From Pirellulaceae bacterium (GTDB taxonomy: Bacteria; Planctomycetota; Planctomycetia; Pirellulales; Pirellulaceae), in assembly GCA_030748485.1 (NCBI GenBank), contig JASMLW010000485.1, positions 1 to 38,636 of the forward strand: a stretch of 38,636 nucleotides of DNA. The letters are read 5' to 3'. This document shows positions 1 through 38,636 of this stretch, piece after piece (position 1 is the stretch's first letter; every line of letters begins with the position of its first letter). The notes below the pieces were generated by a model. The model saw nothing but the letters and a program-made list of their open reading frames with translations. It ran no database searches and was not told the origin of the DNA. The position numbers and the translations under genes are program-made.

Positions 1-456
1 CAATATCTCCCGCATCTCTTCGTCGATCTGCTCGAGCGCTTCCGCCACCAGCTGTTCACGTTCCTGGCGACCATAGGCTTTGCTCGGTGTCGCGATGGAG
101 CCACTCAGTTTGTGCGCGAAGGCGATGGAGGAGTAACTAAAGACGGGCTCATGGCGCGCGAGGTCGCGTTTCTGGGCGTAGACCTTGCGGATCGTGTCGT
201 TCCATTCGTCGTCCATCAACTGGTACCACCACCAGTACTCCTCGGTCGCGCAGGCTGACGGGTCGCGTCGCCAACGATCGGCGACACGGCCAAAGACGCT
301 CTGCAGAATGTCACCGGGATCCAACAATCGCTCCAGTTGTGGCTGATGGAGCGATCGACCGGTGATGGCTTTCAAGAGCGGCTCTTGAAACTTCTCAAAG
401 CAAGCCCCCAGGTGCGCCATGTCGCCCACTGCCAACGTCCTCGAGTCATCCGCCAT
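1..456 (-). CDS. ECF-like RNA polymerase sigma factor, 3' part outside the window
   Basis: The first 152 codons are visible and the gene runs off the left edge. Residues 45-57 (LLDPGDILQSVFG) resemble the region 2 helix of planctomycete ECF sigma factors, where a D-P-x-D-V-V-Q-S-x-F pattern is usual. The stretch around 70-105 has the Trp-rich and basic character of the rest of region 2. Residues 136-152 (LVAEALEQIDEEMREIL) look like the start of region 4. The chosen ATG is at 456; an in-frame stop lies just upstream, and a second ATG at 420 is possible. Neither has a strong ribosome binding site. It lies downstream of the kinase gene on the same strand, 145 bases after it, so it may belong to the same regulatory cluster. 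Its target promoters cannot be told. The family call is good but not certain because the DNA-binding half is missing. Confidence 0.7.
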   Translation of the reverse strand, partial: MADDSRTLAVGDMAHLGACFEKFQEPLLKAITGRSLHQPQLERLLDPGDILQSVFGRVADRWRRDPSACATEEYWWWYQLMDDEWNDTIRKVYAQKRDLARHEPVFSYSSIAFAHKLSGSIATPSKAYGRQEREQLVAEALEQIDEEMREIL

Positions 457-601
457 GTTGAGTTCCACATGTCAACAGATTGAGATAAGGGGAATAGATG
501 AACCCTCATCAAGCAATCCGCCGACAGCGGCCACGCGACTCACTTTTTATCAGATCTTCTCGCCACATGTGCCTGGCTGTTGCCGGGCGAGCCGGTCCGA
601 G

Positions 602-3433
602 CTACCGACTTGTCGGCAGTTTCCAAGTGCGGACGGATCCGTCCCAACCGCTCGAAATCGCCATCGATTCGTCGGCCAGAAACCGCAACCCCGAGACCGG
701 GCCTTCATGACCGTGCAGATTGGTCAGCGCTTCTGGTCCCATCCGTCCCGTGTCGACGACGCGCACGTCGAGAGAGCCTTGGGCGAGAATCCGCGATTCA
801 TCAGCGCTAATGTCAACGCCGAGAATCCCATTCCGCAACCCGTACCGATAAAGCACTTCGCCGTCGGGCACGCTGTAACACTGAATGAACAACGCGTTGC
901 CGGCGTACAGATGCGATCCGTTGGCGGTGAACGCGAGACAGTGTGTCGGTCCGGGGCGATTGCGGATGGTCTGGACGACCTCATTGGTCGCCGCATCGAC
1001 CAACTTGATGACACCCTCTTGTCCGCCGGCGGCGATCAATTTTCCGTCGGGCGAGAAGGCGACGGACCAATAGAAAATCTCACGGTCCTCGGTAACGTGC
1101 GAAACGACGTCTCCCGTCTCCGCGTCATACAGAATGAGGCTGCGCAGGTCGCGGTGCTGGGTCGCGACCTCCGGACGATTCCATGGCTCCGCATTCACGT
1201 TGAATGACGCCAACACCGACAGTCCGTCGGGAGAAAACGCGACGCGGTGCGGAGTGACAGGCAGTGCGATCCGACGTATCGATTGGCCGCTGGCCAAGTC
1301 CCAAACGCGGAGCGTGCGATCACCGGCGCAAGTCGCCAACCGCTTCCCGTCGGATGAAACGGCCAGATCGCCAATCGGTTTCTGATGCCCAGTGAACTGC
1401 CGGTCGATGGTCAGCTTGTCGACATCGATTTCGTAAACCTTGCGATCGCTGCTGGCCGCGTAGGCGACGAGCTTGTCAGGCGACAAGGCGAGTGCGTTCA
1501 CCCGCTGAGGTATGGGCAACACTCCCACTTGGCCGAACAGATTTTTTTCGTCGGCCTGCCGCGGCGGTGGTTCCGCGGCTCCAACGGCGGCCTCAACTGG
1601 CCTCGGCTGATCTACTTTGGCGCGCGTGACGCGGATCACTTCGCTCGCGTTCGAGCCAATCTCAATCGTATCGCGGTCCGCTTGGAAACGACCGCCGTCG
1701 CCGACAACGTCGACCAGATAGGTGCCACTGGCCAAACTGGCTCGCCAGCCTTTGTCGGCGCTCAAGACGGCGACAATGCGATCGTTCCGGCGCAAATGAA
1801 CCGCCAGACCCACCGAATCCCGGTCCGCCACGATGACCTGCAAGTGGCCGCGCGAAGTGGGAATCAACCAGAATGCCGACGCGGCCGCCGCCCCCACCGC
1901 CAGACCACCCACCACGACCGCACGGCGCTTGACCAAGCGGGGAGCGTGCCGCGCCAGCGCTCGTTCGCGATCCCGTTCGTGGGCCAACGCGACGCGAGCG
2001 TCCAAATCGCGGAAGAATGACTCCACGTCGCGCGGGATCGCTGACAACGCGCCGGCAGGTAATGCGGCGTCAATGTCGCCTGACGACAACTCGTTCAGCG
2101 CCGAAACAACATCCAACATGGCGTCCGGTCGGTCGGCCGGCCGCTTGGCGACCATCCGCTGAATCAACTCGTCGAGTTCCGCTGGCGCGTCGATGTCCGC
2201 CGTAAGCTGCGGGAATGGCGATTCCCGATGCGCTTGAAGTTTGCCCAACGCGGTGGAGTTGGGAAACGGCACGCGGCCGGTCAAAAGGTGAAACAGCGAA
2301 CAACCCAAGCTGTAGATGTCCGAGCGCTCGTCGACGCGTTCGCCGTCGAAGGCCTGTTCGGGACTCATGTAGTCGACCGTACCCATGATCTGGCCGGCGC
2401 TGGTCAAGTCAACGGACGGCCCCGGTTCGACCAGGCGAGCCAGACCGAGGTCGGAGACTTTGACGGTTCCGTCCAGGAAGACCATCAGGTTGCTCGGCTT
2501 CACGTCGCGGTGAACGATCCCTTGAGCATGCGCCGCCGCCAACCCCAACGCCGCTTGGCGGATGTAATGAACAGCTCGCCTCCACGGCAGCGCCCCCTCT
2601 GTTTTCACGACGCGGCCGAGATCCGACCCACTCACATACTCCATCACCAAGTAGTCGCCGTCGTCCGTTTGGCCAGCGTCGAAGGCGGTCAGAACGTGCG
2701 TGTGCGAGATCCCGGCGATCGCCCGTGTCTCGCGACGAAACCTCTCGCGTGTGGAGGGCTGCGCCGACAGATAGGGAGCCAGAACTTTGACTGCGACCAA
2801 GCGGTCCATCTGCAGATTTCGCGCCTTGTAGACGCGTCCCATTCCACCAGCCCCGATCTCGTCCTGCAGTAGATTACCTCCGAGCAGCAACTTGTCGCCG
2901 CGACCCAGGCACAGTTCGGCTGCTTGGAAGCAAGTCAGTTTCCTGTGATCGACCAGCCACCTCGCCAATCCAACCGGCGCGGTTCGCGCGGCGGCGGGCG
3001 CCTCTCGGACAAGGCCCGCCAACTCGTCGGTCGTGAACAGACCGCACTCGACAACGGCCGCCTCCAATTCCGGTCCGGTCGTGAGCACGCGGTTCACGTC
3101 GCCTCTGATTTGCCGACTCAACTCACCGGCGGCGATCTGTTGGTGAGACGGCGAAATCTGACAGATACGCGCTGCGAGACGACGAATCTCAGGATCGATG
3201 GCGACGTCTCGATCGCGGATGTCGCGGAGTCCGACGAGCAATTCGTCAGGCTGCGACTCGACCGACTCCAACGCCGATTGGCAGTTGGTGCAAATCTCCA
3301 AGTGCGATTCAACAATCGTCGCCTCAGCCCGGCCGAGGACACCGAGGCTGTAGGCGCGCAGCTCGTCGTCAGTCGAACACTTTCGATTCACGATCGACTC
3401 TTCAAATTGCGGTCGGAGCACAACATATGTCAA
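602..3433 (-). CDS. Membrane-anchored Ser/Thr protein kinase with N-terminal zinc finger and C-terminal WD40 repeats
   Basis: 943 residues. Residues 44-51 carry an H-x3-C-x2-C motif typical of anti-sigma-factor zinc fingers. The Hanks-type kinase domain spans about 185-450: glycine loop GAGGMGRVY at 194-202, ATP-binding Lys216 in VAVKVL, catalytic HRDVKPSN at 308-315, DLG instead of DFG at 328-330, and SPEQ at 357-360. A single transmembrane helix lies at about 505-525. The rest (about 635-943) is a WD40 beta-propeller with recurring S-P-D-G and W-D motifs, expected on the far side of the membrane from the kinase. The gene follows an ECF sigma factor gene by 78 bases. Planctomycetes often pair such kinases with ECF sigma factors, and phosphorylation or zinc-finger binding of the sigma factor is the likely link (inference). 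The start gives an ORF reading MTYVVLRPQF; a slightly later start before the zinc finger is also possible. Confidence 0.93.
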   Translation of the reverse strand: MTYVVLRPQFEESIVNRKCSTDDELRAYSLGVLGRAEATIVESHLEICTNCQSALESVESQPDELLVGLRDIRDRDVAIDPEIRRLAARICQISPSHQQIAAGELSRQIRGDVNRVLTTGPELEAAVVECGLFTTDELAGLVREAPAAARTAPVGLARWLVDHRKLTCFQAAELCLGRGDKLLLGGNLLQDEIGAGGMGRVYKARNLQMDRLVAVKVLAPYLSAQPSTRERFRRETRAIAGISHTHVLTAFDAGQTDDGDYLVMEYVSGSDLGRVVKTEGALPWRRAVHYIRQAALGLAAAHAQGIVHRDVKPSNLMVFLDGTVKVSDLGLARLVEPGPSVDLTSAGQIMGTVDYMSPEQAFDGERVDERSDIYSLGCSLFHLLTGRVPFPNSTALGKLQAHRESPFPQLTADIDAPAELDELIQRMVAKRPADRPDAMLDVVSALNELSSGDIDAALPAGALSAIPRDVESFFRDLDARVALAHERDRERALARHAPRLVKRRAVVVGGLAVGAAAASAFWLIPTSRGHLQVIVADRDSVGLAVHLRRNDRIVAVLSADKGWRASLASGTYLVDVVGDGGRFQADRDTIEIGSNASEVIRVTRAKVDQPRPVEAAVGAAEPPPRQADEKNLFGQVGVLPIPQRVNALALSPDKLVAYAASSDRKVYEIDVDKLTIDRQFTGHQKPIGDLAVSSDGKRLATCAGDRTLRVWDLASGQSIRRIALPVTPHRVAFSPDGLSVLASFNVNAEPWNRPEVATQHRDLRSLILYDAETGDVVSHVTEDREIFYWSVAFSPDGKLIAAGGQEGVIKLVDAATNEVVQTIRNRPGPTHCLAFTANGSHLYAGNALFIQCYSVPDGEVLYRYGLRNGILGVDISADESRILAQGSLDVRVVDTGRMGPEALTNLHGHEGPVSGLRFLADESMAISSGWDGSVRTWKLPTSR

Positions 3434-3511
3434 ACCTACGAACTAGAACGGCGGGCTGTCACACAATCCGCCGCGTTTCGATGCGCGACGTTGCGCGGCG
3501 TTGCAGGAGAT

Positions 3512-4120
3512 TCACTCGACATCGCCCATCTCCTCGCGAGTTCGGCGGAGAATACGGTACTTCGCCTGCCTGACGGCGCCGGCCGTCATTCCCAATTGGT
3601 CGGCGACGTCCTGAGACGATCTGCCGTCGACCGCAGTCAGCCAAAACGCCTGCCAGGCCAGATCGCTGAATTCGGCTTGAATAAGTTGCAGGACGCGTCC
3701 GAAGAGCTCCTGTACGTCGGGGTCAGCTTCTCCATTTGCATCTTCTCCATTTGCATCGTCGTCGGGAATGTTGTTCAAGCGCAACAGGGCATCCGTGCCA
3801 CCCTGTCCACCAGGACGATCGGCGTTGCCGCGCACGAAATCGACAACTCGACTCTTGAAGATCGTCCTCAGCCAACCACGAAACGTACTGCGTTGACCTT
3901 CCCGCCTGAATCCGCCAAACGACTGAGCTACCGTGCGAAACACATCCTGTGTAACGTCCTCCGATTCATCGCGGCTCAATTCAGCGCGGCGACACCAGTA
4001 GTAAATGAGCGGGGTGTAGAGATGGACCATTCGCTCCCATGCAGGTCCATCCCCGTCGCGCATTCTCCGCAAGAGGGTTAGCGAAGTGGCTGAAAACTGA
4101 CCGGATGCTGTTCGTCGCAT
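3512..4120 (-). CDS. ECF-family RNA polymerase sigma factor
   Basis: 202 residues, normal length for the family. Region 2 covers about 28-95, with AWERMVHLYTPLIYYWCRR, the DESEDVTQDVF helix (51-61) for core polymerase binding, and FRGWLRTIFKSRVVDF (80-95) for the -10 element. Region 4 covers about 138-197, with a helix-turn-helix around GRSSQDVADQLGMTAGAVRQAKYRILRR (166-193) for the -35 element. The linker between them holds a duplicated ANGED/ANGEA pentapeptide encoded by a perfect 15-bp tandem repeat at 3728-3757. The ATG at 4120 is the chosen start. The kinase/WD40 gene follows on the same strand, which is the usual ECF-kinase pairing in this phylum. The gene diverges from the surface protein at 4388, which could be one of its targets (inference). 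Confidence 0.95.
   Translation of the reverse strand: MRRTASGQFSATSLTLLRRMRDGDGPAWERMVHLYTPLIYYWCRRAELSRDESEDVTQDVFRTVAQSFGGFRREGQRSTFRGWLRTIFKSRVVDFVRGNADRPGGQGGTDALLRLNNIPDDDANGEDANGEADPDVQELFGRVLQLIQAEFSDLAWQAFWLTAVDGRSSQDVADQLGMTAGAVRQAKYRILRRTREEMGDVE
3728..3757. repeat. 15-bp perfect tandem repeat, two copies, inside the ECF sigma gene
   Basis: The unit TTCTCCATTTGCATC occurs at 3728-3742 and again at 3743-3757. It is in frame and encodes the duplicated linker residues between sigma regions 2 and 4. Copy number could change by slippage without breaking the frame. Confidence 0.9.
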
Positions 4121-4387
4121 TGATTCTGGTTATGCGAATGCCTTGCCGCGCCGCCACTTTGGCCGATGGAGACCGACTCATTCTAGCTGCCCATGAGTGC
4201 CGTTCAATCGAATCGGCGGGATCCCGGCACGTCTCCAAACTGCCTGCCAGTTCCCGAGTTGTAGCAATTGTCGGCCGGCGGATCGATCGAGTGCGGAATT
4301 TTCTGTGACACGGCTTCGTTCGGGTTCATAGGACGAATGTCCAATCCACTTCGATCCAGGACTGGCGAGAATCAAGAAAGGCCCACA

Positions 4388-6439
4388 ATGCTCAACAACT
4401 TCTTCTCCCCCCGCCAACTCGCTCGTCGACAACGCCGCCGCAGGAGGCCGCTGGATCGCAGGACCCTCACGTTCGAAACTTGTGAGGATCGGCGGCTGCT
4501 GGCCGTATTGGGAGTCACCATTGACCGAGATCAAGTTCTCGAATTCAACGGCAACGGGGCGGCCAACGCGACCATCGTTCGCGACGACACGATCGGCGAA
4601 CTGACTGTCTCGCTCTCGAGCGACGACACTTCCGAGATGACCGTTCAGCCGTCGGTCACGATGGCCAGCGGCGTCGGATCGGCAGTCGTCCCTCTCAATG
4701 TTGTCGACGACGCGCTCCTGGACGGTTTGCAAACAGTCACCATCACCGCGTCGGCGAGCGGCTTCACGAGCGGCAGCGACACGATCGATGTCCGCGACAT
4801 CGAAACACTCTCGCTCGCGGTGGCTGACGAGTCGATTGCCAACGGCGGAGCGACGACGGCGACATTGGCGCGGAGCAACACCGACGTCGCCGCGCCGCTG
4901 TTGGTGAATATCCAAGACGAACACGCGGCCGACCTCGTGATTCCGAGTCAGGTGGAGATTCCAGCCGGCCAGCAGTCGGTGCAGTTTTCGATCTCAACAT
5001 TGGACGATGGCATAGTCGATGGCACTCGAACAATACAGCTTGTCGTTTTCACTGACGGATACCTGAACGGTTCCGACACCCTGGAGATCACGGAATCCGA
5101 CATAACTGGCGTCGACGCGGCGGCGGACGGATACGCAATCGACATCGATCAAGACGGGTCGTTCTCCAGGATTGTGACGACGGGATACAGCGACCAATCT
5201 CGGGCCGCGGCGAGTGAGCGCCGCGCGTTGTTTGAATTCGACGTCTCCAACATCAATAGCGCCGTTGATCAGGCGACGTTGACGCTCCGCGTACAAGGAT
5301 ATTCGGCCAGTCAGGGAGTTGGACCGACGGTCGAGTTCTTCGGTTACGTGGGCGACGGTTCGTTGAGTTCGGCGGACGCGACAGCGGGACAAAAGGTCGG
5401 TGAGTTTCTCGTGCCGGGCAGCGACGGCGTGAGACGATACGCCGTGCCGTTGGACTTGGCGTGGCTGCAGCCGCTCGTCGGTGTGGCGGACCACCTGGGA
5501 TTCTCCGCTCGCATTGCCGACGGCTCGAACGTTTCCTTCACCAGCTCGCGAAACACGTTTTCACACGAGTCAAACCATCCGATGCTGCAGTTTTCGTTAG
5601 CGTCACAACCGTCCCCGACGGCGGTCGACGACGCCGCGGCGACCGATGAAGACGCAGCGACGCCGATCGCCGTGTTGAACAACGACTTCGGAACGGAACT
5701 GACCGTCACAGGAGTGACCGATCCGGCGCACGGAACGGCGGTGATCAACAATGATCAGACGGTGACGTACACGCCGGCTGCGAACTTCTTCGGCGACGAC
5801 AGTTTCTCGTACTCGATTCGCGACGCCAGTGGCGACACCGATCAAGGGACCGTTGAGGTGACGGTGAAACCGATCAACGACAGTCCCGTGGGCCGCAATG
5901 ACGTTGTCTCGACAAATGAAGATCAGCCGGTCACCGTTGATGTGCTCGACAACGACTTAGACGTCGATGGCGACACGCTCTCGATCGATCGACTGACTCA
6001 ACCCGCGCACGGAACGGCGGTCGTCAACAACGACAACACGGTCACCTACACCCCCGACGCCGACTACTTTGGCGCGGACTCGCTTGTTTACAGCGCCACA
6101 GACGGCAATGGCGGGTTCAGCCGAGCTTTCGTCAACATCAGTGTCGCCGCGGTGAATGACGATCCTACCGTCGTCGACGCCGTATTCGCTATCGAGGAGA
6201 ATTCGCCCGTCGGTTTGGAACTCGGTCAAATCAGCGCTGCGGATATCGACGGCGACGAGCTGGCCTTTGCTTTGGCCGGTGAAGACGCGGCTGCGTTCGC
6301 GATCGATTCAGCGACCGGAGTCCTGTCCGTCGCGGACGCTGCGTTGCTCGATTACGAAACGCAGTCGCGATTTGATTTCGATGTCGCCGTTACCGATGCA
6401 ACGGAGGCGCCGCAACGGGAAGTATTCGAGTTGACCTGA
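4388..6439 (+). CDS. Large secreted or surface repeat protein (Calx-beta-like, Ig-like and cadherin-like repeats), frameshifted at its 3' end
   Basis: 683 residues from ATG 4388, which has an AGAAAGG ribosome binding site 6-7 bases upstream; the frame is open further upstream without a good start. The basic N-terminus followed by TCEDRRLLAV (31-40) is the leader typical of large planctomycete surface proteins. Two Calx-beta-like repeats lie at about 41-139 and 141-238. A beta-rich domain (about 240-407) with repeated R-A-L-F-E-F-D-style strands may be carbohydrate binding. Two Ig-like repeats with N-x-D and H-G-T-A-V-x-N-N-D-x-T-V-T-Y-T-P motifs lie at about 410-497 and 500-590. A cadherin-like repeat runs from 591 to the end. 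The reading frame stops at 6437-6439 just where the next strand of the cadherin repeat should be; the missing part continues in another frame up to 6837 (next entry). Function is probably structural or adhesive; the exact role is unknown. Confidence 0.85.
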   Translation: MLNNFFSPRQLARRQRRRRRPLDRRTLTFETCEDRRLLAVLGVTIDRDQVLEFNGNGAANATIVRDDTIGELTVSLSSDDTSEMTVQPSVTMASGVGSAVVPLNVVDDALLDGLQTVTITASASGFTSGSDTIDVRDIETLSLAVADESIANGGATTATLARSNTDVAAPLLVNIQDEHAADLVIPSQVEIPAGQQSVQFSISTLDDGIVDGTRTIQLVVFTDGYLNGSDTLEITESDITGVDAAADGYAIDIDQDGSFSRIVTTGYSDQSRAAASERRALFEFDVSNINSAVDQATLTLRVQGYSASQGVGPTVEFFGYVGDGSLSSADATAGQKVGEFLVPGSDGVRRYAVPLDLAWLQPLVGVADHLGFSARIADGSNVSFTSSRNTFSHESNHPMLQFSLASQPSPTAVDDAAATDEDAATPIAVLNNDFGTELTVTGVTDPAHGTAVINNDQTVTYTPAANFFGDDSFSYSIRDASGDTDQGTVEVTVKPINDSPVGRNDVVSTNEDQPVTVDVLDNDLDVDGDTLSIDRLTQPAHGTAVVNNDNTVTYTPDADYFGADSLVYSATDGNGGFSRAFVNISVAAVNDDPTVVDAVFAIEENSPVGLELGQISAADIDGDELAFALAGEDAAAFAIDSATGVLSVADAALLDYETQSRFDFDVAVTDATEAPQREVFELT

Positions 6440-6837
6440 CGGACGAGTTAGAAGTTGAGATCGACGTGCTCCCGAAAGACCGTCGCAACCGCGTCAAGCT
6501 CCGATCCAAGAATATCGACGTTGCCGTGCTTGCCTCGGCCACGTTCGACCCGTTGACAATGCTGGACTTGAGCACCGTTCGTTTGCGTGAGGTCGACGCG
6601 AGCGAAGGAGCTTCCATCCGTTCTCACCGCAAACGCGGGTATCGATTCACGCAACGCGATGTGAACGGCGACGGCCGCCTGGACCTGGTGCTGCGCTTCA
6701 AGTTGGCGGACGTTGGCGTTCACAGGGATAGTACGGCAGTCGTACTGGAAGGAAATCTGCTGCCAGCCCATGGAGGCGACTCCTTCTCCGTGGAACAGGA
6801 GATCAAGGTTCGCGGTCGACGCGGCAAGCGCAAGTAG
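6424..6837 (+). pseudogene. C-terminal part of the surface protein, displaced by a frameshift
   Basis: This frame, read from about 6424, gives IRVDLTDELEVEIDVLPKD and continues to a stop at 6837 (137 residues). It completes the last strand of the upstream cadherin repeat and then runs through a domain common at the C-terminus of planctomycete secreted proteins: V-x-V-K-P then V-A-V-L-x-x-x-x-F-D, then D-L-S-T-V-R-L, then RDVNGDGRLDLVLRF, an EF-hand-like calcium loop. It needs a shift from the frame of 4388-6439 to this one near 6415-6430. A GTG at 6466 could start it alone, but there is no ribosome binding site and no leader. Either the gene is a true recent frameshift, or the assembly lacks one base (or has two extra) here. 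Confidence 0.75.
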
Positions 6838-6995
6838 GCCGACGACGCCCGGGGGTCCGAATCGATTTGCGGTTTGAGGCGTGATGAGTGAGAATCGAAC
6901 GCTATTGGAGGAAACTCGAGTCGACTGACGCGACCGGCTAGTTGCCACGATCGATTCTGACGATCTAACGGCGGTCAGGGCAAAGGAACGCGTTG

Positions 6996-8414
6996 ATGCT
7001 CTCAATTTTCGATGACGACGGCCCCCTTAGTCGGCCCCTCAGTCGGCGCAGTATGTTGACGGTTGGCGGACTCGGACTGGGCGGGCTGTCGCTGGCCGAC
7101 TTGCTGGCGGCCGATTCGATCGGTGGGGCGGTGGGTAAGCCCTTCACCACCGGTCGCTCGGTCATCTTTCTGCTGCAACACGGCGGGCCGACACAATTCG
7201 AAACGTTCGACCCGAAACTGGATGTCCCCTCCTCCATTCGCACGGTCGGCGGAGCGGCGCAGACCTCCATCCCCGGAGTCCACTTTGGGGCGACGATGTC
7301 CAGTATCGCTCGCCACGCCCATCGTTTGGCGATCGTCAGATCGTATGCGACCGGAAGCGGCGGACACAGCAACCGTCCGCTGGTGAGCCGTTCGTCGCTC
7401 GACGCCAACATCGGCTCGATCTACGCTCGCCTGGTGGGTTCGAATCACCCGCTCTCGGGCATGCCGACCAACATCGCCCTCTACCCGAACTCCGTTGAGC
7501 CGGATGATCTGGGGCCGGATGAGAGGTTCGGCAAGATCGGTTCGCCCGGCTCCCTGGGCAGCGCCAACGCGCCGTTTGCACCCGGTGGCGGCTCGGCGTT
7601 ACAGAAAAACATGCAACTGACGCTCTCGCGGCAACGGTTCGACGATCGCCGCGAGCTGCTCAACTCGCTCGACCGGCTGAAGCGCGACAGCGACCGCAAC
7701 GGTGAGTTCGAGGGCGTCGACACGTATCGGCAACAAGCATTCGACATGGTGCTGCGGGGAGTCGCCAACGCATTCGATCTCACCAAAGAAGATCCTCGCA
7801 CCATCGAGCGTTACGACACGCGGCCATACATTTACGACGAGCGTTACACCGACAAGACCAACGGACGGGCTGGCCGCAAGTGGTATCAAACCAACGCTCG
7901 CACGCTGGGCAGACAGTTGCTGCTGGCGCGTCGATTGTGCGAAGCCGGCTGCGGATTCGTGACGATCGCCACGCGTTTCGTGTGGGACATGCACGGCGAC
8001 AAGAACAACCTCGGCGTCGCCCGCGGGATGGAGGCGGTCGGCCAGCCCTTTGACCACGCCGTCTCAGCGTTCATCGAAGATTGCCAAGACCGCGGGCTGC
8101 ACGACAAGATCCTGCTCGTCTCGACAGGCGAAATGGGACGTACGCCGAAAATCAACAAGAACGGCGGACGCGATCACTGGGGACGGCTCACGCCGTTGAT
8201 GCTTTACGGCGGCGGAGTCACAAGCGGCCAGGTGATCGGACAGTCGGCCCGCGACGGAGCCGCGCCGGTCGCCGACCCGGTCAACTCAGATCACCTTTTC
8301 GCCACGATCATGCACGCGTTGTTCGACGTGGGCCAGTTGCGAATCACGCAAGGTTTGCCGAGCGACCTGGTGCGATTCTCGTCGTCCGGCGAGCCGATTC
8401 CCGGCCTCTTCTAG
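6996..8414 (+). CDS. DUF1501 protein with twin-arginine leader
   Basis: 472 residues from ATG 6996, with AAAGGA about 9 bases upstream; a TTG directly before it is in frame but less likely. The N-terminus carries a twin-arginine leader (SRRSML at 16-21 followed by a hydrophobic Gly/Leu stretch), so export through Tat is expected. The body shows the DUF1501 signature, a distant alkaline-phosphatase/sulfatase fold: FLLQHGGPTQFETFDPK near residues 57-73, a late D-M-H-G-D motif, and GEMGRTPKINKNGGRDHWG toward the C-terminus. Such proteins are very numerous in planctomycetes and are usually encoded beside DUF1553 cytochrome proteins. This one stands alone between the surface protein and a serine hydrolase. 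The substrate is unknown. Confidence 0.93.
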   Translation: MLSIFDDDGPLSRPLSRRSMLTVGGLGLGGLSLADLLAADSIGGAVGKPFTTGRSVIFLLQHGGPTQFETFDPKLDVPSSIRTVGGAAQTSIPGVHFGATMSSIARHAHRLAIVRSYATGSGGHSNRPLVSRSSLDANIGSIYARLVGSNHPLSGMPTNIALYPNSVEPDDLGPDERFGKIGSPGSLGSANAPFAPGGGSALQKNMQLTLSRQRFDDRRELLNSLDRLKRDSDRNGEFEGVDTYRQQAFDMVLRGVANAFDLTKEDPRTIERYDTRPYIYDERYTDKTNGRAGRKWYQTNARTLGRQLLLARRLCEAGCGFVTIATRFVWDMHGDKNNLGVARGMEAVGQPFDHAVSAFIEDCQDRGLHDKILLVSTGEMGRTPKINKNGGRDHWGRLTPLMLYGGGVTSGQVIGQSARDGAAPVADPVNSDHLFATIMHALFDVGQLRITQGLPSDLVRFSSSGEPIPGLF

Positions 8415-8545
8415 CCCGACTGCGGCCGGCTTCGTGCGAGTTCACTTCTTTTGCATCCGAGCAGTTCTCTGATGCACACCGTTACGTCCCGGACGGATAT
8501 GATGTCGGCTCCGACTTTCCTATCCACATCGCCAAGGGCCCCGTC

Positions 8546-9826
8546 ATGCGAATCAGAAGTGGCAGTGCCACACACAAAGCGAGCTACCGCTCGATCTTCC
8601 TTCGGCCGCTCCCGTTGGTCGCTGGAATCCAAACAGGGAAGCCCCGTTTCCTCAACGCCACAATTGTCACCATCACCGCCATTCTCGCGCTGCTTCCCTT
8701 TGGCTTGCCGGCCGGCGGCGACGAGAAAGCGCCGAAGCCCCGCTCGCATGGCGACGAAGCGAAGGCGGCGGGATTGGACGTCAAGGTGCTCAACGCACTC
8801 GACGCGGCGATGCAAAAGCAGGTCGAAGACGGACACGTATCCGGCGTCATATGCTTGATCGGTCGCCGCGGGACGATCGGGTATTACGAAGCATTTGGAC
8901 ATCGCGTTATCGAAGATGACGCGTCCATGACGAAAGATACGCTGTTCAAGATCTATTCGATGACAAAGCCGATCGTGGCGGCCACGGCGATGTCGGTGTG
9001 GGAAGAGGGAAAGTTCAAGCTAGACGACCCCATCGCAACGCATCTGCCCGAGTGGAAAACGGCGACCGTGCGGCAGGGCGGCGAGACGGTTCCGGCCAAA
9101 AACCAGATCACGCCGCGTCACTTGCTGACGCACTCGGCCGGACTATCGTACGACCGCGACGGCCTCAATCTCTCGTCCGACACGACGCTCCCTGAGTTTT
9201 CCGCAGCGCTGGCCAAGCAGCCGCTCAAATTCGAACCCGGCACGGGCTACGTTTACGGCTATGCGATCGACATCCTCGGCCGCTACATCGAGGCGATCGA
9301 AGGCAAGTCGCTCGACGTCGTGATGCGCGAACGCGTCACCGACAAGCTCGGCATGAAGGACACCGAGTTCTGGGTGCGTGAACGGGGCGATCGCCAGCGT
9401 CTGGCGCGAGTCTATCGCAAGTCGAGCGACGGCGAATTAAAGCCGGCCGCGTCGCGCTCCGGCGCGATGCGGAAGCCGGCGAGGATGATGGGCGGACAGG
9501 GCTTGATTTCAACAACCGGCGACTACGCGCGGTTTTGCCAGATGCTGTTGAACCGCGGTGAATTGGACGGCGTGCGACTGCTCAAGACCGAAACGGTCGA
9601 ACTGATGGCCCAAAACCACCTCAAAAAAATCGGCAAGGTCTACGGTCTCGGCGGGACGGTCGACGGCAAGGGCGGCTACAGCTGGGGCGGTGCGGCGGGA
9701 ACCAAGTTCTGGATCGACTCGCAGAACGACACCTACGGCGTGTTCATGATTCAGCGGTGGGGCTACAAGGCTCCCACCTATCGCGTCTTTCGCCGCTACG
9801 TGGAGCGCGCCCGCTTGGAGCAGTGA
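8546..9826 (+). CDS. Beta-lactamase-fold serine hydrolase (COG1680 type), secreted
   Basis: 426 residues from ATG 8546, with AAGGG 9 bases upstream. The frame is open further upstream, but only as an overlap with the DUF1501 gene. A hydrophobic segment at about 38-55 acts as signal peptide or anchor. The catalytic SxxK motif is S138-M-T-K141 in LFKIYSMTKPIVAA, as in class C beta-lactamases, penicillin-binding proteins and esterases of this fold. The block ITPRHLLTHSAGLSY and the later GYVYGYAIDILGRYIE, which supplies the Tyr of the second motif, also fit. A WGGAAGTKFW segment near the C-terminus replaces the K-T-G box. The substrate could be an ester, peptide or cell-wall fragment; beta-lactam resistance should not be assumed. 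Confidence 0.9.
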   Translation: MRIRSGSATHKASYRSIFLRPLPLVAGIQTGKPRFLNATIVTITAILALLPFGLPAGGDEKAPKPRSHGDEAKAAGLDVKVLNALDAAMQKQVEDGHVSGVICLIGRRGTIGYYEAFGHRVIEDDASMTKDTLFKIYSMTKPIVAATAMSVWEEGKFKLDDPIATHLPEWKTATVRQGGETVPAKNQITPRHLLTHSAGLSYDRDGLNLSSDTTLPEFSAALAKQPLKFEPGTGYVYGYAIDILGRYIEAIEGKSLDVVMRERVTDKLGMKDTEFWVRERGDRQRLARVYRKSSDGELKPAASRSGAMRKPARMMGGQGLISTTGDYARFCQMLLNRGELDGVRLLKTETVELMAQNHLKKIGKVYGLGGTVDGKGGYSWGGAAGTKFWIDSQNDTYGVFMIQRWGYKAPTYRVFRRYVERARLEQ

Positions 9827-9919
9827 ACACTCCAACAACTGACACATAATTGTCATTCATGGCGACGTCCAACGCCTCTCCGGCTGAAGCCCCGATTCGC
9901 GGCCGCGGCGACTGGTGAT

Positions 9920-9948
9920 TTCACTCTTTGAGGCGACTTGCTTACAAT
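9920..9948 (+). promoter_or_regulatory. Candidate promoter for the PSCyt1/DUF1553 gene
   Basis: TTCACT (9920-9925) and TACAAT (9943-9948) are separated by 17 bases and match the housekeeping consensus at four and five of six positions. Transcription would start almost at the ATG at 9957, giving a nearly leaderless mRNA, and no ribosome binding site is seen. Single sequence matches of this kind are common by chance. Confidence 0.35.
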
Positions 9949-9956
9949 GCTCCTTC

Positions 9957-12272
9957 ATGAAACGACTCACGCTGCTCATCTCCAGTTGGTTGGCGACCGC
10001 CGCCTGCCCCGCCCTGTTGTGGAGCCGGGACGATGGGCTCGACGCGGCGGGAGTTGAGTTTTTCGAGTCGCAGGTGCGGCCGCTGCTGGCGCGGCGGTGT
10101 TTCGCTTGTCATTCCGACAAATCGGACCCGATTGAGGGCGGTCTCCGCTTGGACTCGCGCCCCGGCTGGCAAGCGGGCGGTGATTCGGGCGCGGCGATTG
10201 TGCCGGGCAAGCCGGCCGAAAGCCGCTTGCTCAAAGCTGTTCTGTACCAGGATCCGATGCTGGCCATGCCACCCGACAACGCGCTGCCGCGGCGTGAGAT
10301 CGAGGTGTTGCGGAAGTGGATTTCGCTCGGCGCGCCCGACCCGCGATCGGACGCCAAGTCGACCGAGCGTCAGGCGATTGATTGGCGCGCGGCCCGTGAG
10401 TTCTGGTCGTTTCAGCCGATTCGGAGCCAGCGGCCGCCCGCCGTCAAAGACAACGCGTGGGTGCGGGCTCCGATCGACCGCTTCGTGCTCGCCCAACTGG
10501 AGGCCCGCGATCTCCGGCCGGTTGGCCGCGCCGCCAAACGGACGCTCGTCCGCCGCGTTTTCCTGGATGTCCTCGGACTGCCGCCGACGCCCGCTGAACT
10601 GCAGTCGTTTCTGAATGACACATCGCCGGACGCCTGGCCGCGTTTAGTCGATCGATTGCTGGCGTCGCCGCACTACGGTGAACGCTGGGGTCGACACTGG
10701 CTGGACGTGGCCCGCTACGCCGACGACCAATTGAAGGCCGAGTTTTTTTACCGCGAACTGCCGCACGCCTGGCGGTATCGCGACTGGGTTGTCCGCGCGC
10801 TCAACGAAGACCTGCCGTACGACCAGTTCATCCTGCAGCAGTTGGCCGGCGATCTAGTCGTCGAGTCGCACGGGCGTCAAGCGGTGGCCGCAACTGGTTT
10901 CTTGGCGTTGGGGATGATCTACCAAGACGACGGCGGCACGCCGGAGAGCGTCGCCGTCGCCAAGGCGGAAACGCTCGACGACCGCATCGACACGGTGACG
11001 CGGGGACTGCTGGGGCTGACCGTTTCGTGCGCGCGGTGCCACGATCACAAGTTCGATCCGATCCCGACGATGGACTACTATTCGCTGGCGGGCGTGTTCC
11101 AGAGCGCGAAGTACGTGGAGAGCGCGCCGCTTGTCCCGGCGGAAGTCGTCGGTGCCTACCATCGCGCGCGGGCTGAGATCGAGCAAACCAAGACCGCTTT
11201 GGCTGCGGCCGAGAAGGCCGGCGACAAGGAAGAAGCGACCCGTTTGCGGTCCGCACTGGCGGACCAGTCCCGCTCGGCGCCCGACATTTACCCGCGCGCC
11301 CACGCCATGCTGGAAGGCGACGTCAAGGACATGCGAGTTGCGCTCCGCGGCAACTTGCTGAAACCGGGCGACCCGGCGCCGCGGCGCTTCCTCCGGGTGC
11401 TCGCCGGCGACGCGCCACCTCTCTTCCGCCAAGGCAGCGGACGCCGTCAATTGGCGCACGCGATCGCCAGCCCGGACAATCCATTGACGGCCCGCGTCAT
11501 GGCAAACCGAGTCTGGCAGCACTATTTCGGTCGCGGCATCGTGGCGTCAGCCAGTGATTTCGGCAGTCGAGGTCAGCGGCCGACCCACCCGCAGCTGCTT
11601 GACTGGCTGGCGTCCCAATTGATCGATGGCGGCTGGTCATTGAAGAACTTACACCGCCAGATTCTGCTCTCCGCGACCTATCGACTGAGCACTCAACACG
11701 ATGCCGCCAATGCGAAGATCGACGGCGGCAACCATTGGTTGTGGCGGATGAATCGCCGCCGCTTGACCATCGAAGCCTACCGCGACAGCCTACTCAGCGC
11801 GGCGGGGACGCTCGACACGCGAATCGGAGGACGAGCTGAAGCGAATCTGCTGGCCAGCAGCCGCCGAACGATTTACGGCGTGGTGCGGCGGGACAATCAG
11901 AGCGAATCAGACGATCTGCTGCGAATGTTCGACTTCCCAAATCCGCGGTTGAGCGCCAGTGGCCGCGCGTCCACCGTCACGGCTCAGCAACAGCTGTTCA
12001 CGTTGAACAGCCCTTTTATCATCGCCCGCGCGCGCGAGTTGGCTGCGCGGACGCTCGCCGAATCGAGTCGCGGCGTCGACCAGAAGCTCCTGGACCGCGT
12101 CTTCTCAATCGTCTTCAGTCGGCCGCCGACGAGTAAAGAGGCTGAAATAGCCATGGCGTTCGTCAACGATGCGATCGACGAGCCCGCCAAACCGGCGGCG
12201 GTCACGCTGTCGCCTTGGGAACAATACTGTCAAATCCTGTTGATCTCGAACGAGGCAATCTATCGGCCGTAA
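9957..12272 (+). CDS. PSCyt1/DUF1549/DUF1553 planctomycete cytochrome-like protein
   Basis: 771 residues from ATG 9957; an in-frame GTG at 9915 is upstream of the signal peptide and less likely. Residues 1-23 are a signal peptide. The PSCyt1 heme-binding domain follows: VRPLLARRCFACHSD with C48-x2-C51-H52, then EGGLRLDSR and the usual G-x-A-I-V-P-G-K-P-x-E-S-R-L segment. DUF1549 (about 155-360) contains the recurring PIDRFVLAQLE, FLDVLGLPPTPAEL, HYGERWGRHWLDVARYAD and VSCARCHDHKFDPI motifs, the last a second C-x2-C-H. DUF1553 (about 470-745) carries RQLAHAIASPDNPLTARVMANRVWQHYFGRGIV. The DUF1501 gene follows 66 bases later, the standard pair in this phylum. The job is presumed to be extracytoplasmic redox or degradation chemistry; it is not established. 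Confidence 0.94.
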   Translation: MKRLTLLISSWLATAACPALLWSRDDGLDAAGVEFFESQVRPLLARRCFACHSDKSDPIEGGLRLDSRPGWQAGGDSGAAIVPGKPAESRLLKAVLYQDPMLAMPPDNALPRREIEVLRKWISLGAPDPRSDAKSTERQAIDWRAAREFWSFQPIRSQRPPAVKDNAWVRAPIDRFVLAQLEARDLRPVGRAAKRTLVRRVFLDVLGLPPTPAELQSFLNDTSPDAWPRLVDRLLASPHYGERWGRHWLDVARYADDQLKAEFFYRELPHAWRYRDWVVRALNEDLPYDQFILQQLAGDLVVESHGRQAVAATGFLALGMIYQDDGGTPESVAVAKAETLDDRIDTVTRGLLGLTVSCARCHDHKFDPIPTMDYYSLAGVFQSAKYVESAPLVPAEVVGAYHRARAEIEQTKTALAAAEKAGDKEEATRLRSALADQSRSAPDIYPRAHAMLEGDVKDMRVALRGNLLKPGDPAPRRFLRVLAGDAPPLFRQGSGRRQLAHAIASPDNPLTARVMANRVWQHYFGRGIVASASDFGSRGQRPTHPQLLDWLASQLIDGGWSLKNLHRQILLSATYRLSTQHDAANAKIDGGNHWLWRMNRRRLTIEAYRDSLLSAAGTLDTRIGGRAEANLLASSRRTIYGVVRRDNQSESDDLLRMFDFPNPRLSASGRASTVTAQQQLFTLNSPFIIARARELAARTLAESSRGVDQKLLDRVFSIVFSRPPTSKEAEIAMAFVNDAIDEPAKPAAVTLSPWEQYCQILLISNEAIYRP

Positions 12273-12338
12273 GCGACCGGGCTCCGCACTCAACTGCCGG
12301 ACGGTCGGGGACACTCCATCCCACATCTGGATGACATC

Positions 12339-13775
12339 ATGACGACAGCAAGAACAATCTCGCGCCGCCGGTTCCTCACTCGTTTTGGCGGCGGGACGGG
12401 GCTGATCGGTTTGGGAGCCCTGCTGTCCGCCGCGGACGCCGCGACACGTGCTGAGACGTCAGCGGGGAAGTCGCCTCACTTCGCGCCCAAAACCAAGCGG
12501 CTCATTCACCTGCTGATGAACGGCGGGCCGTCGCACATCGACACCTTCGATCACAAACCGCTGCTGGCGAAATACGAAGGACAGCGACCCGCGGCTGTCG
12601 ATTTGCGCACCCAGCGAACGACGACTGGAATCATGTCGTCGCCGTTTGAGTTCAGCCGGCGTGGAGAGTCCGGATTATGGGTCAGCGAGTTGTTTCCGCA
12701 TGTGGCGAATCACATCGACGAGTTGTGCGTTGTCCGGTCGATGCATACAGATATTCCCGAGCACGTCTCGGGACTGCTGATGATGAACATCGGCGCCAAT
12801 CAGCCGAATCGTCCGAGTATGGGATCGTGGATCAGCTACGGTCTGGGAACAGAGAACGCGAATCTACCCGGCTTCGTGGTGCTCAGTCACCGGGGTCAAC
12901 CGCGCCCCGGCCCGACCGGGTGGAGCGCCAGTTTCCTGCCCGGTTCGTGCGCCGGTGCGTTCGTCGACACGTACGGGCTCCGCCCCGACGCCGTGCTCCG
13001 CAATCTGCTCAACACCAACCTGTCGCCCGCCCAACAGCGGCGCCAACTGGAACTCCTGCAGCGAATGAACCGTCTGCATTTAGCGCGGAGCGAGCGCGAT
13101 CAGGCGCTGGAGGCGCGGATCGAGTCGCTCGAACTGGCTTATCGAATGCAACACGCGGCGCCTGAGGCTTTTGATATCTCGCGGGAGACGCAAGCGACGC
13201 TCGACCTCTACGGCATCGGTCCGGAGCCAACCTCCTTCGAAGCCGGTTCGCGGAAGTGCGGCGGATTCGCGGAGGGAGCTCTGATCGCCCGCCGATTGTC
13301 AGAGCGCGGCGTGCGGGTGGTCCAACTGGCGATGGCCCCCGACATCCCCTGGGACGACCACACCGACATCAACGATCACCGCCCCAAGGCGTTCGAGTGC
13401 GACCGGGCGATCGCCGCCCTGCTGACGGATCTCAAGTCGCGGGGCATGCTGGACGACACGCTCGTGCTGTGGGGGGGTGAATTCGGCCGCACGCCGACGA
13501 CCGACATCACGGCGAAGAAGCCGGGACGCGATCACAACCATTACGGGTTCACCGTGTGGTTGGCCGGCGGCGGGGTGAAGGGCGGCTACGCCTACGGGGC
13601 GACAGATGAGTTCGGAATGCGGGCGGTGGAGAATCGACTACACGTCCACGACCTGCACGCGACGATACTGCACCTGCTGGGGCTCGACCACGAGCGGCTC
13701 ACCTTCCGCCACTCGGGCCGCGACTTCCGGCTCACCGATGTCTCAGGCCGCGTCGCTCACGACTTGATCGCCTAG
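12339..13775 (+). CDS. DUF1501 protein with twin-arginine leader, partner of the DUF1553 protein
   Basis: 478 residues from ATG 12339. The leader SRRRFL (8-13) followed by a Gly-rich hydrophobic stretch is a Tat signal. The DUF1501 marks are IHLLMNGGPSHIDTFDHKP near the N-terminus, WDDHTDINDH in the middle and WGGEFGRTPTTD followed by GRDHNHYGF near the C-terminus, which supply the His and Asp residues expected of the alkaline-phosphatase-like fold. It is encoded 66 bases after the PSCyt1/DUF1553 gene on the same strand, so the two are very likely one operon and their products probably act together outside the cytoplasm. It is more distant from the DUF1501 protein at 6996 than a recent duplicate would be. 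Confidence 0.94.
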   Translation: MTTARTISRRRFLTRFGGGTGLIGLGALLSAADAATRAETSAGKSPHFAPKTKRLIHLLMNGGPSHIDTFDHKPLLAKYEGQRPAAVDLRTQRTTTGIMSSPFEFSRRGESGLWVSELFPHVANHIDELCVVRSMHTDIPEHVSGLLMMNIGANQPNRPSMGSWISYGLGTENANLPGFVVLSHRGQPRPGPTGWSASFLPGSCAGAFVDTYGLRPDAVLRNLLNTNLSPAQQRRQLELLQRMNRLHLARSERDQALEARIESLELAYRMQHAAPEAFDISRETQATLDLYGIGPEPTSFEAGSRKCGGFAEGALIARRLSERGVRVVQLAMAPDIPWDDHTDINDHRPKAFECDRAIAALLTDLKSRGMLDDTLVLWGGEFGRTPTTDITAKKPGRDHNHYGFTVWLAGGGVKGGYAYGATDEFGMRAVENRLHVHDLHATILHLLGLDHERLTFRHSGRDFRLTDVSGRVAHDLIA

Positions 13776-13803
13776 CGCGATCACCAAGCGCGTCGAAGGG
13801 CGC

Positions 13804-15447
13804 TTAGATGAACCCGGCCAATTCCTGTAATTGTCGCCAGTTTTCGAGACGTTCTTGTCGCGACCGCAGGAGCGTCTCCGAAGGCTCGCCGTCCTTGGTG
13901 AAGTGCTTGACGAAACGTCCTTCACTCCGACAGAAATCGATGAAGTCGACTTTCACATTCGTCTTTGGATTGGTCCACCAATCCTCCTTCACCGCCGGAT
14001 TACCTTGCAGCGACAACCGCTTCTTGATCGTTTCGCCCTTGGAGGGATCGTGGATCAGCAGCGGGAACGCGCGGGTGTCGACGGCGAACTTGGCTTGCTG
14101 AAAAGCCATGTCGTCCGCGACGCCGTGCTCTGGCTGACACGTCGTGTAGCAGTTGATGATCGCCGGGCCATCGAACTCCAGAGCTCCCAACACCGACTTG
14201 TAAAAGTGATTGACGTGAGCACAAGTCGTCTGAGCGACAAAGGTTCGCGGATGCATCATGCAGATCTGAGCGATTTCCTTGCGGCGTTCCTGCTTTCCTC
14301 CATGCACCTTTCCGTGGAGGCTCATCTTGGCGTTCTGTCCGGTGTACGTGGCGGTCGACGCCTGGCCGCCCGTATTGGAGTAGACCTGCGTGTCGAGCAC
14401 AAAGATCTTCACGTTGAGTCCCGACGCGAGCATCCGCGAGAGCGACTGGAATCCGATGTCAAACATCGCTCCGTCGCCGCCGATGCACCACAGCGGCTTG
14501 TCCGCCCAACCCATCTGATCCCACCGCATCCGCACGCCCATCGCATCGGCGGGAGCGTTTTCGAACAGCGAGTTCGTCCAGGGGACGAGATACGGGTTGT
14601 AGGGGTAGGTGGAAGTGTAGACCGTGTTGCAGCCGGTGGCGGCGACGATTCCCCATTGGTCGCCGTACTTGGCTCCGGTCGCCGAGCAGAGCATCCGCAG
14701 CGCGGTGCCTTCGCCGCAGCCCGCGCAGGAACCGGCTCCGCCGACGTAGATGTGCGTCTGCTCTTTCAGCATCATGTCGATCAGCAGATTGTCATTGATG
14801 TACTGCTCGTCGGACGGTCCAACTTCCTTAAAGAAGCGATGCCCCTTGCGGATGTCGTTCATCACCGACTCCGACTTGGGAACCATCTTCAAGGCGTCGT
14901 CATCGCAAACCGCGACGCATTCAGCGCATCCCTTGCACTTACTGGGATCGATAATGATGGCGAAACGCCCGCCTTCCTTACCTTTCTTTTTCGGTCCGTC
15001 GTAGTACTTCCTCGTCTGCGCCCAGTGGCGGCCAAACAACTCGCGGTCCGCTTCGTTCTCGACCGCGTTCAGTTTGGCTTCGAGGTCGGACTCGGCGAGC
15101 ACCTTGCCGAGAATGGCCGTATCGGGACATTCGGTGACGCAGTCCATGCAGCCGGTGCAATTCTCGCGAATGTAATCGGGAATCTCCGGCGCCACGTAGC
15201 TGAAGTCGCGGAGCGTAGCTGTGCCGGCCGGAATGAGGCTGCGGGCGACGCCCTCGTCGGCGGGCAGCAGCTTTTCCCCCGTGCCGTCTTCGTAGCCGCG
15301 GATGATCCGCTCGTTGAAATCGTTGACGTCCAAGACCGGCAATTCGACCTCGACGTAGGGCTGATCGATCAGAGTCCCGTAACTGTTGTTGTTGTTGGGA
15401 TCCCGTTCGTTTGCTTCATTCATGGACGTGGGTGTATCAGTAGCCAC
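13804..15447 (-). CDS. Pyruvate:ferredoxin oxidoreductase, ferredoxin-plus-TPP (delta/beta) subunit
   Basis: 547 residues. It decarboxylates a 2-oxoacid, most likely pyruvate, to acetyl-CoA and reduces ferredoxin, in the cytoplasm. An insert with two 4Fe-4S clusters comes first: C97-x2-C100-x2-C103-x3-C107 and C171-x2-C174-x2-C177-x3-C181. The thiamine diphosphate domain follows, with C241-A-G-C244 and C273 as likely ligands of the proximal cluster and GGDGAMFDIG (323-332) then VLDTQVYSNTGGQAS as the TPP/Mg site. It starts at GTG 15447, with AGGA 7 bases upstream; the ATG at 15423 is an alternative. It sits 55 bases after the alpha/gamma subunit gene, and the split point corresponds to the boundary between the gamma and ferredoxin parts of single-chain NifJ. 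The substrate is inferred from the NifJ-like motifs; another 2-oxoacid is not excluded. Confidence 0.92.
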   Translation of the reverse strand: MATDTPTSMNEANERDPNNNNSYGTLIDQPYVEVELPVLDVNDFNERIIRGYEDGTGEKLLPADEGVARSLIPAGTATLRDFSYVAPEIPDYIRENCTGCMDCVTECPDTAILGKVLAESDLEAKLNAVENEADRELFGRHWAQTRKYYDGPKKKGKEGGRFAIIIDPSKCKGCAECVAVCDDDALKMVPKSESVMNDIRKGHRFFKEVGPSDEQYINDNLLIDMMLKEQTHIYVGGAGSCAGCGEGTALRMLCSATGAKYGDQWGIVAATGCNTVYTSTYPYNPYLVPWTNSLFENAPADAMGVRMRWDQMGWADKPLWCIGGDGAMFDIGFQSLSRMLASGLNVKIFVLDTQVYSNTGGQASTATYTGQNAKMSLHGKVHGGKQERRKEIAQICMMHPRTFVAQTTCAHVNHFYKSVLGALEFDGPAIINCYTTCQPEHGVADDMAFQQAKFAVDTRAFPLLIHDPSKGETIKKRLSLQGNPAVKEDWWTNPKTNVKVDFIDFCRSEGRFVKHFTKDGEPSETLLRSRQERLENWRQLQELAGFI

Positions 15448-15502
15448 GGGTAGGTCCTTTTGGAGGTGCGCTTGTTTCGTTTCGCGTCGTGGTGGAAACG
15501 AA

Positions 15503-17482
15503 CTAAGTCATCAAGTCGCTGGGCACTTCTTGCAATTCGCTGTAGCCGCGTTTCACGCACTGCAGGTTGTCTTGCACAACTTGCTCGCCGCGTTTGCCGA
15601 AGTACTTCCGCAGCGCTTTTTCGACGCCGTCGTAGACGCCGTCATCGCTCATGCCGCTCTTTTCCGCGTAGGGAGTCAGTTTCAGGAACGCGCCCAGCAG
15701 AACGATGCCTTGCATCCGCATTTCCAAGTCGGCGACGGATGTCACTTCGCGGGCGATCTTCACCATATCGATGAAAAAGACTCGCAGCCGGTTCTCGCGA
15801 ATTGTGTTCTTGTGCTGCTCGGGAATGCGAGCCCATACATCGGCGGGACTCGGGTAATGGCTTTGCATGAAGATCGCGCCGCCCTCCACCATGCCGCCCA
15901 GCGGATTTCCGCTGAACATGGCGTTGGTGTCGTTGAGCACGACCAAGTCGACATGCTGCAGCTCACTGTGCGAGAAGATGTGACTGTCGGCGATCGTCAG
16001 GTAGTACGTCGTCGGCAGCCCCTTCTTTTCAGATCCGTACTTGGGGTACGCCTGGACATCCTTGCCGAACACCTCCCCGCCAATGGTGGCGATGACTTTG
16101 TTGGTTGTCACCGAGCCAAAACCGCCGACGGAGTGACCTCTCATCGAAAAGGCTCCCGAGGGCCGCAGATCCGGGTCGCCGATCGGTGGCAGATTCAGTT
16201 CGTGGTCGATGCCGACAACCAAGAAATCCCGATCGCCGCGCATCATGTTGTCGAAAATTGCTGCGATGTCTCCGGCGCGGACGTCGCGACTGCCCAGTCC
16301 GGCGGATCCCGAATGGATCTGGGGAACGCGGTCGATCTTCGGCAGACCGTTCTGTCCGGTGACCGCGTCGCAGAAGGCCGCCTTGACCTCCCGCGTCAGG
16401 TGGTTGCCGGTCGTCGACAGCGGTTCGTCCATCCGCTCGATCACGGTGAACGCCTTGCAGTTTCGCAACGCCTCAATGAGCTGCTTGGACGGGAAGGGAC
16501 GAAAACAGTAGATGTTGATGCAGCCGGCCTTGATTCCCTGCACGTCGCGGAGGTAGTCGATCGTCGTTTGGGCGGTTTCCATGTAGGAGCCAAGGCCCAC
16601 CAGAATGTACTCCGCATCCTCGCAGCGATAGGGCTGAATGAAATCGTATTGTCGCCCCGTGAGGCGATAGAATTCTTCGAAGGAGTCCGTCAGCGCGTCT
16701 TCCACTCCATCGTAGAAACCGCGCTGAGCGATTTTGCCCTTCATGTACGAATCTTGATTCTGGACGACGCCGGACATGAGCGGGTTGTTGGGGTCCATCA
16801 GATTGAGAATCTTGTCCTCCGGCTTGCCGACGTAGTCCCGCATCAACTCGGGTTCCAGCAACCGCACCGATTCGACCGTGTGCGTGGTGAGAAAGCCGTC
16901 CTGCACATTCATGAACGGCGTCTTGGAAGCCTCCGCGGCGCGGCGGCAGATCAAACAGAGGTCGCCCGTTTCCTGAGCGTTCCGTCCGAACAGAATCCCC
17001 CAACCGACGTCGGCCACACTCATCACGTCGTCGTGCCCGGCGTGCACATTCAGGCTGTGGCTGGTCAGCGCGCGGGAGCCGATGTTGAACACGACCGGCA
17101 GACGCTTTCCGGAGATCGTGTAGAGCACCTCTTTCATCAAGACGAGGCCCTGGCCGGACGTGAAGTTGGTCACGCGGCCGCCGGCCAGCGCGAAGCCCTC
17201 GCAGAACGTCGCCGACGAGTGCTCACTTTCGGGCTCCATGAAGACGAGCGGGTCTCCCCACAAGTTGGACTTGCCGTTGGCGACCGCCTGGTTGAAGCCG
17301 GCTCCCATGGTTGTGGAGCTGGTGATCGGAAAGGCGCCAGAACCTTGACAGACATGGATCTCGACCCAAACAACAGACTCGGAGCCGTCGCACGTCGTGG
17401 GGATCCCCGCATACTCATGCGTCGTCTCCGCAGATTCCTGGACAGGTGTCTCGACACTGCGATCGACGGGCGCCGTTGCCAT
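15503..17482 (-). CDS. Pyruvate:ferredoxin oxidoreductase, alpha/gamma subunit
   Basis: 659 residues from ATG 17482, with GAAAGG 8 bases upstream. The N-terminal half is the pyrimidine-binding/alpha part of NifJ: GSGAFPITSSTTMG (47-60), EPESEHSS and TSGQGLVLM, then NIGSRALTSHSLNVHAGHDD (133-152), equivalent to the A-R-A-L-x-x-H-x-L-x-x-x-x-x-H-x-D block of pyruvate oxidoreductases. A middle transketolase-C-like domain (about 285-400) precedes the gamma domain (about 440-659), recognised from FSMRGHSVGGFGSVTTNKV and AYPKYGSEKKGLPTTYYLTIAD. The two products total about 1206 residues, close to single-chain NifJ, and keep its order of domains. Both genes are clearly one operon. Presence of this oxygen-sensitive enzyme suggests some anaerobic or microaerobic metabolism, or an oxygen-tolerant variant. 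Confidence 0.92.
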   Translation of the reverse strand: MATAPVDRSVETPVQESAETTHEYAGIPTTCDGSESVVWVEIHVCQGSGAFPITSSTTMGAGFNQAVANGKSNLWGDPLVFMEPESEHSSATFCEGFALAGGRVTNFTSGQGLVLMKEVLYTISGKRLPVVFNIGSRALTSHSLNVHAGHDDVMSVADVGWGILFGRNAQETGDLCLICRRAAEASKTPFMNVQDGFLTTHTVESVRLLEPELMRDYVGKPEDKILNLMDPNNPLMSGVVQNQDSYMKGKIAQRGFYDGVEDALTDSFEEFYRLTGRQYDFIQPYRCEDAEYILVGLGSYMETAQTTIDYLRDVQGIKAGCINIYCFRPFPSKQLIEALRNCKAFTVIERMDEPLSTTGNHLTREVKAAFCDAVTGQNGLPKIDRVPQIHSGSAGLGSRDVRAGDIAAIFDNMMRGDRDFLVVGIDHELNLPPIGDPDLRPSGAFSMRGHSVGGFGSVTTNKVIATIGGEVFGKDVQAYPKYGSEKKGLPTTYYLTIADSHIFSHSELQHVDLVVLNDTNAMFSGNPLGGMVEGGAIFMQSHYPSPADVWARIPEQHKNTIRENRLRVFFIDMVKIAREVTSVADLEMRMQGIVLLGAFLKLTPYAEKSGMSDDGVYDGVEKALRKYFGKRGEQVVQDNLQCVKRGYSELQEVPSDLMT

Positions 17483-17840
17483 ATATTTCGCCTTTCAATG
17501 CGGATTTCCCGGGCGTCCGGTCGCGACTAGCTCGCTTCGCGGAGTTGAGAAGATGACGCCGTGAGAAAACAAATTGACACTTCGTTCTGACAGATTACTC
17601 TCTCGTCCCCGACCGCTGCAGGCCCGATTTTGGACGAGCGACTTCGCCCAGCATTTGTTGTCGTCAGTGCGGTTGGAGTAACGGGTGCGAACATGTAAAA
17701 AGATGTTACTCGAGGACGGAAATACCCCAAATTAACAAACAGGGCCGGACGGTCATCGTACCCACCGAGGCCAATGTCCGCAACCGACGACGACGGCGTA
17801 CGGCGACTAGAAAAACTGACGAGTTCATGCAGAGAGGGAA
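17483..17840. other. Divergent intergenic region between the oxidoreductase operon and the small HTH-like gene
   Basis: 358 bases without a gene. It must hold the promoters for both directions, but I see no strong -35/-10 pair: TTGACA at 17574-17579 has no good partner. The main structure is an inverted repeat, GAGTAAC at 17676-17682 and GTTACTC at 17705-17711, with a shorter AACAT/ATGTT pair nested inside. It could be an operator or an RNA hairpin. Confidence 0.5.
17676..17711. promoter_or_regulatory. Inverted repeat, possible operator between divergent genes
   Basis: Perfect 7-bp arms GAGTAAC and GTTACTC enclose 22 bases that contain AACAT and ATGTT. It lies about 130 bases upstream of the HTH-like gene and about 190 upstream of the oxidoreductase alpha/gamma gene. 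Autoregulation by the HTH-like protein is a guess. Confidence 0.35.
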
Positions 17841-18089
17841 ATGGGCGCCACCATCGATCGATTATTTGAACAATCGACAATACCGCTAGAAGATCTCATT
17901 TCGCACACCGGGTTGGCGGAGGAGCGAGTCAAGGCGATTCTGGAGGGCCGCTGGCTGCCGAGCCCCAAGGAGCGGGAGCTCCTGGCCGCCGCGTTCAACG
18001 TCACCGTCGATGATGTCGATTGGGGACACACGATGAGCCCGCGGAACGTCCGCTATCATCGGTTTGGATTGCCGGAAGATTTCAAATAG
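17841..18089 (+). CDS. Small HTH-like protein, possible regulator
   Basis: 82 residues from ATG 17841, with a strong GAGAGGGA ribosome binding site just upstream. Residues 14-60 read like a Cro/XRE-type helix-turn-helix: IPLEDLISHTGLAEERVKAI, a Trp-containing P-S-P-K-E-R turn, then LLAAAFNVTVDDVDWG, where the phrase A-x-x-F-x-V-x-x-x-D-V-x-W is typical of the end of such domains. The remaining C-terminus (HTMSPRNVRYHRFGLPEDFK) is basic. It diverges from the pyruvate:ferredoxin oxidoreductase operon, so it may regulate that operon (inference). It may also be a conserved planctomycete protein with no DNA-binding role. Confidence 0.75.
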   Translation: MGATIDRLFEQSTIPLEDLISHTGLAEERVKAILEGRWLPSPKERELLAAAFNVTVDDVDWGHTMSPRNVRYHRFGLPEDFK

Positions 18090-18308
18090 AAATCTCCCCG
18101 CATCAACCTGCGTAATTCCCAAAGTTCACAGCGGCCGCCGAGCTTGACTCATCCGCGGCACTAGCCGCCAAAGACGTCGCCACTGGTCTCCAGAGCTCCC
18201 CCCGGCCACGTAGAATAGAACGCCGTGTCGATCCTCTTTTGTCGCGATCTTATCGGTACGTCTGTCGCGGTCTGCGAACGAGTGAGCTCAACGTCTGGGA
18301 GACGGAAG

Positions 18309-19988
18309 ATGAAACTGAATTCGCGCGTCCGCTTGCGCGTTGTTGTGTGGTGTTCAACAGTTGTCGGCTCAGCGTTTGTCGGCGGAGAGTCGCCCGCTCA
18401 CGAAGGACATCGGGCGGCCACCTACCGAGTGACACCGGCCGCCGCCAACGTCGCCGCCGGCCCGCATCTCCGGTTGCGGATCGTCGACACGAATGGACAG
18501 GCTATCGCGGCGCGGTTCACGCTGACCGTTGACGGCGCGCCGTACACACCGGCTCGAGTCAGCCGCGGCGGACTGAGATTCGTTTCGATCCATCAGCGCC
18601 GCAAGCAGCAGTTCGTCGCGACGTACGCGCGTGGCAAAAGCGAGATCCTGATCCCGTTGCCGGATGGCGCGCGTCGCGGGGCGGTGACTGCGGCGAAAGG
18701 ATTCGAATTCGCACCCGCCGCCGCGACCTTCGAAATCGAACGAGGCCAAGCCCGCGCCAAAGTCACGTTGCGACGTTGGATCGATTTGCAATCCAAAGGT
18801 TGGCATGCCGCTGACGAGCACCTGCATTACGAGCGAACGGCTCAAACTCACGACGCCGATTGGCTGACCATGCTCGACGCCGATGGGCTCTCGCACGCTC
18901 ACTTCCTGGTGCTCAAAGGAGGCAATCTGCCCGGCGTTTGGGCTCAGCAATACGAATACGGAGAAGCGGGCGAGGCGAAGGATGGAGAGCGGCTGATCCG
19001 CTCCGGAGAAGAGTACCGCGATTCATCCCAGGGGCACATTAACTTGTTGGGAGTCGAGCGGGTGATCGAGCCGATCTCGACCGGAGGCATCGGCGAGCCG
19101 CGCGTGCCGCACAACTTCCCCCCGCTGCTCGATGTCTTCCGGCGGACCCACGAACTGGGAGGCATCGGCGGCCCGGCGCACGGCGGCTCCCTGGCTCGCA
19201 GCTCGACGGCGGCTCTCGACACGGTGCTCGGGCAAGTCGACTTCATCGAGATCGCCAACTCGCATCTCTTCAAAACGGACGTCTGGTACGGGATGCTGAA
19301 TTGCGGATTCATGCTTCCCCCTGTGGCCGGAACGGACCTGCCGAACTTTGGTTTTCGGGATTCCTGGCAGCCGCTGCTCGGCGAAGTGCGAACGTATGTG
19401 CAGTGCGGCGAGCGACGCGATTTCGCCGGCTGGAAAGAGGCCGTGCGGCGGGGAGAGGTGTTTGTGACCAGCGGCCCATTGATCCAAGTGGAGGTTGGCG
19501 GTCGGGGCCCTGGCGGCGTAGTCAAGCTGCCGCCGCAAGGAGGTGAGGTGACCGTCTCGGCTGAGTTGGCAAGTCCGCGGCCTCTTCAGCGGCTCGAGAT
19601 CATCCGCATGGGACGACCCGAGGCGCTGGCGGTGAAGCGAACGCAGTCCGATGGGATTCACCGATTGTCAATCGAACAGAAGCTGAAGATCACCGAGAGT
19701 TGCTGGCTGGCCGCGCGGGGAGCCGGCGGGCCGAAGACGGCAATCGAGCAGGGGCTGCGAATCCGGCAAGACGCGATCGCCCACACCGGCGTCGTGCAAG
19801 TCATCGTTGGCGACAAACCCATTCGATCGCTGCCGGATGTCAAACGTCTGCGGCGACAACTTATCGACCAACAAGAGTTCTATCGCACGCGCGCCAGTTA
19901 CGCCAAAGCCGCCGACCGAGTCCGCTTCGTCAAGTTGTTTGACGAGGCGCTGGAGCGACTCTCTTCAACGAACGGATCGCGACGTTGA
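18309..19988 (+). CDS. CehA/McbA-like secreted metallohydrolase
   Basis: 559 residues from ATG 18309, with GGAG 7 bases upstream. The frame is open upstream to 18225, but the residues from 18309 form a signal peptide (about 1-30), which fixes the start. Residues 38-155 form a beta-rich domain with L-R-L-R-I-V-D-x-x-G-Q, resembling carboxypeptidase-regulatory-like folds. The PHP-like metal-binding part begins at WHAADEHLHYE (165-175), which gives H166, D169, H171 and H173 as likely metal ligands, and continues with DADWLTMLDADGLS and later GGPAHGGS. The family, which includes CehA and McbA, carries out metal-dependent hydrolysis; the substrate here is unknown. No operon partner is obvious; the next gene is convergent. 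Confidence 0.82.
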   Translation: MKLNSRVRLRVVVWCSTVVGSAFVGGESPAHEGHRAATYRVTPAAANVAAGPHLRLRIVDTNGQAIAARFTLTVDGAPYTPARVSRGGLRFVSIHQRRKQQFVATYARGKSEILIPLPDGARRGAVTAAKGFEFAPAAATFEIERGQARAKVTLRRWIDLQSKGWHAADEHLHYERTAQTHDADWLTMLDADGLSHAHFLVLKGGNLPGVWAQQYEYGEAGEAKDGERLIRSGEEYRDSSQGHINLLGVERVIEPISTGGIGEPRVPHNFPPLLDVFRRTHELGGIGGPAHGGSLARSSTAALDTVLGQVDFIEIANSHLFKTDVWYGMLNCGFMLPPVAGTDLPNFGFRDSWQPLLGEVRTYVQCGERRDFAGWKEAVRRGEVFVTSGPLIQVEVGGRGPGGVVKLPPQGGEVTVSAELASPRPLQRLEIIRMGRPEALAVKRTQSDGIHRLSIEQKLKITESCWLAARGAGGPKTAIEQGLRIRQDAIAHTGVVQVIVGDKPIRSLPDVKRLRRQLIDQQEFYRTRASYAKAADRVRFVKLFDEALERLSSTNGSRR

Positions 19989-20060
19989 GGAGACGCGTCT
20001 GTTCGGCGCAGTACGGACCTGGTGTTCGACATTTCTAGCCGAGTAGTTTCCCGCTCATGG

Positions 20061-20312
20061 TTACTTCCACCAATCGGTGCGGACGCCGCGACGGATGGCG
20101 CGGACGGCCAGATAAAAAAAGCCCGTGCTGAAAATGGCGATGAGCGAGACGCCGTAGAGATAGCTGTCGAATCCGGACGCCAGGAAGAAGAAGGCGACGC
20201 CCAAGGCGAAGCAGCCAATCCCCAAAACGGTGACGAGCAAGAACAGAAAAACGGGCGCCCAAGTGGAATCGTCGGTCGTCGTTGGCGGTGGTTGCGGCGC
20301 TTCGGTACTCAT
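20061..20312 (-). CDS. Small two-helix membrane protein
   Basis: 83 residues. A Pro/Thr-rich cytoplasmic-looking N-terminus (1-17) is followed by two predicted transmembrane helices, about 19-45 and 52-71, and a basic tail ending RRGVRTDWWK. It starts 6 bases after the stop of the HD-domain gene, so it is the last gene of that three-gene cluster. I do not recognise a family. Its role is unknown; membrane partnership with the zinc-ribbon protein upstream is only a guess. Confidence 0.8.
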   Translation of the reverse strand: MSTEAPQPPPTTTDDSTWAPVFLFLLVTVLGIGCFALGVAFFFLASGFDSYLYGVSLIAIFSTGFFYLAVRAIRRGVRTDWWK

Positions 20313-20318
20313 CGAACT

Positions 20319-21650
20319 CTAGGCCTCCATTCTGTCCAACGTAGCGTGCAGCAATGCATTCGGGTCATCGATACTCTGCAGGTCGTTCCGCAAATCGGGG
20401 TGGACGAATATCCGCACTCGCTTGACCAGATGATCAAATTGAGTTTGGGCGAGCGTGCGAACGACGGGAGACACTTCTCCCAGCGGCCGGTACAGATCGC
20501 GCTTCGGCGAGTATACCTCAACTTGGAACTCCACTTCCAACTCGACAGGCGGGGCGTCGAACAGAACCTGATGAGGAGCGACCCGCCGGCCAAGCGACCG
20601 ACTCAGCTCGATCGCGAACTCCTCCGCGCAGGCGACCAGCCAGGCGTAGGGCCGGCGAGCCAGCCGTTCGTAGATGACTTGGTCGTCGAGAAAACTGAAC
20701 TCCTCGTACCGCTTGTAGAGCTGTCTGGTCGGCCCGAACAAACCGGCCAGCAATTCGCCGGCGGGAGAGGAACCGGCCGCCTCGCGAAGCCGACCGATCA
20801 ACTCATTCTCCGACGTGCGGAACAGCAGGTCGAGATCCAGTTGCGCATGGAGCAGAAAAAACGCCCGCTGCAGCATGGCGGTGGCGCAGCGAACGGCGTG
20901 ATGCCAGTAGACTTCGCTAAACATGACGTAGCGAGCGAACACCATCATCTCGGCCGCCGTTCTCCCTTTTTCGGAAATCGCCAGGCCATCGCCGCTTTGA
21001 TTGAGCGTCAGGCTGGCAATCAACCGCTGTTGGTCAAAATTGCGACCGTAGGGCACGCCGGCGTGCAGGCTATCGCGTCCCAAGTAGTCCATCTTGTCGA
21101 CATCGATTGGACCGGACAGCATGCTGTGCAGAATCTTCGTGCGCGTCGTCCGCGGTTTTTCGGAAAGCAACGCCACCACATCGCGCGGCTGAATGCCCCA
21201 GTCGTCGCGAAGCGAGTCGGCGATCTCGCCCTCCAACAGAAAACTGTTCGCGAACAGCTCGTGCTCGGGCACGCCCGGAAGATGGATGTCCTCGATCGGA
21301 TGGCAAAAAGGCCAATGCCCCAAATCGTGGAGCAGCGACGAGACAATAAAAAGTTCAGCGTCCTCGCGACGGATCGTCGCGGCGAATCGATCGTTGTTCG
21401 CCAAGTGGCGGAGGTAGAGCAACGCGATCCGATAGACGCCCAGCGAGTGTTCAAATCGCGTGTGATGAGCCGCCGGATAGACGAGCGACACTAATCCCAA
21501 TTGGCTGATCGACGCCAGCCGACGAAACTCAGAAGTATCGATGATCTGCCGCACGCGATCGGTGAGCGGCACGTCGATCTCGGGGGGGATCCTGATCAGA
21601 CCACGGCGGTCGTCCAGGCAGCGAACTTCCGGAATCTCGGCGATCGTCAT
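20319..21650 (-). CDS. HD-domain phosphohydrolase (dGTPase/SAMHD1-like)
   Basis: 443 residues from ATG 21650, which is preceded by GGAAAGGA at about 10 bases. The frame is open to a TTG at 21731, four bases past the stop of the upstream gene, so a 470-residue form is possible. The HD metal-binding set is clear: HHTRFEHSLGV (62-72), LLHDLGHWPF (106-115) and the later GPIDVDKMDYLGRDSLHAG, which supplies the final Asp. Family members are metal-dependent phosphohydrolases, several of them acting on dNTPs; which nucleotide, if any, is cleaved here cannot be told. The C-terminal 150 residues are family-typical without a named motif. It lies between a zinc-ribbon membrane protein and a small membrane protein on the same strand. 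Confidence 0.9.
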   Translation of the reverse strand: MTIAEIPEVRCLDDRRGLIRIPPEIDVPLTDRVRQIIDTSEFRRLASISQLGLVSLVYPAAHHTRFEHSLGVYRIALLYLRHLANNDRFAATIRREDAELFIVSSLLHDLGHWPFCHPIEDIHLPGVPEHELFANSFLLEGEIADSLRDDWGIQPRDVVALLSEKPRTTRTKILHSMLSGPIDVDKMDYLGRDSLHAGVPYGRNFDQQRLIASLTLNQSGDGLAISEKGRTAAEMMVFARYVMFSEVYWHHAVRCATAMLQRAFFLLHAQLDLDLLFRTSENELIGRLREAAGSSPAGELLAGLFGPTRQLYKRYEEFSFLDDQVIYERLARRPYAWLVACAEEFAIELSRSLGRRVAPHQVLFDAPPVELEVEFQVEVYSPKRDLYRPLGEVSPVVRTLAQTQFDHLVKRVRIFVHPDLRNDLQSIDDPNALLHATLDRMEA

Positions 21651-21734
21651 TTCACGGAGCATCCTTTCCGCACAGCCGACACGAGTCGCCAGTGGTTGAA
21701 TGAGAATTGAGGATACGTCGGCGGCGTCCAAACG

Positions 21735-22409
21735 CTAGAACGCGGGTAGGTTCATGATCAGGCGGAGCACCACTGTGATCAGCAGGTACAGTCCGTAGTG
21801 TACGAGGCCGTTGGTGAACTCAAACTCCATGGCCAGTGTACAGGCGAAAGCGCCGACGCCGATCATGATGGGAACGATGACAACCAGGTGGAACAACTCC
21901 AGCTCGATCCCCTCGAACATGTATCCCTTGACGACGAATGCGAAGACGGCCCACAGGCCGGCGTAGACGACTCCGCAGATCGCCGCTCGAGCCCACAGTT
22001 CCTTGCCGCTGAACGGTTCGAATTCGTCATCGCGAAGAAATGAGTAGCCGCCCACGACGAGCGGCGGAGCCAGCGCCAGCGCGCCGAGAGCCAGAATCGG
22101 CAGCGGCGCGTCGCCCTCCTCCGATCGCAGAATCACCGCGATGACAGCGACCAACACCACGCTCCCGATCACGATGGTCAAGCCGATCGGCGTGATCTTC
22201 GTCTCCTGCCGAAAGATGGGCTTGAGCACGGCCTTGCCCTGCGTGCCCTTGGGCCCAAATTCCTCCGGCGTGTGGACGACCACTTCCTCGTCCGGCTTGG
22301 GAATCTCGATCTCGCGTTGGCAACTTGGGCACGGCCCCTTCTGACCAGCGAACTTGTCGCTGACGTTGAAACGCTTATGACACCCTGGACAAGTGACTCG
22401 AATAGCCAT
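21735..22409 (-). CDS. Zinc-ribbon multi-pass membrane protein
   Basis: 224 residues from ATG 22409 (MAIRVTCPGCHKRFNV). The frame is open upstream to 22484, but that extension reads through an 18-bp tandem repeat and looks non-coding. Residues 7-30 form a zinc ribbon (C7-x2-C10 and C27-x2-C30) of the kind often found at the N-terminus of planctomycete proteins. About five hydrophobic helices follow between residues 78 and 224. It is the first gene of a three-gene minus-strand cluster with the HD phosphohydrolase and a small membrane protein. Function is unknown. Confidence 0.85.
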   Translation of the reverse strand: MAIRVTCPGCHKRFNVSDKFAGQKGPCPSCQREIEIPKPDEEVVVHTPEEFGPKGTQGKAVLKPIFRQETKITPIGLTIVIGSVVLVAVIAVILRSEEGDAPLPILALGALALAPPLVVGGYSFLRDDEFEPFSGKELWARAAICGVVYAGLWAVFAFVVKGYMFEGIELELFHLVVIVPIMIGVGAFACTLAMEFEFTNGLVHYGLYLLITVVLRLIMNLPAF

Positions 22410-22432
22410 GCAGAACTCGGCGATTGAATAAA

Positions 22433-22468
22433 GAGTGGCGAAGTGGAGTGGAGTGGCGAAGTGGAGCG
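22433..22468. repeat. 18-bp tandem repeat, two copies with one mismatch
   Basis: GAGTGGCGAAGTGGAGTG at 22433-22450 is followed directly by the same unit with T replaced by C near the end, at 22451-22468. It lies just upstream of the zinc-ribbon membrane gene, in its probable leader. Confidence 0.85.
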
Positions 22469-22650
22469 GTCGTTTCAGATTCACTCTTCGAACCCGCGCC
22501 TCGCTGATAGGGTGTCGAATGGAGCCGGGAGCGTCAAGCAGTTGCGCCGTTCCCCGCCCATTCGGCGCGCCGATATCCCTTTTGCCGCGGTTTGGCTGAA
22601 CTTTACCGCGCCGTCAGCCGTCTGATTAACAAACAAGATCGGCCGCCGCC

Positions 22651-23511
22651 ATGAATTCCATCCCTGCCACAGCTTCTATTGACGATCTCGAGCGGGCTCT
22701 GCGAGGACTGTTCTTTCGCCTGCGAACGCCGCGGCTGAGATCACATCTGCAGCGGCACTTGCGGGTCGCTCGTCAAACGGAAGCGTTTGACGAATGCTAC
22801 GCCCGCAGCCGCCGGCGCGTTATCCGGAGGCTGTTCGCCCGCCGCGTGGACGATCGGTGGCATCCCCGCAAGCGAGCGCACTGGAACGAGTTGTTGGAGA
22901 CGTCGGCGCCCCACAGCCCGCCGCTCGATTCACCCGATTTCCACTGCGACGCCGGACTAGGAGGGCTCGCCAAACTACTCCGCGCGGCCGGCTACGACGC
23001 CGCATTCTTTCCGGGGATCGACGACGACCGGTTGCTCAACATCACGGCGACGACCTCCGCTGTCCTGCTGACGAACGACTGGCGACTCTCCCAGCGCGGC
23101 GTCTTTCAACACGGGGTCGTTCCCTGCCTGCATGTGCCGATCACCATGAAGAAATCTGAGCAACTGGTGTTTGTCGCGCAGCAATTGCAACTCGAACGCC
23201 GCGCAACGCGCTGTATGTCGTGCGGCGGGCGACTCGACCGCGTGGAGCGCGAGTCGGTCCGCGACCGCATCCCGCCGCGGACGTACGACTGGGGTGTCGA
23301 TATTCACCGCTGCGATCGCTGCGACAAGGTCTTTTGGGAAGGCGGCCATTGGGATCGGCTCTCCCCCATGCTCGCCGCAATGCCCCTCGCCACAACGTCC
23401 CTCGCCACAACGTCACTCGCCGGCAGGTCCCTCGAGGCGACGTCGATTGCGCGGCCCGTCTCGCAACCGCCGCAACAACCATCGCCGCCCGCCACAATCA
23501 TCGAGCCGTAG
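22651..23511 (+). CDS. Mut7-C nuclease-domain protein with N-terminal extension
   Basis: 286 residues from ATG 22651. The Mut7-C domain, a PIN-like RNase fold plus zinc ribbon, spans about 95-237. FHCDAGLGGLAKLLRAAGYD (97-116) supplies Asp100, LLTNDWRLSQR (139-149) supplies Asp143, and RCMSCGGRL (C188, C191) with RCDRCDKVFWEGGHW (C221, C224) forms the metal-binding ribbon. The first 90 residues are a basic extension not seen in the minimal domain. The C-terminal 45 residues are low-complexity Pro/Ala/Thr/Ser with a repeated L-A-T-T-S unit. RNA cleavage is likely but the target is unknown. The gene converges with the HNH gene across a shared terminator. Confidence 0.88.
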   Translation: MNSIPATASIDDLERALRGLFFRLRTPRLRSHLQRHLRVARQTEAFDECYARSRRRVIRRLFARRVDDRWHPRKRAHWNELLETSAPHSPPLDSPDFHCDAGLGGLAKLLRAAGYDAAFFPGIDDDRLLNITATTSAVLLTNDWRLSQRGVFQHGVVPCLHVPITMKKSEQLVFVAQQLQLERRATRCMSCGGRLDRVERESVRDRIPPRTYDWGVDIHRCDRCDKVFWEGGHWDRLSPMLAAMPLATTSLATTSLAGRSLEATSIARPVSQPPQQPSPPATIIEP

Positions 23512-23543
23512 ACGGCCTGCGCGGCTTCGGCCGCCCAAAAGAA

Positions 23544-23577
23544 AACGCCGCCGCGACACCCAAGTCGCGACGGCGTT
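23544..23577 (-). terminator. Rho-independent terminator of the HNH endonuclease gene
   Basis: Stem arms 23544-23557 and 23564-23577 pair over 14 bases around a 6-base loop. In minus-strand RNA every pair forms, one as G-U; in plus-strand RNA that position is a C-A mismatch. On the minus strand the stem is followed by TTTTCTTTT. It lies 28 bases past the HNH stop and may also stop transcription of the convergent Mut7-C gene. Confidence 0.85.
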
Positions 23578-23604
23578 ATTCAATTTGCGACAGCGCTCAC
23601 CCGT

Positions 23605-24189
23605 TCAGGCGACGCTGGCCTGTCGCGGCATGAACGCCGCCCAACTGCCTCGTCGCTGGTGAAGCGACGAGTAGAGCGGTTGCCACGTCGGCTTGACCGG
23701 TTGGCGGCGGAGCCGCATGCCGGCTTCGTCGACCGTGCGGTCCGCCTTGCGGCGGTTGCACTCGAGGCACGCCAGGACGCAGTTCTCCCACGTCGTCGGA
23801 CCGCCCCGAGAACGGGGCGTAATGTGATCGATCGTGAGGTCGTCCTTGCCCGGCTGACCGCCGCAGTACTGACACGTGAAGTGGTCGCGGCGAAACACGT
23901 TTCGCTTGCTGAACGCCACATGCGAGTTGGGCAGACGGTCGTAATCGACCAACGACACAATCTCAGGCGTCACGATGCACTGCCGACCGGAGCGGAGCAC
24001 TGCCCCGTCCGCTGCAGGAGCCATCGACGTCCACAGATCCCATTCGAACAGCTGGTAGCTGGCCGGGTCGACGACCCGCGCAGCGCCCTTGGCCACCAAC
24101 ACGATGGCGCGGCGAACGGTGGTGATGTGAACAGGCTGCCAGTTTCGGTTCAGCACGAGCGTCGGTTGCCGGAGAAGTGAGTCGGTCAC
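23605..24189 (-). CDS. HNH endonuclease
   Basis: 194 residues from GTG 24189, with GGGAGA 7 bases upstream. The HNH domain is textbook: FTCQYCGG (C106, C109), LTIDHITPRSRGG (D121, H122), WENCVLACLECNRRKAD (N136, C141, C144). The first 100 residues, with LVLNRNWQPVHITTVRRAI and RNVFRRDHF, match the N-terminal part common to free-standing bacterial HNH proteins of this kind, which often stand alone without restriction genes. No methyltransferase or mobile element lies beside it here. Metal-dependent DNA cleavage is expected; the biological role is unknown. Confidence 0.93.
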   Translation of the reverse strand: MTDSLLRQPTLVLNRNWQPVHITTVRRAIVLVAKGAARVVDPASYQLFEWDLWTSMAPAADGAVLRSGRQCIVTPEIVSLVDYDRLPNSHVAFSKRNVFRRDHFTCQYCGGQPGKDDLTIDHITPRSRGGPTTWENCVLACLECNRRKADRTVDEAGMRLRRQPVKPTWQPLYSSLHQRRGSWAAFMPRQASVA

Positions 24190-24381
24190 AGAAGAATCTC
24201 CCTAAGTGCGCATCGCTGGGTCTCCTAGTTCGAAAAACTCGGTCCCGCACCGCGCGAGACATCCAGTCGAAACTCCCGTTTTTGACACGCCCTGGAAGAA
24301 CGAGGTTCGCGAGTCGTGCGGTTGCGTTCGGCGGCTGGTACATTGGGACTTCTCTGTTCCGCACCCTCTGACGAGACAACT

Positions 24382-25998
24382 ATGAGACACGCCATGAGAC
24401 ACGCCCCCACGCCCGTCCGACGAAGTTCGATTGTTCTGATTCTCAACATGCTGTTCCTCTCGCTGGCCGGCTCTTGGGTGATCCCCCAGGTCCGCGGCGA
24501 GCAGGCGCGGGGCGTTGTCTTCCACGACAAAGATGGCGACGGCCGCCGGCAACCGGGTGAACCGGGACTGCCTGGGATCAAGGTCTCCAACGGTGAGCAG
24601 ATCGTCGCGACCAATCGCGCGGGCGAATACGAAGTGACGGTTTCCGATGACTCCATCGTGTTCGTGATCAAGCCGTCCGGATGGCGGACTCCGATTAGCG
24701 ACGACCAACTGCCTCAGTTTTTTTACATCCACAAACCGAAGGGCTCGCCGCCCGCCAAATTCGCCGGAGTGAAGCCGACCGGACCGCTGCCCAAATCGAT
24801 TGACTTTCCGCTCTACCCGCAACGCGAACCCGCAAAGTTTCGCGCCATCTTGTTTGGCGATCCCCAGCCGCGAAACCAGAAGGAGCTGGATTACATCGCC
24901 CACGATGTCGTGCAGGAATTGGTCGGCGTGAAAGCGGCCTTCGGAGTGACGCTCGGCGACATCGTTTTCGACGACCTCTCGCTGCTGAAACCTCAAGCGC
25001 AAACCATCGCGCTGCTGGGGATCCCCTGGTACAACGTGATCGGCAATCACGACATCAACACCGATGCGGCCGATGACGCGGGGAGCGACGAGACGTTCGA
25101 GCAGGTGTTCGGACCGTCCTACTATTCGTTCGACTACGGCACGACGCACTTTCTCGTTCTCGATGACATCGAGTGGATTGTCCCCGAGGGAGCCGAGAAA
25201 GGAAGTTATCGCGGCGGCTTCGGCAAGCGGCAGATTGAGTTCATTCGCAACGACCTCGCCTCGATTCCCAAGAACCAACTCGTCGTACTCCTGATGCACG
25301 TTCCTTTCACCGACGTCAACGATCGCCAAGAGGTCTACCGGTTAATTGAGCAGCGGCCCTTCTGCGTGTCCGTGTCGGGCCATACGCACTACCACGAACA
25401 CCGCTACATCACGAAAGCCGACGGTTGGCAAGGCCCCGAACCGCATCACCACATCATCAATGTGACGGTGAGCGGTAGTTGGTGGGCGGGCATCCCCGAC
25501 GAACGCGGCATTCCCCATACGCTGATGCGGGACGGAGCGCCCAACGGGTATTCGATCATCTCTTTCGACGGCTCCAAATACGATCTGGAATTTCGCGCTT
25601 CCGGCCGCCCGGCCGACTACCAGATGCAGATCCACGCACCCGACGCGGTGGCGGCCGCCGCGGCGGGAGAGACGACGATCTACGCCAACGTCTTCAACGG
25701 CTCCTCGCGATCCAAAGTTGAGATTCAGGTCGGCGAATCGCCGTGGCGGGCGATGCAGCACAGCGCCGAACCCGATCCCGGGTTCGTCAAAGTCGTGGCG
25801 GCGGAGAAGGCGATCGAAAAACCGACCTGGCGGGCCTTGCCCGCTGTCGTGCCCTCCAGTCACCTCTGGAAACTGAACCTGCCGGCCAAGTTGCCGGTCG
25901 GTGTTCACCTGATTCGCGTGCGAGCCACCGACGAAAAGGGGAAGGCCGTCAACGGCGCGCGAGTGATTCGCGTCGTGCCGGATACGGCGAGCCCGTAG
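24382..25998 (+). CDS. Secreted calcineurin-like metallophosphoesterase
   Basis: 538 residues from ATG 24382. A tandem 12-bp repeat (ATGAGACACGCC twice) makes an equally placed second ATG at 24394. Residues 13-40 are a signal peptide. A MetallophosN-type beta domain (42-90) carries HDKDGDGRRQPGEPGLPG, a calcium-loop-like motif. The calcineurin-like catalytic domain has LFGDPQPR (Asp160), LGDIVFDD (GD 192-193), GNHD (221-224), LMHVPF and VSGHTHYHEH as metal ligands. A C-terminal beta domain with R-V-R-A-T-D-E-K-G-K ends the protein, as in three-domain bacterial phosphoesterases. It should act outside the cytoplasm on phosphate esters; the substrate is unknown. Confidence 0.93.
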   Translation: MRHAMRHAPTPVRRSSIVLILNMLFLSLAGSWVIPQVRGEQARGVVFHDKDGDGRRQPGEPGLPGIKVSNGEQIVATNRAGEYEVTVSDDSIVFVIKPSGWRTPISDDQLPQFFYIHKPKGSPPAKFAGVKPTGPLPKSIDFPLYPQREPAKFRAILFGDPQPRNQKELDYIAHDVVQELVGVKAAFGVTLGDIVFDDLSLLKPQAQTIALLGIPWYNVIGNHDINTDAADDAGSDETFEQVFGPSYYSFDYGTTHFLVLDDIEWIVPEGAEKGSYRGGFGKRQIEFIRNDLASIPKNQLVVLLMHVPFTDVNDRQEVYRLIEQRPFCVSVSGHTHYHEHRYITKADGWQGPEPHHHIINVTVSGSWWAGIPDERGIPHTLMRDGAPNGYSIISFDGSKYDLEFRASGRPADYQMQIHAPDAVAAAAAGETTIYANVFNGSSRSKVEIQVGESPWRAMQHSAEPDPGFVKVVAAEKAIEKPTWRALPAVVPSSHLWKLNLPAKLPVGVHLIRVRATDEKGKAVNGARVIRVVPDTASP

Positions 25999-26047
25999 CG
26001 CGAAGGATTCCGTGGCGGTTCGTTTGACGTACGATTCGTTTAATCGC

Positions 26048-26177
26048 GACGGGCGTTTGATCGGAAGGGCTTCCGCAATGCTCCACCGCGACGGTGGCTA
26101 CATGCAGCCGTGACGGGCGTTTGATCGGGAGGTTGTTCGCAATGCTCCACCCGTCTGGCGACGGTAGCTATAGCTAC
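26048..26177. repeat. Two imperfect direct repeats of about 60 bp with nested palindromes
   Basis: GACGGGCGTTTGATCGG begins at 26048 and again at 26112; both are followed by GCAATGCTCCACC and a GCGACGGT segment. The first copy holds two palindromes, CGGAAG/CTTCCG and CCACCG/CGGTGG (26083-26097). The second ends in the perfect 14-bp palindrome GTAGCTATAGCTAC (26164-26177), just past the stop codon of the TonB-dependent receptor. It resembles a small intergenic repeat family. Confidence 0.75.
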
Positions 26178-26181
26178 ACGA

Positions 26182-28332
26182 TCAATACTCCCAGGCGTAG
26201 CCGAGACGAGCTGTGAACCCGGCGCCGTAGACACCCGAGCCGTGAACCAAGTAGTTCTTGTCAGTGATGTTCTCGAGGCTGAGGCTGACCCGGTGCTGGT
26301 TGTCGCATCCGTAGGCGCGACCGGCGCGAAGGTTGAGCGTCGCGTAACCAGGCGTTCCGCCAATCGGAATCCGCTCGTCGCCAACGTCGCGGACGGGGTC
26401 GAGTCGATCTTGGCGACGAACGATCCACGTGTACAGCGAGCAGTAGCTCGGTTGATCGGACGCCCGCCACCGCACTCCGACAATTCCCTGGGTCGGCGGA
26501 ATGCGGCTGAGCGCTCCACCGGTCACATCATTGCGGCCGTAGGTGTACCAGAAGTTCCCGTAGAGGCTCCAGTCGTCCGCAAACAACCACTCACCGTCGA
26601 ACTCGACACCCTGAATGTAAGAGTCCTGATTGGCTCGGCGAAATTGATTGGCGCCGGCGGAGACGGGGACGATGTTATTATCCAGATCGGTCCAGAAGAC
26701 AAACGTCTGTGTGCGGAGGTTTTCGAAGTTCGTCTTGACGCCAACCTCGTAATTCACCGACCGCTCGGGAATCAACCCCAGGCTCGGCAAGTCTTGCCCC
26801 TGTTGCAGCACGTTGGGATTGTTGGCCGTCAATTCGTCGAGATTCGGAGCGCGATAGCCCTCCGAGATGGAGGCGACCAGATTGACATCGCACGTCAGCT
26901 CGTAGACCAACCCGCCGTGAGCAACCCAATCCCCAAACGACGGTTCGATGTGGACGGGAGCCCCCATCACGGTGGGCGTCGCAGCCACGTCGATGTGCTC
27001 GTACCGAACGCCGACGACGCCACTCAAGCATTCTGTGATGGACGTGTCCCAGTTCACAAAGGCGCCGATTCGCTCGTAGGTGGCGTCGTCGGGAATGATC
27101 GGTCCGGAAGCGGAGCCGCCGAAACTTGAATCGACGTCGTCGTGATACCAATCGGCTCCCGCGGTGACCTTGCCGTAACCAGCCAACTCGCGGCTCGACA
27201 CCAGATTCAAACCGACCGACTCGACGTCGGTCTCCTGGTGTCGAGTGGTGGGCGCCCCGCGAGTCTGAATCTCGCGCTGTCGATGATAGGAAGCGGTGAA
27301 CGTCAACGCGTCGCTCCACTCAAACAGCCCCAGCGATTGATAGCGAATGTACGCCAAATCGCGCTGCTGTGGATCGAAGAACCGCGCGTTGGCGGGCGTA
27401 TTGCTCAAATTCAAATCGCCAGGGTAGCCGGGAAAACGATCGCTCCGAGGCAGTCCGTCAATCTCATGATGTTGCAGCGCTACGGTGAGCATCTCGAAAT
27501 CGTTCAGCAGGTAGTTGAATTTGATGTCGCCCGAGTACTGCTGGTAGTTCGTTCCCGGCTGCCGCGGGAAGGCGTCAAAGCCCGTGTCGAGATCGCGAAC
27601 ATTGAGAAAGCTGCCTCCGCCGATGGCTCCCATGCCGCCGACCCAACCTTCGACGTTCAGCCGTGAATAGGACGATCCGTTGCTCGTGCTGTAAAACTGA
27701 TTGAATTCGGCGCCCGTGTATCCGCAACATCCGCCGAAGTGTGTGGATGGACTGCGAGTCACGACGTTGATCACGCCACCGATCGCATCTGAACCCCACA
27801 GGACCGAACCGCCTCCACGGATGACTTCGATATGGTCGACCATTCCCGGGTCGATCGTGTTGAAGTACTGGTTGGGACCAAACCGAAACGTGGAGTTGTT
27901 CAAGCGGACGCCGTCGATCAGAATCAGCACCTGCTGTCCCGTGACGCCGCGCACGAAAGGTGACGCCTGCCCGGCCGCCGTGCTCTGCATCAACACGCCG
28001 ACTTCGTTTTGCAAAGCGTGCAACATATCGGCCGCCTGCCGTTCGACAATCGCTTGCCGAGTCGTGATCGAAGCGGCGTTGGGAACGTCAAACAGATTGG
28101 CCGCGCCGCGGAATGCTCCCGTGTTCTCGCCAAACCCGTCCCGCTGTCCGAAATCCAAGTTGCGCAGATCCGGAAAGCCCGAGTTGCGCTCGACGTCACC
28201 CGCTCCTTCGTCGAAAACCTCGTCCGGCTCCACGACGATCGGTGGTAACGAGCGGGGTTCGTCCTGAGCGAAGCCGACCGACGCCAACAGGACCATCGAG
28301 AAGAGAAGTGTGGCGATGCGTCGAAAATACAT
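26182..28332 (-). CDS. TonB-dependent outer-membrane receptor
   Basis: 716 residues from ATG 28332, with GAGG 7 bases upstream; an in-frame start 27 bases earlier lies before the signal peptide. Residues 1-22 form a signal peptide (cut after GFAQ). The plug domain runs from about 80 to 195: ADMLHALQNEVGV, FVRGVTGQQVLILIDGVRLN (127-146), HIEVIRGGGSVLWGSDAIGGVINVVTRS (167-194). The rest is a beta-barrel ending in the aromatic C-terminus RLGYAWEY, as outer-membrane assembly requires. It imports a scarce ligand such as a metal chelate, cobalamin or oligosaccharide, which cannot be told from sequence; no cobalamin riboswitch was found upstream. A TonB gene diverges from it 412 bases away, so the two may work together. 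Confidence 0.94.
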   Translation of the reverse strand: MYFRRIATLLFSMVLLASVGFAQDEPRSLPPIVVEPDEVFDEGAGDVERNSGFPDLRNLDFGQRDGFGENTGAFRGAANLFDVPNAASITTRQAIVERQAADMLHALQNEVGVLMQSTAAGQASPFVRGVTGQQVLILIDGVRLNNSTFRFGPNQYFNTIDPGMVDHIEVIRGGGSVLWGSDAIGGVINVVTRSPSTHFGGCCGYTGAEFNQFYSTSNGSSYSRLNVEGWVGGMGAIGGGSFLNVRDLDTGFDAFPRQPGTNYQQYSGDIKFNYLLNDFEMLTVALQHHEIDGLPRSDRFPGYPGDLNLSNTPANARFFDPQQRDLAYIRYQSLGLFEWSDALTFTASYHRQREIQTRGAPTTRHQETDVESVGLNLVSSRELAGYGKVTAGADWYHDDVDSSFGGSASGPIIPDDATYERIGAFVNWDTSITECLSGVVGVRYEHIDVAATPTVMGAPVHIEPSFGDWVAHGGLVYELTCDVNLVASISEGYRAPNLDELTANNPNVLQQGQDLPSLGLIPERSVNYEVGVKTNFENLRTQTFVFWTDLDNNIVPVSAGANQFRRANQDSYIQGVEFDGEWLFADDWSLYGNFWYTYGRNDVTGGALSRIPPTQGIVGVRWRASDQPSYCSLYTWIVRRQDRLDPVRDVGDERIPIGGTPGYATLNLRAGRAYGCDNQHRVSLSLENITDKNYLVHGSGVYGAGFTARLGYAWEY

Positions 28333-28744
28333 GACGGGACCTCTTGCTCCATTGCTCATCCCTTCTTATCGGCGCTGAAAAACCGGCAGAATCACTTCGA
28401 CCGTTGCAGCCGCCAAGCACCTCCCAAATAGCCCATTTATCCAGCGACCGGTGCATTGGGGGAATTGCTCGGCGAAGGAAAATCAACTGTGGATCGCGGT
28501 AGCAGGCGGCTCGGGAATAGGCGAATCGGCTCAAGTCGATTATCATCAATGGCTTGTGACAAGAGCCACCGCGTTGGCGATTTGGGGTTTCCCCTGGTTC
28601 GATTCCAGCGACTGACCGGAGCGGACGAAGTCGAACGGTTCGTTTGCTCGCCAGATCACCCCGGTGTCCCACCGTCTCAAGATCATCCGCAATCCTCCAC
28701 AGCCACATTCCCGGCCGAGCGCCGCGACCAAATAGGACACGGTA
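28333..28744. other. Divergent intergenic region between TonB-dependent receptor and TonB, with a tRNA-like segment
   Basis: 412 bases without a credible protein gene. The notable content is at 28531-28616 on the plus strand: a canonical T-arm core GGTTCGATTCC (28596-28606), a 4-bp hairpin GGGG/CCCC just before it where a class II variable arm would be, and short distal pairing between AGTCG (28534-28538) and CGACT (28609-28613). An anticodon arm with a 7-base loop cannot be drawn, so this is at best a tRNA remnant. No riboswitch or Fur-like palindrome was recognised. Confidence 0.5.
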
Positions 28745-29479
28745 GTGAATTTGCTTCTGTCGCAGATTCAGATCTTTCTTCCCACCACTACGTGGCGGAT
28801 CTCGCTGCTTTGGTCTGGAGTAGTCCATCTGGCTGTGCTCGCTGTGGGCGTCGGGTGGACACCCGAAACCAACTCTGTTTCGCACCCCTCCGCGACTCCG
28901 TTGGTCATCACCCTGACTCTTCCCGAACAGGAACAGCAGACTTCTGTCGTCGAGATCGTGGCCGAGTCAGCCGATTCGGCGGAGCTCACTGCGGCGGTCA
29001 CCGAGTTGGCGCAACAGGCGACGGAGATCGGTCGTCGCAAGCGGGCCCAGCATGTCGTCCAACCGGCGGAGAACACGACTTCGACTACTGTCGAACGAGC
29101 AAACCAACTCGACCAGCCCGCGCCCGAACCCGCGGCATCTGCGCAGCCGGCGCGGCCCAAGCGTCAACGATTTCAATCGGCCAGCATCGACGTCGCTGTC
29201 CGCGTCGATCATCAACCGGACTTCTCCCAGAACCAGCCGCCCAAGTATCCGCGCGTCGCTGTGATCAATCGCTGGGAGGGCGAGGTGATCCTGCAGCTGC
29301 ATGTGGACGCCAGCGGCGCGGTAGTGCGAGTTGCGGTGGCGCAGTCTAGTGGCTATGCGGTGCTCGACGACGCGGCCGTACGAGCGGTGAGTCAGTGGCG
29401 AGGAGCGCCGGCCCGTCGCGGTTCGCGCAACGTTGGCACCGTCGAGCGGTTACCGATCCGCTTTCAGTTGCCCCGATAG
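28745..29479 (+). CDS. TonB-family energy transducer
   Basis: 244 residues from GTG 28745, with AGGA 8 bases upstream. A short N-terminus precedes a transmembrane anchor at about 17-37 (RISLLWSGVVHLAVLAVGVG). The periplasmic linker (about 50-160) is rich in Gln, Ala, Pro and Glu. The C-terminal TonB domain (about 165-244) contains PPKYPRVAVINRWEGEVILQLHVDASGAV and SSGYAVLDDAAVRAVSQWR, the G-x-V-x-L-x-x-x-V-x-x-x-G pattern and L-D-x-A-A-x-x-A-V helix of the family. It couples inner-membrane proton motive force, through ExbB/ExbD encoded elsewhere, to an outer-membrane receptor; the divergent receptor next door is the obvious client (inference). Confidence 0.92.
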   Translation: MNLLLSQIQIFLPTTTWRISLLWSGVVHLAVLAVGVGWTPETNSVSHPSATPLVITLTLPEQEQQTSVVEIVAESADSAELTAAVTELAQQATEIGRRKRAQHVVQPAENTTSTTVERANQLDQPAPEPAASAQPARPKRQRFQSASIDVAVRVDHQPDFSQNQPPKYPRVAVINRWEGEVILQLHVDASGAVVRVAVAQSSGYAVLDDAAVRAVSQWRGAPARRGSRNVGTVERLPIRFQLPR

Positions 29480-29764
29480 CAACGGCCACTCGATGTGGGA
29501 CGGCCAACTCTCGCTGTCCGTTTTCTGTCGCGCTCAACGCTTTCGCTTGGTCATTCGGGTCGGGTCGCGGTCAGTTCGCCCCGCCTCAGCAGTGGACCGA
29601 GTCCGAGCAGCGGATCGTCGAGATCGGCTTTGAGCACTTCACGATACCCAAGTCTACGAAGCCGGCTGTTCGAGCCGCGCAACGTGTTTGTAACGGCGGC
29701 GGATTTGCCAGCTCGAACGCCTTGCTTCATAATCGACCGCACTGGCCAAACTCCAAAACAGCGC

Positions 29765-31696
29765 ATGTCTCGCCCATCACTTCACCCCCGCGCATCAACA
29801 CTATTGGCCGTGTCCGCGATCATTGCGGCCCCGCTAGTTTGCGGCATTGTGGCGCTCGGGCTGTGGCGATTGCCGTCGGCCGCCGCGCTGGTCCAGTACA
29901 CGCCTGACGGCAAACACCTGGCCTATATGACGGCGTTCCAAGAGATCATCTTTCGCGACGCCGAGACGCTCGCCATCGATCGACGATTCAAGATCGACGG
30001 CGGCCAGATCGGGTCTTTCGTGATCTCCGCCGACGGACAGCGAATTGTCGTTTACGAACCGTCCAAAGGATTGGTCACCGTGTTGGACGCCCAGTCGGGT
30101 AAGACCATGTTGACGTTTAAGCCGAGGACGCCGCTGCCGGTCGTGTTGGGGCTGGGCGACGATTTGGTCGCCTTGAATGGGGGTGGATTGGTCGAGGTCT
30201 GGGACATCCGGTCGGGTAAGTTAGTCGACGCGGTCAGTTTCCCCCAGGAGTCGTACCTGGCAGTATCGACAGCGACTCGCGGGCGCACCTTGGCCATCCA
30301 AACTCAGAGCTCAAGCATCCTGCGACTCTTCGAAGTCCGCGACGGTCGCCTGATGCTGCTGCGAGCTCCGAAACAATTCCTGGGTGGCATGACTCTGTCA
30401 GCCGACGGTCAGTTGGCGGTGGTTGCACCGTACACGGTCGGTACGGGAGGCCGGATCGTGCGACTCAGTGACGGAGAAGTGCTGCGGAACTTCACTTCGT
30501 CACAGGAAATCTACGACGGAGTTTTTTCCGCGGACGGCAAGACGTTCGCCGCCCCCACGTGGAACGGTCCGCCCGTCTTTGGCCACACGGCGTCCGCGGA
30601 CGGTGGTCTGGCGACGTTGTCCCAAGCGCCGACCAACGTCAGCCGACAATTGGCCATCTCACCGGACGGTGAACGCGTGGCGATGGCTGGACCCACGGGC
30701 ATCATTGGCGTTTGGGACCGCAACGGAGACAACATCGCGGCGGCTCCGCGGCGCTACTACGCCGAAATCGCCGTCGCAATGGGCGTTACGTCCGCGCTGG
30801 TGTGGGTGCTGGTCACCGCTTGGGGCCGGTTGGCGGGAGCTTCGCGAATCCGCGCATTCAACGACGTGATCGCCTTCAACACGGTCGTCCTGGGGGCGAT
30901 GATGTACGTCGGATTCACGGAGATGGACCCGCGGCGCATCGAGACCGAGTCGGTCGCGGTCGTGCTCGGTTCGCTGGAGTCGTTGATCGGCCAATTGGCG
31001 ATCTGGGGCTTCTTGAGTCAATGGCGGTGGACCTATCGCGTGGCCCTGATGTTGGCCGGCTCGGGCATCCTCTTGCTCGTCCCGCTGAGCCTGTTCGGCT
31101 CTGTCGTCGAACTCGCCTGGGCGGTGGTCATCGGTTCGGTCGCCGCGGCAGTCGCCCTCTCGATCGCGATGCTGCTGATGCGCTGGTCGGGCTTTGTCAT
31201 CGTCAAAGGGGCCGCAGCGGTTGCCCGCGACGCCAGGGCTCGCCAGTGGCGGCTCACCGATCTCATCCTCTGGACGGCGGCGGCCGGCGTGCTGCTGATG
31301 GCCGTCCGCGTCACAACACCGATCACGCTGCCGGTCGATCTGGTCGTCTACACGCTGCTCGTCGGCGTCTCTGTTTGCATCACGGTGGCGATCAGCGCGT
31401 GGACGGCGCTCGGCGACGCCCCCTGGTGGGCGCGGGCGACGACGGCGCTGATCGGACTGCCATTCTTCGCGCTGCTTCCGATGACGCTGGCCAGCTTGCT
31501 CCCCTTACCGAGCGTCCAGTGGCATTTGGCGATCGCCGCTTCGACCGCTTTTGGAATCATCTGCAGCCATTCGATCGCGCGCCGCTACGGCTATCGGCTG
31601 AGATTCGTGCGCAACTTCAGGAGCGAATCGCTCGACATCGAACGGCCGACGGCACCCGCTACTGCCGGTGAAGAGCAGCCCTTTTCCTCGCTGTGA
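29765..31696 (+). CDS. Beta-propeller protein with C-terminal multi-pass membrane domain
   Basis: 643 residues from ATG 29765. The frame is open 270 bases upstream to 29495, but that part reads as low-complexity Ser/Arg sequence and the residues from 29765 begin a membrane anchor (about 11-34), so the shorter form is preferred; no ribosome binding site is clear. Residues about 40-325 contain repeated propeller blades with P-D-G, S-A-D-G-Q and V-W-D-x-R-S-G-K motifs, a WD40/PQQ-like pattern. From about 330 several hydrophobic helices follow, seven or so. It is related in style to planctomycete sensor proteins but carries no kinase. It converges on the retron RT gene with a 19-base gap. Function unknown. 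Confidence 0.8.
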   Translation: MSRPSLHPRASTLLAVSAIIAAPLVCGIVALGLWRLPSAAALVQYTPDGKHLAYMTAFQEIIFRDAETLAIDRRFKIDGGQIGSFVISADGQRIVVYEPSKGLVTVLDAQSGKTMLTFKPRTPLPVVLGLGDDLVALNGGGLVEVWDIRSGKLVDAVSFPQESYLAVSTATRGRTLAIQTQSSSILRLFEVRDGRLMLLRAPKQFLGGMTLSADGQLAVVAPYTVGTGGRIVRLSDGEVLRNFTSSQEIYDGVFSADGKTFAAPTWNGPPVFGHTASADGGLATLSQAPTNVSRQLAISPDGERVAMAGPTGIIGVWDRNGDNIAAAPRRYYAEIAVAMGVTSALVWVLVTAWGRLAGASRIRAFNDVIAFNTVVLGAMMYVGFTEMDPRRIETESVAVVLGSLESLIGQLAIWGFLSQWRWTYRVALMLAGSGILLLVPLSLFGSVVELAWAVVIGSVAAAVALSIAMLLMRWSGFVIVKGAAAVARDARARQWRLTDLILWTAAAGVLLMAVRVTTPITLPVDLVVYTLLVGVSVCITVAISAWTALGDAPWWARATTALIGLPFFALLPMTLASLLPLPSVQWHLAIAASTAFGIICSHSIARRYGYRLRFVRNFRSESLDIERPTAPATAGEEQPFSSL

Positions 31697-31715
31697 CGAC
31701 GCCGACCGCGATGGG

Positions 31716-33305
31716 CTACCAGAACTTCCACCACGGCTTTTTGTCGGGTGGCGGATCGCGCCGCACCGGGTCGGGTCCAACGGTGTGCTGCGAACCGCCC
31801 TGCGCGGGCTTCGCCGCTGGCGCGTCCGCACCTTGCTCCGCCGCGACGATCGGCGGGGTCTCGCTGGCCAATGGCCGCGGTTGCCAGCGCGGCCGCGGTT
31901 GGTGCTCGGCCTGCCGGCGGCCGTGCTTCTCGATAATGGCCGCCACCCGCGCTTGAAAACGCCGGCCCTTCTCGGGATCGACCATGGCGACGAAATTCGC
32001 GTAGCCCTCGATGCTGGCGATCACATCATCGCCGCCGCCCCAGTGCTTGCCCGCCGGACCCTCGCGCTCGACTTGATGGAGCACGGCTCGGAATCGCCTC
32101 AGGTCTTTTCGCGAGACGGCGACGCGCTCGTTGACAGTCAGGCCGGTTACTTCCTGTCGACGACCAGGTCTGAGAATCCTGGTCTTCCGCGGATGAATCG
32201 TGAAACCTTCCTCGCCGACGACGAAGCGGGCCCGCCGCAACAGTTGACCGACTCGTTCATTCGCGGCGGCGTCGCCGGAGAACGTCAAGTCATCGGCGTA
32301 CCGCGAATAGCGAAAACCGAGTTTGACGGCCAAGCTCTGTAGCCTGGCGTCCATTCCCCGACAGAGGATGTTGGTGATGGCCGGACTGGTCGGCGCGCCT
32401 TGGGGCAACCGCCGCTCGCTGGTCGCCACGTGGTAGGTGTCTCCATCCACCGTGACTTCTTTGCGGTCGGGCTCTGTACACACCAAGGCGAACAAGGTGG
32501 CGACCGACTCGCTGAAGCCGAGGCTGCGGAACAGCCCTTTGACTCGTGGATAAGTCACCGTTGGAAAGAAGTTCTCGAGGTCGAGATTGACGACCACCGC
32601 GGCCCCGACATGCGGCTCGGCGTTGGTCACGATGGAGCGCCCTTTGCGGAAGCCGTGCACCGCCTCGTGCAACTCGACATTTTCGAGCAGGCTGTGGAGG
32701 ATCCACTCTTGAACGCGTTTCAATCGGGGCATGGGCGCCGAGATCGTCCGCACGCCGCCCGTCTTCTTGGCGACGGTGAACTGCCGATAGTGGCTGATTC
32801 GCGAGGTCTTTCGATGAAAGGCGAGAAACCGCAACTCACCGATCGGCACGCCCATCGCGTCGGCCACTTCGACCGGCGTCCGCAACACGGGAAGCCGCTG
32901 TCCGTCGAGCCGCGACTCGTCGGGGTCGTCCTCCTGGAGCCCGCCCGAAACGCCAGCTCCCAAATAGGTCAACTCGCGCCGCTTCCGCTCCCGGTGCTGC
33001 TCAACCCGCCGTTGCTGATCGGCGACCTTCTGTTCTTTGCGCTGCTGCCGCTTGCGGCGCGACTCCTCCATCCGTTCTTGCCGCAACCTCCGTTTCAGCG
33101 CATCGGCGTCAGCGAGCCGGTTGCATTCGGTGAGCAGCGAGCGCATCTGCTTTTCCAGCTCCGCTCGACGGCGAACTTCATCGGCCGGGTCGTGAGGCGT
33201 CTCGCCGGCCGGCGGCCAGAATCCAAGCCGTATCATCTCCTCCAAGATGACTTCGTCCTTCGACGTGGCGCGAATGCGGTCGTAGATCTCTTGTCGCGTA
33301 GTCAT
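31716..33305 (-). CDS. Retron-type reverse transcriptase
   Basis: 529 residues from ATG 33305; the frame is open to a TTG at 33380, but that extension would overlap the a2 arm of the adjacent ncRNA, so the shorter form is chosen. Ribosome binding site: GGCGG at about 8 bases; AAAGGG is too close. Residues 40-115 are a highly charged Arg/Glu/Gln-rich extension, likely coiled coil. The RT domain spans about 160-400. It has the retron signature NAEPH (228-232, NAxxH motif), LDLENFFPTV with catalytic Asp242, LPQGAPTSP (300-308), RYADD with Asp338/Asp339, and VTG (386-388) of the retron Y region, followed by the GYANFVAMVDPEKG thumb segment. The tail (about 465-529) is Pro/Ala-rich and ends WWKFW. 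It should reverse-transcribe the neighbouring ncRNA into branched msDNA. It lies downstream of the ncRNA units, the WH-SWIM gene and the WGR/HEAT gene. Confidence 0.95.
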   Translation of the reverse strand: MTTRQEIYDRIRATSKDEVILEEMIRLGFWPPAGETPHDPADEVRRRAELEKQMRSLLTECNRLADADALKRRLRQERMEESRRKRQQRKEQKVADQQRRVEQHRERKRRELTYLGAGVSGGLQEDDPDESRLDGQRLPVLRTPVEVADAMGVPIGELRFLAFHRKTSRISHYRQFTVAKKTGGVRTISAPMPRLKRVQEWILHSLLENVELHEAVHGFRKGRSIVTNAEPHVGAAVVVNLDLENFFPTVTYPRVKGLFRSLGFSESVATLFALVCTEPDRKEVTVDGDTYHVATSERRLPQGAPTSPAITNILCRGMDARLQSLAVKLGFRYSRYADDLTFSGDAAANERVGQLLRRARFVVGEEGFTIHPRKTRILRPGRRQEVTGLTVNERVAVSRKDLRRFRAVLHQVEREGPAGKHWGGGDDVIASIEGYANFVAMVDPEKGRRFQARVAAIIEKHGRRQAEHQPRPRWQPRPLASETPPIVAAEQGADAPAAKPAQGGSQHTVGPDPVRRDPPPDKKPWWKFW

Positions 33306-33318
33306 GCCCTTTGCCGCC

Positions 33319-33356
33319 GCGATCCTGGTGATGTGCTGCGATCCTGGTATTGTGCT
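33319..33356. repeat. 19-bp tandem repeat between ncRNA and RT gene
   Basis: GCGATCCTGGTGATGTGCT at 33319-33337 is followed directly by a copy with two changed bases at 33338-33356. The second copy overlaps the end of the a2 arm of ncRNA unit A. It sits in the untranslated leader of the RT gene. Confidence 0.85.
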
Positions 33357-33578
33357 GGGCGACCCGCTCGGCCTTCGCAAGGCTCTCTGGACTGGGCCGT
33401 CTCAACTCAAGCGGATTGCCTCCCGTAGCGATGTTCAATTCGCGGAATTCAAACCGGAACGTCGCTACGGGAGGTATATCCGCACAGTCAAGAGCGGACC
33501 AGTGATGCGGTTCAAAACACTCGGCATGGATGGCGATACGCCATCCGGTTGCAAGGCTCACCGAGCGAGTCACCCAGC
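33354..33578 (-). ncRNA. Candidate retron msr-msd RNA, unit A (next to the RT gene)
   Basis: Read on the minus strand. The 5' a1 arm (33578-33561) pairs with the 3' a2 arm (33371-33354) over 18 bases: plus-strand GCTGGGCGACCCGCTCGG against GCTGGGTGACTCGCTCGG. The two differences give G-U pairs in minus-strand RNA only. After a1 comes GAGCC, whose AGC may hold the branching G. Then a hairpin (arms 33546-33539 and 33535-33528, 8 perfect pairs, 3-base loop) and a 77-base core shared with unit B. The msd hairpin (33419-33474) has a perfect 13-bp stem CCTCCCGTAGCGA/TCGCTACGGGAGG and an inner AATTC/GAATT hairpin. It lies 48 bases upstream of the RT start, the usual position for a retron ncRNA. Confidence 0.85.
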
Positions 33579-33607
33579 TGTACTGAGCTGTCCGAAACTA
33601 GTGGGGA

Positions 33608-33834
33608 GGCGCGGCGGCCGAACTCACCTTCGCAAGGCTCTCGGGACTGGGGCGTCTCAACTCAAGCGACCTGCGATACCGTCGATCATCTAGTCCTCGG
33701 GATTCTAACCGAGATGTCGACGGTATCGCGTTGGTCGCACAGTCAAGAGCGGACCAGTGATGCGGCTCAAAACACTTGGCATGGATGGCGATGCGCCACC
33801 CGGTTGCAAGGCTCGTGATTCGAACCGCCGCGCC
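33608..33834 (-). ncRNA. Candidate retron msr-msd RNA, unit B (next to the WH-SWIM gene)
   Basis: Read on the minus strand. The a1 arm (33834-33815, GGCGCGGCGGTTCGAATCAC) pairs with the a2 arm (33627-33608, GTGAGTTCGGCCGCCGCGCC) over 20 positions with only two mismatches; three pairs are G-U and would be lost in plus-strand RNA. The sequence after a1 repeats the GAGCC of unit A. The conserved hairpin (33801-33794 with 33790-33783) has one A-to-G change that keeps pairing as G-U on this strand. The msd hairpin (33674-33728) has a perfect 12-bp stem CGATACCGTCGA/TCGACGGTATCG and an inner CTCGG/CCGAG stem; its sequence is unlike that of unit A. It lies 33 bases past the WH-SWIM stop codon, 29 bases before unit A. 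Confidence 0.82.
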
Positions 33835-33867
33835 GTGTTTTTGTCGAGGTGTGTGGGCTCTCCTTTG

Positions 33868-35535
33868 TCAATTGACCCAAAAGATGGCGTGACCGTCTTG
33901 TTCGTGTTGGTGGTGCTGCATCCGCAGCGCCAGGATATGTTGGCAGGGACCTTTGCGGAGACGATTCTGCCGATGCCAGTTGCAGGTGCAATTCGCGCCG
34001 ACGATTCGCTGGTCGGCGTCGATGCGCAGCGACACTTGTTCGTGGCGGGTCACATCCGAAACCGACCCGCTGATGATGACGAAGCCGCCGCCCTCTTCGG
34101 CGCGGGCGATCAGCGCCTGACCGCGATCGACAAACTGTTGGGCAGCTTGTTCGCGCTCATTGACGAATCGCAAATCGCTGACCGCCAGCGGCTCGCGGCT
34201 CAACTCGCGAGCCCGATAGACGTTCTGCTCCAAGTCCCAGATGGCTCGCCCGGCTTGCGAGTACGCGCCGAGCGCGCCGAGCACGGTGGCTCGATCCAAC
34301 TGGAGTCGGGCCGCCAAAGCGTCCGGCGACTCCCGCCAGTTCTCTTTTAAAGCCGTGAAAACTCTCTCCTTGGTCGTCGTGTCGACCTCGCCGCGAGGAG
34401 CCAGCAGATCAAAGTTGCCGCTCGCCGACCAGTCGTTCGCTGTCCAGCCCGACAACCCCAACGTAAACGACATGTCACCCAAGTCGGCCACGTAAAACGA
34501 AGGCATGCCCGAGCCCAAAAGATGGACGGTGAAGCTCCGCGCCAACGGAATCAGCCGCTCGAGAATGTGGAGACGACGCCTTCCCCAAACGCGAATCTCG
34601 TGCTCCTGTTCGCCCAAATATTCGGACCGCGGACAAGGGATCTCCCACCCCCACGGATCCAGCACCACCGTCACCGGTTCGCCCGGCTTCAAGCGGTAAC
34701 GCAATGAGCGGGGACCGAGAACCTCTTTCTTTCTCCGCAATGCGAAGCAGATATTGTGAATATCCATCGGGTGCAAGCGGCAAGCGACCGCCGGCAGCGA
34801 CATCGCCGAACTGACTTGCAGGAAACCCCGCACCCAACTGTCGGGCAGATCGATCTTCACTTCTTTGTAGGAGGGCTCCGCCGACGTCTGGACTTCGAAT
34901 CCGGTGGGATCGACTTCGAACTGCGTGCGCTTGTAGCTGCGAATCTTCTGGAACTCGTCGTAGAGGTCGGACGAGTAGTCGATGTTCGTCGTCCCGCACG
35001 CGAACTCGCCCACGTTGCGAAACACGTCCAATCCGACACTCAATCGGCCGTAGCTCGATTCGTCGCGGCTGAAGCACTCAAAGAAAACTTGATCCGGGTG
35101 TACTGTGATCACGGGGTCGAGCACGACCCAAGCGTTGTAGTCGCGGACGAAGATATAGCGGAAGTACTTGGCCTGAGCGCGGTAATAATCGGCCATGCGG
35201 CTGTCGTGTCGCCGCCGCAGAGAATCCAATTCGGCGCGAACATCTTGCAGTTGGCGTTGCACGGTCGCCTGTTGTGCCGCCACCTGCGCCGCCTCCTCCT
35301 CGTCGCGCCGCTCGGCCCAAGCCAAGTAGGAGCTGCGGTCCTTCGGCGCCCAGCGCAAGTCGGAAATCACGACATCGTGCAAGGCGCTGATGGCTTCGCG
35401 AAACTCGACAGGCTTGCCGAGCTCTCCGCGAAAGTACGTCGGCGGCCGCAGCGTGTCGGGAGCGAACGACATTTGCGTGTCTCGCGCGCCGCTGTAGACG
35501 GACGTGTCTTGGGCGTAGCCGTAGGCGAATTCCAT
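33868..35535 (-). CDS. Winged-helix and SWIM zinc-finger protein of the retron
   Basis: 555 residues. The ATG at 35535 directly follows the TAG stop of the WGR/HEAT gene, so the two are translationally coupled. Residues 75-112 look like a coiled coil. A central domain (about 115-380) has no motif I recognise. Residues about 385-445 form a winged helix: TTTKERVFTALKENW, then SPDALAARLQLDRATVLGALGAY and a beta wing ending GRAIWDLEQNVYRAREL. The C-terminus carries a SWIM zinc finger, C516-x-C518 with C531-x-H533 in the C-x-C-x(n)-C-x-H pattern, a module that binds DNA or proteins. I recall WH-SWIM proteins as retron accessory genes; here it precedes the ncRNA and RT on the same strand and is the likely nucleic-acid sensor or effector (inference). 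Confidence 0.88.
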   Translation of the reverse strand: MEFAYGYAQDTSVYSGARDTQMSFAPDTLRPPTYFRGELGKPVEFREAISALHDVVISDLRWAPKDRSSYLAWAERRDEEEAAQVAAQQATVQRQLQDVRAELDSLRRRHDSRMADYYRAQAKYFRYIFVRDYNAWVVLDPVITVHPDQVFFECFSRDESSYGRLSVGLDVFRNVGEFACGTTNIDYSSDLYDEFQKIRSYKRTQFEVDPTGFEVQTSAEPSYKEVKIDLPDSWVRGFLQVSSAMSLPAVACRLHPMDIHNICFALRRKKEVLGPRSLRYRLKPGEPVTVVLDPWGWEIPCPRSEYLGEQEHEIRVWGRRRLHILERLIPLARSFTVHLLGSGMPSFYVADLGDMSFTLGLSGWTANDWSASGNFDLLAPRGEVDTTTKERVFTALKENWRESPDALAARLQLDRATVLGALGAYSQAGRAIWDLEQNVYRARELSREPLAVSDLRFVNEREQAAQQFVDRGQALIARAEEGGGFVIISGSVSDVTRHEQVSLRIDADQRIVGANCTCNWHRQNRLRKGPCQHILALRMQHHQHEQDGHAIFWVN

Positions 35536-38500
35536 CTAGCGGCTCTCCAACACGGCCAGGCGGACCGGTGATTCGATTTCGGGATGCTGATCGCGGATCG
35601 CGGTCAGCGTTTCGATCGCCAGCGCTTTGTCGCCAATGGCGCAGGTGGCCGAAACGCGGCCGAGCACGTCGACCGCCACGCGGGCGAACTCGGCGTTCCT
35701 GGTCGCCTCCTGCGCGATGAATGCAAACACGCGCTGTTTGGCGACGCGGCCGCGGTTGACGCGCGACAACACCGAGACAAAGAACGGACTAAGCGAACGA
35801 AACCGTTCCAGATTGTCGACTGCGTAGGCCTCCAAGTAATTCGTGGCGAAAAGCTGCAACGAACTCGTCGGGTGCTCGCTCAACTTGAGCAAGTACTCGG
35901 GGCCGTCCACTGCGCGAAACCGGCGTGTGATCAACTCGCGGCCGAACTGTTGCACATCCGGCTTGGGGCTGTCGCAAATGGCGACGAGAATCTCGGGCGT
36001 CAGCTCGTCGTCGCGAAACTTCTCGCGAAAGAAGGTGAAGAAGTACTGTCTCGAGTCCTCCCACCTGGCGTCCAAGACTCGCATCGACGTCGCCAGCGCC
36101 GTCCTCATCCGGTCGAGGTCATCCGCGAACATCCGCCAACTCGCCTCGCGAACAGAGCGGACGTCGTGGCTGGCCAGATCGACAAGCTGCTCGACCTGCA
36201 GCGAACTGGGCGGCAAGTTGGCCCCCAGCAGCGCGCCGCCGACTTCTTGCGCCGGCTGGCTGCGGGAACGCAGCAATCGCCATATCGTCTCGGCTCCAAT
36301 CTCTCCCAGATGGTCGAGCAGATCTTCCCGCAGCACTCGCGCCGTATGGCTCGGCACACCCTCGGCGGCGCCGGGAATCAAAATGGCGTCGACCAGCGCG
36401 GCCGCGATGCGTTTTCCAAAGGCGGCGTCTGATTGAGCCAGCTCGCGCACCGTTGGACGAATCTCCGCTCGAATGTCCGCCTGCGGATGGCGAGAGAGTT
36501 CGATCAGCAGTTCGATGCTGTTCTTGAGAACGGACGCGGGCAGCCCGGCGACGATGCGCACGGCCGCTTCTCGAACGATCGCTTCATCGTCCGCCAGCAG
36601 CGCCTTGACCAGCTCCATCGGCGGCTCGGCGGCCAGCGTCTGATGAGCGGCGATCAGATCGCCCGCGAACCGTCGCACAGCTGGGATCGAGCTGGACATC
36701 AGGTCGCCAATGATCTCCACGCCCACCTGAGCCAACTCGCGGCGATAAACCGAGTGCAACGTCAGGGCGACGTCCGCGGCGATCTCTGCTTGATCGGCAG
36801 CCGCGTCCGTCAAGAAACCGATCAGCCGACCGATCAGCGCCTGGGAAACCTCGGGACCAATCGTGACCGCTTTGAGCACGTCGCGAGCGTAGAGCCGGAT
36901 GTCGGCGTGGGGCGCGGACACCACGCCAAATGCGAAGCTGCTGTCGGCAAAGAAGAACTGGCGGTTCTGATCGATCCAGGTGCAAGCCATCTTCCGCCCC
37001 CGCTCGACGACGCATTGCGCGAGCAACAGCACCAAATCTGGATCGGGCTGACTGGGATCGTAGGCGACGGCCGCCGCGTCGACGCCCAAATCCACCGTCA
37101 CGTTGTAGGGTGCTTCCAACAACACGCGGAGGCCGGGCGTCTCGAGCGACCGCAGGAAATCTGGATGAGCGCGAAGGACTTTGGCGGCGAACGCGTGGAC
37201 CGATTCGCAGCGGCTGCCGGCGACCAAAGGCATCACCGCCCCAGGCTCGCGGTCCCACAAATTGGCGAACGCCTCTTCGCGCCCCGTCGGCGCGGAGGCT
37301 CCGGGAGAGTACCCGCCCACACAACAGAACGACTTGCCGTCGGCGACCGGCCGGTAGCGGTTGCTATTCCGGTAAAGCAGTTGATTGAAAGCCCAATAAC
37401 GATGGAATCGATCGTAGTGGACTTCGCGACTCTGGTAAGTCGAGTAGTCCCAGCAAACGCCGGTCGTCGGCTCGCCGCCGTCGTCATCGACAAAAGGCAG
37501 CAGAGCGCCGACGGCCATCGACAAATAGTGCCGGCTTTCCAACTCGCCCAATCTCCGCAACGTCCGCCAGATCCGCTTGCGAAAGTAATCGCGAGTCTGC
37601 GTGCTGTAAGCGGCGGTCGCTTCGGGACCGATGGTCGGCTTGCTGACCTTGCGCCAGCGAAATGTCCATTCGCTCGGCATGCGAAAGTTGCCGGGCGTCA
37701 CTTCAAAGCGTCTCGCAATGACCCCGAAAGTCGCGGCGTCCCAACGAACTTCGGCCCATTTGAAGATCCGCCTGATCCGCAAGAACCCGTGCACTTGAAA
37801 CGGCTCCCGGCCGAGAATCTCGAGCAAGATCGGCTGCAGCCGGTCGTTGTTGACGAAGTAGAGCCGTTCGATCAGTTGCCACCACGACGCGGCTCCGGCG
37901 CCGCGCTGGTTCTCGATTTCGCGCCGCAGCTCGTCGAGCTCGCCTTGGTGGATCAACGGTTGAATCGACTCGGGCAGCGAATCGATAGCGCGGCCCATCA
38001 GTTGCGATCGCAGGCCGTCGTCGGCGACATTGCGCATCGCCTCGAGAGCCATCCGGCGCACGTGGACCGAACGAGATTCGTTGCCGTGAATCGCGCGGAG
38101 GTGGTCGATGCTCGCCATCGAACCGCACCGCGAGAGGGCGGCCGCCGCGCAGTAGTCGAGCATCTCTCCGCCCTGGCCGATCAGCGCCGCGATCGCACTC
38201 TCCGCGGCCGCCAACTCCAACTCACCGGCTCGCCAAACAGCTCGCGTCAGCGGCCACCGCGAACTCGACCGCAGGCCGTCCGAAATCCGCGTCATCACGG
38301 CCGCGTCTCGCGGAGACAGCGGCTCCGGCTCGGGGCGCGCCGGCTCGCGGCGCGGGGCGGGTGGAGCATTGGGAGTCAGGTCCGGGTCGATCAACCCCGC
38401 TGGGGGCGAAGCAACCGGTTGTTCGCCGGCGACTCGATAACCCGCGGCGATCTTGGCTGAGACGAGTTCGTCGTAGATGCGTACCGCCTGCTCGCGCGTA

Positions 38501-38636
38501 ACAGACGCCACGGTGCGCGTTCCGTCGCGCAGCGCGGAACCCGCGCGGCCAAAGCGGAAATTGACAACGAATTGATCGGGGCCAACCTCGCAAAGGTCGA
38601 CCTCGTATACTTTCTCAACTCGACCTTCGGTGAGTA
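35536..38636 (-). CDS. WGR-domain and HEAT/ARM-repeat protein of the retron, 5' end outside the window
   Basis: At least 1032 residues are visible and the start is beyond the right edge; the GTG at 38511 lies inside a domain and is not the start. The first visible part is a WGR domain: EGRVEKVYEVDLCEVG, QFVVNFRFGRAGS and then REQAVRIYDELVSAKIAAGY, where F-G-R replaces W-G-R. A Pro-rich linker leads into a long array of helical repeats of the HEAT/ARM type through most of the protein (for example AFAAKVLRAHPDFLRSL, VRRFAGDLIAAHQ, IVREAAVRIVAGLP, VRSVREASWRMFADDLD, DVQQFGRELITRRFR). WGR domains bind nucleic-acid ends or partners in PARP-like and MolR-like proteins. The stop codon abuts the WH-SWIM start, so the two subunits are made together and probably form a complex. 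Confidence 0.87.
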   Translation of the reverse strand, partial: LTEGRVEKVYEVDLCEVGPDQFVVNFRFGRAGSALRDGTRTVASVTREQAVRIYDELVSAKIAAGYRVAGEQPVASPPAGLIDPDLTPNAPPAPRREPARPEPEPLSPRDAAVMTRISDGLRSSSRWPLTRAVWRAGELELAAAESAIAALIGQGGEMLDYCAAAALSRCGSMASIDHLRAIHGNESRSVHVRRMALEAMRNVADDGLRSQLMGRAIDSLPESIQPLIHQGELDELRREIENQRGAGAASWWQLIERLYFVNNDRLQPILLEILGREPFQVHGFLRIRRIFKWAEVRWDAATFGVIARRFEVTPGNFRMPSEWTFRWRKVSKPTIGPEATAAYSTQTRDYFRKRIWRTLRRLGELESRHYLSMAVGALLPFVDDDGGEPTTGVCWDYSTYQSREVHYDRFHRYWAFNQLLYRNSNRYRPVADGKSFCCVGGYSPGASAPTGREEAFANLWDREPGAVMPLVAGSRCESVHAFAAKVLRAHPDFLRSLETPGLRVLLEAPYNVTVDLGVDAAAVAYDPSQPDPDLVLLLAQCVVERGRKMACTWIDQNRQFFFADSSFAFGVVSAPHADIRLYARDVLKAVTIGPEVSQALIGRLIGFLTDAAADQAEIAADVALTLHSVYRRELAQVGVEIIGDLMSSSIPAVRRFAGDLIAAHQTLAAEPPMELVKALLADDEAIVREAAVRIVAGLPASVLKNSIELLIELSRHPQADIRAEIRPTVRELAQSDAAFGKRIAAALVDAILIPGAAEGVPSHTARVLREDLLDHLGEIGAETIWRLLRSRSQPAQEVGGALLGANLPPSSLQVEQLVDLASHDVRSVREASWRMFADDLDRMRTALATSMRVLDARWEDSRQYFFTFFREKFRDDELTPEILVAICDSPKPDVQQFGRELITRRFRAVDGPEYLLKLSEHPTSSLQLFATNYLEAYAVDNLERFRSLSPFFVSVLSRVNRGRVAKQRVFAFIAQEATRNAEFARVAVDVLGRVSATCAIGDKALAIETLTAIRDQHPEIESPVRLAVLESR

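What the first reader, a model, noticed from the sequence alone, without database searches (positions are those of the whole stretch)
33354..33834. Two tandem, complete retron ncRNA units in front of one reverse transcriptase
Two 188-bp modules with identical architecture lie in tandem between the WH-SWIM gene and the RT gene, each enclosed by its own 18-20-bp terminal inverted repeat. Each has a shared msr-like core, one conserved small hairpin and one long central hairpin. Known retrons, as far as I recall, use one msr-msd per RT. Here one RT would process two different RNAs and make two different msDNAs. This is the strongest candidate for an undescribed arrangement in the window.
Basis: partly seen in the sequence, partly recalled or inferred. 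Interest (0 to 1): 0.95.

Follow-up and report, generated by a model that had tools for sequence, protein, structure and literature searches.

The report
Retron with tandem DNA-sensor RNA units
One reverse-transcriptase gene of a retron (a bacterial system likely used against phages) sits behind two tandem RNA units that share one scaffold but carry different hairpin stems, and one relative has four, so one enzyme would likely make several different DNA sensors instead of the usual one.

Summary
Minus-strand units 33608-33834 and 33354-33578 each have an a1/a2 terminal helix, an msr hairpin, a shared core and a long msd hairpin. They lie between SWIM_XIII and one RT_XIII gene, so this is a type XIII retron.

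A covariance model from 40 units finds the same ncRNA in 58 of 61 close loci, with massive covariation. Usually there is one unit. I found 8 arrays in 85 loci: seven with two units, one with four, each in front of one RT and interspersed with single-unit relatives in the RT tree.

Likely mechanism, untested: one RT makes two msDNAs with different duplex stems, widening what the complex can sense. No listed paper describes tandem msr-msd units. Verdict: a real, recurrent new variant of a known system.

The parts
33608..33834 (-). ncRNA unit 1 (first in the transcript): a1, msr hairpin, shared core, msd hairpin, a2
   Evidence: fold z -6.95; model match 33638-33806, 152.7 bits; a1/a2 -41.6 kcal/mol
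33354..33578 (-). ncRNA unit 2 (next to the RT): same architecture, different msd stem and different a1/a2
   Evidence: fold z -8.87; model match 33383-33551, 152.9 bits; a1/a2 -47.4 kcal/mol
33579..33607 (.). 29-nt spacer between the two units
   Evidence: from the fold limits; sequence printed
31716..33305 (-). retron reverse transcriptase (529 aa, ATG at 33305): NAEPH at 228, YADD at 336, VTG at 386
   Evidence: PADLOC RT_XIII E 6.1e-186; motifs; nearest solved structure Ec86 RT, E 7.7e-44
33868..35535 (-). SWIM_XIII protein (555 aa): predicted PCNA-type clamp fold (residues 34-366), winged-helix-like H-H-H-E-E pattern (386-442), SWIM zinc finger (502-537)
   Evidence: PADLOC SWIM_XIII E 1.9e-229; model; fold matches; Pfam SWIM just under cut-off here, found in 26 of 35 alignment members
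35536..38634 (-). WGR_XIII protein (1032 aa, runs to the window edge): WGR plus HEAT-repeat superhelix; no enzyme domain recognised
   Evidence: PADLOC WGR_XIII E 0; no Pfam hit in the window protein itself; among 31 alignment members WGR in 12, HEAT_2 in 19; model

Best explanation
The stretch 33354-33834 holds two tandem, structurally complete type XIII retron ncRNA units on the minus strand in front of one retron reverse transcriptase, and that enzyme is predicted to copy both into two msDNAs that share the scaffold but would differ in the sequence of their duplex stem. Shown by sequence: the anatomy, conserved covariation, different msd stems in the two units, and each a1 matching its own a2 best. 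Inferred: both units are transcribed with the RT; each folds on its own because its a1 and a2 do not fit the neighbour; the RT reads the common msr and core and makes both msDNAs; RT, msDNAs, the clamp-fold SWIM protein and the WGR-HEAT protein form one complex. Most likely function (untested): each stem is a bait that a phage DNA-binding or DNA-modifying protein can act on, as reported for other retron types, so that two stems widen the range of infections that trigger the system.
For: Type XIII gene set. Fold z-scores -8.9 and -7.0. Family-wide structure: 94.8% of cells paired against 66.6% in shuffles, covariation 0.751 against 0.199 shuffled and at most 0.148 when slid (the alignment was fitted to the model, so it leans that way). 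Both window units score alike, 152.9 and 152.7 bits. Window msd: 29 and 28 pairs, 27 at shared positions, of which 10 identical, 15 changed on both sides, 2 on one side (that count sees only pairs that form in both units, so it cannot count pairs lost). a1 fits its own a2 best in 18 of 18 array units. Arrays recur: 8 loci with 2 to 4 units; five of them were not in the model. Stems of array mates are less alike (0.56-0.71 in 5 pairs, 0.64-0.77 in 4 pairs) than stems of different loci in the same bins of scaffold identity (means 0.88 in 33 pairs, 0.94 in 63 pairs), p 0.0006 and 0.0003. Retron RT motifs present. Literature for the sensing step: a phage N6A methyltransferase as trigger, with its GATC motif in the reverse-transcribed region of one retron (PMC12548924, passages); phage HTH protein D5 binding the msDNA of a type IX retron (PMC13405049, passages including part of the abstract); commentary on msDNA as sensor (PMC13158370, first of two parts of the text).
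Against: No RNA or msDNA data; no sigma-70-type promoter in the stretch (such a scan says little here). 77 of 85 loci manage with one unit. Stems of orthologous single units are mostly conserved: in Bradyrhizobium 0.93-1.0 alike at RT gene identity 0.86-0.96 (0.85-0.89 for pairs with L039); 0.77-0.78 in two Pseudanabaena pairs. So strong stem divergence is a feature of arrays, not of the family. The p-values use related, non-independent pairs, and in the lower scaffold bins array mates (one pair each, L048 and L116) are no different from other loci. The stems match nothing in the host genome beyond two-mismatch hits and the units match no phage record, so no target is named. Palindromes in stems are not clearly enriched (6-mers: p 0.0965 and 0.015 by two nulls). 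One array unit (L115 unit 1) has a weak a1/a2, -16.4 against -15.1 crossed.
Confidence: 0.7

Rival explanations
1. One unit is a recent duplicate that is no longer used and is drifting.
For: Most type XIII loci have one unit (77 of 85). Array mates are nearest to each other in 17 of 18 units, which fits recent duplication.
Against: A drifting copy should lose pairs. The two window msd hairpins keep 29 and 28 pairs, 27 at shared positions, 15 of them changed on both sides (pairs lost are not counted there, but the totals leave room for one or two at most). Both units score equally with the family model. The a1/a2 helices also differ in step.
Confidence: 0.1
2. Two units raise the dose of one functional msDNA; the stem sequence is free to drift as long as it pairs, and differences between mates are kept only because identical long inverted repeats in tandem would recombine or cross-pair.
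For: Pairing of the stem is conserved while its sequence is not. Orthogonal a1/a2 is needed for any tandem arrangement. The commentary PMC13158370 says mature msDNA sequences tolerate variation.
Against: The scaffolds, up to 79 nt at 95% identity, were left as recombination substrates. Mates with scaffold identity of 0.9 or more have stems at 0.56-0.77, from the random floor (0.58) upwards and below other loci of equal scaffold identity.
Confidence: 0.3
3. The two msDNAs are structural partners: different stems occupy different places in one asymmetric complex, rather than being two sensors.
For: Retron complexes can be asymmetric (type IX Kva2, PMC13405049, passages), and the clamp fold of the SWIM protein suggests a ring.
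Against: Close relatives of array loci have one unit (L117 with two beside L005 with one, support 100/99; L114 with four beside L010 with one, 99/96), so a second msDNA is not needed to build the complex.
Confidence: 0.12
4. The repeats are DNA-level elements (cruciform or binding sites) and not an RNA.
For: The plus strand folds nearly as well; no transcript is known.
Against: In front of a retron RT and in its direction in the loci whose genes were examined, with retron a1/a2-msr-msd order, and G-U pairs in the msr hairpin on the RT's strand.
Confidence: 0.03

Closest known systems
Retron type XIII (PADLOC RT_XIII, SWIM_XIII, WGR_XIII)
   Same: All three proteins match, at E 6.1e-186, 1.9e-229 and 0; same gene order as most relatives.
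   Different: Two ncRNA units instead of the single unit in 77 of 85 loci; different msd stems and terminal helices per unit.
Single-unit retrons such as Ec86 (Eco1) and Eco2
   Same: a1/a2 ends, msr hairpin, long msd hairpin; the Eco2 description (PMC12405507, passages) matches this anatomy, and NAXXH is described as a retron motif (PMC6868368, passages; VTG is recalled). Ec86 RT is the nearest solved structure.
   Different: One ncRNA per RT there (recalled); different accessory proteins.
PCNA-type sliding clamps
   Different: 7-15% identity in the listed alignments, fused to winged-helix-like and SWIM parts, encoded in a retron operon; ring formation and DNA loading untested.
CRISPR arrays (likeness of logic only)
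   Same: Several units with a common scaffold and an exchangeable sequence part served by one enzyme.
   Different: No acquisition machinery seen, no known source of the stems, not a guide as far as shown.

Membership tests
Retron (general) | Reverse transcriptase with retron motifs NAXXH (region X) and VTG (region Y, recalled) | tested here: met
   NAEPH at 228, YADD at 336, VTG at 386 in the window RT; NAXXH in 79 of 79 and VTG in 78 of 79 tree rows, window included
Retron (general) | ncRNA with complementary 5' and 3' ends (a1/a2), msr hairpin and msd hairpin next to the RT | tested here: met
Retron (general) | Conserved branching guanosine after a1 | tested here: inconclusive
   A YTTG motif near the a1 end in 54 of 62 units; which G primes cannot be told from sequence
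Retron (general) | Production of a branched RNA-DNA molecule (msDNA) | not testable with these tools
   needs wet work
Retron type XIII | RT_XIII, SWIM_XIII and WGR_XIII (HEAT) genes together | tested here: met
   gene order
Retron type XIII | The ncRNA common to loci of the type | tested here: met
   Model R1, built from 40 units of the window and 36 loci, matches 58 of the 61 loci L004-L064, 22 of which had not supplied a unit; no Rfam family matches at E up to 1. Whether the original typing paper drew this ncRNA was not seen
Single-ncRNA retron (the usual layout, as recalled) | One msr-msd per RT | tested here: not met
   two units in the window, 2 to 4 in eight loci
PCNA-type sliding clamp (SWIM_XIII residues 34-366) | Clamp fold | tested here: met
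   predicted model only
PCNA-type sliding clamp (SWIM_XIII residues 34-366) | Ring assembly around DNA | not testable with these tools
   needs a complex structure

The most novel reading that the evidence does not exclude
Type XIII retrons include multi-sensor retrons: arrays of two to four msr-msd cassettes with insulated ends and exchangeable duplex stems, all served by one RT and presented through a PCNA-fold clamp / winged-helix / SWIM protein. Each stem is a separate DNA bait for a different class of phage protein, so the array is a stored, expandable repertoire of phage sensors.
Probability: 0.35. Interest if true: 0.93.

Novelty: new variant of a known kind. Interest (0 to 1): 0.8.

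Why it matters
How retrons recognise phages is still being worked out, and in several retrons phage proteins are reported to act on the msDNA. Natural arrays in which mainly the stem and the insulating ends differ are a ready-made comparison: same RT, same effectors, near-identical scaffold, different stem. They make the role of the stem directly testable. For biotechnology, an RT that serves several insulated units would be a natural multiplex source of single-stranded DNA. The predicted sliding-clamp fold in the accessory protein links a retron to the replication machinery by structure.

Tried and rejected
Rfam: no family at E up to 1. Phage records: no DNA match to the units; the RT matches there (55 records, none covering 80% of the query, the ten listed at 24-37% identity) are distant. 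Plasmids: one RT at 50.8% identity. Viral contigs: two distant RTs. Stem sequences elsewhere in the host genome: only two-mismatch hits, two for one stem and one for the other. Stems as restriction or methylase palindromes: not clearly enriched, p 0.0965 by shuffling and 0.015 by column shuffling for 6-mers. A reading of stems as hypervariable in the whole family was dropped: one search suggested it for Chitinophaga, but one search showed shifted alignment columns, and (50 close pairs of single-unit loci) shows mostly conserved stems. Remnant units in the long gaps of L115 and L048: none beyond the two. A second retron-like locus of the same genome (L132) has no unit of this kind. Promoter scan: no sigma-70-type site. 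In ten searches of print (one search lists 25 of 776 hits) no listed paper is about tandem msr-msd units or a type XIII ncRNA; text searches inside PMC12548924 and PMC12262390 found no 'XIII', 'tandem' or 'two ncRNA'. The original typing paper was not seen. Parts of SWIM_XIII outside 34-366 were barely tested by fold comparison, and no fold search was run for the WGR-HEAT model.

Rows dropped before counts: L001, L119 and L127 repeat the window, L048 and L006. Of loci L004-L064, L057, L059 and L062 have no unit by the model. Weak or partial model hits in G200, G233, G637, G924, G1235, G1307 and at G407:C631 and G397:C531 were not counted. L124 is left out of the tree (RT cut by the contig end). 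The 12 new Myxococcota loci were counted from the model hit alone, without looking at their genes.

Full report
What is there. Between the SWIM gene (33868-35535, minus) and the RT gene (31716-33305, minus) lie two tandem units. On the minus strand each starts with a1, then an msr hairpin (GGGTGGCGCATCGCCATCC and its like), a helix CACTGG/CCAGTC, a core, a long msd hairpin, and a2. Unit 1 is 33834-33608 and unit 2 is 33578-33354. Both fold far better than shuffles (0 of 200 in each case). They are 95% identical over 79 and 42 nt on the two sides, but their msd hairpins and terminal helices differ.

What system. PADLOC names the three genes RT_XIII, SWIM_XIII and WGR_XIII. The RT carries NAEPH, YADD and VTG; NAXXH is the retron motif described in PMC6868368 (passages seen), VTG is recalled. 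The Ec86 RT is its nearest relative among solved structures. So this is a type XIII retron.

Relatives. A scan of genome contigs with the RT gave 80 loci, of which L004-L064 are the close ones; 55 of these 61 have a SWIM match in the stretch held. I aligned 40 units from the window and 36 of the loci. The consensus has 36 of 40 pairs with changes on both sides, and a covariance model was built from it. Over the window and 83 loci it finds a strong unit in 58 of the 61 loci L004-L064, 22 of which had not supplied a unit. With later units included, 77 distinct rows give 94.8% paired cells and a covariation score of 0.751 against 0.199 in shuffles and at most 0.148 with slid partners. Terminal helices are conserved as structure, not sequence: own-partner duplex energy averages -44.2 against -26.4 for crossed loci, and 35 of 930 crossed duplexes reach the median of the own ones; in 61 of 62 units the own duplex beats the mean of the crossed ones, the exception being L009.

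Units per RT. Counting only matches of 59 bits or more, I have 85 distinct loci: 58, the window, 12 more and 2. Eight are arrays: the window, L004, L048, G430, G472, G1064 and G1092 with two units and G767 with four at spacings of 253-257. In each array locus one RT was found next to the units. The samples behind the later searches were 392 genomes of the window's phylum, 397 of its class (overlapping), 396 of the phylum of L048 and 377 of the phylum of L014. All 18 genomes with a match in the last set show one match. Such large calls score only seven candidates per genome, so further units could be missed.

History. In the RT tree arrays are scattered among single-unit loci: G1064 beside L005 (100/99), G472 beside G484 (99/95), G767 beside L010 (99/96), and G1092 in a distant clade on a long branch. 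Several gains or losses are needed; weakly supported forks leave the number open. In 17 of 18 array units the nearest scaffold is a mate in the same array (the exception is in L048), so either the duplications are recent or scaffolds are kept alike by conversion.

What differs between mates. Within arrays scaffold identity is 0.72-0.98, but stem identity is 0.53-0.77 on a random floor of 0.58. Different loci with scaffold identity 0.90-0.95 or above 0.95 have mean stem identities 0.88 (33 pairs) and 0.94 (63 pairs), against 0.56-0.71 (5 pairs) and 0.64-0.77 (4 pairs) within arrays; at 0.85-0.90 the figures are 0.68 (58 pairs) against 0.53 and 0.58; in the two lower bins the single array pairs (L048, L116) do not differ from other loci. 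Pairs are related, so the p-values (0.0006, 0.0003, 0.02) are optimistic. Stem changes keep pairing: 15 of 27 shared pairs in the window changed on both sides, 2 on one side, and the other 12 comparisons hold one one-sided change in all. That count sees only pairs formed at the same place in both units (11 to 30 of 26 to 32 pairs), so lost or shifted pairs are not in it. In 18 of 18 units a1 pairs best with its own a2; the margin is thin only for L115 unit 1. In single-unit orthologues stems are mostly conserved (50 pairs), so the strong divergence is a feature of arrays.

Mechanism. Retron msDNAs are reported to be where phage proteins act: an N6-adenine methyltransferase with a GATC in the reverse-transcribed region of one retron (PMC12548924, passages, where methylation of the RT-DNA is the authors' suggestion) and the HTH protein D5 of T5 on a type IX msDNA (PMC13405049, passages); PMC13158370 (first of two parts) reviews the sensor view. 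Against that background the simplest reading of units with one scaffold, insulated ends and different stems is that one RT makes several sensor DNAs. The steps from RNA to msDNA to sensing are inferred. Dose and structural roles remain open rivals.

Novelty. In ten searches of the open-access library no listed paper is about tandem msr-msd units behind one RT or about a type XIII ncRNA. The founding classification of retron types was not seen, so the type XIII ncRNA itself may be known; the arrays are, to my knowledge, not.

Noticed in passing
33868-35535 (SWIM_XIII): Predicted PCNA-type sliding-clamp fold over residues 34-366 of the retron accessory protein, followed by a winged-helix-like stretch and a SWIM finger.
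   Followed up: partly
L114:7104-8040: Four tandem ncRNA units with four different stems and four matched a1/a2 pairs in front of one RT (G767).
   Followed up: yes
L004:1706-1756: A 21-bp perfect inverted repeat (GTAGGGTGCGTGCAACGCACC) between the two units; looks like a separate hairpin element.
   Followed up: no
L115:7678-8310: A 210-aa ORF between a two-unit array and its RT; recalled likeness to Uma2-type nucleases, not tested.
   Followed up: no
L004: The record is titled Candidatus Nealsonbacteria, but the genome is 9.1 Mb and its RT groups with planctomycete RTs: probably misnamed or mis-binned.
   Followed up: partly
L002 / L132 (own genome, contig C618) and L003 (C245): Two further retron-like RTs in the same genome; the one on C618 has a distant SWIM relative beside it but no unit found by the model.
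   Followed up: partly
L015, L016, L060: Pseudanabaena loci have a single unit and RT, the WGR gene on the other strand and no full SWIM gene next to the RT.
   Followed up: no
L128, L129: Divergent retrons in the genomes of L022 and L030 with a distant unit (62-66 bits) and a WGR relative but no SWIM match in the stretch held.
   Followed up: no
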